DNA of 44,062 nucleotides from Armatimonadota bacterium (GTDB lineage Bacteria > Armatimonadota > UBA5829 > DTJY01): contig JAGONM010000032.1 of the NCBI GenBank assembly GCA_017993055.1, positions 1-44,062 of the forward strand, given 5' to 3'. The translations under genes were made by a program, and so were the position numbers. A model generated the notes under the pieces. That model was not told the DNA's origin and did not search any database. It saw nothing but the letters and a program-made list of their open reading frames with translations. Each line of letters opens with the position of its first letter. Position 1 is the stretch's first letter. Positions 1 to 44,062 of the stretch are shown here, piece by piece.

Positions 1-43
1 GGGCCTGACTCTGCGAGCATCCCGCCGCGCCTGCGCTCAACGT

Positions 44-72
44 TTGACCTCGCGGGTCTCCCATGGTAGACT
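44..72 (+). promoter_or_regulatory. Sigma70-type promoter for the matrixin-like lipoprotein gene
   Basis: A -35 box TTGACC (44-49) and a -10 box TAGACT (67-72) are separated by exactly 17 bases. This puts the transcription start near 79, about 54 bases before the TTG start codon. A small perfect hairpin (AAGGCA, loop TGT, TGCCTT, 80-94) would lie at the 5' end of the transcript. Seen directly; activity is inferred. Confidence 0.55.
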
Positions 73-132
73 GTGTTCGAAGGCATGTTGCCTTGACGCA
101 ACGGTGCGACCGGATACCCAGGGAGGCTCTCG

Positions 133-819
133 TTGACCTCACGCATGACTCGGTACTTGCTTCTTCTCGTCGTCCTGGCGCTTCTCGCGGGATGCGGCGG
201 CACGAACACCGATGGTTGGGTCATAGACGCGACTCTGTTCGTTCCGAACTACGTCGCCGATCTCGACGGACGCCTCTACCACTGGGGCGACCTGCCGATG
301 ACGGTTCATTTTGAACTGCCGGTCGCCTGGGCTGCGATATTCGGCTCCGACGCGGATCTCTACAGATGGGCCGCCGCCGAATGGAATGGCGAGCGGGAGA
401 TGATCAGAATCCTCTCTTCGTCGTCCAGTGCCGATGTCTCGGTCACATTCGTCAGCCAGGTCGCGCTCGGAGGCACTACATGGGGGCGGACCTCCTTCCA
501 CTACTACCCTAGCACCGGCGAGATGAGCGATGCGACCGTCCAGATCGCGCTCTGGGACAGGAGGGGCGATCCCATCGCCGCCGAGGATATACAGGCGATC
601 ATCGCACACGAACTCGGACACGCGCTCGGCATAGGCGGCCACAGCATGAATCCGGACGACCTCATGTACCTGACGCACACGTTCGGTTCGCCCAACTCTG
701 TGGGCCTGCGCGACATGAACACCCTCAAGACCGCGTACTCGAGCTACTTCGGCCGCGCCCTGGTTGGTCAGGAAGTCGTTGGTTCGCCGGGGCCGCTCGC
801 GCACGGCGTGATAGAGTAG
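133..819 (+). CDS. Matrixin-like (M10-type metzincin) lipoprotein metalloprotease
   Basis: This is a 228-residue secreted zinc protease. A hydrophobic signal segment ends in a lipobox (LLAGC, Cys21), so the protein is probably lipid-anchored outside the cytoplasmic membrane. The metzincin zinc site is HELGHALGIGGH (His159, Glu160, His163, His170), with a Met-turn-like DLMY shortly after. The third histidine is one residue further along than in the textbook HExxHxxGxxH motif; I recall this spacing from other bacterial matrixin-like proteins. The TTG start is preferred because GGGAGG lies 6 bases upstream; an in-frame ATG at 145 would be too far from it. The protein is close to a bare catalytic domain. 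The substrate is unknown. Confidence 0.8.
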   Translation: MTSRMTRYLLLLVVLALLAGCGGTNTDGWVIDATLFVPNYVADLDGRLYHWGDLPMTVHFELPVAWAAIFGSDADLYRWAAAEWNGEREMIRILSSSSSADVSVTFVSQVALGGTTWGRTSFHYYPSTGEMSDATVQIALWDRRGDPIAAEDIQAIIAHELGHALGIGGHSMNPDDLMYLTHTFGSPNSVGLRDMNTLKTAYSSYFGRALVGQEVVGSPGPLAHGVIE

Positions 820-858
820 ACCTCCGCCCGCTTCGGGCAGGAGCAACTGAGGTGGTCG

Positions 859-1863
859 GTGAGATACGGGTGCATACTCCTGGCGGCGCTGCTGCTGGTT
901 TCTTGCGCTGCGTCGGCCGAGAAGCCGGCGTACTTCGAGGTCACGTTCCTCAGCACCAACGATCTGCATGCCCACGATGTGCCCTTCACGTTTCCCGGAG
1001 ACGCTTCCAGGAACGCTGCGCCGATCCGCGACGCGGGAGGGATGGCCCGAATCGCCGGCGTGGTCAAGCGCACCCGGGCCGACATGAAGACACCCGTCGT
1101 ACTCGTTGACTCCGGTGATACGGCCCACGGCCACACAGCGCTTCCGAAGGCGTTCCGCGGTGAGTCAACCGTGGCCGCGATGAACGCGATGTGCTATACC
1201 GTCATGGTGCCGGGCAACCATGAGTTCGAGTGGCACTCCCCCGACACGGTGCGCAACTACAGCCGGTCGCGTTTTCCCTGGATCGCCGCCAACCTGGTAG
1301 ACGTCGAGACCGGGGAGACGTGGCTTCCTCCATACATCATCAGGGAGATTGGCGGTGTGCGTGTGGCGTTCCTCGGACTGACGAACGACATCATACGCAC
1401 CGACAAACGCTACGTGGCCGCGAGCGAGCTTGGACTGACGATCATCAACGCGACGGAGACTGCCGCAAGGCTGATACCCGAACTGAGGCGTCAGGCCGAT
1501 ATAGTGGTGGTGTTGAGCCACCTCGGTGTGAACGAGGACGCGAAGTTGGCTGGAGAAGTTCCGGGGATAGATGCGATCTTCGGCGGGCACACGCACACGA
1601 AGCTGTCTGTTCCGCGAATGGTGACCGTCGGTGAACGAACGGCCTTCTCGCTCGGTGCGGTGCCCGTCGTCCAGGCCGGCCTGCACGGCCTGCACGTCGG
1701 CCGTACCCGGTTGATATTCCGCCGGTCGTCGCACGATGGACGTTACACGCTGATGAGCTGCAGGGGCGATCTGGTGACTATTGACGCCTCGACCAAGAGT
1801 GATCCCGAAGTCGCCGGCATCATAGCGGACTTCGAGGCGCGCATTCCTTCGGCGAGCCCTTAG
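859..1863 (+). CDS. Secreted 5'-nucleotidase/UshA-type metallophosphatase
   Basis: This 334-residue protein has an N-terminal signal sequence with a possible lipobox (LLVSC, Cys16). It carries the full calcineurin-like metallophosphatase motif set: NDLHAHD, DSGDTAHG, PGNHEFEW, LSHLG and GGHTHTKL. These bind two metal ions in the 5'-nucleotidase/UshA family, which hydrolyses extracellular nucleotides or other phosphoesters. The separate C-terminal substrate-binding domain of UshA (family length about 550) is absent, so only the catalytic domain is encoded and specificity cannot be read. The start is GTG with GAGGTG just upstream, 40 bases after the matrixin gene, so the two may share a transcript. 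Its stop codon overlaps that of the convergent sulfatase gene. Confidence 0.85.
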   Translation: MRYGCILLAALLLVSCAASAEKPAYFEVTFLSTNDLHAHDVPFTFPGDASRNAAPIRDAGGMARIAGVVKRTRADMKTPVVLVDSGDTAHGHTALPKAFRGESTVAAMNAMCYTVMVPGNHEFEWHSPDTVRNYSRSRFPWIAANLVDVETGETWLPPYIIREIGGVRVAFLGLTNDIIRTDKRYVAASELGLTIINATETAARLIPELRRQADIVVVLSHLGVNEDAKLAGEVPGIDAIFGGHTHTKLSVPRMVTVGERTAFSLGAVPVVQAGLHGLHVGRTRLIFRRSSHDGRYTLMSCRGDLVTIDASTKSDPEVAGIIADFEARIPSASP

Positions 1864-3248
1864 CCTGCGGGGGCCTGCTTCACCTGCCCGCACGGCCGCC
1901 GGTTCCTGCCGACCGCGCCGGTGAGGGCATCTCCGAGGTCCTCGCGGCACTTCCGGGCGAGCGTTTCCAGGCGCTTCACGATGCTCGGGTACTTCGCAGA
2001 GACGTCGGTGGTTTCCCCGATGTCCTTCTCCAGGTCGTATAGCGCCTGAGGCACGTCGGTCTTGCCGGGGCGGTCAATGTGCTCGAGAACCAGCTTCCAC
2101 TTGCCGGACCTCACCGCCTGGAGTTCGTCCGCGCGGTAGTAGTAGAAAGCTTCGTGAGGCGACGCAGCGCCCGGCTCGCCCATCATCAAGGGCCGGATGT
2201 CCTTGCCGTCAACGATGCGGTCGGTCGGAGCCTTTGTTCCCGCAAGTGCGGCGATGGTGGGCAGGAGGTCCATCGTCGTCGCCATCTCGGAGCATGTCGT
2301 TCCCGCTGGGATTCGTCCCGGCCAGCGCATGATCGTCGGCTCGCGCATCCCGCCTTCCCATGTAGTGCCCTTACCGCTCCGAAGCGGTAGCGCGCTTCCA
2401 CCGTCCTTGCCCTTGACGAGCCACGGCCCGTTGTCCGAGGTGAATACGACCAGCGTGTTGTCGTCGAGTCCCAGTTCCTTTAGCGTCTCCATGATCCGGC
2501 CGGCGCTCCAGTCAATGCACTCGACCACGTCGCCGTAGAGGCCGCCTCTGGACTTGCCGAGGAACTCCTCCGACGCGGCGAGCGGGGTGTGCGGGAAAGT
2601 GTGGGGCAGGTAGAGGAAGAACGGTTCATCGCTGTGCTTCCTGATGAACCTGATCGCCTCGTCGGTGTACCGCTCGGTGAGCGTCTCGAGCACGGCGGGC
2701 TGCTCGATGATCTCTTCGCCGCGGATCAGCGGCACCTTGTCGTCGCCGTACTTCATGTCGTTGCTGTACGGAAGGCCGTAGTAGTAGTCGAAACCGTGTC
2801 TGGTCGGCAGGAACTCCTTCTGCCACCCGAGGTGCCATTTCCCGATGCACGCCGTGGCGTATCCCTCACCCCTGAGCAGTTCAGCCAGAGTGATCTCCTT
2901 CGAACTGATGCCGATACTGTGGCTGTAGTTGATCACTTGTGGGAGGTTGACTCGCTGCGGATAGCAGCCCGTCAGGAGCGCAGCCCGGCTCGGTGTGCAG
3001 ACGGGTGCGGCTGAGTAGAAGCTGGTGAATCTCATGCCCTCTGTCGCCATCTGATCGAGTTTCGGGGTCTTGATGTTCGGCGATCCGAAGCAGCCGACGT
3101 CCTGGTAACCGAGATCGTCGCAGAAGATTATCACGACGTTCGGTTTCTTCGCCCCGTACGCCGGGAGAGGCAACCCGCACAATCCGAGGCAGGCAGCTCC
3201 TGCCAGGGAGCCTCTCAGGAAATCGCGCCTGGTCATTGCATCGGACAT
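1860..3248 (-). CDS. Tat-exported sulfatase (formylglycine-dependent)
   Basis: This type I sulfatase is about 462 residues. The N-terminus has a twin-arginine signal (TRRDFLRG followed by a hydrophobic stretch to about residue 32), so it is exported folded. The mature region starts PNVVIIFCDDLG, with the paired Asp that binds calcium. The catalytic motif CTPSRAALLTG places the cysteine to be oxidised to formylglycine at residue 84. Other expected pieces (GKWHLG, TSDNGP) are present. The start at 3248 is chosen because GGAGG lies 6 bases upstream; an open frame extends further but has no signal-like sequence. It is the last gene after dxs on this strand, 43 bases downstream. The substrate (sulfated glycan or other sulfate ester) is unknown. 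No maturase gene is in the window. Confidence 0.9.
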   Translation of the reverse strand: MSDAMTRRDFLRGSLAGAACLGLCGLPLPAYGAKKPNVVIIFCDDLGYQDVGCFGSPNIKTPKLDQMATEGMRFTSFYSAAPVCTPSRAALLTGCYPQRVNLPQVINYSHSIGISSKEITLAELLRGEGYATACIGKWHLGWQKEFLPTRHGFDYYYGLPYSNDMKYGDDKVPLIRGEEIIEQPAVLETLTERYTDEAIRFIRKHSDEPFFLYLPHTFPHTPLAASEEFLGKSRGGLYGDVVECIDWSAGRIMETLKELGLDDNTLVVFTSDNGPWLVKGKDGGSALPLRSGKGTTWEGGMREPTIMRWPGRIPAGTTCSEMATTMDLLPTIAALAGTKAPTDRIVDGKDIRPLMMGEPGAASPHEAFYYYRADELQAVRSGKWKLVLEHIDRPGKTDVPQALYDLEKDIGETTDVSAKYPSIVKRLETLARKCREDLGDALTGAVGRNRRPCGQVKQAPAG

Positions 3249-3291
3249 CTCGCACCTCCGACCGTCCATGTGATCATCCCTGGCCGCCGTC

Positions 3292-5193
3292 TTAGGATGA
3301 AGCCAGCCGTGAAGCAGTTGCTGTCGCTTCGGCGGCGACTGCGGCGATATGCTCCGCGTCGAGCCCGTAATGTTCCCGCAGGACCGATATCTTGCCGTGG
3401 ACCGCGAACTCGTCTGGCAGGCCGATAAGGCGTATCTCCACATCGTTGACGCCTGCCTCAGCGAGCAGTTCCATCACTGCCGAGCCGAATCCTCCGCTCG
3501 CGGAGTTCTCCTCGACGACGACCAGCCTGCGGCACTTGCGTGCGAATCGGGTGATCACCTCGGAGTCGAGTGGTTTTGCGTACCGGGCGTTCACCAGAGC
3601 CGCCGATGTGCCTGACTCGCGGAGTATCTCTCGCGCCTTCAGCGCTGGATGCACCATGGAACCGATCGCCACGATGCAGACGTCATCCCCGTCGCCGATC
3701 ACTTCGGATAGCCCGAGCGCCAGCCCGCTGACGTCGTCATGGCTCGGGAGCATCGGGTTTGACCCCCGAGGGTATCGAATCGCGACAGGTCCGGGATGCT
3801 CCAGGGCCAGTACCAGCATCGCCCGGAGTTCCACCGGATCGGACGGGGCGGCGATCGTGAGGTTCGGCATGTGGCGCAGGTACGAGAGGTCGAAGACGCC
3901 GTGGTGGGTCGGGCCGTCCTCGCCAACCAGTCCAGCGCGGTCAATCGCGAAGACCACGGGCAGTCTCTGCAGGCAGACATCATGCAGCACCTGATCATAC
4001 GCGCGCTGGAGGAAGGTGGAGTACACGGCCACGACCGGCCTCATGCCCGCCGCCGCGAGTCCAGCCGCGAAGGTGACCGCATGGGGCTCGGCGATGCCCA
4101 CATCAAAGAACCGATCCGGGAACTGCTCCGCGAATGAACTCAAGCCCGTGCCGTCCGGCATGGCTGCGGTGACGGCGACTATGCGTTCGTCAGCGGTGGC
4201 CAGCTCGATCAGCGCGTCGGAAAATGCGCTCGTGTAAGTCTGATCGCCCGACGAGGGCTGAGCCTCTCCGTTCGTGATCTCGAAAGGCGGGGTGCCGTGC
4301 CAGAGGCGCGAGTCCTTTTCCGCGTGTTCGTAGCCTTTGCCTTTCGTGGTGAGGACGTGTACCATGACGGGGCCGTCCATCGTCTTCGCGGCGCTCAGTA
4401 TCTCCATCATCAGCCCGATGTCGTGCCCGTCTATCGGTCCGAGGTAAGTGAATCCCATCTCCTCGAAGATGACGCCGGTTTCCGAGCCGATCAGCCTCGT
4501 GACGCCGTGCAGGATTCCCTCGGCGGTGCGCGAGAGAGTCCTGCCGCCTACCGGCAGGTTCTCGACGACGCTCTTTGCGCGGTCCTCGACCCTGCGGTAG
4601 AGGGGCAGGGCGCGGAGCTTGCTCAGGTGCATCGCCAGCGCGCCGACGTTCGGTGAGATTGACATCTCGTTGTCGTTCAAGATGACCAGCATCTTCGAGC
4701 CGAGCTGGCCCGCGTTGTTGAACGCCTCCATCGCCTGGCCGCCGGTTAGTGCGCCGTCGCCGATCACCGCCACGATCTTCTCGTCCGTGCCTCTGAGGTC
4801 GCGCGCCTTGGCGAATCCGAGCGCCGCCGAGATCGAAGTACTCGAGTGTCCCGCGCCGAAGGCGTCGTGCAGGCTCTCCGACCGCCGCGGGAACCCGCTT
4901 ATGCCCTCGTACTGCCTGAGGCTGTCGAAGCAGGCGCACCGGCCGGTGAGCATCTTGTGGGCATATGCCTGATGGCCCACGTCCCAGATGATCCGGTCCT
5001 TCGGTGATTCGTATACCGAGTGCAGGGCTATCGTGAGATCCACAGCGCCGAGGCTCGAGGCGAGGTGGCCTCCCGTCCTGGAGACGACCTGGACTATCCG
5101 CTCGCGTATTTCCTCGGCGAGCTGCCTTAGTTCTTCGGCGGTCAACACCTTCAGGTCCGCCGGATACTGAATCCGTTCGATGAGTCTGGTCAT
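3292..5193 (-). CDS. dxs: 1-deoxy-D-xylulose-5-phosphate synthase
   Basis: Dxs condenses pyruvate and glyceraldehyde 3-phosphate with thiamine diphosphate, the first step of the MEP isoprenoid pathway, in the cytoplasm. The 633-residue length is typical. Visible hallmarks are GGHLASSLGAVDLTIALH near the N-terminus, the thiamine diphosphate motif GDGALTGGQAMEAFNNAG, TTKGKGYEHAEKD, the central-domain glutamate in DVGIAEPHAVTFAAG, and a transketolase C-terminal domain. It lies in the same direction as ispE with one nucleotidyltransferase gene between them, so two MEP steps are probably co-transcribed. The ribosome-binding site before the ATG is weak. Confidence 0.96.
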   Translation of the reverse strand: MTRLIERIQYPADLKVLTAEELRQLAEEIRERIVQVVSRTGGHLASSLGAVDLTIALHSVYESPKDRIIWDVGHQAYAHKMLTGRCACFDSLRQYEGISGFPRRSESLHDAFGAGHSSTSISAALGFAKARDLRGTDEKIVAVIGDGALTGGQAMEAFNNAGQLGSKMLVILNDNEMSISPNVGALAMHLSKLRALPLYRRVEDRAKSVVENLPVGGRTLSRTAEGILHGVTRLIGSETGVIFEEMGFTYLGPIDGHDIGLMMEILSAAKTMDGPVMVHVLTTKGKGYEHAEKDSRLWHGTPPFEITNGEAQPSSGDQTYTSAFSDALIELATADERIVAVTAAMPDGTGLSSFAEQFPDRFFDVGIAEPHAVTFAAGLAAAGMRPVVAVYSTFLQRAYDQVLHDVCLQRLPVVFAIDRAGLVGEDGPTHHGVFDLSYLRHMPNLTIAAPSDPVELRAMLVLALEHPGPVAIRYPRGSNPMLPSHDDVSGLALGLSEVIGDGDDVCIVAIGSMVHPALKAREILRESGTSAALVNARYAKPLDSEVITRFARKCRRLVVVEENSASGGFGSAVMELLAEAGVNDVEIRLIGLPDEFAVHGKISVLREHYGLDAEHIAAVAAEATATASRLASS

Positions 5194-5230
5194 TCAGATA
5201 CAACGTTCCTGTCGCGGCAGTGGGTTGCAG

Positions 5231-5995
5231 TCACATGCATCGTTCGATGTCCGCTGCCTGCTCGAGGTTGTCAACGTCCGCCGCAATCTCCGCCATTGGC
5301 GTGGTCACGGCCTTGATCCGCGCGCCGAGTATTCTGCCGGCGACCTTCTCGAGATCCGCAAGGGTGATTGCTCCAGGCCAGACAGCCTGCGCGAGTACCA
5401 CTCTCAGCAGCACGCCGATTCCGAGCAATCTCGCTAGCCCGACGATGCTCTTCCGATTCTGCGCGACGCTCCGGATCGTGTCGCCGTTCTCCAGAATGAA
5501 GCGCCTGCTGAACAGCATGATGTTTCCCCCGGTGAAGGTTCCCTCCGCCATCTTCGCGTAGGTGCGCTTTACTCCCGGGAAGCGCCGCTCGCTGTCTTCT
5601 TTCGTCACGATCGGGTAGAAGAAATCCGCGTCGTAGTCGGCGCACCGCCCGACGAAATCGTCTATCGTCTCAGCCGTCGCCGCAGGGATGTCCGACGTGC
5701 AGACCAGCATGCGAGCGGCCTCGGCGCAGGTCTCGGCGCCCGCGATCAGGTTGTCAATCAGTGACCCTCGCGACTCGATTCGCTTCAAATCTCCGGAGCA
5801 TGCCGCATCGCCGATCACGACGATCTCCCCGACATTCGCGGAAGCGATCAGCGCGTCAACGATGCGCTGGATCATCGTCCGCCCGGCGATCGGCAAGTCC
5901 GCCCTGTTGACGATTCCGTGCATCTCCGCCATGTCCGGTTCGGCGGGTGCTCCGGCAAGGACGATCGCGGGCAGGCTGCCGTTGGGGCTAGTCAA
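5231..5995 (-). CDS. MobA-like nucleotidyltransferase-fold protein between ispE and dxs
   Basis: This 254-residue protein has a Rossmann-like NTP-transferase fold. It starts PAIVLAGAPAEP and then shows the usual order: NRADLPIAGRTMIQRIVDAL, EIVVIGD, and a GGNIMLF strand. The signature loop GGxGxRMG...K is degenerate (GAPAEPDM), so catalytic activity is uncertain. Its position between two MEP genes raises the thought of IspD, but the IspD signature sequences are not recognisable. The TTG start at 5995 overlaps the last 8 bases of ispE, and AGGAGG lies 9 bases upstream, implying translational coupling. Candidate roles are an alcohol or sugar phosphate nucleotidyltransferase, or a non-catalytic relative. 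Confidence 0.65.
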   Translation of the reverse strand: MTSPNGSLPAIVLAGAPAEPDMAEMHGIVNRADLPIAGRTMIQRIVDALIASANVGEIVVIGDAACSGDLKRIESRGSLIDNLIAGAETCAEAARMLVCTSDIPAATAETIDDFVGRCADYDADFFYPIVTKEDSERRFPGVKRTYAKMAEGTFTGGNIMLFSRRFILENGDTIRSVAQNRKSIVGLARLLGIGVLLRVVLAQAVWPGAITLADLEKVAGRILGARIKAVTTPMAEIAADVDNLEQAADIERCM

Positions 5996-6917
5996 TATCC
6001 AGTGCCTCCTCGCGGCCGACCGTCCGGGCGACGAAAACCGCACTCCCGGATGCGTCCGACCTGTCGGACAGATCGCACTCGGCACTCCGCGCCTGCGACT
6101 CGTCCTCGAAAAGACCGAACACCGCAGAGCCGCTCCCGCACAACAGCGCCGCCCGAGCGCCGGATTCTCTCAGGGCGTCTCTCATCTCGGCTATATCGGG
6201 GTGCTGCTCCATGGCTGGTGGTTCGAGATCGTTATGGACCAGAGAGTGCAGACCGGAGACCGGAGACCCGGACCGGACACACTCTACCATACGCATTGAT
6301 GCCGTCCCTCGTTCGCTGTCCGGTGTCGGTTGACCGCCTGCCGCCCGCACTTCATCGAGCCTGCGGTAAGCCCACGGCGTCGAAATGCCGAACGGAGGCT
6401 TGACGACCACGATCCACATCTCGGGAACCTCTGGCAGAGCATGCACGTATTCTCCTCGGCCGGAAACCTGCGCCGTGCCGCCGACCATGAAGAACGGCAC
6501 GTCAGAGCCGACCTGCGCCGCAAGACCGAAGACATCGTCCCGGCTCAACTCCAGTAGTAGGCCAAGACCTCTCAGTACGGCCGCAGCGTTGCTGCTTCCC
6601 CCGCCCAGCCCGGCCTCGGCGGGAATCCGTTTCTCGATTGCGATCTCCAGTCCCGGCGACACTCCGCTCGCCTCGAAGACCGCCGACGCCGCCCGATGCG
6701 CCAGGTTGCGGGCGTCCGTCGGTATGCCGTCCGTATCGCAGGTAAGCCGTATGCCAGAAGAGCCTCCAAGGGAGAGCGAGACTGTGTCATGCAGGCTGAC
6801 GGTCTGCATGACGCTCTCGATGGCGTGGTAGCCGTCAGGCCGTTTCCCGAGCACGTCCAGGGTCAGGTTGACCTTGGCGAATGACCGCACAACAACCGAT
6901 TTGCCGTCCAAATCCAC
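5988..6917 (-). CDS. ispE: 4-diphosphocytidyl-2-C-methyl-D-erythritol kinase
   Basis: IspE phosphorylates CDP-methylerythritol at the 2-hydroxyl, a middle step of the MEP pathway. The 309-residue protein is a GHMP kinase: the N-terminal substrate motif FAKVNLTLDVLGKRPDGYH and the ATP-binding glycine loop PAEAGLGGGSSNAAA are intact, and a C-terminal GSGSAVFGLF motif closes the site. The start is GTG, placed only 6 bases after a near-consensus -10 box, with no Shine-Dalgarno sequence, so the mRNA is probably leaderless. The gene overlaps the next one by 8 bases. Confidence 0.95.
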   Translation of the reverse strand: MDLDGKSVVVRSFAKVNLTLDVLGKRPDGYHAIESVMQTVSLHDTVSLSLGGSSGIRLTCDTDGIPTDARNLAHRAASAVFEASGVSPGLEIAIEKRIPAEAGLGGGSSNAAAVLRGLGLLLELSRDDVFGLAAQVGSDVPFFMVGGTAQVSGRGEYVHALPEVPEMWIVVVKPPFGISTPWAYRRLDEVRAAGGQPTPDSERGTASMRMVECVRSGSPVSGLHSLVHNDLEPPAMEQHPDIAEMRDALRESGARAALLCGSGSAVFGLFEDESQARSAECDLSDRSDASGSAVFVARTVGREEALDID

Positions 6918-6923
6918 TGGTTC

Positions 6924-6952
6924 AGTATACGTTTACACGCGTGAAATGTCAA
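6924..6952 (-). promoter_or_regulatory. Near-consensus sigma70 promoter giving leaderless ispE mRNA
   Basis: Read on the minus strand, TTGACA (6952-6947), a 17-base spacer and TATACT (6929-6924) form an almost perfect promoter. Only six bases separate the -10 box from the GTG at 6917, so transcription should begin at or next to the start codon. Confidence 0.75.
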
Positions 6953-6973
6953 ACCGCGGGTGGGACATAAGTG

Positions 6974-7831
6974 TCAGAGTGCCCTTGCGATCGTCGCGAA
7001 GTCCTCGAGCGATAGCCGCTCCGCGCGAAGCGCGGGGTCAATCCCCGCTTGGTTCAGTACGCGAGCGACCTCTTCCTTGGAGAGGCCGAGCGCCGGGCAA
7101 TCCGAGAGACTGTTGAGCAGGGTCTTCCGCCGCTTGCCGAACGCGCAGTGGACGACGTCGAAGAAGGCTGTCTCGCTCGGCACCTCTACCGCCGGTCGCG
7201 TCCTCGGCGTCAGGCGCACGATAGCGCTCGAAACATCGGGAGGAGGAAGGAAGACGTTCCTCGACACATGGGCCACCGTCTCGACCTCGGCATGGAACTG
7301 CACGAAGATGCTCATCGAGCCGTAGTCCCTCGATCCCGGTGACGCCTGCAGTCGGTCGGCGACCTCTTGCTGGACCATCAGGATCGAACGCTCGATCTGC
7401 TCGCGAGATTCAATTATCCGGGCGATTATCGGGCTGGTAACGTAGTACGGAAGGTTGCCGATGACCTTCACTCTCTCGCCGTCGAATCTCTCTTCGAGGA
7501 ATCCGGGAAGGTCAAGGCCAAGGAAGTCCGCGTTCACTATCTCGATGTTCGGATGGCTGGCCGTGACCTCGTCCAAGATCGGGACGAGCTTCCGGTCTAT
7601 TTCGATCGCGAGAACCTTCGCTCCGCGCTCGGCTATCCCCTCGGTTAGCGTACCGGCGCCGGGGCCGATCTCGATCACGGCGTCGCCCGGTCGGATGTCG
7701 GAGGCATCCAGCACCCGGTTGACGATGTTTCGATCCACCAGAAAGTTCTGGCCGAATCGCTTCCGCGCGTGGAAGCCGTGGCGGTTCAGGAGGTCCTTCA
7801 GTTGCGCGGGCGATGTGAGGTCAATGGTCAT
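6974..7831 (-). CDS. rsmA: 16S rRNA (adenine1518/1519-N6) dimethyltransferase
   Basis: RsmA (KsgA) dimethylates two adjacent adenines in the 3'-terminal hairpin of 16S rRNA during small-subunit maturation. The 285-residue length is standard. Visible motifs are KRFGQNFLVD at the N-terminus, the SAM-binding loop EIGPGAGTLTE, acidic AIEIDRKL, and the catalytic motif NLPYYVTSPI. The gene follows the G5/3D protein gene and precedes ispE, an order shared with Bacillus-type genomes. There is no clear Shine-Dalgarno sequence before the ATG. A strong GC hairpin lies in the gap upstream. Confidence 0.96.
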   Translation of the reverse strand: MTIDLTSPAQLKDLLNRHGFHARKRFGQNFLVDRNIVNRVLDASDIRPGDAVIEIGPGAGTLTEGIAERGAKVLAIEIDRKLVPILDEVTASHPNIEIVNADFLGLDLPGFLEERFDGERVKVIGNLPYYVTSPIIARIIESREQIERSILMVQQEVADRLQASPGSRDYGSMSIFVQFHAEVETVAHVSRNVFLPPPDVSSAIVRLTPRTRPAVEVPSETAFFDVVHCAFGKRRKTLLNSLSDCPALGLSKEEVARVLNQAGIDPALRAERLSLEDFATIARAL

Positions 7832-7845
7832 GGCTGGATGCAGAG

Positions 7846-7870
7846 CGGGCCGGAGTACGACTCCGGCCCG
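7846..7870 (-). terminator. Strong GC hairpin between the G5/3D gene and rsmA
   Basis: An 11-bp perfect stem (outer C-G pair plus GGGCCGGAGT against ACTCCGGCCC) closes a 3-base loop. It lies 44 bases after the stop codon of the upstream gene and 15 bases before rsmA. No run of T follows in either direction, so it may be an attenuator, an RNA-processing site or a rho-assisted terminator rather than a classic intrinsic terminator. Confidence 0.45.
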
Positions 7871-7913
7871 GAAAGTGCGGTTCGTATAGGGTCCATCCCC
7901 ATCCGTCCAGCGC

Positions 7914-8744
7914 TCACTTCAGGATGTGCACGGTCACGTACCTGCGCCCGAAGCGGATTGCTTCGCCGTAGGTGTCGTAACAAAGGTCAATCTTGTTGCC
8001 CTTTATCGCGCCGCCGGTATCCGCCGCGACGCAGTAACCGTAGCCCTCCACATAAAGCTTCGTCCCAAGAGGGATGACTCGCGGGTCTACGGCTGCGACC
8101 CCCCTTCCGGCCCTCATTCCGGTGGCCGTTCGCCCAGTCGCATAGCGTCCGCAACTCCGTGGGCCGGGCTCGTATGCCGTTGCCATCATTCGCAGCGTCC
8201 TGACTCTGGCGCCTCCGCGCGACGCCAGGCTCGCACCCTGGGAAGTTACGACGATCTGATCCTTCGGTTGCCTGGTGATCCTGGTGTCAACTACCCGGCA
8301 GGAAGACTGAGCCCCGTCCTTGTAGTAGACCAGCAGTTTGATTTCCTTCTCGCCCGCCTCGCCGGTCTGGATCACGGAATCCTCTCCGCGGTGCCTGACG
8401 TCGTATCGGTAAGTGGTCTTGAGAGCGATCGGTTTGGTCTGGACTACGGTCTTCGTGGTGACTCTGGTGATGCGGATGGTCATGCTCGGGGTAGGCTTCA
8501 CATCCATCTTATGGCTGCATCGGTCGAGCTTCCCGAATGAGACACCCGCCTCCTTCAGGATTCCGCCGACCGTAGCCTGAGTGGAGACATACTCCCACTC
8601 CTGACCGTCCGCGATGATCGTGACGGTGACGGCGGGTCCGCTCTGGCTCTGAGCGGTCACTACGATGCACAGGACCATCAGCGCGGCGAGCAGAGCCGCG
8701 ATCGCTATGCGCAATTTCGTCTTACCTTTGTTGTCAAAAGTCAA
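7914..8744 (-). CDS. YabE-like cell-wall protein with DUF348/G5-type region and C-terminal 3D domain
   Basis: This 276-residue envelope protein has an N-terminal transmembrane or signal segment (residues about 10-32), then a DUF348-like beta domain (VTVTIIADGQEWEYVSTQATVG), a G5-like region, and a C-terminal 3D domain. The 3D domain shows the conserved aspartates in AAVDPRVIPLGT, AADTGGAIKG and KIDLCYDT. 3D domains form the catalytic core of MltA-type lytic transglycosylases and Rpf/Sps-like muralytic proteins, so peptidoglycan cleavage is likely. The TTG start at 8744 follows a G-rich Shine-Dalgarno (GAGGGGGG) by about 7 bases; earlier in-frame ATGs lie inside the structured leader. Position upstream of rsmA and ispE matches yabE in Bacillus. 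Confidence 0.85.
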   Translation of the reverse strand: MTFDNKGKTKLRIAIAALLAALMVLCIVVTAQSQSGPAVTVTIIADGQEWEYVSTQATVGGILKEAGVSFGKLDRCSHKMDVKPTPSMTIRITRVTTKTVVQTKPIALKTTYRYDVRHRGEDSVIQTGEAGEKEIKLLVYYKDGAQSSCRVVDTRITRQPKDQIVVTSQGASLASRGGARVRTLRMMATAYEPGPRSCGRYATGRTATGMRAGRGVAAVDPRVIPLGTKLYVEGYGYCVAADTGGAIKGNKIDLCYDTYGEAIRFGRRYVTVHILK

Positions 8745-8938
8745 AATATCGCCCCCCTCGGCGGTCGAAATACCCACAATGAGGCCCGGACGAAACATTG
8801 CCTCTCGGAGCAATACCTGGAAAACTGGACGCCGTGTTTCCGTGTCGGGTGACATCCGGCGTCGAACGGGCCTGTGGAAAAGGCTGTATCTGCTGCTGAC
8901 TTGTGGATATTGTGTGTCGGCGATCCGACAGCCGTCTG
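8745..8938 (-). promoter_or_regulatory. Long structured 5' leader of the G5/3D gene
   Basis: The promoter upstream predicts an untranslated leader of roughly 190 bases. It can fold into a 7-bp perfect stem (GACGCCG 8828-8834 with CGGCGTC 8857-8863) enclosing a small hairpin (TGTC/GACA), followed by ATTGC 8797-8801 with GCAAT 8810-8814. Genes for 3D/Rpf-type wall hydrolases are often riboswitch-controlled (for example by the c-di-AMP ydaO class), but I do not find that consensus here. Function is inference only. Confidence 0.4.
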
Positions 8939-8967
8939 AGTGTACCACAAGTCGTCGGCTAAGTCAA
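8939..8967 (-). promoter_or_regulatory. Sigma70 promoter for the G5/3D gene
   Basis: On the minus strand TTGACT (8967-8962) and TACACT (8944-8939) are 17 bases apart. Transcription would start near 8932 and read through the leader into the TTG start at 8744. Confidence 0.65.
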
Positions 8968-9187
8968 CAGCCGCGATGAGTTGTGAGGATAGTCGAGTCC
9001 CTTGCCATGGATTGACGGCCGCCGGTCAGTCTCTCGGCGCCCGCCGCTCTCCTTCATTATGGGCATATTATTGCGCATCTGCAGGTCGCCCGGCCGCGGG
9101 TATGTGTAACGCGGGCTGCGAAGACCGCCTGGTTCGTGTATAATGGCCTCGGCACTCCATAGATCAGCCGAGTGAGGGAAGAAGACC
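8968..9187. other. Divergent intergenic region upstream of the M16 peptidase
   Basis: No gene is seen. It holds a perfect TATAAT (9139-9144) that could be the -10 of the M16 gene, with only a poor -35 match 17 bases upstream. It also holds a 6-bp inverted repeat CTCGGC (9148-9153)/GCCGAG (9167-9172) that ends just before the Shine-Dalgarno sequence. The rest shows no feature I can support. Confidence 0.4.
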
Positions 9188-11923
9188 ATGAGATGCCGGA
9201 GCGTTCACCTGTCCGTCGTTTTGCTGATGCTGTTCTCGGCGGTCGCGTCGGCGCAGCAGCCTGAAGTGCGTGAGGCCGTCCTGCCAAACGGGCTGAAGGT
9301 GCTCACGAAGGAAGTCCACGCCGCGCCGGTGGTGAGCTTCCAGGTCTGGTACAGGGTCGGCTCGCGGAACGAGCAGCTCGGCAAGACCGGCCTGTCTCAC
9401 CTCCTGGAGCATATGCAGTTCAAGGGCACGAAGTCGCTCAAGAAGGGCGAGATAGACAAGCTGATCCAGAGCAACGGAGGGCTGAGCAACGCCGCCACCT
9501 GGAAGGACTTCACCTTCTACTATGAGACCCTCTCCAGCGACAAACTCGAGCTTGCGATGCGCATCGAGTCCGACCGCATGGTGAACAGCCTGATCGACCC
9601 GAAGGAGTTTGCCGCGGAGGTGACCGTCGTGCGCTCGGAACTCGAGGGCGACGAGGGCAACCCCGACTCGCTGATCTACTACGAGCTCTACGCGAACGCG
9701 TTCAAGGCGCACCCATACCAATGGCCGACGATCGGCTGGACGCACGACGTACAGACGGTCAGCCGAGACGACCTCTATGCCTACTACAAGACTTTCTACA
9801 AGCCGAATAACGCGACTGTGGTGATCGTCGGCGACTTCGAGACCGAGAAGGCGCTGGCCCTCGTGAACAAGTATTTCGGCAAGATCAAAAAGGGCCCCGA
9901 TGTGCCGCAGGTCACCTCGCGGGAGCCGGTCCAGTTCGGCGAGCGGCGCGCCGTCGCCACCAAGGCCGGGAACGCCTACCGGGTAATGATGGGCTTCCAC
10001 AACCCGGCGATCGGCAGCCCGGATGTCTATCCGCTCGACGTGCTGGAGATCGCGCTTAGCGAGGGGATGAGCAGCCGCCTTTACAGGGCGCTCGTGGACA
10101 AGCAGCTTGCGACCGAAGCGTGGGCGAGCAACACCGTCAGCCGGGACCCGGACCTCTTCCTGCTCGGCGGAACGGCGCGCGACGGCGTGAAGATCGAAGA
10201 TGTCGAGTCGGCGCTGCTGGCGGAGGTCGAGAAAATCAAGTCCGAGGGGATTACCGATCAGGAACTTCAAAAGGCCGTCAACCTGATCGAGGCATCGTTC
10301 GTCTACGGGAACGACAGCGTCTCGAACCAGGCGAGGATGCTCGGCAACTTCGAGACGATGTACTCCTGGAAGTACCTGGACGAGTACCTGCCGAACCTGC
10401 GTAAGGTCAGCAGGGAAGACGTCTCGCGCGCGGCGAGGAAGTACCTGACGGCAGAAAACCGGACGGTGGTAAAGTTTGTTCCTGCAGAGCCTGGAGTCAG
10501 AAGTCAGGAGTCAGAAGTTGGCGCGGAGCAGGACGGACTCAGGGTGCGGGTGCCGGCCTACCGGCCGGCGGATTCACCGCTCACCCCAACTCTCTCCCCC
10601 AAGGGGCGAGGGGGTATTGGCGCGGCTCCTGCCAAGTCCCATATCCCAAGCCCGAAATCCGCGGTAGCTCCGACCCGGTTGGTGCTCGAGAACGGCGTGG
10701 TCGCTATCTTCTACCCGAACCGGAGCAACGCGACCATCGGCGTGACCGGAAGCCTGAACGCCGGCGCGATGTTCGACCCCGAGGGCAAGAGCGGTGTCGC
10801 CGCGCTGACCGCCGGTCTGCTCGTGAAGGGCACAAAGTCGCGCACTGCCGACCAACTGGCGTCCGAGAGAGACTTCCTCGGCATCCGCATGAGCGCCGGC
10901 GCTGATACCGAGTCTATGAGCTTCAGCACGTACTCGCTCGCCAAGCACTTCGACAAGTCGCTCGAACTCCTGTCGGACGTGCTCCGGAACCCGGTCTTCC
11001 CGGACGAAGAACTTCAGAAGATCAAGGCCCGGCGGCTTTCCGGCCTGAAGCAGCAGCAGGACGACCCGCAGTCGCTTGCGTTCCGTCGCTTCTACGGCAT
11101 GGTGTTCCCGAGAGGGCATCCGTACCACCAACTGTCTCTGGAGGAAGAGGCGGCGAACACCTCCGCGATCAGCCGGAATGACATCGTCTCGTTCTACGAG
11201 AAGTACTACGGCCCGCAGACCGCGATTATCGTGGTGGTCGGCGACGCCGATGAGCAGACGGCGCTGGCCAAGATCAGGCAGTACTTCGGCGACTGGAAAC
11301 CGACTGGTCCCGCGGTGAAGGTCGAGATTCCCGAGGCTCCGATCCAGGGCCAGGTTGTGAAGGACGTCATCCGGGTGCCGGACAAGACCCAGGTGGACGT
11401 CGTGCTCGGATACTCGGGCGGACTCAAGCGGACCGACGCTGACTTCTACGCCGCGACGGTCATGAACCACATACTGGGCGGAGGAGGCGCGCTCGGCAGC
11501 CGGATGGGTGACGTGATTCGCGATCAGATGGGGCTCGTCTACAACGTATACAGCGCTTTTGAGGCGCAGCTCGGTGCCGGGTCGTGGCACTCATACCTCG
11601 GCACGAATCCGCAGAACCTCGACAAGGCTGTCACCGCGCTCGTCGAGCAGATGAAGCTGATGCAGGAGAAGGGTGCTACGAAGCAGGAGGTACGAGAGGC
11701 TGTGGACTACATCGCCGGCTCTTTCCCGGCCCGCCGCCTCGAGACCAGCAGCGCGATCGCGGCGACCCTTCACGGCGCGGAGTTCTACGGCCTGGGAATG
11801 GACTACCTGCGCGAGTACCAGAGCCTCTATCGCGCGGTCACCGTGGAGCAGGTAAACGCGGCGGCGAGGAAGTACCTTCACCCGGAGCGCTACACTCTTG
11901 TGCAGGCGGGAACGCTTGAATGA
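9188..11923 (+). CDS. Secreted double-domain M16 (pitrilysin/PqqL-type) zinc peptidase
   Basis: This 911-residue protein has a signal peptide (about residues 1-22) and two M16 halves. The first half has the inverted zinc motif HLLEH (His71, Glu74, His75) and a downstream glutamate at residue 151, the spacing of mitochondrial processing peptidase beta. The second half begins near LVLENGVVAIF and lacks HxxEH, as usual for the inactive partner. M16 enzymes enclose and degrade short peptides; this one should act in the periplasm or outside. The inter-half linker (about residues 435-495) contains translated copies of intergenic-type repeats, and its composition (SPLTPTLSPKGRG) is unlike the rest. 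The start has GAGGGA upstream. Confidence 0.9.
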   Translation: MRCRSVHLSVVLLMLFSAVASAQQPEVREAVLPNGLKVLTKEVHAAPVVSFQVWYRVGSRNEQLGKTGLSHLLEHMQFKGTKSLKKGEIDKLIQSNGGLSNAATWKDFTFYYETLSSDKLELAMRIESDRMVNSLIDPKEFAAEVTVVRSELEGDEGNPDSLIYYELYANAFKAHPYQWPTIGWTHDVQTVSRDDLYAYYKTFYKPNNATVVIVGDFETEKALALVNKYFGKIKKGPDVPQVTSREPVQFGERRAVATKAGNAYRVMMGFHNPAIGSPDVYPLDVLEIALSEGMSSRLYRALVDKQLATEAWASNTVSRDPDLFLLGGTARDGVKIEDVESALLAEVEKIKSEGITDQELQKAVNLIEASFVYGNDSVSNQARMLGNFETMYSWKYLDEYLPNLRKVSREDVSRAARKYLTAENRTVVKFVPAEPGVRSQESEVGAEQDGLRVRVPAYRPADSPLTPTLSPKGRGGIGAAPAKSHIPSPKSAVAPTRLVLENGVVAIFYPNRSNATIGVTGSLNAGAMFDPEGKSGVAALTAGLLVKGTKSRTADQLASERDFLGIRMSAGADTESMSFSTYSLAKHFDKSLELLSDVLRNPVFPDEELQKIKARRLSGLKQQQDDPQSLAFRRFYGMVFPRGHPYHQLSLEEEAANTSAISRNDIVSFYEKYYGPQTAIIVVVGDADEQTALAKIRQYFGDWKPTGPAVKVEIPEAPIQGQVVKDVIRVPDKTQVDVVLGYSGGLKRTDADFYAATVMNHILGGGGALGSRMGDVIRDQMGLVYNVYSAFEAQLGAGSWHSYLGTNPQNLDKAVTALVEQMKLMQEKGATKQEVREAVDYIAGSFPARRLETSSAIAATLHGAEFYGLGMDYLREYQSLYRAVTVEQVNAAARKYLHPERYTLVQAGTLE
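10494..10518 (+). repeat. Short direct repeat (GAGTCAGAAGTCAG type) inside the M16 linker
   Basis: GAGTCAGAAG is repeated in tandem with GTCAG spacers. I recognise this type of low-complexity repeat from intergenic regions of many environmental genomes. Here it is translated as RSQESEV-like residues. Confidence 0.6.
10580..10615 (+). repeat. Palindromic C-rich/G-rich repeat (CTCTCCCCCAAGGGGCGAG type) inside the M16 linker
   Basis: CTCACCCCAACTCTC is followed by CCCCCAAGGGGCGAGGGG, a hairpin-forming dispersed repeat usually found between genes. It is read in frame as PLTPTLSPKGRG, a peptide I recognise as a common artefact of this repeat being translated. Confidence 0.7.
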
Positions 11924-12074
11924 GTGTATAATAGACGAGGAAGTACAGGTGTTTCTCCGATGCCGTCTCATGTACGGACGTTTGTGTCGGAGCTGCACCC
12001 CGAACCGAGAAACTCGTTTACAAGTTCGAGATAACTGGTAAAACTCATAGCAGTCATCTGATCGGAGGTTAACC
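11924..12074 (+). other. Leader region before the coiled-coil/M48 pair
   Basis: A perfect TATAAT (11927-11932) begins 4 bases after the M16 stop, without a recognisable -35 box. The following bases contain the inverted repeat GTTTCTC (11951-11957)/GAGAAAC (12007-12013) and a competing TCCGA/TCGGA pair. A ribosome-binding site (GGAGG) sits just before the ATG at 12075. No gene is seen. Confidence 0.35.
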
Positions 12075-12506
12075 ATGGCCGCGCGCGCCCGTACGCGCTC
12101 GTTCCTCTTCACTCTCTTCATCCTGGCCCTGATGGGACTCACTGTCTACAACGCCTGGCAGATTCGTGTGCTTCGCGCTGAGGTGAGCGACCTGATGGAT
12201 CGGGTAGCGGCGCTGCACGGCGGCAACGATGCTCCTGCCCGTGGAGCGGTGGAAAAGCTCCAGCAGGCCCGCAGGCATGCCGACCTGGCGCGAAAACACA
12301 TCGCGAGCGGGGAATTCCGGAAGGCGAAGACCGAAATGGATCGGAGCCTGCAGTTGATGAAGAGCGCCGGGGACACCACCGACAAGTCTTCGAAAGATGC
12401 CGCGAACCAGCTTCAGAAGACTCTCAAGGACGCTGGTGATGCCCTGGAGCGCATGTGGCAGGGCGTTACCGAGAAACCGAAAGTTACCGATAACAAAGGA
12501 GGATGA
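12075..12506 (+). CDS. Small membrane-anchored coiled-coil protein of unknown function
   Basis: This 143-residue protein begins with a basic stretch and one transmembrane helix (about residues 9-27), followed by a heptad-rich segment (IRVLRAEVSDLMDRVAAL). A charged helical region (residues about 55-140) then resembles TPR-like or apolipoprotein-like helices and contains ARRHADLARKHIASGEF. The family is not recognised. A good Shine-Dalgarno (GGAGG) precedes the ATG. The end of the gene supplies the Shine-Dalgarno for the M48 peptidase, so the two are translationally coupled. It could be an accessory or membrane adaptor for that peptidase. Confidence 0.75.
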   Translation: MAARARTRSFLFTLFILALMGLTVYNAWQIRVLRAEVSDLMDRVAALHGGNDAPARGAVEKLQQARRHADLARKHIASGEFRKAKTEMDRSLQLMKSAGDTTDKSSKDAANQLQKTLKDAGDALERMWQGVTEKPKVTDNKGG

Positions 12507-12511
12507 TCCCA

Positions 12512-13252
12512 ATGCTCAGACGCAGGCATATCGCCGCTCTCGCTCTGCTCCTGGCGGTCGCGATGTCGCTTACCGCCGGTTGCAAGCCGCAGAATATCAT
12601 CAGCACCAGCGAGGAAGTCGAGATCGGCAAGGAGGCGGCGGCGAAGATCGAGAAAGAGCATCCCGTCAACAAGGATCCGCAGTTGAACCGACTGGTGACC
12701 GGAATGGGCCAGAACCTGGTCCGATATTCCAAACGCCAGGATATACAGTACACCTTCAAGATCCTTGACCACGACGAAGTCAACGCGGTGTCTCTCCCCG
12801 GCGGTTGGATCTACGTCTACAAAGGTCTGATTGACGCTACCAAGAACGAACCCGACCAACTCGCAGGAGTCATAGCGCATGAGATAGGACACGTCGCGGC
12901 CCGGCACCATGCTGACATGATCGGCCGCCAGGTGTTTGCGGGCGTACTTGTGCAGACGCTCACCCGAGGTGACACCCAGCAGTGGGCAGGCCTCTTTGCC
13001 AACCTGAGCCTGCTCAGTTGGAGCCGGGAGCATGAGTTCGAGGCCGACAAGCTGGGCGTGAACTACACGTTCCAGTCGAAACAGTACGCCCCTGAGGGCC
13101 TGATCGGCTTCTTTGCGGTACTGGAGGGGCGCGCAAAGAGCAACCCTTCCAAGTTCGAGCAGATGTTCCGGACTCACCCGGTGAACTCGGAGCGCATCAA
13201 GAGGGCCAACGAATATCTGGCTAAGTTAAAGTCAGGTGCGGTCCGGCCGTAG
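12512..13252 (+). CDS. M48-family metalloprotease, lipoprotein (BepA/Oma1-like)
   Basis: This 246-residue zinc peptidase has a lipoprotein signal (lipobox LTAGC, Cys24). The catalytic motif HEIGH is at residues 123-127, and the third zinc ligand lies in EHEFEADKLGV. The M48 core signature NAVSLPGGWIYVYKGL precedes it. Relatives such as BepA and LoiP act in the periplasm in protein quality control of the outer membrane. There is no TPR tail, so this is the minimal form. The start at 12512 is preferred over the in-frame ATG at 12503, because AGGAGG (12497-12502) is 9 bases from the former and abuts the latter. Confidence 0.9.
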   Translation: MLRRRHIAALALLLAVAMSLTAGCKPQNIISTSEEVEIGKEAAAKIEKEHPVNKDPQLNRLVTGMGQNLVRYSKRQDIQYTFKILDHDEVNAVSLPGGWIYVYKGLIDATKNEPDQLAGVIAHEIGHVAARHHADMIGRQVFAGVLVQTLTRGDTQQWAGLFANLSLLSWSREHEFEADKLGVNYTFQSKQYAPEGLIGFFAVLEGRAKSNPSKFEQMFRTHPVNSERIKRANEYLAKLKSGAVRP

Positions 13253-13283
13253 AGTTCGTGTCGCCTACCAGAGGGAGAAGCAG

Positions 13284-13964
13284 TTGTCGCTGACGGCCGT
13301 GATTCCGGCTTACAACGAGGGAGAGCGCCTGCGCGGGGTGCTGGGCGTCCTTCTGCGCTCCCGCGAGGTTGACGAGATCATCGTGGTGAGCGACGGCTCG
13401 ACCGACGATACGTGCGAGGTCGCTCGGTCGTTCGACGGCGTCGTCGTTGTCGAGTTGAATGAGAACGTGGGGAAGGGCGGAGCGATGGTTGCCGGTGCCC
13501 GGCAGGCTTCCTCCGAGTTCATCGCATTCCTGGACGCCGATCTGCTTGGGATGACGCCCGATCACTTCGAGGCCCTCACGGCTCCCGTGCTCTCGGGCGA
13601 GGCGGACATGGCGATCGGCGTATTCAAGGGCGGTCGTCCGCGCACGGACTGGGCGCAAGTGATCGCCCCATTCATCTCCGGCCAGAGGGTCATGCGGCGT
13701 GAAGACTTCCTGTCCATACCCGAGCTGGAGGCGACCCGATACGGCGTCGAGGTAGCGATCACCGGCCATGCGCGCAGGGCCGGCCTCAGGATCAGGCCGG
13801 TGACTCTCCTCGGCATGACCCATCCGATGAAGGAAGAGAAAATAGGATTCATCCCCGGGACGCTGTCCCGGCTCGTCATGTACTGGGATATTCTTCGGAT
13901 CGCGTGCATACCGCGGCGCCGGAGGTCGAAAGCCAAGAGTCGAAAGCTCGAAGTTCGAAGCTGA
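13284..13964 (+). CDS. Family 2 glycosyltransferase (GT-A fold)
   Basis: This 226-residue cytoplasmic GT2-type enzyme starts LTAVIPAYNEGERL, with the nucleotide-binding VVSDGSTDDT and a metal-binding LDADLLG. Members transfer a sugar from a nucleotide donor to lipid or glycan acceptors; acceptor and donor cannot be predicted. There are no transmembrane helices. The TTG start is placed by GAGGGAG 6 bases upstream; the open frame extends 48 bases further back and would overlap the M48 gene. The last 10-15 residues (RRRRSKAKSRKLEVRS) are encoded by a degenerate tandem repeat (CGAAAG/CGAAGTTCGAA-like) and are probably not part of the fold. Confidence 0.85.
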   Translation: MSLTAVIPAYNEGERLRGVLGVLLRSREVDEIIVVSDGSTDDTCEVARSFDGVVVVELNENVGKGGAMVAGARQASSEFIAFLDADLLGMTPDHFEALTAPVLSGEADMAIGVFKGGRPRTDWAQVIAPFISGQRVMRREDFLSIPELEATRYGVEVAITGHARRAGLRIRPVTLLGMTHPMKEEKIGFIPGTLSRLVMYWDILRIACIPRRRRSKAKSRKLEVRS

Positions 13965-13977
13965 GGTATTCTTCGGG

Positions 13978-14715
13978 CTAGCGTCCGCTCATGATCCGTT
14001 CTGCTTCCGCGAGTTGCTCCGGAGTGTTCACTCCAAGAACCTCTTCCGGGTCGCACGACGCCGATGTCACGCGCTTACCCTGCGAGATCGCGATGTCCAC
14101 CATCTCCGTCAGGCATTTTTCCCCGGCCTCGTTCTCGCTCATCAGTCCGATGTTCGTCCACAGCCAGCCGGAGTCGAACGCGTAACACCCGCCGTTGATC
14201 TCGCGGATAGCCCTCTCGGGTCTTCCCGCCATCTTCTCCTCCACGACACCCGTGATCCGTCCGTCCGTGCCCCGGACGATGCGTCCGTATCCCGTGGGAT
14301 CGTCCAGAGTCGCGGAGGTCAGGCTGACGGCCGCGCGCCCCAGCAGGTGGGCGTCCATCAGCGCGCGCACGGTTTCGGCGCGGAATAGCGGACTGTCCCC
14401 ACACATGACTAGGATGTGCCGCGACCGACCTTCCGCCGCTTCGCGCGCGCACATCACCGCGTGTCCGGAGCCGAGTTGCTGTTCCTGGAGTACATAGGCG
14501 TATCCTCTGCCGAGTGTCCGCTCGACCAGTTCGGCGCCCCTGCCGACGATGATGATCGGCTTTGCGATGCCGACCGCCTCGAGCGCGTCGAGGACGTGGC
14601 ATACCATCGGACGCCCACAGAGAAGATGCAGCACCTTGGGCAGGTCCGACCCCATCCTCGTACCCTTCCCCGCCGCGAGGACTATCGCTTGGAAGGCAAC
14701 TGTGCGTTTCGGCAT
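13978..14715 (-). CDS. GlmU-like N-acetylglucosamine-1-phosphate uridylyltransferase domain, no acetyltransferase domain
   Basis: This 245-residue protein equals the N-terminal half of GlmU. It has the pyrophosphorylase signature LAAGKGTRMGSDLPKVLH, QLGSGHA (nucleotide recognition), MCGDSPLF (the metal-binding aspartate), a GYGRIVR segment and an EINGGCYAF loop. GlmU normally continues into a left-handed beta-helix acetyltransferase (total about 450 residues); here the stop codon comes at 245. It may form UDP-GlcNAc or another UDP-sugar. A separate full GlmU may exist elsewhere. It is convergent with the glycosyltransferase gene, 13 bases apart, and has its own promoter. Confidence 0.85.
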   Translation of the reverse strand: MPKRTVAFQAIVLAAGKGTRMGSDLPKVLHLLCGRPMVCHVLDALEAVGIAKPIIIVGRGAELVERTLGRGYAYVLQEQQLGSGHAVMCAREAAEGRSRHILVMCGDSPLFRAETVRALMDAHLLGRAAVSLTSATLDDPTGYGRIVRGTDGRITGVVEEKMAGRPERAIREINGGCYAFDSGWLWTNIGLMSENEAGEKCLTEMVDIAISQGKRVTSASCDPEEVLGVNTPEQLAEAERIMSGR

Positions 14716-14757
14716 TGCTCGGCCTCAGTACTGACGGCTGCAGCAGCAGTCGGTTTC

Positions 14758-14787
14758 ATTATAGCCTCCCGTTCGCGAGCAGGACAA
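14758..14787 (-). promoter_or_regulatory. Promoter for the GlmU-like gene
   Basis: On the minus strand TTGTCC (14787-14782) and a perfect TATAAT (14763-14758) are 18 bases apart. The predicted leader is about 35 bases and contains a GAGG Shine-Dalgarno. Confidence 0.6.
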
Positions 14788-14890
14788 GTTCCAGGTGTCC
14801 TGTTTGGCAAACCCACAAGTCGGGTACTAGAGTGAAGGAAGCACGGCGCGGATTGTCGCGCCACACAGGATGTGAATGGAGGCAACATCT

Positions 14891-15328
14891 ATGACGGTAC
14901 AGAGGGTGATGTGTCTGGCGTTGGTGCTCGTGTTCGCGTGCACCGCGACGCTGACCAGTCCGGCATTCTCCGCCAACCTGCTCACGCAGGCTCTGAAGTT
15001 GTTTGGGATCGGTTACGTGGTCAGCCAGTTTGGGCCGCAGATTGACAAGTTCGTCACGAACCTGGCCGGCCAGCGCGGAGTCGAGTGGGAGGGCGCGACA
15101 AAAGTCGTTCCAATCGTGTCCGTCGGCCAGGGGGTATTCGTGGGTGCGGCGCAGGTAGTCGGTACCCCGGCCCAGGTGGACAAGGTCAAGGCCGTCGGCC
15201 AGTTGGAGGCTTCGATATCGAGCTTCCGCGGCAAGCTGCTCATCCCTATAGAAACGAGGAAGCCGACCAGCGACTTGTCTCGGGTCAGCGGGGTAGGCGT
15301 ATCGGCTCTGCTCGATTTCGACATCTGA
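14891..15328 (+). CDS. Secreted protein of unknown function sharing a C-terminal domain with its neighbour
   Basis: This 145-residue protein has a signal peptide (residues 1-28, ending SPAFSA). The last 75 residues (from TKVVPIVSVGQGVFVGAAQVVG to SALLDFDI) align along their length with the C-terminus of the next gene product (KVVPIISAGKGIRIGGAQV to NALVDIKL). I do not recognise the family. The pattern of short hydrophobic strands and glycines suggests a small beta-rich or alpha-beta domain. The start at 14891 is chosen because GGAGG is 8 bases upstream; the ATG at 14876 overlaps that site. It probably forms an operon with the next gene (20-base gap). Confidence 0.8.
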   Translation: MTVQRVMCLALVLVFACTATLTSPAFSANLLTQALKLFGIGYVVSQFGPQIDKFVTNLAGQRGVEWEGATKVVPIVSVGQGVFVGAAQVVGTPAQVDKVKAVGQLEASISSFRGKLLIPIETRKPTSDLSRVSGVGVSALLDFDI

Positions 15329-15348
15329 AAGCCGGAGGAGGTTTGATC

Positions 15349-16107
15349 ATGATGAACAGCAATCACTCGAGTTTCTTGACGAGAACAGGATTCTTAGTCG
15401 CGCTGACAATCATAGCCGCCGGCACGGTCGGGGTGCTGCTGCACGGGATGACCGCCGGCGATGACAGGTTTATATCGCCGGCCTACGCGGTGACCGCCGC
15501 TCTCGCCCGCGAGGCTGCTATAGACGGCGCTCAGGTAGGCGAGGTACTGATGGGCGATAAGGTTCTGCTGCGGATCAGGACTGCCGCCGGGGGACTCTCA
15601 GCCGCGCAGCGCGGTCAGGTCGTGGCCGAACGGCTCAATGAACTGACTGGCGAAGCGACCAAGCCGGAGAGCATAACGACCGGCAAGGTGAACGGGCAGG
15701 ATGTCGTGCTGGTGGACGGGCAGATGCTGGTGACGGCCGACCCTGCGCACGCCAGGATCAACGGCACCACCCCGGCCGTTCTGGCGCAGCGATGGGCTGA
15801 AAACCTCCGCACCGCCTTCATCCCCGACGAGAAGGCGGGAACGGCGGAGGTGACCGCCTCCGTACCGACCTCCGAGAAGGTAGTCCCGATCATCAGCGCG
15901 GGCAAGGGCATCCGGATCGGCGGCGCTCAGGTGACGGGCCCGAGGGATCGCGTGCATGAAGTGGTGGCCGTCGCTCAGCTCGAGGGAGACTACCAGGGCG
16001 CAGTGCGGGCTCGAGTCCTCGTGCCGGTATCGAGCGAGAACGTGGTCGAGAAGATCAACCGCGTGCCGCAGACCAGCGTAAACGCGCTGGTAGATATCAA
16101 GCTCTGA
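15349..16107 (+). CDS. Secreted or membrane-anchored protein with an MscS-periplasmic-like region and the shared C-terminal domain
   Basis: This 252-residue protein has an N-terminal hydrophobic segment (about residues 13-32), which may be a signal peptide or anchor. Residues about 55-150 (GEVLMGDKVLLRIRTAAGG, VVAERLNELTG, DGQMLVTADPAHARINGT, QRWAENLRTAF) resemble the periplasmic N-terminal region I recall in some MscS-type channel proteins; the resemblance is from memory and weak evidence. The last 75 residues repeat the domain of the preceding gene. No channel-forming helices follow. GGAGGAGG sits 7 bases before the ATG. Confidence 0.8.
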   Translation: MMNSNHSSFLTRTGFLVALTIIAAGTVGVLLHGMTAGDDRFISPAYAVTAALAREAAIDGAQVGEVLMGDKVLLRIRTAAGGLSAAQRGQVVAERLNELTGEATKPESITTGKVNGQDVVLVDGQMLVTADPAHARINGTTPAVLAQRWAENLRTAFIPDEKAGTAEVTASVPTSEKVVPIISAGKGIRIGGAQVTGPRDRVHEVVAVAQLEGDYQGAVRARVLVPVSSENVVEKINRVPQTSVNALVDIKL

Positions 16108-16118
16108 CGAAACCTCCG

Positions 16119-16154
16119 CGGGCCCCACGGGTGGCACGTGTCCCATGGGGCCCG
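16119..16154. terminator. Bidirectional GC-rich hairpin between convergent genes
   Basis: CGGGCCCCACGGG (16119-16131) pairs with CCCATGGGGCCCG (16142-16154) over 13 positions with one mismatch around a 10-base loop. It lies between two converging genes, 12 bases after one stop and 9 bases from the other. No T-run is present. Confidence 0.55.
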
Positions 16155-16162
16155 TTCACAGC

Positions 16163-17254
16163 CTATCGCCTTGGTCTCATCAGTTGCGCGAAGTAGTTCC
16201 ATACCGGGGCTTTGGTGCCGTCCGGTCGGACGAGCCAGAAGCCCCGGCAGTCGGTGTTCGTCGGCCGACCCTCGTATTCCCTCGAGGGCTCGTTGCAGTA
16301 CAGCTCCCAGTAGACGACCCACCGCGCCCCCCAGTCGAGCGCCGTCTCGGTGGCGCCCTTGATGATCTCCAACTGCTTCTCCGGACCGCCGACATTGTTT
16401 TCGGGAGCGCCGTATTCGCCGACGAAAACGTTGTCTGAGCCAAAAAGCCTGCTGTCCGGCATCTTGTCATTGAGGTAGTCGAGCGCCGCGCGGAACTTCC
16501 CCGGATCGCGCAAGGTATCCCAGGCGGAGTACGAAACCAGGTCGCAGTGGGTCTTCGGGAGCACGTCGTTCGCGACAGTGACTCCACCCTTCATCGCCAG
16601 GTCCATCAGGTTGACCTCAGCCGCGTGAGCGACCGTGACGCCGCGCATGCCGAACTCGCGCCGCGCCTGCTCGACCCCGTCCTGGCGCGCGTTGAGCCAG
16701 TCTATCATCCCCTGTACGGACTTCGGCTTCGGCTCGTTCTCGATCTTCACGTCCCTCAGCACCCAGTCGCCCTCCCAGTTCTGGAGGATGAACGTCTTGC
16801 CGGTGCCCTTGTAGGTTGTGAGCAGGTACTTGGTCAGCTCGTAGAACTCGCGTTTTTCGGCGGCGATCTCCTCGCGAGTCATCCCGCGCTTGTGGTATTG
16901 ATCGCCTATCCCCGGTCTGAAAGCCTCCAGCATGTAGACCGTGAACGGCTTGTCGAACACTCTGCGGAAGTAGGGTGTCTGGGCGAGTTCGGTGAGGCTG
17001 CCGACCTCAGGCCAATCGGAGTTGAACGGGTAGCTGTTTGCAGACCGCTCGGTAAACCAGAGTTTGATCACCCGCGTGCCGAGTGCGAGCAGTTTGTCCG
17101 CGCCTTCGTTGACGAAGTCCTTCTCCGTGAAGTTATACTTCCCGCCGGTGTGAGTAGAACCGACGATGTCGCGCAGGTCGCGATCCCTTGCATCAGCGCC
17201 CATGGTCGTTCCCCCCGCCATCAGAATCATTGCCGCTAGACAGGCGAGTCTCAT
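16163..17254 (-). CDS. Secreted TIM-barrel, clan GH-A-like glycoside hydrolase candidate
   Basis: This 363-residue protein has a signal peptide (MRLACLAAMILMAGG...). The barrel-like sequence has QNWEGDW near residue 160, which resembles the acid/base region at strand 4 of clan GH-A, and VGEYGAPEN near residue 285, which resembles the strand-7 nucleophile glutamate. The exact family and substrate are not recognised; the call rests on these two motifs and overall length. The start at 17254 is preferred because AGAGG lies 7 bases upstream; a TTG six codons earlier is possible. A strong promoter lies just upstream, so it is transcribed independently of the beta-helix gene. Confidence 0.65.
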   Translation of the reverse strand: MRLACLAAMILMAGGTTMGADARDRDLRDIVGSTHTGGKYNFTEKDFVNEGADKLLALGTRVIKLWFTERSANSYPFNSDWPEVGSLTELAQTPYFRRVFDKPFTVYMLEAFRPGIGDQYHKRGMTREEIAAEKREFYELTKYLLTTYKGTGKTFILQNWEGDWVLRDVKIENEPKPKSVQGMIDWLNARQDGVEQARREFGMRGVTVAHAAEVNLMDLAMKGGVTVANDVLPKTHCDLVSYSAWDTLRDPGKFRAALDYLNDKMPDSRLFGSDNVFVGEYGAPENNVGGPEKQLEIIKGATETALDWGARWVVYWELYCNEPSREYEGRPTNTDCRGFWLVRPDGTKAPVWNYFAQLMRPRR

Positions 17255-17283
17255 TTCTCTGCCTCTTCGCAAGTGGTGACGCC

Positions 17284-17312
17284 AGTATAGGAGCGGGCGG
17301 GATCGAGGTCAA
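17284..17312 (-). promoter_or_regulatory. Sigma70 promoter for the GH-A-like gene
   Basis: On the minus strand TTGACC (17312-17307) and TATACT (17289-17284) are 17 bases apart. The -35 box begins two bases after the stop codon of the upstream beta-helix gene. Confidence 0.7.
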
Positions 17313-17313
17313 G

Positions 17314-18837
17314 TCACTGATGAAGGACCAGTTCCGATGCAAGAAGGTCCGCGGCGATTGTATAGACTCCTCTGACGGAGACCAGGCTTCCGTCCGCGAC
17401 CGCGCCCGACCATCGAATGGGCACACCCGCGACGCCGTCGAAGAGCGTGAAGCCGTCCGGGAGGAGCTCGGTCACGCGGCCCCATGTCTCGACGCGTAGC
17501 CCGAGAGCGGCCGGCAGCGATCTTATCGGCATGCCGAGCGGTTTCGGGAAGTGGCCCCCGGATGCGTGGACGACCGATGCGGAGGTCGTCAGTACCCGCT
17601 CGCCTGAGAGACTCGTGCCCAACACCCCGGTCACGCTTGCCATCAGGTCCCCGGGCGAACGCCCGACAAGCCCCTGGACCGTTATTGCCGCCGAGCGGTC
17701 GGGCGACTGGAGGTAGACTGTCCCGCCGTCAACACAGGTCACCGTCAGGCGGTTCAGCCTGACCTGCGTCCCGTCCGGAAGCAGCTTGGCGATCCCGACG
17801 CGGTCGAGATCGTACGGTGGGCCGAGCGGATACGCACCGATCCCGGCGCAAGGGGAGTCGTTTCTGAGCCGGAACTCGTCCGACCCTGGGAACAGGAAGA
17901 GAGGGTCTGCGGATATGTTACCGTATGCGGGCGAGGCCGGCCTTATCACTCCTCCGATGTCGCCTCCCTCGTTGCCGTACAGGTCACAGTGAGAATATGT
18001 CAGCGCGGAAGTGCTGCCGCCGCCGAAGAGGCCTCCGCCGACCGGAGCGGAGTTGAAGGCGACGATGCAGTAGTTCAGTATCATCGGCGAGCCGTAGTAG
18101 TCGTAGGCCCCTCCTCCGCTGACCTCCGCGCTGTTGAACGCAATGGTGCAGTTCTCGAAGTCCGGCCCGGCATGGTACGGCCCGAAAGCACCGCCTCCGC
18201 TGACGGTGGCATGGTTGCGGACGATGACGCATCTCCTCAGCACGGGATACGAGTGGTACTCGACGTATGTTCCGCCGCCGTTCGGCGCCCGGTTATCGGT
18301 GATGATGCAGTCGTTGATGTTGCCGTAAGAGTAAGGCGCCGTGTAGATGCCTCCGCCCCACTGGGTCGCCACGCAGCGTTCGATCCGGCAGTTGAGAATC
18401 TGTGTGGTGGTGTCGGTCCCGCACCGGATGCCCGCGCCCTTGTCTGCCCTGCCGTTTCTGATGGTGAACCCGTCTATGGTTGCGTAGACGCCGTAACCGA
18501 CGTCAATCCCCCTCCCCGCGCTGCCGGGATCGATCACTGTGCGGAACGCGCCTGCCATCCGCTGGACAAGCGATGTCTCATGGCCGAGGAATCCGCCGTA
18601 GAGCCGCTTGTTGCTGGTGATTGCCACCGACTCGCGGTAGATGCCCTCAGCGACGAAGATGTCGCAACCTGCCGGAGTTGAGCCGACCGCCTGTCCGACG
18701 CTTCTGTATGCGGTCGCCCATGAAGAGCCGTTGTGCGTCGGGCCGGGCGCATCGGCGTCAACGTAGAAGATAGCCGGCTGAGCCGCTGTTGCGCCGACTA
18801 GGCACAGGACAGCAGATATGAGGAGCTTTCGAAGCAT
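17314..18837 (-). CDS. Secreted right-handed parallel beta-helix protein with C-terminal OB-like module
   Basis: This 507-residue exported protein has a signal peptide (residues 1-22). It begins with the typical polymorphic-outer-membrane/pectate-lyase-like opening (FYVDADAPGPTHNGSSWATAYRS). Beta-helix coils at about residues 70-310 then repeat patterns such as GFTIRNG, GGGIYTAPYS, NCTIAFNSAEVSGGGAY and NYCIVAFNSAPVGGG. Residues about 345-507 form a different module (LPDGTQVRLNRLTVTCVDGG, SPDRSAAITVQG, PLGMP, GRVTELLPDGFTLFDG) that recurs in the protein ending at 26857. No catalytic residues of lyases are identifiable; carbohydrate binding or surface display is likely. The ATG is inside a 12-bp inverted repeat. 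Confidence 0.8.
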   Translation of the reverse strand: MLRKLLISAVLCLVGATAAQPAIFYVDADAPGPTHNGSSWATAYRSVGQAVGSTPAGCDIFVAEGIYRESVAITSNKRLYGGFLGHETSLVQRMAGAFRTVIDPGSAGRGIDVGYGVYATIDGFTIRNGRADKGAGIRCGTDTTTQILNCRIERCVATQWGGGIYTAPYSYGNINDCIITDNRAPNGGGTYVEYHSYPVLRRCVIVRNHATVSGGGAFGPYHAGPDFENCTIAFNSAEVSGGGAYDYYGSPMILNYCIVAFNSAPVGGGLFGGGSTSALTYSHCDLYGNEGGDIGGVIRPASPAYGNISADPLFLFPGSDEFRLRNDSPCAGIGAYPLGPPYDLDRVGIAKLLPDGTQVRLNRLTVTCVDGGTVYLQSPDRSAAITVQGLVGRSPGDLMASVTGVLGTSLSGERVLTTSASVVHASGGHFPKPLGMPIRSLPAALGLRVETWGRVTELLPDGFTLFDGVAGVPIRWSGAVADGSLVSVRGVYTIAADLLASELVLHQ

Positions 18838-18897
18838 GCTTGCTTACCTATCTAGCGTTTGGTCTTACAGGACCATTATGCCCAAGTAAGCAAGCAT
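18836..18897 (-). promoter_or_regulatory. Long inverted repeat covering the start codon of the beta-helix gene
   Basis: ATGCTTGCTTAC (18836-18847) and GTAAGCAAGCAT (18886-18897) are perfect 12-bp complements separated by 38 bases, with a small inner hairpin (GGTC/GACC). In the minus-strand transcript the right arm ends with the start ATG at 18837 and includes the weak AGG Shine-Dalgarno, so folding would hide the initiation site. It lies 20 bases downstream of the preceding gene's stop codon. Confidence 0.5.
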
Positions 18898-18916
18898 TCT
18901 AACCATCCTCTGCGGT

Positions 18917-19498
18917 CTATTGCTGTCGGCCCTCGATGGCGGTGAGAAGGATCGCGGCGGCAGTTCCAACGCGCCGGTCGAGCTTGCTCGCGAAATCCGG
19001 CGTAAAGTCGAGAGTCATCTTCTGGACGAACGGGTTGAAATGCTGCTTGAACCTGAATACCTCCGCGCCGCCGACCTCGCCGACGAACGTCTGCGGGATC
19101 AAGTTGGTAGCGAATCTCCGCAGCACCGCCATCAGCATGCTGTCTTCCTTGATCGTGCCGATGTCATTGTCCTCGGCGTCCATGATCACCCACTCGTCCT
19201 TCAGCAGCGACTTCCAGCCCCTGCGTTTCAGGGTCCCGATCTTCTCGCCGGTCACAGAATCCGACACGTCGTAGGCGGCCGACCAGTCAAGGATGCTTCT
19301 CGCCTTGATGGCTAGGAGCTCACCGGACTTCGCTTCGTCTGGGTAGAGGGTGATGTCCTCCTTGAGCTTGAAAGCCTTGAGACTGGCGAAGACCGCCAGG
19401 TTTCCCATCGGGTCGTAGATCCTGAACGATCCTCCGAAGACCTTGAAGAACTGCTTTCGGAGCAGATACGTGGAGTGCTCGAACGGATTGGTGCTCAA
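18917..19498 (-). CDS. LURP-one-related/YxjI (tubby C-terminal-like) family protein
   Basis: This 193-residue cytoplasmic protein shows the pattern of the LOR/YxjI branch of the tubby/scramblase fold: YLLRKQFFKVFGGSFRIYDPMGN, a second strand pair with LLAIKARSILDWSAAYDV, VTGEKIGTLKRRGWKS, then FRFKQHFNPFVQKMTLDF and a C-terminal hydrophobic helix. Family members are small beta-barrels around a central helix; bacterial functions are poorly known, with membrane-lipid interaction suspected. The TTG start has AAGGAGG 8 bases upstream. It is divergent from the ZIP transporter and 79 bases upstream of the beta-helix gene. The assignment is from pattern recognition. Confidence 0.7.
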   Translation of the reverse strand: MSTNPFEHSTYLLRKQFFKVFGGSFRIYDPMGNLAVFASLKAFKLKEDITLYPDEAKSGELLAIKARSILDWSAAYDVSDSVTGEKIGTLKRRGWKSLLKDEWVIMDAEDNDIGTIKEDSMLMAVLRRFATNLIPQTFVGEVGGAEVFRFKQHFNPFVQKMTLDFTPDFASKLDRRVGTAAAILLTAIEGRQQ

Positions 19499-19589
19499 TA
19501 TGATCCTCCTTGGTTGGCGCCTCTACTGCGGATTTTCGGCTTGACAAGAGCATTTCCTCTGTTCCGACGGCAACTCGGGCTGTCCGGCG

Positions 19590-19618
19590 CTGAAAAGCGT
19601 GGCCTCAGTGGGTATAAT
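19590..19618 (+). promoter_or_regulatory. Possible promoter for the ZIP transporter gene
   Basis: A perfect TATAAT (19613-19618) has CTGAAA (19590-19595) 17 bases upstream. The transcript would start around 19625, inside or next to the AAGGAGG Shine-Dalgarno at 19623, leaving a very short leader. That spacing makes the call tentative. Confidence 0.4.
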
Positions 19619-19638
19619 GCACAAGGAGGTCATACCGA

Positions 19639-20451
19639 TTGATCGAGTTCCTGACTGGTCTCAATCCGGTCGTTCAGGCGCTGCTGGCGACGATCTTCAC
19701 CTGGGGCGTGACCGCGCTGGGTGCGGCCGGGGTGTTCTTCGCCAAAGAGGTCAACCACAGGCTCATGGACGTCATGCTCGGATTTGCGGCGGGCGTGATG
19801 ATCGCCGCGAGCTACTGGTCGCTCCTCGCCCCATCCATCAGCCTGTCGGAGCAGTTGGGCTTCGTGGTGTGGCTTCCTCCCGCGATCGGTTTCCTCTCGG
19901 GCGGCCTTGTCCTTGCGGCGGTGGACAGGATACTTCCCCACATCCACCCTGAGGACCCGAACGAGCCCGCCGAGGGCTTGAAGTCGCAATGGCGGCGTAG
20001 CCTGCTCCTGATTCTCGCGGTCACGATTCACAACTTCCCTGAAGGTATGGCGGTCGGCGTGGCATTCGGTGCGGCAGCCGCGGGTCTCGAGGGCGCGACG
20101 ATCGGAGGCGCGGTTGCACTGGCGATAGGCATCGGTCTGCAGAACTTCCCCGAGGGGATGATCATCTCGATGCCGCTGCGCCGAGAGGGGCTCTCGCGGT
20201 TCAAGAGCTTCTGGTACGGCCAACTATCGGCAGTGGTCGAGCCGATCGCCGGCGTCATCGGCGCGGCAGCCGTCCTGCACGCGATGTGGATGCTTCCGTT
20301 CGCGCTGGCCTTTGCTGCAGGTGCGATGATTTTTGTGGTCGTCGAGGAGATCATCCCTGAGGCGCAGTCGGGCCATAACGCGGACATCGCGTCCGTCGGT
20401 ACGATGATCGGCTTTGCCCTGATGATGGTGCTCGACGTGGCGCTCGGCTGA
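19639..20451 (+). CDS. ZIP-family (GufA-like) metal cation transporter
   Basis: This 270-residue inner-membrane protein has about eight hydrophobic helices. The two ZIP signature helices are intact: AVTIHNFPEGMAVGVAFG and AIGIGLQNFPEGMIISMPL, which supply metal ligands for import of zinc or iron. A short histidine-containing loop (RILPHIHPEDPNEP) before them fits the variable metal-binding loop. GufA-type members are of this length. The TTG start follows AAGGAGGT by 8 bases. A terminator-like hairpin follows about 90 bases after the stop. It appears to be a single-gene unit. Confidence 0.92.
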   Translation: MIEFLTGLNPVVQALLATIFTWGVTALGAAGVFFAKEVNHRLMDVMLGFAAGVMIAASYWSLLAPSISLSEQLGFVVWLPPAIGFLSGGLVLAAVDRILPHIHPEDPNEPAEGLKSQWRRSLLLILAVTIHNFPEGMAVGVAFGAAAAGLEGATIGGAVALAIGIGLQNFPEGMIISMPLRREGLSRFKSFWYGQLSAVVEPIAGVIGAAAVLHAMWMLPFALAFAAGAMIFVVVEEIIPEAQSGHNADIASVGTMIGFALMMVLDVALG

Positions 20452-20540
20452 TCGTCACCCATCACCCTCGGGAATCCCCGCTCTCGGTCCTCTTGCGACC
20501 GCGCAGGTTGACAGCGCCGAGTCTTTACCTTAGTATCATC

Positions 20541-20574
20541 TCCGGAGACGTTTGTTCTCCGGATGTTTCTTCCT
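20541..20574 (+). terminator. Terminator-like hairpin after the ZIP gene
   Basis: TCCGGAGA (20541-20548) and TCTCCGGA (20556-20563) form a perfect 8-bp stem with a 7-base loop, followed by TGTTTCTTCCT. The tail is only moderately T-rich. Confidence 0.5.
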
Positions 20575-20606
20575 GCTGAGCCTTGCATAACCATGTGACG
20601 GTGCTG

Positions 20607-20670
20607 TCATTCTGAGCAGAGTGAAGAATCTCCGGCAACGAGGACAGATTCTACGCTCCGTACGGAATGA
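20607..20670. repeat. Dispersed inverted repeat (TCATTCTGAG...AGAATCT type)
   Basis: Two imperfect 25-bp arms (20607-20631 and 20646-20670) flank a 14-base centre. The arm pattern TCATTCTGAGC...GAAGAATCT is a dispersed palindromic element I recall from many environmental genomes. It lies between the ZIP gene and the symporter gene, and no gene is seen in this stretch. Confidence 0.6.
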
Positions 20671-20744
20671 GGAGTTTCACACCTTCATGCAAAGCTCGGC
20701 AGAAGTAGTAGGCGGCTGCCAGACCGCCGATGGAGGGACTGCCA

Positions 20745-22655
20745 ATGACCGGCCATCTACATTATATTGACTGGGTGCTTCTCGTCGCATCCGTCGGTTT
20801 CGCCCTCGGAATCGGGCTCTATCACTCGAGGAAATCCCAGACTTCGGTGAAGGAGTACTTCGCATCCGGGCGGGACACTCCCTGGTGGATACTCGGCACA
20901 TCCATCGTCGCCACCACCTTCGCCGCCGACACGCCTCTCGCAGTAAGCGGACTGGTTGCCAAGCAGGGTATCGCGGGCAACTGGTACTGGTGGAACGGTG
21001 CGCTGATGGGAATGGCTGCTGTGTTCTTCTTCTCGCGGTTCTGGCGTCGGGCGAATATCCTCACCGATACCGAACTGGTGGAACTCCGATACAGCGGAAA
21101 GCCGGCCGCCGTGCTCCGTGGCTTCCGCGCGCTCTACTTCGGAATACCATACAACTGCCTCATAATGGGTTGGGTAAACCTGGCGATGGCGAAGATCATC
21201 GTCGTGACACTCGGCCTGCCGGATACCCTGGAGACAAAGCTGTGGTCGGTGGGGTTCTGCTTCGTGCTGACCTTCGTCTACACCGCGCTCGTCGGGCTGA
21301 CGGGCGTCATGCTTACGGACTTCTTCCAGTTCATCCTCGCCATGTCCATTTCCATCTTCGTCGCCATAGCGGCGCTCGTCAACGCGGGAGGCATGGGAGC
21401 AGTTCTCAGCAAGGCTGTCGAGATCTACGGTCCGGACAAGGTCGCATCCATGACCGCGATAATACCTACGGCTTCCACACTGGAAGGCGCCATGATGCCT
21501 CTGAGCTTCTTCCTGGTCTACATCGGACTGCAGTGGTGGACCAGCGGGAACACCGACGGCGGAGGATATGCCGCCCAGCGAATGATTGCGGCGAAGAACG
21601 AGAAACATGCGATGCTCGGCTACCTGTGGTACAACATCGCGCACTTCTGTATACGACCCTGGCCGTGGATCGTGGTCGGTCTAGTGGCCGCCGTGCAGTT
21701 CCCCTACCTGCCGAACGCGGCGGGAGTGCTTCCCGACCCCGAGCAGGGCTATATCAAGGTGATGGTGGACGTCCTTCCGGTCGGGTTGCTTGGACTCGGA
21801 CTCGCGTCGTTCCTGGCTGCTTATATGTCCACGGTTGACACGCAGATGAACTGGGGCGCTTCATATTTGATCAACGATTTCTACAAGAGGTTCATCAAGA
21901 GAGAGGCCACGGAGCGGCATTATGTGCGCGCCTCGATGGTGGCTACATTGATCATAGCTTTGTGCGGCGCCGGAATGACCATGGCCTTGAGTTCGATTGT
22001 CGGCGCATGGGCGCTGCTCACCCAGGTCGTCGCCGGCGTAGGACTGGTCTATATCCTGCGCTGGTACTGGTGGCGCGTGAATGCCTGGTCGGAACTCACA
22101 GCTATGATAGCTTCGCTGTTGACGGCATCGGCACTGCAGATTCTCGCAAGCCCGTGGTTTGCAGCGAAGTACCTCACGGCGGCAGAACTGGCATCGATGC
22201 CGCACTGGCTCGGCGGCACGCTCACAACGCTCAGCGGACTGAAGTTCCCGCTGACCTTGCTCGTTGTCGTTCCGGTCTCGCTGATCTCCTGGCTCACGGT
22301 GACTGCGCTCACCAAGCCCGTCGATGAGAAGAAGCTGATCGAGTTTTACAGGCAGGTGCGTCCCAGCGGGCCGGGATGGAAGCACATCCGTGCCAAGGTT
22401 GGTGAAGAGGCCCCTGTAGGCGCGATGCGCCGCAACCTTGTCAGTTACCTCGTGGGGATCGTCTCGATATACTGCGCGCTCTACGGCATCGGAAAGACCA
22501 TACTCGGCTCCTGGCAGGTAGGAGTCCCGCTCCTGCTCGTGACTGTTGCGGGCGGCTGGTTCATTTCCCGAAGGCTCAGCGATGACAAATGGGATGCAGA
22601 GGTTTTCAAAGAGTCCCCGGCCCCGACCTATGCCCCGGGAAGCGATGGGACCTGA
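20745..22655 (+). CDS. Sodium:solute symporter (SSS/SGLT family)
   Basis: This 636-residue inner-membrane protein has about 13-15 hydrophobic helices. It belongs to the SSS family, which couples inward sodium flow to uptake of sugars, amino acids or other small solutes. Typical features are the YFASGRDTPWW start of helix 2, the ATTFAADTPLAVSGL sodium-site helix, and the TDTELVELRYSG segment. It is followed by two secreted beta-propeller proteins, so a carbohydrate substrate is likely, but no residue fixes it. The start at 20745 is chosen because GGAGGG lies 7 bases upstream and the earlier ATG overlaps that site. Confidence 0.9.
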   Translation: MTGHLHYIDWVLLVASVGFALGIGLYHSRKSQTSVKEYFASGRDTPWWILGTSIVATTFAADTPLAVSGLVAKQGIAGNWYWWNGALMGMAAVFFFSRFWRRANILTDTELVELRYSGKPAAVLRGFRALYFGIPYNCLIMGWVNLAMAKIIVVTLGLPDTLETKLWSVGFCFVLTFVYTALVGLTGVMLTDFFQFILAMSISIFVAIAALVNAGGMGAVLSKAVEIYGPDKVASMTAIIPTASTLEGAMMPLSFFLVYIGLQWWTSGNTDGGGYAAQRMIAAKNEKHAMLGYLWYNIAHFCIRPWPWIVVGLVAAVQFPYLPNAAGVLPDPEQGYIKVMVDVLPVGLLGLGLASFLAAYMSTVDTQMNWGASYLINDFYKRFIKREATERHYVRASMVATLIIALCGAGMTMALSSIVGAWALLTQVVAGVGLVYILRWYWWRVNAWSELTAMIASLLTASALQILASPWFAAKYLTAAELASMPHWLGGTLTTLSGLKFPLTLLVVVPVSLISWLTVTALTKPVDEKKLIEFYRQVRPSGPGWKHIRAKVGEEAPVGAMRRNLVSYLVGIVSIYCALYGIGKTILGSWQVGVPLLLVTVAGGWFISRRLSDDKWDAEVFKESPAPTYAPGSDGT

Positions 22656-22831
22656 GAACCTGAAGATGATCTCCGCGGCCGCCGGTTGACGCGATACTGA
22701 TGCTTACGCCGGCGGCTGTCGGTAGCCATGTCGCTCCGACATGCGGCAGGAGTCCGTCTTGCGAAACACGGACGACAGTGTTCCGATTCATTTGTGGGGT
22801 GTTCCAGTAGATGGTAGCGGAGGAAGTATCA
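22656..22831 (+). other. Intergenic leader with nested inverted repeats before the first beta-propeller gene
   Basis: GCCGCCGG (22678-22685) and CCGGCGGC (22709-22716) are perfect 8-bp complements. A second 7-bp hairpin (CATGTCG, loop CTC, CGACATG) follows near 22727-22743. They may act as an attenuator or mRNA-stability element between the symporter and the hydrolase-like genes. No T-run and no clear promoter are seen. Confidence 0.35.
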
Positions 22832-24304
22832 GTGAGTGTGTTGTTGATTATTGCGATGATGATTGGCTCTGCGGCACAGAGCTACTCGTTCGCTCAGACG
22901 GATAATACGATCGCCGGGAAGCCTCCGTTTCGACGGCTGTTCCTCGATGCGATGGTCACCGAGGCGTCGCAGGGGCTGAAACGTGTCTTTTACTCTGCGC
23001 AGAAGTACCCGGGAAACCCTGTCGTCCCGAAAGACAAGGCATGGGAAGGCTGGGGCCCGTACGTCTACGGCACGGTGATGTGGGATGAGGACAGGCTGAA
23101 GATGTGGTATCAGTGCATCGGCGGCGATTCCGGCGGATACGTCTGCTATGCCGAATCCACCGACGGCATCAGCTGGATGAAGCCCAACCTCGGCATCTTC
23201 GAATACGCCGGATCGAAGGCCAACAACATCGTGGAGATGAACGAGAGCTTCCACATCCCGAGCGTTTTCAAGTCGGCGGACGATACGTGGGTGATGTACG
23301 GCTTCGGCCGCAAGGTCGGCGCTCACATGGCGACATCGAAGAATGGGCTGCTCTGGCAGACCCGCGCGCCGGACGAGAAGCTGTTCGGCTCGTCGGACGT
23401 AGTCAACTTCTTCTACGATCCATACCAGGAGCGCTTCGTCTCGACTTTCAAGACCGCCGACCGCAGGCATCGGGCGGCCGGAATCGCGCTCTCGAAGGAT
23501 GGAATGAGTTGGAGCAAGCCGATAGAGGGAGCGGTATTCGGCGCTGATGATCTCGACCCGGACGCGACGCAGATCTACGGGATGCCGGTCTTTCCCTACC
23601 AGGGGACGTACATCGGCCTGCCCTGGATCTACCACGCGCGATGGATGAAGTACGGCGTCTACGACAACGCCAACAAGATGCACGAGGCTCAGGAGGGCAG
23701 TCCGCGTACCGTGGATGTCCAGATGGCCTGGAGTTGGAACCTGATCAGTTGGACGCGCACACCCGAGCGCAAGCCTTTCATCCCTCTGGGACCGGAAGGC
23801 AGCTTCGACTCGGGGATGATCTACACGGCGCGCGCTCCGGTGGTCGTCGGCGACAAGCTCTACTTCTACTACGGCGGGTTCGACAGGATACACGATTACT
23901 ACAAGGACGTCAAAGGCGCGATCGGCCTCGCGACTCTGCGGCTCGACGGCTTCTGCTCCATGAGGGCGGGAGTCAGAGAGGGCTGGCTGATCAGCCGCCG
24001 CGAAGTGTTTCGAACCCCCCGGATCACCGTCAACGCACGGACCGCCTCGAGCGGCTACGTCGTCGCCGAACTGCTCGACCGGAACGACAACGTCGTCCCA
24101 GGTTTCGGGCGGGATGGCTGCATCCCCTTCAAGGGCGACTCGGTCCGCGGCACTATCGAGTGGAAGACGAAGCAGTTCGCAGGCGAGTGGATCGGCGCGG
24201 ATAAGAAGGTCCGATTCTTCCTCAAGAACGCGGATCTGTACTCCTATCTGCCGGCGGATGTTGACACGGCCAAGGATGACGGCAAGATCTGGCTGGCGAG
24301 GTAG
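22832..24304 (+). CDS. Secreted five-bladed beta-propeller, glycosidase-like protein
   Basis: This 490-residue protein has a signal peptide (about 22 residues). It opens with FRRLFLDAMVTEASQGLKR and runs through repeated blades marked by YGTVMWDEDRLKMWYQ, CYAESTDGISWMKP, ATSKNGLLWQTR, ALSKDGMSWSKP and KLYFYYGGFD. This resembles GH43/GH32/GH130-type propellers, in which acidic residues at the centre cleave or phosphorolyse glycosides; I cannot identify the exact family. A C-terminal beta-sandwich (about residues 390-490) closes it. The GTG start at 22832 is placed by GGAGG 8 bases upstream. It forms an operon with the next gene (13-base gap). Confidence 0.75.
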   Translation: MSVLLIIAMMIGSAAQSYSFAQTDNTIAGKPPFRRLFLDAMVTEASQGLKRVFYSAQKYPGNPVVPKDKAWEGWGPYVYGTVMWDEDRLKMWYQCIGGDSGGYVCYAESTDGISWMKPNLGIFEYAGSKANNIVEMNESFHIPSVFKSADDTWVMYGFGRKVGAHMATSKNGLLWQTRAPDEKLFGSSDVVNFFYDPYQERFVSTFKTADRRHRAAGIALSKDGMSWSKPIEGAVFGADDLDPDATQIYGMPVFPYQGTYIGLPWIYHARWMKYGVYDNANKMHEAQEGSPRTVDVQMAWSWNLISWTRTPERKPFIPLGPEGSFDSGMIYTARAPVVVGDKLYFYYGGFDRIHDYYKDVKGAIGLATLRLDGFCSMRAGVREGWLISRREVFRTPRITVNARTASSGYVVAELLDRNDNVVPGFGRDGCIPFKGDSVRGTIEWKTKQFAGEWIGADKKVRFFLKNADLYSYLPADVDTAKDDGKIWLAR

Positions 24305-24317
24305 CCTGGAGGACGGT

Positions 24318-25901
24318 ATGACCAAACCGTTAAGCAGAAGAGGCTTCATGAAGGGCACGCTCGCCGGGGTTGCGTCTGTGGGTCTCTCCGGCGCATTTGC
24401 TCTTGGCTCGCCCGTGGTAGAGCAGGGAGGTAGAAAGATGATTCCGGTTCCCGACGCTCGCTTGGCGAATGGGGAGGTGTCTCGCAGGCTCTTGTTCTTC
24501 GAAGAACCGATCAGAGCATACGGCGTTACGCACGTCTACGCGCCGGTGGAGAAGCTCGAGTGCAGGGTAGATGACGGCGGACCGGATTGGGGTTGTATAG
24601 ACTTCGGCGACCCGTTCAAGCGGGAGGACGGCACATATACATGCTATGGAACGGTACGCCCATCCGACCAGCGGTCCATGGGCATCGCGCTCTGGGAGTC
24701 CAGGGACGCCCTGAACTGGACGCCCGTGCGACTCGGGCAGGTCGCTCTTGACGGAAAGGACACGAACCTCGTCCGGTTCGACAACCTGCCTGGCGACCAG
24801 AGTTCGATCGGCCTGCCGAACATCGTCCCGATGCGGGACGGCCGACTCCGGATGTACTTCTGGAAGCACAGGGAAGGGCACTTGCGGTACCTCGTCGCCG
24901 AGAGCGACGACGGTCTCCGGTGGCGCGTCCTGGATGTCGATAAGCCGGCGCTGTTCCATCCCGCTGACGGCGGTCTCTGGGAGCTTGCAGAAGGACTGGC
25001 CCCCGAGAAGGCAGTCAAAGTCGTCCTGCCGAAGGAAGAGGTCCTGCGGCGCAAGCGGCTCTGGAGCAACGACTCGACGCATATCCACTACAATGCCGAG
25101 CTCGACCGCTATGAGTGCTATTCCGTGTGGCTGCACCCGGCGATCCCCGACCGGCGAGTCGATGTCGACAACGCGCCGGGGGTCCACCGCCTGATCCACC
25201 GTCGGCTGAGCGAGGACGGACTGAACTGGAGCGACGCCGAACTCATCATCATGCCGGACGAGCGCGACCCGTGGGACCTGCAGTTCTACTTCCTGAGCGT
25301 CCTGCGGCTGGAGGACTGGATGATCGGCCGACTGGGGTACTACCGCGTGGCGGACGGCATGCAGACGATGGACACCGACCTGTGCTTCTCCCGCGACGGT
25401 CGGAAGTGGCAGCGTCCGGTGCGCGGCGGATGGATTTCCCGCTCGGATGACGGCTTCGACAAGATGGGCATCTACGCGGCCGCGTCGTGGATCGATCTGG
25501 GCGACCGATGGCTCACCCTCTACAGCGGGACTCCCGTTCCCCACAACGTGACGAAGGCGTATCGGTCGGCGCCGATGGCGGTCTCCTTCGCGAAGAACCG
25601 TTTCGTCGGGATGGCGGCCGGCCCGACTCCCGGCGGGTTCATGACCGAGCCGTTCTTCCCGTCCGGGGAGACGATCCGACTTGACGCCGACATCCGGGGT
25701 TCGCTGAGGGCCGAGTTGTGCGATGCGTTCGGGCGCAGGCTCCCCGGCTTCCACCTCATGGACTCGCTCCCGGTGCAGGGAGACAGCGAGGCCCACGTGC
25801 TCCGCTGGAATAAGGCATCGACAGCCGACCATCGGTTCGAGTGCCTGCGTCTCCGGTTCGAGTACACCGACGGCGCGGTCTACGGGGTGGATTTCTCATA
25901 G
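24318..25901 (+). CDS. Tat-exported beta-propeller, glycosidase-like protein
   Basis: This 527-residue protein has a twin-arginine signal (LSRRGFMKGTLAG). It has propeller-like repeats (DGTYTCYGTVRP, ALWESRDALNWTPV, RLRMYFWKHREGHLRYLVAE, DDGLRWRV, CFSRDGRKWQRP, DRWLTLYSGTP) and a C-terminal beta-sandwich (RLDADIRGSLRAELCDAFGR, PGFHLMDSLPVQGDSE) similar to the one in the preceding protein. The pair likely acts on one extracellular glycan whose product the symporter imports; this is inferred from order only. Export through Tat rather than Sec suggests a cofactor or fast folding. GGAGG precedes the ATG by 5 bases. Confidence 0.75.
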   Translation: MTKPLSRRGFMKGTLAGVASVGLSGAFALGSPVVEQGGRKMIPVPDARLANGEVSRRLLFFEEPIRAYGVTHVYAPVEKLECRVDDGGPDWGCIDFGDPFKREDGTYTCYGTVRPSDQRSMGIALWESRDALNWTPVRLGQVALDGKDTNLVRFDNLPGDQSSIGLPNIVPMRDGRLRMYFWKHREGHLRYLVAESDDGLRWRVLDVDKPALFHPADGGLWELAEGLAPEKAVKVVLPKEEVLRRKRLWSNDSTHIHYNAELDRYECYSVWLHPAIPDRRVDVDNAPGVHRLIHRRLSEDGLNWSDAELIIMPDERDPWDLQFYFLSVLRLEDWMIGRLGYYRVADGMQTMDTDLCFSRDGRKWQRPVRGGWISRSDDGFDKMGIYAAASWIDLGDRWLTLYSGTPVPHNVTKAYRSAPMAVSFAKNRFVGMAAGPTPGGFMTEPFFPSGETIRLDADIRGSLRAELCDAFGRRLPGFHLMDSLPVQGDSEAHVLRWNKASTADHRFECLRLRFEYTDGAVYGVDFS

Positions 25902-25922
25902 GCGCCCGCTTCCACCTACCGG

Positions 25923-25948
25923 CAGGTGCGAGCGCACGCTCGCACCTG
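25923..25948 (+). terminator. Terminator-like perfect palindrome after the beta-propeller operon
   Basis: CAGGTGCGAGCG (25923-25934) and CGCTCGCACCTG (25937-25948) form a perfect 12-bp dyad, folding as about 11 bp with a 4-base loop. The tail GATCCTCTTGTC is weakly T-rich. It lies 22 bases after the stop codon. Confidence 0.55.
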
Positions 25949-26010
25949 ATCCTCTTGTCAACCCTCACCCTCCCGGTCCCGGCGACCCATGATTCTACAA
26001 ATAATTCATA

Positions 26011-26038
26011 TTGACTTTTATTTCATTTGTGGTAAAAT
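26011..26038 (+). promoter_or_regulatory. Promoter of the DUF2089-like regulator operon
   Basis: TTGACT (26011-26016) and TAAAAT (26033-26038) are 16 bases apart in a conspicuously AT-rich patch. TTTCATT within the spacer and AATGAAA near 26053 are inverted repeats and could form an operator. Autoregulation is inference. Confidence 0.55.
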
Positions 26039-26075
26039 CAAACCAGACCTGAATGAAACTGAAAGGATCGTCCCC

Positions 26076-26378
26076 ATGGCGGTGAGTGACCGAGAGCGAA
26101 GGTGGGTTGACTGCATCAGCGACGAGGACCTGATGTTCCTCAAGCGCTTCGTGCTGGTCTCCGGCTCTCTCAAGGAGCTCGCCGCGTCTTACGGGATCTC
26201 CTACCCGACGGTACGCCTCCGTCTCGACAGGTTGATCGAGAAGATCAGGGTCTGGGACAGCACGGAGATAACCGACGGCTTCGAGAGGCTCCTGAGAAGC
26301 ATATACGCCGAGGGACGCATTGACATGGGCACGCTCAAGCAGTTGCTTGCGGCCCACAAGGAGGGTGTGGAGGAGTAG
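26076..26378 (+). CDS. DUF2089-like helix-turn-helix regulator
   Basis: This 100-residue basic protein contains DEDLMFLKRFVLVSGSLKEL followed by AASYGISYPTVRLRLD and RLIEKI. The second part reads as a helix-turn-helix like that in DUF2089 and related small transcription factors, which often sit beside a membrane protein gene. The zinc ribbon found in longer DUF2089 proteins is absent. The start at 26076 follows AAAGGA by about 9 bases. It precedes the membrane protein gene by a single base, and the GGAGGAG at its end is that gene's Shine-Dalgarno. Confidence 0.65.
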   Translation: MAVSDRERRWVDCISDEDLMFLKRFVLVSGSLKELAASYGISYPTVRLRLDRLIEKIRVWDSTEITDGFERLLRSIYAEGRIDMGTLKQLLAAHKEGVEE

Positions 26379-26379
26379 A

Positions 26380-26829
26380 ATGAATAGAGTGATCATCGTA
26401 GTCGGCATGGTCTTGGCGGCATCGCCCGCTTGGGCTTCCGGGGGGTCCAGTCTGGAAGGTGTAACGGGACAGTGGTGGAGCCCGATGTGGGCCGCAAAAT
26501 GGGCCGGCCTCATAGGCGGCGGATTCGGTACGCTCTGCGGCATACTCGGCGCGCTGATGGGCTGGCTCGCGCCCAAGGGGAAGGCCCGAGGGTTCGTCAT
26601 GGGCACGATGCTGGCGTTCGTGGCGGCATCGGCCGTTGCTCTACTGGCAGGCGTCGTCGCGCTCTTTTCGAAGCAGCCCTTCTGGGTCTCCTATCCCCTG
26701 CTGCTGGTCGGGTTCATCGGCACCGTCGTCATGGGAGGACTCATTCCCGTGGTCAGGGCGAGGTACCTCGATGTCGAGATGCGCATGATGGACGCTCAGG
26801 ATGCCGGCGCCGGTTGCGGCCAGGCGTGA
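26380..26829 (+). CDS. Small membrane protein co-transcribed with the DUF2089-like regulator
   Basis: This 149-residue protein has a signal peptide or first helix (ending ASPAWA) and three more hydrophobic helices: AGLIGGGFGTLCGILGALMG, VMGTMLAFVAASAVALLAGV and YPLLLVGFIGTVVMGGLIPV. A short charged tail carries YLDVEMRMMDAQDAG. I do not recognise the family. Regulator plus membrane-protein pairs of this sort commonly form stress or envelope-sensing units, but no sensor domain is visible. Confidence 0.75.
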   Translation: MNRVIIVVGMVLAASPAWASGGSSLEGVTGQWWSPMWAAKWAGLIGGGFGTLCGILGALMGWLAPKGKARGFVMGTMLAFVAASAVALLAGVVALFSKQPFWVSYPLLLVGFIGTVVMGGLIPVVRARYLDVEMRMMDAQDAGAGCGQA

Positions 26830-26856
26830 AACCGAATGGGCATGTTCTTCCGGCGT

Positions 26857-28092
26857 TTAGCGTTCGACTGTGAGCAACCGGACGTCCTTGATATGTGACA
26901 CGCGGATGAGCGGGTAGTATCCCGAGGTCGTTGAGAAGAGCGAGGCGGAGCCGCTGATTTTCACGTACTCACCGACTCTCCTCTCTCCGATCGCGCCGAC
27001 CACCCGGACCCCGTACGACCCCATTCCGCTGTCTCGACGGGCGCCGTCGTCAACCGTCATCCAGGAGAGGTCATGGGCCACCTCCGTGACCAGTCCCGAA
27101 ATGCTCACGTCGAGGCCGATGTTGTTCGGGCCGCTGCTCCCAACGCATCCGATCTGCTGTCCGCTCGGCGCCCCTCCTCCCACGGCGAGTGTCGTCATCC
27201 CAAGGGGCCGCAGGCCGGTGGAAGCCGTCTGGCTGATGATCTGCGTCAGGTTGATGACTCGCTCGTGGTCGGGGCTGGTTACGCCGATGGTGCCCAGAAG
27301 GCTCACGTCTCTGTTCCGGAGCGCGCCCGTCCCCAATACCGCGATACCCGACGACCGGTCGGCCCTCTCGATGTTGAAGCGGTCCGAGTGTACGCGCGTC
27401 ACGATCAGATCCGAGATAAGGATCTCGGTTCCGGTGGGCAGGGACTTCGCGCCCGCGAGGTCTGCTTTGTACGCGTTCATACACCAGATGGCATTGTCAA
27501 CGTTGAAGCTGAACACCGCAGCCGGATCGTTGTCGGAGCACAACTCGACCTGCGTAAAGGGATCTCCGCTAATCATGCCGAGGAAATACACGTCGTTACC
27601 GTGATCGAGCGAACTGATCGGCTCCGTGTCGCTGAGCACCTCGGCCCCCAGGTCGTTGCGCATCCGCCAGAACGGTATCGGCGGGTCCCCGGTTGGACTC
27701 GGATTGCCTACCAGATAAAGGCCGAATGCGTACACAGGACGGGCGAAGGTAAAGGTTATCTTGTCGCTGTTGCCCGCGAGGAACTGGTTGTCCGCCGCCG
27801 CGCCGAGTGCGTTTGGAGCGCTGTATGGAGTGAAGACATTCGCGGCGATTGGTTGGAGGTGTTGAGAGCCTGCTCCGTCTGACGCAAGGCCTTCAGCGTT
27901 GATCATCGTGATCCCGCGCTCTGTGGCGTCCGCCCCTGCCGTCAGGTCGTCGAAGCTGATCGTGTACCGGACGTTGAACTCACCGGTGTCGTGCTGGAAC
28001 GCGGTGGGGTCCGTGTATCCCGCCCCTCCGTGCGCGATGCCGAGCAGGCAAGTGAGCATCATCAAGGATAGTATCGCTGTTCTGCGTTCCAT
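26857..28092 (-). CDS. Secreted protein with PEP-CTERM-like beta domain and C-terminal OB-like module
   Basis: This 411-residue exported protein has a signal peptide of about 22 residues. Residues about 35-205 (FNVRYTISFDDLTAG, KITFTFARPVYAFGLYLVG, FLGMISGDPFTQVELCSDN, FSFNVDNAIW) match the beta-sandwich often seen in PEP-CTERM-associated secreted proteins, although no PEP-CTERM tail is present. Residues about 210-411 repeat the module at the end of the beta-helix protein (LPTGTEILISDLIVTRVHSD, ADRSSGIAV, GERVINLTQ-like segment, PLGM, SGLVTEVAHDLSWMTVDDG, VGEYVKISGS). It is the last gene of the minus-strand set of four secreted proteins (16-base gap). GAGGAGG precedes the ATG by 6 bases. Confidence 0.75.
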   Translation of the reverse strand: MERRTAILSLMMLTCLLGIAHGGAGYTDPTAFQHDTGEFNVRYTISFDDLTAGADATERGITMINAEGLASDGAGSQHLQPIAANVFTPYSAPNALGAAADNQFLAGNSDKITFTFARPVYAFGLYLVGNPSPTGDPPIPFWRMRNDLGAEVLSDTEPISSLDHGNDVYFLGMISGDPFTQVELCSDNDPAAVFSFNVDNAIWCMNAYKADLAGAKSLPTGTEILISDLIVTRVHSDRFNIERADRSSGIAVLGTGALRNRDVSLLGTIGVTSPDHERVINLTQIISQTASTGLRPLGMTTLAVGGGAPSGQQIGCVGSSGPNNIGLDVSISGLVTEVAHDLSWMTVDDGARRDSGMGSYGVRVVGAIGERRVGEYVKISGSASLFSTTSGYYPLIRVSHIKDVRLLTVER

Positions 28093-28108
28093 GGAATGCC
28101 TCCTCGGA

Positions 28109-28921
28109 TCAGTTCACCAGGTACACGTAGCTGTGGCTCAGGATGTTGATGCTGAAGCCGAGATTGTTCCCGACCATTACCTGGCAGGTGTCACCGTAGA
28201 CTTCGCACATGAATGCGTTGATCGTACCGCCAGGCCAAGGTACGACCTTGACAGACACGAAGTTACCGGTTGGAGTTCGGAACGAAACATAGGCCGTGAG
28301 GCCTGCTCCTGAGCCGCTCGGCCACAGCACGACTCTCATCTCTCTGTAGCCGGCTGTGCTGAACGACGGCGCGGCCACAGAGGAGTTGTTCGGCACGGGC
28401 GTATCGGTCGCCCAGAGCTGAATGGTGTTGTGCTTCGTCGGAGTATCCACCGCGTTCGTCGTCGCATCTATCTTAACTGTTGGCGAGTTCGACACGCTGA
28501 CGCTCGGAGCGTTGGCGATGTTCACGCTCGGGGTGTTCGAGACGCTCACGCTGGGCGTCCCGGTGATACCGACGTTCCACGCGCCACTTTGAGCGACGGA
28601 GGGCGTACCGGTCAGTCCGACGCTCCACGTCCCACTCTGCGCCGCCTTGACGGTATTGGTGGTCGAGTCTATCTTGACGGTGTTGGTCGTGCCGTCGATC
28701 TTGACGGTCGGGCTGTTGGCGACGTTGAAGTTCGGCGTGCCGAGGATGTTCATGTACCAGGGGTCCAACTGGACTGCCTGAACGACGTTGTTGCCGGTCT
28801 CGATGCCCACCAGCGGCTTGTTGGTGACCTCGACCGGCGTCGTTCGGGACACCGCCCATACCGGCAGGCATGCCACAATCAGGCAAGCTGTGATCAGTAG
28901 AGTATATGCTAGTCTTTGCAT
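28109..28921 (-). CDS. Secreted short-repeat protein, tandem paralogue 3
   Basis: This protein is about 270 residues. A signal peptide ends near PVWA; SRTTPVEVTNKPLVGIETGN is shared with the neighbours. Then come short beta-strand repeats of about 8-12 residues such as VKIDGTTNTV, SGTWSVGLTGTPSVAQ and VSVSNTPSVNIANAP, up to about residue 160. The last 105 residues are a non-repeat beta domain ending SYVYLVN. The repeats suggest an extended beta-solenoid or stalk; similar V/N/G-rich repeats occur in phage-tail-like and surface proteins. The start at 28921 is used because AAGGAG is 6 bases upstream; an ATG two codons earlier abuts that site. Function is unknown. Confidence 0.75.
   Translation of the reverse strand: MQRLAYTLLITACLIVACLPVWAVSRTTPVEVTNKPLVGIETGNNVVQAVQLDPWYMNILGTPNFNVANSPTVKIDGTTNTVKIDSTTNTVKAAQSGTWSVGLTGTPSVAQSGAWNVGITGTPSVSVSNTPSVNIANAPSVSVSNSPTVKIDATTNAVDTPTKHNTIQLWATDTPVPNNSSVAAPSFSTAGYREMRVVLWPSGSGAGLTAYVSFRTPTGNFVSVKVVPWPGGTINAFMCEVYGDTCQVMVGNNLGFSINILSHSYVYLVN
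28443..28581. repeat. 139-base block identical to 29299-29437
   Basis: This stretch inside paralogue 3 is base-for-base identical to one inside paralogue 2, by direct comparison, while the flanking coding sequence differs at many positions. It marks recent duplication or gene conversion. Confidence 0.85.
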
Positions 28922-28967
28922 TTCCATCTCCTTCTGCAGAAAGTCCGAGGCGTCCCTGTCACACAGG

Positions 28968-29789
28968 TCAGTTCACCATGTAGACGCAGCTCTGATAGTA
29001 GATCACGACGCTCGATCCGGTACTGTTGTAGATATCAATCTTGCAGGTATCGCCGTAGACCGGGCACGTAATCGGCACGACGAGGGGCGACCAAGCGACC
29101 TGTTTCACTGTCAGGAATGTGCCCGACGGTGTGCTGAACATGATGTACGCCGTGAGATTCACTGAACTGGTGTTCGCATACAACATGAATCTCAACTCGT
29201 CGTAGCCGGCGCAGTTGATCGCTGGTGACACTATGTTGGAACTGGTCGGAACCGTCTGATTCGTGGCCCATATCTGAACCGAGTTGTGCTTCGTGGGGGT
29301 ATCCACCGCGTTCGTCGTCGCATCTATCTTAACTGTTGGCGAGTTCGACACGCTGACGCTCGGAGCGTTGGCGATGTTCACGCTCGGGGTGTTCGAGACG
29401 CTCACGCTGGGCGTCCCGGTGATACCGACGTTCCACGTCCCACTCTGGGCCACCGATGGCGTGCCAGTTAGGCCGACGCTCCACGTGCCGCTCTGCGCCG
29501 CCTTGACTGTATTTGTGGTGCCGTCGATTCTCACCGTGTTGGTCGTGCCGTCGATCTTCACGGTCGGGCTGTTGGCGACGTTGAAGTTCGGCGTGCCGAG
29601 GATGTTCATGTACCAGGGGTCCAACTGGACTGCCTGAACGACGTTGTTGCCGGACTCAATGCCCACCAACGGCTTGTTGGTGACCTCGACCGGCGTCGTC
29701 CGGGACACTGCCCACAGCGGTGTTGCCCCGATCGCCGATAGAACAACAAGGCAACCGATAAGATACATATGAGGTTTGATGTTACGCAT
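28968..29789 (-). CDS. Secreted short-repeat protein, tandem paralogue 2
   Basis: This 273-residue protein has a signal peptide ending near PLWA. It shares the N-terminal SRTTPVEVTNKPLVGIESGN and the repeat region (residues about 55-165) with paralogue 3 almost residue for residue. The C-terminal 105 residues diverge strongly but keep landmarks: a WAT near their start, a central GYDELRFMLY strand, CPVYGDTCKI, and the ending SCVYMVN. The pattern is a conserved stalk with a diversifying tip. GGAG precedes the ATG. The gaps to its neighbours are 46 and 36 bases, consistent with one operon. Confidence 0.75.
   Translation of the reverse strand: MRNIKPHMYLIGCLVVLSAIGATPLWAVSRTTPVEVTNKPLVGIESGNNVVQAVQLDPWYMNILGTPNFNVANSPTVKIDGTTNTVRIDGTTNTVKAAQSGTWSVGLTGTPSVAQSGTWNVGITGTPSVSVSNTPSVNIANAPSVSVSNSPTVKIDATTNAVDTPTKHNSVQIWATNQTVPTSSNIVSPAINCAGYDELRFMLYANTSSVNLTAYIMFSTPSGTFLTVKQVAWSPLVVPITCPVYGDTCKIDIYNSTGSSVVIYYQSCVYMVN
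29299..29437. repeat. 139-base block identical to 28443-28581
   Basis: This is the partner of the identical block in paralogue 3. Both encode the same short beta-strand repeats in the same frame. Confidence 0.85.
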
Positions 29790-29825
29790 GTTTGTCTCCT
29801 GTCGTGTGACGCATCCTCCGTGGCA

Positions 29826-30638
29826 TCAGTCGGTTAGATACACATAGCTGGTACCGTAGATTGTGGCTGTCAGGGTGCTGCCGTTCCGGATGCGTATCTG
29901 ATACAGATCTGAAATCACGTCGCATGAAAAGCTGAGGACGTGCGCTTCCATGGCAAAGCTTCCGCCCTGCGCAAAACCCGACGCCGCGGAAAGCCATCTG
30001 GCCTTGCCTATCTCCGCAACAACTCCATCTCCCATTCTGGCGAGAAGTGAAGCGGTGATCTGGTCGCTGGCGGGAGTGCATACCATGATGAAATGCGCTC
30101 GGCGGAATCCGCTGGTATAGATCAGCGGAGAGCTTAGCATGGCTCCCGGGGCAACGTCTGTGCCGTTTGTCCAGAGCTGAATCACCTGAGCTACGGCGGG
30201 TACCTTGACGGTGTTGGCGGCGTTCGATATACCCACATTCCACGTGCCGCTCTGGGCCACGGATGGAGTGCCGGTCAACCCGACGTTCCACGTGCCGGAC
30301 TGGCTCACGGCGTGCGTGTTGACGTTCACGGTTGGCATGCTCGAGACTCCGACGTTCCAGGTCCCGCTCTGGGCCGCCTTGACCGTGTTGGTCGTGCCGT
30401 CGATCTTCACGGTCGGGCTGTTGGCGATGTTGAAGTTGGGAGTGCCGAGGATGTTCATGTACCACGGCTCTACCTGGACCGCCTTGACCGTGCTGTTGTT
30501 GGGGTCAATGCCCACCATCGGCGTGTTAACGACCTCGACCGGCGTCGTTCGGCCCACGGCGAGGAGCGGCCGGGCGGAGATGATGAGCAGGACTGCGGCC
30601 ACGGTGATGGCAGACACAAGGCGTATTGTCTTCAGCAT
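29826..30638 (-). CDS. Secreted short-repeat protein, tandem paralogue 1 (most divergent)
   Basis: This 270-residue protein has a signal peptide ending PLLA. It shares GRTTPVEVVNTPMVGID and WYMNILGTPNFNIANSPTVK with the other two paralogues. Its repeat region is shorter and reordered (WNVGVSSMPTVNVNTHAV, SGTWNVGLTGTPSVAQ, then a second SGTWNVG unit), and its C-terminal domain differs (GFRRAHFIMVCTPASDQITA and an ending SYVYLTD). It is the first gene of the minus-strand set and has GGGAG 6 bases before the ATG. No convincing promoter was found in the 191 bases upstream, which separate it from the divergent ceramidase-like gene. Confidence 0.75.
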   Translation of the reverse strand: MLKTIRLVSAITVAAVLLIISARPLLAVGRTTPVEVVNTPMVGIDPNNSTVKAVQVEPWYMNILGTPNFNIANSPTVKIDGTTNTVKAAQSGTWNVGVSSMPTVNVNTHAVSQSGTWNVGLTGTPSVAQSGTWNVGISNAANTVKVPAVAQVIQLWTNGTDVAPGAMLSSPLIYTSGFRRAHFIMVCTPASDQITASLLARMGDGVVAEIGKARWLSAASGFAQGGSFAMEAHVLSFSCDVISDLYQIRIRNGSTLTATIYGTSYVYLTD

Positions 30639-30829
30639 GTTCGTCTCCCAGGGTGTTGCGTAAGGCGCACTGATTCTTACAAGCTCAACCGTGCAAGAAA
30701 CGGGCCAATCATGCTAAGTGCCGGCAGAACTGGTACTATCACCAGGTTGCGCATCCGGCGGTCTTACAGGAAACTCCCCGCGCCGCGTCCAACCGTATCC
30801 GTGGATATCTCACACGAAGGAGAAGCGCC

Positions 30830-32113
30830 ATGGGCAACCTCAGAGCAGGAATCGCGCGAACCGTCATCACCCCACCGGAGGGCATAGACCTCTGCGGCTA
30901 TGCAGGCCGAATCCCCGGGAACGTCGGCGTCCACGACGACCTCCAGGCGAAGGCGATCGTACTCGACGACGGCAAGACGAAGGCCGCGATCGTCACCCTC
31001 GATCTCGTCGGCCTCAACGACCAGCAGGTCGCATGGATACGGCAGGAAGCGTCGGGCAGGACCGGCATCCCGGAGGCGAACATCCTCGTCGGCGCGTCTC
31101 ACACTCACGCAGGACCGGCTTCCCAGACGATCCGGGCGTGCGGAAATGCGGTCGAAGGCTACGTCGGCAGCCTCCTGCGCTGGATCGTCGAGGTCATCGC
31201 CGCCGCGTCGGAGAACCTCCGGCCGGTGAAATTCGGGTTTGGCTCGGGGCAGTCCACTATGGCGATCAACCGCCGCCAGACGCGCAGCGGATCTGGCATA
31301 GACCTCGGCGAGAACCCCGACGGCGCCGTAGACAACGAGGTCGGCGTCTGGCACTTTACCGACGAGAGCGGCAAGCCGTTCGCCACCCTGTTCAACTACG
31401 CCTGCCATGCGGTCGTCATGGGCGGAGACAACCGGCTCGTCTCAGCGGATTGGCCCGGCGTCTCTCAGCGCATGATCGAGGAACAGGTCGGCGGGCAGGC
31501 GATGTTCCTTCAGGGCTGCTGCGGCAACATCAACCCGCGCTACCGCGGCACCTTCGAGGAAGTCGAGAGGGCAGGGGGCGAGGTCGCTGAGGCGGCCATC
31601 GGCGCGATTCCGGGGATCAAGCTGGTGGGCGACGCCGAGATCAGCATCGCGTCCGAGACCGTCCAACTCCCGCTCGAGCCGCCGATGAGCCGGGACGAGG
31701 CCGAGCAGACGATCCGCGACGCCAATGAGAAGCTGTCGAAGGATATCCCGCTGGGGGAGAAGCATATCCAGCAGGCGTATCACGATTGGGCCGAGACGGT
31801 CCTCGCCATGGATGGCAGGGGCCGGGAGAGCGTCCCGTTCGAGATCCAGCGAATGTCGATCGATGATGCACATCTGGTCGGACTCCCGGGCGAGGTCTTC
31901 GTGGACTACGCCCTAGCCCTCAAGAAGATGCGTCCGCATGTGACTGTTTCAGGCTATACGAACGGCAACGTCGGTTACGTCCCGGCGAAGTACGCCTTCG
32001 CGGAGGGCGGCTACGAAGTAGACCTCGCCTACAAGCTCTACGCCGAGCAGATGTTCAAGCCCGAGGTCGAGGATGTGATCCTCGAAGCCTCCGCCCGGCT
32101 GCTCAGGATATGA
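30830..32113 (+). CDS. Neutral/alkaline ceramidase N-domain-like hydrolase, cytoplasmic
   Basis: This 427-residue protein shares the neutral ceramidase N-terminal fold: AGIARTVITPPEGIDLCGY at the start, zinc-site motif GASHTHAGP, then NYACHAVVMGGDN and SADWPG. True ceramidases have a catalytic serine in a GDVSPN motif; the matching position here reads GCCGNINPR, with Asn in place of Ser, so ceramide hydrolysis is doubtful. Related proteins are common in bacteria that degrade polysaccharides, and another amidase or esterase activity is possible. There is no signal peptide. AAGGAG precedes the ATG. It opens the co-oriented sugar region. Confidence 0.8.
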   Translation: MGNLRAGIARTVITPPEGIDLCGYAGRIPGNVGVHDDLQAKAIVLDDGKTKAAIVTLDLVGLNDQQVAWIRQEASGRTGIPEANILVGASHTHAGPASQTIRACGNAVEGYVGSLLRWIVEVIAAASENLRPVKFGFGSGQSTMAINRRQTRSGSGIDLGENPDGAVDNEVGVWHFTDESGKPFATLFNYACHAVVMGGDNRLVSADWPGVSQRMIEEQVGGQAMFLQGCCGNINPRYRGTFEEVERAGGEVAEAAIGAIPGIKLVGDAEISIASETVQLPLEPPMSRDEAEQTIRDANEKLSKDIPLGEKHIQQAYHDWAETVLAMDGRGRESVPFEIQRMSIDDAHLVGLPGEVFVDYALALKKMRPHVTVSGYTNGNVGYVPAKYAFAEGGYEVDLAYKLYAEQMFKPEVEDVILEASARLLRI

Positions 32114-32119
32114 TATAAT
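32111..32119 (+). promoter_or_regulatory. Extended -10 promoter overlapping a stop codon
   Basis: TGATATAAT matches the extended -10 consensus (TGnTATAAT) exactly. Its TGA is the stop codon of the ceramidase-like gene. Transcription would start about 5 bases before the ATG at 32132, giving an essentially leaderless mRNA. Confidence 0.55.
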
Positions 32120-32131
32120 GCGCTCACTGTC

Positions 32132-32947
32132 ATGAAGTTCGCCATCTGCAACGAGACGTTCCAGGGCTGGAAGATCGAGGACGTCTTCCATGCTGCGAAG
32201 GAGATCGGCTACGACGGAGTAGAGATCGCTCCGTTCACGCTCGCCGATTCGGTCGAGGAGATCACTCCTGCCCGCCGCCGGGAGATCGTGCAGTCGGCCG
32301 CCGACAGCGGGATCGAAGTCGTCGGCCTCCACTGGCTCCTTGTGAAGCCCGAGGGGCTGTACATCAACCCCCCCGACGCCGATGTCCGCCGGCGCACGAG
32401 GGACTACCTCGACGCGCTGATCCGGTTCTGCGGCGACCTCGGCGGCAGGGTGCTCATCTTCGGTTCGCCGAAGCAGCGGAGCGTCCACCCCGACCTGACG
32501 TACGATCAGGCGTGGGGATACGCATGCGAGACCTTCGCCCACTGCGCGGACACGGCGGCGGAAGTCGGCGCATACCTGTGCATCGAGGCGCTCGCCCGGC
32601 GCGAGACCGACTTCGTGAACACGGTGACCGACGCCCTGCGCATGGTTCGCGAGGTCGGAAAACCGCACTTCCGGACTATGATAGACACCAAGGCGATCAG
32701 CGACGACGGCCGCCCGCTCCCGGAGATCATCGAGGAGGCGGACGGAATGGCGATGCACGTCCACGTGAACGACGCGAGCGGCCGAGGACCCGGCGCCGGC
32801 GGTACGGATTTCGTCGAGATCGCGAGAGCGCTGAAGAAGATCGCGTACGATGGGTATTGTTCGGTCGAGGTCTTCGACTACGAGCCCGATCCCGTGACGA
32901 TCGCCAGGGACAGCTTGGCGTACCTGAGAACGGTATTCGGCCCATAG
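32132..32947 (+). CDS. Sugar phosphate isomerase/epimerase (xylose-isomerase-like TIM barrel)
   Basis: This 271-residue protein belongs to the AP-endonuclease-2/xylose-isomerase-like fold used by ketose 3-epimerases and inosose dehydratases. The metal ligands appear in the expected order: CIEAL (Glu), MIDTKA (Asp), MHVHVND (His) and SVEVFDY (Glu). The opening KFAICNETFQGW and the IGYDGVEIAPF strand are typical. The exact sugar is not determined. No Shine-Dalgarno precedes the ATG, consistent with leaderless translation from the extended -10 just upstream. The stop codon falls inside a 9-base periodic repeat. Confidence 0.88.
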   Translation: MKFAICNETFQGWKIEDVFHAAKEIGYDGVEIAPFTLADSVEEITPARRREIVQSAADSGIEVVGLHWLLVKPEGLYINPPDADVRRRTRDYLDALIRFCGDLGGRVLIFGSPKQRSVHPDLTYDQAWGYACETFAHCADTAAEVGAYLCIEALARRETDFVNTVTDALRMVREVGKPHFRTMIDTKAISDDGRPLPEIIEEADGMAMHVHVNDASGRGPGAGGTDFVEIARALKKIAYDGYCSVEVFDYEPDPVTIARDSLAYLRTVFGP

Positions 32948-32974
32948 GTCCCATCCGTCCCATATGTCCCATCT
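32939..32974 (+). repeat. Tandem 9-base repeat, consensus GTCCCATAN (copy 1)
   Basis: Four units (GGCCCATAG, GTCCCATCC, GTCCCATAT, GTCCCATCT) follow each other with a strict 9-base period. The array overlaps the end of the isomerase gene and ends at the cysS ribosome-binding site. Confidence 0.8.
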
Positions 32975-32984
32975 GGAGGCCAAG

Positions 32985-34364
32985 ATGCCCATAAGATACT
33001 TCAATACCATGACCCGCGAGAAGGACGAGTTCCGGCCGATCGAGGACGGCAAGGTGCGTCTCTACACCTGCGGGCCGACGGTCTACGACTACGCCCACAT
33101 CGGCAACTGGCGGACCTACCTCTTCGAGGACCTCCTGCGCCGTCACCTCGAGTATCGCGGCTTCGAGGTCGTGCACGTAATGAACCTCACCGACGTGGAC
33201 GACAAGACGATCCGCGGCGCGAACACTCAGCATATCAGTCTCAACGAGTACACGGCCCCGTTCATCGAGGGCTTCTTCGAGGACCGTGACACGTTGAACG
33301 TCCTGCCCGCGCATGTCTACCCCCGCGCCACGGAGCACGTCCCGGAGATGATCGCGATCATCAAGGCGCTGCTCGACAAGGGTTTGGCATATAAGGCCGA
33401 CGACGGCTCGGTGTACTTCGATATCTCGAAGTTTCCCGGCTACGGCAAGCTATCGCACTTCCGCATGGACGAACTGAAGTCCGGCGCGCGCGTCGCTTCA
33501 GACGAGTACGAGAAGGCGCAGGTCTCCGACTTCGCCCTGTGGAAGGCTTGGGATGAGGCCGACGGGAGCGTCTTCTGGGAGACCGACCTCGGGAAGGGAC
33601 GCCCCGGTTGGCACATCGAGTGCTCGGCGATGAGCAGCAAGTACCTCGGCCAGCCGTTTGACATCCACACCGGCGGCGTGGACAACATCTTCCCGCATCA
33701 CGAGAACGAGATCGCCCAGTCCGAGGCGTCCTGCGGCTGCGGGTTCGTCAACTACTGGCTCCACTCAGAGCACCTGCAGGTGGACGGCCGCAAGATGAGC
33801 AAGTCGCTCGGCAACTTCCACACCCTGCGCGACGTGATCGCCCGGCAGTACGATCCCCTGGCCTTCAGGTACCTCGGCATCTCGGCCCACTACCGGTCCA
33901 AGCTGAACTTCACCTGGCAGACGATGGATGCCGCCCAGACGACTGTCGAGAACCTCTACGACTTCATGGGCCGCCTCGACAGGGAACAGTCCGGCGGGAT
34001 GGAGGACGCAGTCGAGCGGGCAAAGAACGAGTTCGGTGAGGCCCTGGACGACGACCTGAACAGCCCGGTCGCCCTCGCGGCAGTATTCACTCTGATCAAG
34101 GAAGTGAACTCCCGCGGCGGCGGGGGCAGAGAGGTCTACGATGCGATGGTCTCGTTCGACCGCGTTCTGGGGCTCGATCTCGTCGAGCGCGCGGCCCCGG
34201 CCGAGGCCGAGATCCCGCCGGAGATCGAGTCGCTGGTGGCCGGGCGCGAGGTCGCGCGGCAGATGCGCGACTGGGCCACGTCCGACCACATAAGGGACGA
34301 ACTTGCGGCCAAGGGATACATCGTCGAGGACACGCCCGACGGTCCGCGGGTCAAGCGGAAGTGA
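32985..34364 (+). CDS. cysS: Cysteinyl-tRNA synthetase
   Basis: CysRS attaches cysteine to tRNA-Cys. The 459-residue length is normal for bacteria. Visible features are the zinc cysteine and HIGH-type motif in CGPTVYDYAHIGN, GWHIECSAM with a second zinc ligand, the HHENEIAQSEA zinc histidine, and the KMSKSLGNF adenylate motif. The DALR-type C-terminal region follows. The start at 32985 has GGAGG 5 bases upstream; the ATG at 32964 lies in the repeat array. An essential housekeeping gene inside a sugar-catabolism run is unusual but plausible. Confidence 0.97.
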   Translation: MPIRYFNTMTREKDEFRPIEDGKVRLYTCGPTVYDYAHIGNWRTYLFEDLLRRHLEYRGFEVVHVMNLTDVDDKTIRGANTQHISLNEYTAPFIEGFFEDRDTLNVLPAHVYPRATEHVPEMIAIIKALLDKGLAYKADDGSVYFDISKFPGYGKLSHFRMDELKSGARVASDEYEKAQVSDFALWKAWDEADGSVFWETDLGKGRPGWHIECSAMSSKYLGQPFDIHTGGVDNIFPHHENEIAQSEASCGCGFVNYWLHSEHLQVDGRKMSKSLGNFHTLRDVIARQYDPLAFRYLGISAHYRSKLNFTWQTMDAAQTTVENLYDFMGRLDREQSGGMEDAVERAKNEFGEALDDDLNSPVALAAVFTLIKEVNSRGGGGREVYDAMVSFDRVLGLDLVERAAPAEAEIPPEIESLVAGREVARQMRDWATSDHIRDELAAKGYIVEDTPDGPRVKRK

Positions 34365-34375
34365 GGAGGTCAACA

Positions 34376-35077
34376 ATGCGTGTACTGGCAGTCGGGGCGC
34401 ATCCCGACGACATCGAGATCCTGTGTGCGGGCACGCTCGCAAAGTACGCGAGTCAGGGCCATGAGATCGTCATGTGCCACGCCTGCACCGGCGACAAGGG
34501 CCATTTCCATATACCGAACGAGGAGTTGGCCGCACTCCGGCGCAAGGAAGCCCAGCTCTCCGCGAGCCGGATCGGCGCAGAGAGCCTCTGCGTCGGCATC
34601 CCCGACTGCGAGATCTTCAACGACCGACCGACGCTCGCACTGTTCATAGATATGATACGGACCGCGCGCCCGGACGTGATCATCACCCACTCGCCGACGG
34701 ACTACATGCCGGATCACGTCGTCGTCGGCCAGTTGGTGTACGACGCATCATTCCACGCGACGCTCCCGAACTGGAATACTTCCCAGCCGCCGCACGATAA
34801 GGTTCCGCCGATCTACCACATGGACAACGTCGCCGGCGTGGACTTCCAGCCCGGCGAGTACGTGGATGTGACCGAGTTCATCGAGATGAAGAAGGCGATG
34901 ATGGAGTGCCACCAGAGCCAGGTCGTCTGGCTCAAGGAGCACGATAACCTTGACATAACCGATTTCATCGCGACCTGTGCGAAGTATCGAGGGCAGCAGT
35001 GCGGAGTGCCGTTCGCCGAGGCGTTCCGGGTCTGCGACCGCTGGCCCCGCCTCCGCACGGAGAGGTTGCTGCCATAG
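34376..35077 (+). CDS. LmbE/PIG-L family zinc deacetylase
   Basis: This 233-residue protein has the family zinc motif AHPDDIE (His9, Asp12) and a second ligand in THSPTDYMPDHVVVG. PIG-L enzymes remove acetyl groups from N-acetylglucosamine-containing conjugates or related amides. Next to an aminotransferase and sugar dehydrogenases this suggests amino-sugar processing. The start at 34376 follows AGGAGG; the Shine-Dalgarno begins at the stop codon of cysS, so the two are coupled. There is no signal peptide, so it is cytoplasmic. Confidence 0.9.
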   Translation: MRVLAVGAHPDDIEILCAGTLAKYASQGHEIVMCHACTGDKGHFHIPNEELAALRRKEAQLSASRIGAESLCVGIPDCEIFNDRPTLALFIDMIRTARPDVIITHSPTDYMPDHVVVGQLVYDASFHATLPNWNTSQPPHDKVPPIYHMDNVAGVDFQPGEYVDVTEFIEMKKAMMECHQSQVVWLKEHDNLDITDFIATCAKYRGQQCGVPFAEAFRVCDRWPRLRTERLLP

Positions 35078-35083
35078 CCCTAG

Positions 35084-35119
35084 GACACATGGGTCGTGTA
35101 GGTCCTATGGGTCCCATTT
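35084..35119 (+). repeat. Tandem 9-base repeat (copy 2)
   Basis: Four degenerate units (GACACATGG, GTCGTGTAG, GTCCTATGG, GTCCCATTT) continue the 9-base period seen at 32939. They lie in the gap before the DegT gene. Confidence 0.65.
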
Positions 35120-35137
35120 ATCTGAGGAGGATACACA

Positions 35138-36403
35138 ATGTCTGCATCCAAGCTCGCGATCAACGGGGGGACGCCCGTTCGAAACACACCGTTTGCGCCT
35201 TGGCCCCATTTCTGGGACGAGGACAAGAAGGCCGTCATGGAGGTCCTGGACAGCGGCAAGGTCAACTACTGGACCGGATTCCGCGGGATGAAGTTCCAGG
35301 AGATGTACGCCGAGTTCTGCCGCGTGAAGCATGCCGTCATGGTGAACTCGGGCACGAGCGCCCTGCACGTCGCCCTCGCGGCGCTGGAGATCGGCCCCGG
35401 TGACGAGGTCATCGTACCCAGCTACACCTTCATTGCCACCGCAGCCGCCGTTCTTCACCAGAACGCTATCCCCGTCTTCGCCGACGTCGAGGAGAAGACG
35501 TGGAATATCGCCCCGAAATCCGTCGAGTCGCTCATTACCGAGCGCACCAAGGCGATCATCGCCGTCCACCTGCACGGCCATCCCGCGGACATGGACCCGA
35601 TCAAGTCCATCGCGGCGAAGCACGGCATCAAGGTTATGGAGGATGCCGCGCAGGCTCACGGCGGGGAGTACAAGGGCAAGATGGTCGGAGGGCTCGCCGA
35701 CATCGCCGCGTTCAGCCTCTGCCAGGACAAGATCATGACCACCGGCGGTGAGGGCGGCGCGGTCACCACCGACGACGAGTACATGGCCGAGATCGCCCGC
35801 AGCTTCAAGGACCACGGCTACTACGAAGAGGAGCGCAGAGACCTCCTGCAGATGGAGGCGCTCTATCCCTACATCCACCACCGCATGGGCTTCAACTACC
35901 GCATGACCGAGATGCAGAACGTCATCGGCATCGAGTGCGTGAAGCGCCTCGCGGCCTGGGTCGAGAAGCGCCGTGCGAACGCGCACTACCTCTCCGCCAA
36001 GCTCGCGCAGATCCCGCAGGTCGAGCCGCCGTACGAGTCGCCGGACGTGAAGCACGCATTCTACAAGTATGCGTTCAAGGTGAAGCCCGAGACGCTGACC
36101 TGCACGCGCGACGAGTTCATCCAGGCGCTCAGGGCCGAAGGCATCCCGTCGGCCGCCGGCGTCCCGCCCGAGAACTACAAGGAGGAAGTCTTCCTCAAGA
36201 TGGTCGGCTACGGCAAGACCACCTGCCCGTTCGAATGCCCGTGGTACAAGGGGAAGGTGGACTACAACAAGGTCCACTGCCCGACCGCGGTCAAGATCGG
36301 CGCGCAGACCGTCTGGCTGCTCGTCCACCCGACCCTCGGCGAGTCCGACATGTCCGACGCGGCCGAGGCCGTCGCCAAGATCGCATCAGCCTACGCGAAG
36401 TAG
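35138..36403 (+). CDS. DegT/DnrJ/EryC1/StrS-family PLP sugar aminotransferase
   Basis: This 421-residue fold-type I PLP enzyme has AVMVNSGTSALHVALAALE for cofactor phosphate binding, the aspartate in VMEDAAQAHGG, and the Schiff-base lysine in SLCQDKIMTTGGEGGAV (Lys198). Family members aminate keto-sugars, usually nucleotide-linked, or act as cyclitol aminotransferases. The pairing with downstream Gfo/Idh/MocA dehydrogenases fits an oxidise-then-aminate route, or the reverse in catabolism. GAGGAGG precedes the ATG. Confidence 0.93.
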   Translation: MSASKLAINGGTPVRNTPFAPWPHFWDEDKKAVMEVLDSGKVNYWTGFRGMKFQEMYAEFCRVKHAVMVNSGTSALHVALAALEIGPGDEVIVPSYTFIATAAAVLHQNAIPVFADVEEKTWNIAPKSVESLITERTKAIIAVHLHGHPADMDPIKSIAAKHGIKVMEDAAQAHGGEYKGKMVGGLADIAAFSLCQDKIMTTGGEGGAVTTDDEYMAEIARSFKDHGYYEEERRDLLQMEALYPYIHHRMGFNYRMTEMQNVIGIECVKRLAAWVEKRRANAHYLSAKLAQIPQVEPPYESPDVKHAFYKYAFKVKPETLTCTRDEFIQALRAEGIPSAAGVPPENYKEEVFLKMVGYGKTTCPFECPWYKGKVDYNKVHCPTAVKIGAQTVWLLVHPTLGESDMSDAAEAVAKIASAYAK

Positions 36404-36421
36404 ACAACACGGTTACCGCTG

Positions 36422-36435
36422 ATGCTTTGGGAGCA
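36422..36435 (+). other. 14-base match to the tRNA-Pro anticodon arm
   Basis: ATGCTTTGGGAGCA here is identical to the anticodon arm of the tRNA-Pro-like gene at 43967-43980. It sits in the gap just before the compositionally atypical gene. It may be a remnant att-like sequence or chance. Confidence 0.35.
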
Positions 36436-36506
36436 GTTCCTGTCACCGCCAAGACACCGCCTCTGGATAGGCTAGGCGATGCTCAGAAGGGAACAGAGGC
36501 TAGGTA

Positions 36507-37154
36507 ATGACGAGCGACGAGTTGGCAATCTACTGCATAGATATTGGATCGGTCGCCGCGGGCAATTTTGCCTGGGCAAGGGGATTGCAGGGGAACCTGG
36601 TCAGTTCGCAGAACCCGGCAGAGCTAGTGACCTCGCTGGCAGGGGATCTTAACAGAGGACTTCGGGTCACTTTGGGTCTCGAATGTCCACTGTTTGTTGC
36701 CGTTCGCGAGAAAGCATCGGACTTGACGAAGTGCAGGGACTGCGAGGTTTTTGCAGACAAGGGGGGCAAACGGAGAGTCGCCCCATGGAGTGCAGGTCCT
36801 GGATGTGGCTCCATGGGAACAGGAATCGTGCAGTCTGTCTGGGTGCTGAAGGAAGTCAGAAGATTGCTGCACGAAACAGTGCCTGTGTTTCTCGACTGGG
36901 GTAAGTTCGAGGAGTCACCATCGGGTTTGTTCCTCTGGGAGGCATTCATCAATGGTGTCGCCAAGGCTACCACCCATGAGGGCGACGCATTGATAGGCGT
37001 CAAGGAATTCTCGTCCAACCTGCCCAACATTATTGGAGCAAATGTTTGCCACGAAAAATATGTCCACTCGCTTATCGGAGCAGCGCTGCTCAGGACGGGT
37101 TGGAGTCAGGATCTGTCGCTACTCAGTGCGCCCTGTATCGTGATCAGAGCGTGA
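36507..37154 (+). CDS. Orphan protein of atypical composition, possible RNase H-like (DUF429-like) fold
   Basis: This 215-residue protein has no confident family match. The spacing of acidic residues (YCIDIGS with Asp12, LECPLF with Glu59, LWEAFING with Glu145, HEGDALIG with Asp160) recalls DUF429-type RNase H-like proteins; this is a guess from pattern only. The gene looks less GC-rich by eye than its neighbours, with codons such as ATA and AGA, and it interrupts the run between the aminotransferase and a dehydrogenase, suggesting later arrival. A modest AGAGG Shine-Dalgarno lies upstream of the ATG. Confidence 0.6.
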   Translation: MTSDELAIYCIDIGSVAAGNFAWARGLQGNLVSSQNPAELVTSLAGDLNRGLRVTLGLECPLFVAVREKASDLTKCRDCEVFADKGGKRRVAPWSAGPGCGSMGTGIVQSVWVLKEVRRLLHETVPVFLDWGKFEESPSGLFLWEAFINGVAKATTHEGDALIGVKEFSSNLPNIIGANVCHEKYVHSLIGAALLRTGWSQDLSLLSAPCIVIRA

Positions 37155-37178
37155 TAAGGCGCACATGGAGGTGAACCA

Positions 37179-38195
37179 ATGAAGAAGAAATTCGGAGCGG
37201 CCGTGTGGGGCGCGGGATGGGTTGCCGGTGAGCACATTCGGGCCTACGTGAACAACCCGCACTGCGAGGTAGTCGCCATCGGAAGCCGGAAGGCCGAGAG
37301 CGCGAAGAAGGCCGCTAAGACCGCCGGCCTCGAATGCGCCATCTACACCGACTACGATGAGCTGATGGCGGACGAGCGAGTCGCCATCGTCTCGATCTGC
37401 ACGCCGAACCACCTCCACGCAGGGGAGACGATCAAGGCCGCGAACGCCGGGAAGCACATCCTCATCGAGAAGCCGGTCGCGCTCAACCTCGAAGACCTGA
37501 TCGCCATGCGCGACGCCGTCCGGAAGGCCGGGGTCAAGACCGTCGTCAGCTTCGTGCTGAGGTGGAATCCGCTCTTCGAGTGCATCAAGGGCCTGCAGAA
37601 GACGCCCGCGCTCGGGAAGATCTTCCTCGCCGAGGTCGACTACTGGCACCCGCTCGGCCGCTGGTACATGGGCTATGACTGGGTGACCACGAAGGAGTGC
37701 GGCGGGAGCATGCTCCTCTCGGCCGGATGCCATGCGGTTGATGCGATCCGGTACTTCATCGAGTCGGAGGTCACCGAGGTCACCGCCTACTCGAATAACG
37801 CCGGCCCATGCGAGTATGACGCGAACATCATCGCAATCCTGAAGTTCGAGAACGGCACGATCGGCAAGGTCTCCGCGAGCTGGGACATTCGGTCGCCGTA
37901 CGTCTTCAACATCGAGCTGCTCGGCGATCACGGCACGCTGCGGAACAATCAGCTTTACTCGAAGGTGCTCCTGCCGGGCCAGACGAAGCCCGCGGAGATA
38001 CCGACGATCCTGCCGGACAGCGGCGACGTGACGCATCACCCGTTCCAGGGCGAGATCGATCATCTGGTGAACTGCGTGCTGACCGACACCGAGTCGCACG
38101 TGAACCTTGAGGATGCGGTCAAGACGCACGAGGTCTGCATCGCGGCGGACATCTCGGCGGCGGAGGGCCGCCCGGTCAAGCTGCCGATCCTATGA
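37179..38195 (+). CDS. Gfo/Idh/MocA-family oxidoreductase 1
   Basis: This 338-residue NAD(P)-dependent sugar or inositol dehydrogenase has the Rossmann motif AVWGAGWVAGEH, the family lysine in IEKPVALNLEDL, and the substrate-domain motif CGGSMLLSAGCHAVDAIRYF with the conserved histidine. Family enzymes oxidise a ring hydroxyl or open glycosidic bonds through a transient keto group. GGAGGTGA precedes the ATG. It follows the atypical gene by 24 bases. Confidence 0.93.
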   Translation: MKKKFGAAVWGAGWVAGEHIRAYVNNPHCEVVAIGSRKAESAKKAAKTAGLECAIYTDYDELMADERVAIVSICTPNHLHAGETIKAANAGKHILIEKPVALNLEDLIAMRDAVRKAGVKTVVSFVLRWNPLFECIKGLQKTPALGKIFLAEVDYWHPLGRWYMGYDWVTTKECGGSMLLSAGCHAVDAIRYFIESEVTEVTAYSNNAGPCEYDANIIAILKFENGTIGKVSASWDIRSPYVFNIELLGDHGTLRNNQLYSKVLLPGQTKPAEIPTILPDSGDVTHHPFQGEIDHLVNCVLTDTESHVNLEDAVKTHEVCIAADISAAEGRPVKLPIL

Positions 38196-38237
38196 GAGCG
38201 TAGTGATGCAATATCGGAGCAATGGAGTGATCGAATA

Positions 38238-38367
38238 GGAACCGCCCAGTCCTGAGTGCGCGTTCTGACGCGTGTATCGAAGGACGGTCAGGGATAGCCC
38301 AAGGTTGTGCGACAAGGCCGCCCTTCGATACATTCGCCGGAGCGAACACTCAGGGCTGACGGGTTCC
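38238..38367. repeat. 130-bp palindromic repeat element, copy A
   Basis: The ends are 21-base inverted repeats with a few mismatches, beginning GGAACCGCCCAGTCCTGAGT and closing with the complement. The internal arms GTATCGAAGG and CCTTCGATAC are also complementary. The element is closely similar to 39555-39673. It carries no coding sequence of its own and lies just before the second dehydrogenase gene. Confidence 0.75.
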
Positions 38368-38395
38368 AATACTCCAGTTGCCCAAGGAGGTTTCT

Positions 38396-39445
38396 ATGTC
38401 CAAAGTCAAGTGGGGAGTCATCGGGGCCGGCGGCATCGCCGACCGGCGCACGATCCCCGAGGGGATAATGCCCGCGTCGAACTCGGAACTCGCCGCCATC
38501 ATGGATGTGGACGAGCCGCGGGTCAAGGAGCTTGCGTGGAAGTACAACGCCCCCAGGTGGTACGCATCGGACGCCGAGCTGCTCGACGATCCGGCGGTCG
38601 AGGCGGTCTACATCGCCACGCCTGTGAACGTCCACGTTCGGCAGGCAGTCGCCGCCGCCGAGAAGGGCAAGCACGTCCTCTGCGAGAAGCCGCTCGCGCT
38701 CACGCTCGACGAGAGCCGGCGAATCGTGGACGCCTGCAAGGCCGCCGGAGTCAAGCTCAGCGTCGGCCTGATGATGCGCTACCACGCCTGCCACCAGGGG
38801 ATTCGGAAGGCCATCGAGGACGGCGAGATCGGCAGGCCGGTCATGGCCCGCGCCCAGCTCACCTGCTGGTATCCGCAGATGCCCGGCGCATGGCGTCAGA
38901 TCCCCGAACTGGGCGGCGGAGGCGCTCTGATGGATCTCGGTGTTCACAGCGCCGACCTCCTTCGCTGCTTCCTGGGCGAGGTCGAGGCCGTGACCGCCTT
39001 CGTCGATACCACCGTGCAGGATTACCCGGTGGATGACAGCGCCCTGGTGCTAATGAAGTTCAAGTCCGGCGCCCAGGGAGTCGTCGAGAGCTACTTCAGC
39101 ATCCCCGACGCGGCGGCTCAGAACGCGCTCGAGATCTACGGCACCAAGGGATGCATCCTGGCGAAGGGGACAATCGGCCAGGGCTCGGAGGGCAGCTTCA
39201 CGGTCTACTCCTCGGCCGAGGACAAGGGCTACGAGGCCGCGCAGACCCGCGACGCGAGCGGGATGGCGGTCCGAGTCGTGACCCCCGACCCGGTGAACAC
39301 CTACTGCGCGGAGATCGAGGCGTTCGCCGACGCGATCCTGAACGACGCCGTCCCGCCGATCACCGCCGAGGACGCGATCGCATCTTTCGCCGCGGTCCTG
39401 GCGGCATACAAGTCCTCCCGCGAGGGCAGGGCGATCAAGCTGTAG
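38396..39445 (+). CDS. Gfo/Idh/MocA-family oxidoreductase 2
   Basis: This 349-residue protein has VIGAGGIADRR, the catalytic-lysine motif LCEKPLALTLDESR, and GGGALMDLGVHSADLLRCF in the C-terminal domain. It differs from oxidoreductase 1 in sequence throughout, so the two probably act on different intermediates. AAGGAGG is 6 bases before the ATG. The gene is bracketed by two copies of the palindromic repeat, so it is probably transcribed with separate mRNA ends. Confidence 0.93.
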   Translation: MSKVKWGVIGAGGIADRRTIPEGIMPASNSELAAIMDVDEPRVKELAWKYNAPRWYASDAELLDDPAVEAVYIATPVNVHVRQAVAAAEKGKHVLCEKPLALTLDESRRIVDACKAAGVKLSVGLMMRYHACHQGIRKAIEDGEIGRPVMARAQLTCWYPQMPGAWRQIPELGGGGALMDLGVHSADLLRCFLGEVEAVTAFVDTTVQDYPVDDSALVLMKFKSGAQGVVESYFSIPDAAAQNALEIYGTKGCILAKGTIGQGSEGSFTVYSSAEDKGYEAAQTRDASGMAVRVVTPDPVNTYCAEIEAFADAILNDAVPPITAEDAIASFAAVLAAYKSSREGRAIKL

Positions 39446-39554
39446 GACATATACCTTGCGGGATGCGTCTCCAGACGGCGATGGGTGTGGTTAGCCTCTC
39501 GTTATGCCACCAGAGTGGCTACTCTAGGAGGTCGGTTGTGCTGTTCCGCGGTTA

Positions 39555-39673
39555 GAACCGTCCAGTCTCGAGTACGCTCTCTGGAGCGTGTATCGAGAGA
39601 CGGCCTGGGGAGTGCCACAAGAGCGTCCTTCGATACACGCCGTCATTCACCGGCGCACTCAGGACTGACGGTT
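39555..39673. repeat. 119-bp palindromic repeat element, copy B
   Basis: This is a homologue of the element at 38238: inverted ends AACCGTCCAGTC and GACTGACGGTT, with internal GTATCGAGAG and CTTCGATAC arms. It occupies most of the gap before the MDR dehydrogenase gene. The rest of the gap (39446-39554) shows a small hairpin (GCCAC/GTGGC) but no gene. Confidence 0.75.
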
Positions 39674-39693
39674 GTAGGGATACGAGGCGAAAT

Positions 39694-40719
39694 ATGAAAC
39701 AAGTATTCATTGACGGCAGGGGCGACATCGTCATCCGGGAGGTCGATCCCCCCGCGCTCGACGACAACGGCGTGCTGGTGGATACCGCATACTCGGTCGT
39801 CAGCACGGGCACCGAGACCATGGGCATCCGTGCCCGGCGCAAGGATCCGAATCCTGAGCGGGCAGACTCCGCCACCGGGTATACGAACTCCGGCACGGTG
39901 ATCGCGGTCGGCAAGAACGTCGCGGGCGAGTTCGCGGTCGGCGACAGGGTGGGGAACTACGGGGCTCCATCCGCGTTCGGCGGGCACGCTGGGACGTGCT
40001 TCATCGGCCGAAACCTTGCCGTCAAGCTGTCAGAGAACGTGACACTTCAGGACGCGGCGTTCACCGGCCTCGGGGGGATCGCGATGCAGGCCGTCCGGCG
40101 CGCGAACCTGACGCTCGGCGAGGTGTCGGTCGTCACCGGCCTTGGGGTGCTCGGCCAGATCATCGCCCGCATCTGCCAGGCCGTAGGGTATCGCACCATC
40201 GCCAGCGACTTCCTTGATGACCGCCTGACGCTCGCCGCGAGCGCCGGGATCACGACCATCAATGCCGCCGAGGATGTCGTCTCCGCCGTGAAGAGTGCCT
40301 CGGATGGTCATGGCGCCGATGCCGTGCTGATCGTCGCCGCCACCGACTCCGCCGAGCCGATCACCCAGGCGCTCGACATGATCCGCTTCGGCGGGCGGAT
40401 CGTCATGGTCGGCGTCACGAAGATGGAGGTAGACCGCACGAAGTTCTTCGCCAAGGAGGCCGAGTTCGTCATCTCCCGCGCCGCCGGTCCGGGGCGATAC
40501 GATGCCTCCTACGAGCACGATGGCGTCGATCTGCCGTATCCCTACGTGCGCTGGTCGGAGGGGCGTAACCTCCGTGAGTTCATACGCATGATCTCCGAGA
40601 AGCGCGTGCGGGTGGACGATCTCGTCAGTCACGAGCTCCCCGTCGAGCAGGCAGCCGATGCCTACGAGCAGATCCTCGACCGCCCGAAGGAAACCCTAGG
40701 GGTTCTGTTGAAGTACTAG
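39694..40719 (+). CDS. Medium-chain dehydrogenase/reductase (MDR) without the usual catalytic zinc ligands
   Basis: This 341-residue zinc-alcohol-dehydrogenase-like protein has a GroES-like N-terminal domain and a Rossmann domain (VVTGLGVLGQIIARICQAVG). Where classic members have the Cys ligand, this reads SVVSTGTETMG, as in the subfamily that often pairs or fuses with Gfo/Idh/MocA dehydrogenases. NAD(P)-dependent redox chemistry on a sugar intermediate is likely; the substrate is unknown. GAGG precedes the ATG by 6 bases. It follows the two dehydrogenase genes and precedes the transporter gene. Confidence 0.88.
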   Translation: MKQVFIDGRGDIVIREVDPPALDDNGVLVDTAYSVVSTGTETMGIRARRKDPNPERADSATGYTNSGTVIAVGKNVAGEFAVGDRVGNYGAPSAFGGHAGTCFIGRNLAVKLSENVTLQDAAFTGLGGIAMQAVRRANLTLGEVSVVTGLGVLGQIIARICQAVGYRTIASDFLDDRLTLAASAGITTINAAEDVVSAVKSASDGHGADAVLIVAATDSAEPITQALDMIRFGGRIVMVGVTKMEVDRTKFFAKEAEFVISRAAGPGRYDASYEHDGVDLPYPYVRWSEGRNLREFIRMISEKRVRVDDLVSHELPVEQAADAYEQILDRPKETLGVLLKY

Positions 40720-40740
40720 GCTGAGTTTGCGTGCGGGGTT

Positions 40741-40785
40741 GTCCCATATGTCTCATAGGTCCCATGGGACCGATGTGACCGATAG
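40741..40785 (+). repeat. Tandem 9-base repeat (copy 3)
   Basis: Five units (GTCCCATAT, GTCTCATAG, GTCCCATGG, GACCGATGT, GACCGATAG) are in strict 9-base register. A possible ATG at 40789 for the transporter gene arises at the edge of this array. Confidence 0.8.
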
Positions 40786-40830
40786 GACATGTTCGACGGC
40801 CCCGACCAACCCCCTCTTGCAGGTGAAGGT

Positions 40831-43278
40831 GTGCCCCGAATAGCAAAGCTGCTAACCCTGATATCGGTGTGTCTGCTGGTCGTGACCGGCGCTTTCGCCG
40901 CCGAGCAGGAACAGCTCACCCTCAAGGTGTACAAGCTCCCGCTCAAGGAAGCCCGAAGCGTGCCGGACAAGGCGAACTGGGCGATCGTCGAGCGGTTCAT
41001 GCAGCTCCATCCCGAGATCAAGCTCGAAGGGTTCCAGGGGATCACCGCCGCCGGGCTCGATATGGAGGTCGGCCCGCTCCTTGCCATGGCCGGCGGAGTC
41101 GCGCCCGACGTCCTCTACGTCAACTTCCGCATATCGGACAGCTACATCCAGCAGAAGTTCCTCTATCCGCTCGATGAGTATGTCGACAAGTGGGCGAAGG
41201 AAGAGGACATCTCGCAGTACATCTACGAACCGGTCTGGCCGGTCATCAAGCGCGAGGGGCACGTTTGGGCGATCCCGTATCAGACCTACGTCATGACGCT
41301 CCAGTACCGCAAGGACCTCTTCCGCGAGGCCGGTCTCGATCCGGAGCATCCGCCCAGGAACTGGGACGAGCTCTATGAGTACGCGCAGAGGCTCACCATC
41401 CCCGAGAAGGGCCAGTACGGGATGGCCGTCTTCGCCGGTCCCCACGCATCGTGGTGGTTCATAGACTTTCTCTGGTCCGCCGGCGGCGATGCCGTTGCGC
41501 AAGACAAGGACGGCAACTGGAAGGCCGTCTTCAACGACGAGGCGGCCGTCACCGCGCTGAAGTTCTACCAGAAGCTCGGCCGCCAGAAGTGGACTCGCAA
41601 CGGCAAGACCTACCGCGGTGTCGCCTATCGAGACACCGACTACTCGAAGCTCTGGGCGCTCGGCAAGATCGGCATGGTCTTCGGCTACATGAACGACCAG
41701 ATGATGTCGAGCGTGAACCCGAACCTGATCGGCGTCGCCCCAATGCCTATGGGGCCGACCGGCGTCCGGGGCAACGAGCTGAACTGCGCCATGATGGGCA
41801 TCAACTCCCAGTGCAAGGACAAGCGCATCCGCGACGCCGCCTGGGAGTACATCAAGTTCTGGGCTAGCGACGAGGCGATCCGTATCCGCTGCAAGGTCTA
41901 CGCCGAGTCGGGGTTCGGCAAGTTCATCGCGCCGAAGTACCTGGTGAAGTACGGGTACACTCAGTACCTGCGCCAGGTCCCCAGGGGCTGGGCCGAGACG
42001 CTCGAGGAGGCGCTCCGCTCCGGCCGCCCCGAGCCTTACGGCCGCAACTGCGAGAACATCTATTCCGAGATGACCCCGCCGCTTGACGCCGCGTGGCTCA
42101 AGGACGACCTGAACCACAAGCGGGAACTCGACAAGGCCGTCGCCCACTGCAACGAGAAGCTGATGGGCGTCATAGACCCCAACGTCCTCGAGTTCCGCCG
42201 CCGAGTCGCGCTCGCGGTAGTCATCGCTCTGATGGTCATCTTCTTCCTGGTCTTCCGGTCCGTGATCAGGAGCTTCACCCGCGACTACGAGTCCGGCTAC
42301 GACAAGAAGCTCGACCGCATAAAGAAGCCCATCGTCTGGCGTAAGGTGATCGTGCCGTTCCTGCTCATGGCCCCGGCGCTGATCTCCGTAGCGATCTGGG
42401 CCTACTACCCGCTGGCGCGCGGATCGCTCATGGCCTTTCAGGACTACAAGATCGTCGCCGGCACCACGTGGGTCGGGCTCGACAACTTCAGCGAGGTGCT
42501 CTTCACGCCGCAGGTCTGGAAGTCGTTCATGAACAGCTTCATATTCATGCTGCTCAACCTCGGTCTGGGTTTCTGCGGCCCGATCATTTTGGCGCTGATG
42601 CTGCACGAAATCCCGAGAGGCAAGGTGCTCTACCGCACGCTCTACTACCTTCCGGCGGTCACCACCGGGCTGGTCATCATGTTCCTGTGGAAGTTCTTCT
42701 ACAACCCCAGTCCGGCCGGCCTGCTCAACAAGCTGCTTACGAGTTTCAACGAGTCGGTGCTCGGCAACATCAACTCGGCGTTGGCGTGGCTGCATTTACC
42801 GGCCCAGATACCCGTCTTCAGCACACAGACCTGGCTGCAGGACCCTAAGCTGGCGATGCTCTGCGTCATCCTGCCGATCATCTGGGCGCACGTCGGCCCG
42901 GGATGCATCATCTACCTCGCCGCGCTGAAGAGCGTCCCTGAGGACGTCTACGAGGCGGCCGACCTGGATGGCGCGGGGGTGCTGAGCAAGGTCTGGCACA
43001 TCACCATCCCGTACCTGCGGCCGCTGATCATCATCAACTTCGTCGGCGCGTTCATCGCCGCGTTCCGGTCGTTCGACTTCATATTCGTCATGACGGGCGG
43101 CGGACCGATGTTCGCCACGCACGTCGCCGGGCTCGAGATCTGGTACAACGCGTTCCTGTACCTGAAGTTCGGCTACGCGGTCGCGATGGCGTGGCTGCTC
43201 GGCTCGCTCGTCGTCGGATTCACCGTATTCCAGTTGAGGATTCTCTCTCGCCTGCAGTTCAAGACGGCCGGAGCGTGA
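40831..43278 (+). CDS. Fusion of sugar-type solute-binding protein and MalF-like ABC permease
   Basis: This 815-residue single polypeptide has a signal peptide (residues 1-24) and a family 1 solute-binding domain (about 30-450: LEGFQGITAAGLDMEVGP, RKDLFREAGLDPEHPPRNWD, APMPMGPTGVRG). Then come an extra transmembrane helix (about 459-476), a basic cytoplasmic link, and a MalF-type permease (about 510-815) with the EAA loop EDVYEAADLDGAG. The extra helix puts the binding domain outside and the permease N-terminus inside, so the topology works as a true fusion. The usual second permease (MalG type) and ATPase are not next to it. GTG 40831 is preferred over ATG 40789 because it gives a normal signal peptide and is not repeat-derived. 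Confidence 0.9.
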   Translation: MPRIAKLLTLISVCLLVVTGAFAAEQEQLTLKVYKLPLKEARSVPDKANWAIVERFMQLHPEIKLEGFQGITAAGLDMEVGPLLAMAGGVAPDVLYVNFRISDSYIQQKFLYPLDEYVDKWAKEEDISQYIYEPVWPVIKREGHVWAIPYQTYVMTLQYRKDLFREAGLDPEHPPRNWDELYEYAQRLTIPEKGQYGMAVFAGPHASWWFIDFLWSAGGDAVAQDKDGNWKAVFNDEAAVTALKFYQKLGRQKWTRNGKTYRGVAYRDTDYSKLWALGKIGMVFGYMNDQMMSSVNPNLIGVAPMPMGPTGVRGNELNCAMMGINSQCKDKRIRDAAWEYIKFWASDEAIRIRCKVYAESGFGKFIAPKYLVKYGYTQYLRQVPRGWAETLEEALRSGRPEPYGRNCENIYSEMTPPLDAAWLKDDLNHKRELDKAVAHCNEKLMGVIDPNVLEFRRRVALAVVIALMVIFFLVFRSVIRSFTRDYESGYDKKLDRIKKPIVWRKVIVPFLLMAPALISVAIWAYYPLARGSLMAFQDYKIVAGTTWVGLDNFSEVLFTPQVWKSFMNSFIFMLLNLGLGFCGPIILALMLHEIPRGKVLYRTLYYLPAVTTGLVIMFLWKFFYNPSPAGLLNKLLTSFNESVLGNINSALAWLHLPAQIPVFSTQTWLQDPKLAMLCVILPIIWAHVGPGCIIYLAALKSVPEDVYEAADLDGAGVLSKVWHITIPYLRPLIIINFVGAFIAAFRSFDFIFVMTGGGPMFATHVAGLEIWYNAFLYLKFGYAVAMAWLLGSLVVGFTVFQLRILSRLQFKTAGA

Positions 43279-43291
43279 GGTTAATGCGCCT

Positions 43292-43903
43292 GTGGATATA
43301 GTTCTGGCGACAAGGAATCCCGGCAAGGTGGGGGAGTTGAGGGCGCTCCTCGCCGACATGGACGTGAACGTCCTCTCCCTGGGCGATTTCCCGGACATCC
43401 CGGGAATAGAGGAGACCGGCGCGACGTTCGCCGAGAACGCGCGAATCAAGGCTGAGGAGGTCTCGCGCATCACCGGCATGCTTGTCGTTGCCGACGACTC
43501 CGGCCTGGAGGTGGACGCGCTCGGCGGCGAGCCGGGAGTCCGGTCGAATCGGTTCGGTGGCCCGGGGGCGGCCGACCGCGATAAGTACCTCCGCATCCTC
43601 GAACTCCTCGAAGGCGTGCCCGACGAGCGGCGCACCGCCCGCTTCCGCGCGGCCGTCGCGGTCGCCGCTCCCGGCCGGGAGACGGTCATCGTCGAGGGTT
43701 CATGCGAGGGCGTGATTGCGCGCGAACCCGCTGGAGGGGGCGGTTTCGGCTACGACCCCGTCTTCTTCATCCCCGAAGCAGGCCAAACGATGGCCGAAGT
43801 CCCCTCCGACATCAAGAACCGCATCAGCCACCGCGCGAAGGCGATGCAGAAGGCCAGGTGCATCCTCGAGGACTACCTCTCCCACAGATCTGCCGCGCCT
43901 TGA
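43292..43903 (+). CDS. rdgB: XTP/dITP diphosphatase (RdgB/HAM1 family)
   Basis: The enzyme hydrolyses deaminated purine nucleoside triphosphates (XTP, dITP) to monophosphates, keeping them out of DNA and RNA. The 203 residues start DIVLATRNPGKVGELRALL, the substrate-binding N-terminus, followed by GATFAENARIKAEE, DDSGLEVDALGGEPGVRSNRF and a C-terminal GFGYDPVFFIPE and ISHRAKAM. All are family hallmarks. The start is GTG, 13 bases after the transporter stop. It is a housekeeping gene. Confidence 0.95.
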   Translation: MDIVLATRNPGKVGELRALLADMDVNVLSLGDFPDIPGIEETGATFAENARIKAEEVSRITGMLVVADDSGLEVDALGGEPGVRSNRFGGPGAADRDKYLRILELLEGVPDERRTARFRAAVAVAAPGRETVIVEGSCEGVIAREPAGGGGFGYDPVFFIPEAGQTMAEVPSDIKNRISHRAKAMQKARCILEDYLSHRSAAP

Positions 43904-43928
43904 ACCATGTTTATCGAACTGCTATAAT
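43900..43928 (+). promoter_or_regulatory. Promoter of the tRNA-Pro-like gene
   Basis: TTGAAC (43900-43905) and a perfect TATAAT (43923-43928) are 17 bases apart. The -35 box overlaps the rdgB stop codon. The start would lie about 4-6 bases before the tRNA 5' end. Confidence 0.65.
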
Positions 43929-43939
43929 CAGTGTGTCGC

Positions 43940-44011
43940 CGGGGTGTAGCGCAGCTGGCAGCGCGCATGCTTTGGGAGCATGAGGCCGCCGGTTCGAATC
44001 CGGCGCGGACA
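43940..44011 (+). tRNA. tRNA-Pro (anticodon TGG) with a non-pairing 3' acceptor strand
   Basis: The sequence follows tRNA-Pro(UGG) closely: CGGGGTG, TA, D arm GCGC/GCGC, anticodon stem CATGC/GCATG with loop TTTGGGA (anticodon 43973-43975), and T arm GCCGG TTCGAAT CCGGC. The final seven bases read GCGGACA, but pairing with CGGGGTG would need about CACCCCG, so the acceptor stem does not close. No encoded CCA follows. It may be a pseudogene, a tRNA disrupted at its 3' end by inserted DNA, or an assembly error near the window end. Confidence 0.65.
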
Positions 44012-44062
44012 TCCGTGCTCAATATGCGCTCATGTAGCGAAGGCATGTGCGGTAAGAAACGG

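Follow-up and report, generated by a model that had tools for sequence, protein, structure and literature searches.

Bdellovibrio bacteriovorus displays mosaic adhesive trimer (MAT) fibres on its surface; these combine a conserved N-terminal part and a β-rich shaft with C-terminal tips, among them β-sandwiches, that have been exchanged in the course of evolution (PMC10769870). A second relevant structure is the triple-stranded β-helix of phage T4 gp5, which is built from octapeptide repeats with a recurring valine (PMC3004832). In a 44,062-nucleotide stretch of Armatimonadota DNA (contig JAGONM010000032.1, hereafter the window) we examined three tandem genes whose products resemble MAT fibres in this overall plan. 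Our preferred reading, to which we assign a probability of about 0.55, is that these genes belong to an operon for adhesive fibres that are secreted, probably trimeric and tipped with a jelly-roll domain, the stalks evolving in concert while the tips drift. The literature searched contained no paper found on tandem-repeat adhesins in Armatimonadota.

The three paralogues (g1, g2 and g3) and the gene that follows them, p411, form a single minus-strand operon (Table 1) with intergenic gaps of 36 nt (g1–g2), 40 nt (g2–g3) and 16 nt (g3–p411). Scanning the operon for promoters and terminators gave signals no more frequent than chance, and an Rfam search of it returned nothing. An earlier note on this DNA had described three tandem paralogues of secreted type with a signal peptide, an RTTPVEV segment and V/N/G-rich repeats, and the open reading frames and their coordinates confirm this description. 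Each N-terminus carries a hydrophobic, signal-peptide-like stretch, followed by RTTPVEV, the repeat stalk and a C-terminal domain. The diverging C-terminal domain is likewise present, at 110–125 residues and not the approximately 105 first given, and the proposed common end motif YVYLxx holds in the more general form (Y/C)VY(L/M), as g2 ends in CVYMVN.

Table 1. Positions in the window of the operon genes, their domains and the shared block.
Feature	Position	Strand	Description
Paralogue 1 (g1)	29826..30638	minus	270 aa; first operon gene; signal peptide, stalk and tip
Paralogue 2 (g2)	28968..29789	minus	273 aa
Paralogue 3 (g3)	28109..28927	minus	272 aa
p411	26857..28092	minus	conserved partner gene downstream; has signal peptide, CBM-like domain at N-terminus (lead), tandem OB-fold C-terminal module
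g1 repeat stalk	30204..30551	minus	116 aa; about 13 units of 8–10 residues
g2 repeat stalk	29301..29702	minus	134 aa; about 15 units
g3 repeat stalk	28445..28846	minus	134 aa; 97% identical to g2 stalk
g1 tip domain	29829..30203	minus	125 aa
g2 tip domain	28971..29300	minus	110 aa; predicted jelly-roll β-sandwich
g3 tip domain	28112..28444	minus	111 aa
139-bp block in g2	29299..29437	minus	matches g3 at every base; gene-conversion tract that ends at stalk/tip junction
139-bp block in g3	28443..28581	minus	identical to g2

The earlier note did not recognise the family, and database searches agree: none of the three proteins exceeded a curated cut-off in Pfam or NCBIfam, and PHROGs gave a short repeat match only (phrog_19806, 58 aa, function unassigned, E 5e-5, to a short part of the stalk). 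A PDB sequence search found no match for the whole protein or for a tip profile. Judged from sequence comparison, the three proteins represent a real, unnamed family. Profile searches located it in 10 of the 28 genomes of the class and gave one marginal match in 263 further genomes of the phylum, and named records also place most members in Armatimonadota. The distribution is patchy, as no member gene was found in the four other genomes of the bacterial family to which the window belongs. Tandem sets outside the window comprise three copies (L052/L020) and two copies (L051); the remaining loci carry one copy each, with two separate loci in one genome (G019). Most relatives have a single copy. 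No match to the three proteins was found in phage records by tblastn, and a search of viral contigs with the family alignment yielded no relative of the whole protein and no RTTPVEV segment. The two-copy locus L051 (contig JAFGNP010000088.1, 1–4998) comes from a metagenome-assembled genome labelled Coriobacteriia; its gene order matches that of the window and its ceramidase-like protein is 87.5% identical to the window's, which suggest a misbinned Armatimonadota contig.

The stalks consist of units of mostly 8–10 residues with the form x-V-x-V-x-N/G-x-P, and RTTPVEV is the first unit, which is nearly invariant. Relative to shuffled stalks, the autocorrelation of V/I reaches z = 11 at lag 8 and z = 5.5 at lag 2. 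This octad periodicity, the alternating valines and the very low dN of the stalk (see below) show selection on its protein sequence. Relatives have about 3 to 17 units and stalks of 23 to 149 residues; the 23-residue stalk of L025 could hardly be called a fibre. AlphaFold models of 12 sequences as single chains gave the stalk a pLDDT of mostly 42–55 and no strands, a low confidence that fits disorder equally with a trimer modelled alone. The β-solenoid anticipated by the earlier note was not predicted in these models, and units of 8–10 residues are short for such a fold. Because octapeptide valine repeats build the T4 gp5 β-helix (PMC3004832), we consider a trimeric rod the most likely stalk structure.

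For the tip, the expectation of a separately folded globular domain fared better. AlphaFold predicts residues about 137–244 of the mature protein to form a jelly-roll β-sandwich with confidence (pLDDT 78–95, means over blocks of ten). The structural matches of the model are jelly-rolls (VIA Z 9–12), and XepA (Z 11.8) and YomS (10.9) are among the closest solved folds, together with GOLD, PPC and CBM domains. The fibre head of F-BclA (9h38) aligns with Z 9.6 and an rmsd of 2.7 over 101 residues, and Bacillus endospore appendage subunits are also found (7a02, Z 9.4; 9i0y by Foldseek). The predicted jelly-roll is a common fold and indicates no ligand. The 16 tips compared have GYxExR, PVxxD, an Asn and a terminal YVYLVN as a common framework, with no fully invariant column, so that the alignment presents the tip as a conserved family domain rather than a set of unrelated domains.

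In eight other loci (L051, L020, L021, L023, L024, L025, L028 and L029) the partner gene p411 follows immediately; the gene after the L022 member matches it in the C-terminal half only. Full-length p411 is confined to genomes with a stalk gene. Its model (mean pLDDT 77) contains an N-terminal domain and then OB folds, the best structural match of the former being a putative Aeromonas salmonicida carbohydrate-binding module (9q5u; Z 11.8, rmsd 3.6, 151 residues). As Foldseek alone found nothing for p411 under E 0.001, we treat a CBM-like N-terminal domain as a lead. The OB-fold C-terminal module (window 26857–27480, residues ~205–411) is matched dozens of times per genome across the class, 43 times in its own genome and up to 58 times elsewhere, and in seven of eight own-genome examples it lies 24 residues or fewer from the C-terminus of a large open reading frame. 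The module may serve the class for sorting or anchoring proteins.

Evidence for exchange of sequence between genes is clearest in the stalks of g2 and g3. The identical block reported in the earlier note is exactly 139 nt, the longest that the two genes share, and further identical tracts of 94 nt (upstream of this block) and 30 nt are present. Tip identity between the two genes is 45.5%; dS and dN are 0.28 and 0.017 in the stalk, and 1.15 and 0.495 in the tip. Stalk codons 118–156 contain no silent change, and at codons 105–117 10 of 12 synonymous sites differ while dN is 0; the diverged flanks that had been described exist upstream at silent sites, whereas the encoded amino acids there stay the same, with one change in 13. 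When silent codons were shuffled within the stalk, the run of identical codons had P = 5e-5. By AU tests, g2 falls with L051 gene a and g3 with L051 gene b in the signal-peptide region (alternatives P 0.0035 and 0.014), whereas in the stalk each gene is joined to its neighbour in the same genome, g2 to g3 and a to b (alternatives P < 1e-4); the ungapped first 49 stalk codons give the same within-genome grouping (alternatives P ≤ 1.1e-4). Between the window and the syntenic contig L051, the nearby ceramidase-like gene has a dS of 0.52; the stalk dS of 0.28 is lower, so the stalks were homogenised after these two loci split. Homogenisation of the g2/g3 stalk by gene conversion is well supported, and the proposal that conversion keeps the stalk uniform holds within a genome (dS, codon shuffle and AU tests) but not between species.

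The tips have a different history. Among g1, g2, g3 and L051 a and b, identity is 24–66% in the tip and 72–97% in the stalk. For four tip pairs dN/dS is 0.40–0.42, pairwise averages that may mask single selected sites; p411 (0.27) and the ceramidase-like gene (0.14) have lower values. The tips are under relaxed purifying selection, with no measurable positive selection. The idea that they diversify under selection is not borne out, given dN/dS of about 0.4, a framework common to relatives and a single copy in most of these. L051 gene b has a signal peptide of the g3 type and a tip closest to that of g2, and since the dS between these two tips (0.51) resembles that of the ceramidase-like gene, they look orthologous. 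A tree of 12 tip sequences joins g2 with L051 b at 98%, but an AU test on five tip proteins retains the tree of position-wise orthology (P 0.17); tip exchange between genes is for this reason suggested by the sequences, and tip swapping as a proven event was rejected. It is an unlikely, speculative extension that the near-identical stalks are recombination platforms for swapping or renewing tips, the array being a tip-exchange system of a new short trimeric-fibre family in Armatimonadota.

We infer export, trimerisation, surface display and adhesion for the gene products in the following way. The signal peptide would export each of the three proteins. The N-terminal half would be a rod of 8–10-residue V-x-V-x-x-N/G-x-P β units, and three chains would wind this stalk into a trimeric β-helix or β-prism. 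The C-terminal jelly-roll tip would bind an extracellular surface or polymer, with p411, by way of its CBM-like domain, perhaps acting together with the fibre protein. Recombination between near-identical stalks would keep them alike within a genome and change the number of repeats, while the tips would be older paralogues diverging under relaxed purifying selection.

This fibre reading is weakened by the unstructured single-chain stalk, the generic tip fold, the short stalk of L025, the lack of a MAT N-domain in the window's own genome and the lack of a recognised anchoring feature on g1, g2 and g3. The low stalk pLDDT, the existence of a stalk as short as 23 residues and the single copy in most loci would all suit an account in which the repeats are a disordered, low-complexity secreted linker, the functional unit is a soluble and mostly single-copy jelly-roll binding protein, and the tandem genes are ordinary duplicates. 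We regard this account as rather unlikely: the octad periodicity and alternating valines, the nearly invariant first unit, and a stalk dN that is very low even where silent sites are saturated would be unusual for a mere linker.

Still less probable is a polymerising assembly outside the cell, a curli- or Ena-like filament or matrix in which these proteins would be subunits or caps and p411 a partner, in place of free-standing adhesive spikes. The tip does match the endospore appendage subunits, although unrelated jelly-rolls score equal to or above that match, and Q-S-G-T-W-N-V repeats weakly resemble curlin repeats, although PF07012 matched g1 only and far under its cut-off (E 0.4, 11.1 bits against 20.7). 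With regard to the stalk identity of g2 and g3, one recent partial tandem duplication in place of gene conversion could appeal to the frequency of unequal crossing-over in repeats and to the unequal copy numbers of the window (3) and L051 (2). We hold such an event to be very improbable, because a single duplication would not yield the mosaic of identical tracts split by a stretch of saturated silent change, nor signal peptides that retain an older orthology.

The fibre reading places the locus among systems that are ordinary in kind, as a probably trimeric secreted fibre family that is as yet unnamed. With its RTTPVEV stalk and YVYLVN tip the family is compact; with a partner gene conserved in the operon and clearly concerted evolution, it offers a small testable case of a bacterial fibre with a constant shaft and diverging tips.

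The stalk repeat also connects phage virion genes with cellular secreted proteins. A stalk-only query of viral contigs found five repeat-bearing proteins (IMG/VR L080–L084) whose QSGTWNVGITGTP-type repeats are 52–72% identical to the stalk repeats over the matched segments, although they have no RTTPVEV segment; the gene for the L082 protein lies between those for the major head protein and the head-tail adaptor. Profile comparison of the tip with two phage domains gave probabilities of 6% and 0.2%. In one viral protein (L081, 5629–6633), whose layout is like that of the window proteins, the N-terminus resembles a signal peptide and QSGTWNVGITGTP-type repeats are combined with a C-terminal domain of another kind.

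Like the window proteins as predicted, the BclA and F-BclA fibres of Bacillus have a stalk and a C-terminal jelly-roll head, but the window stalks contain no G-x-y run of the collagen type found in BclA, and no sequence similarity was detected. T4 gp5C has an 8-residue repeat with regularly placed Val and Gly/Asn (PMC3004832), and the window stalk shows the same octapeptide periodicity. Set against the gp5C pattern G(a) N/D(b) V(g), the stalk has recurring V and N/G positions, but its units vary from 8 to 10 residues and often include proline. They belong to proteins with a signal peptide for export rather than to a tail spike; no sequence match between gp5C and the stalk was found.

The window proteins lack the MAT N-domain (~130 aa), RTTPVEV following directly after the signal peptide, and NF053851, which represents this domain, has no match in the window's own genome; we therefore leave them outside the MAT group. 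They are about 270 aa long, compared with more than 900 aa for solved MAT examples, have no S74 domain and are encoded in a small operon with p411. However, in L022 (8518–9609) the family stalk and tip stand behind an N-terminus that matches NF053851 (E 1.9e-9, 37.5 bits, cut-off 60), and a similar N-terminus, also below the curated cut-off, occurs in a truncated locus (L027/L066 of G011). Within the class, 12 of the 28 genomes have sub-threshold matches to the MAT N-domain, and larger fibres of the MAT type may thus be common in it. The window proteins share with MAT fibres the variable C-terminal tip on a common shaft, as the stalk and tip identities given above indicate, and they plausibly work like MAT fibres.
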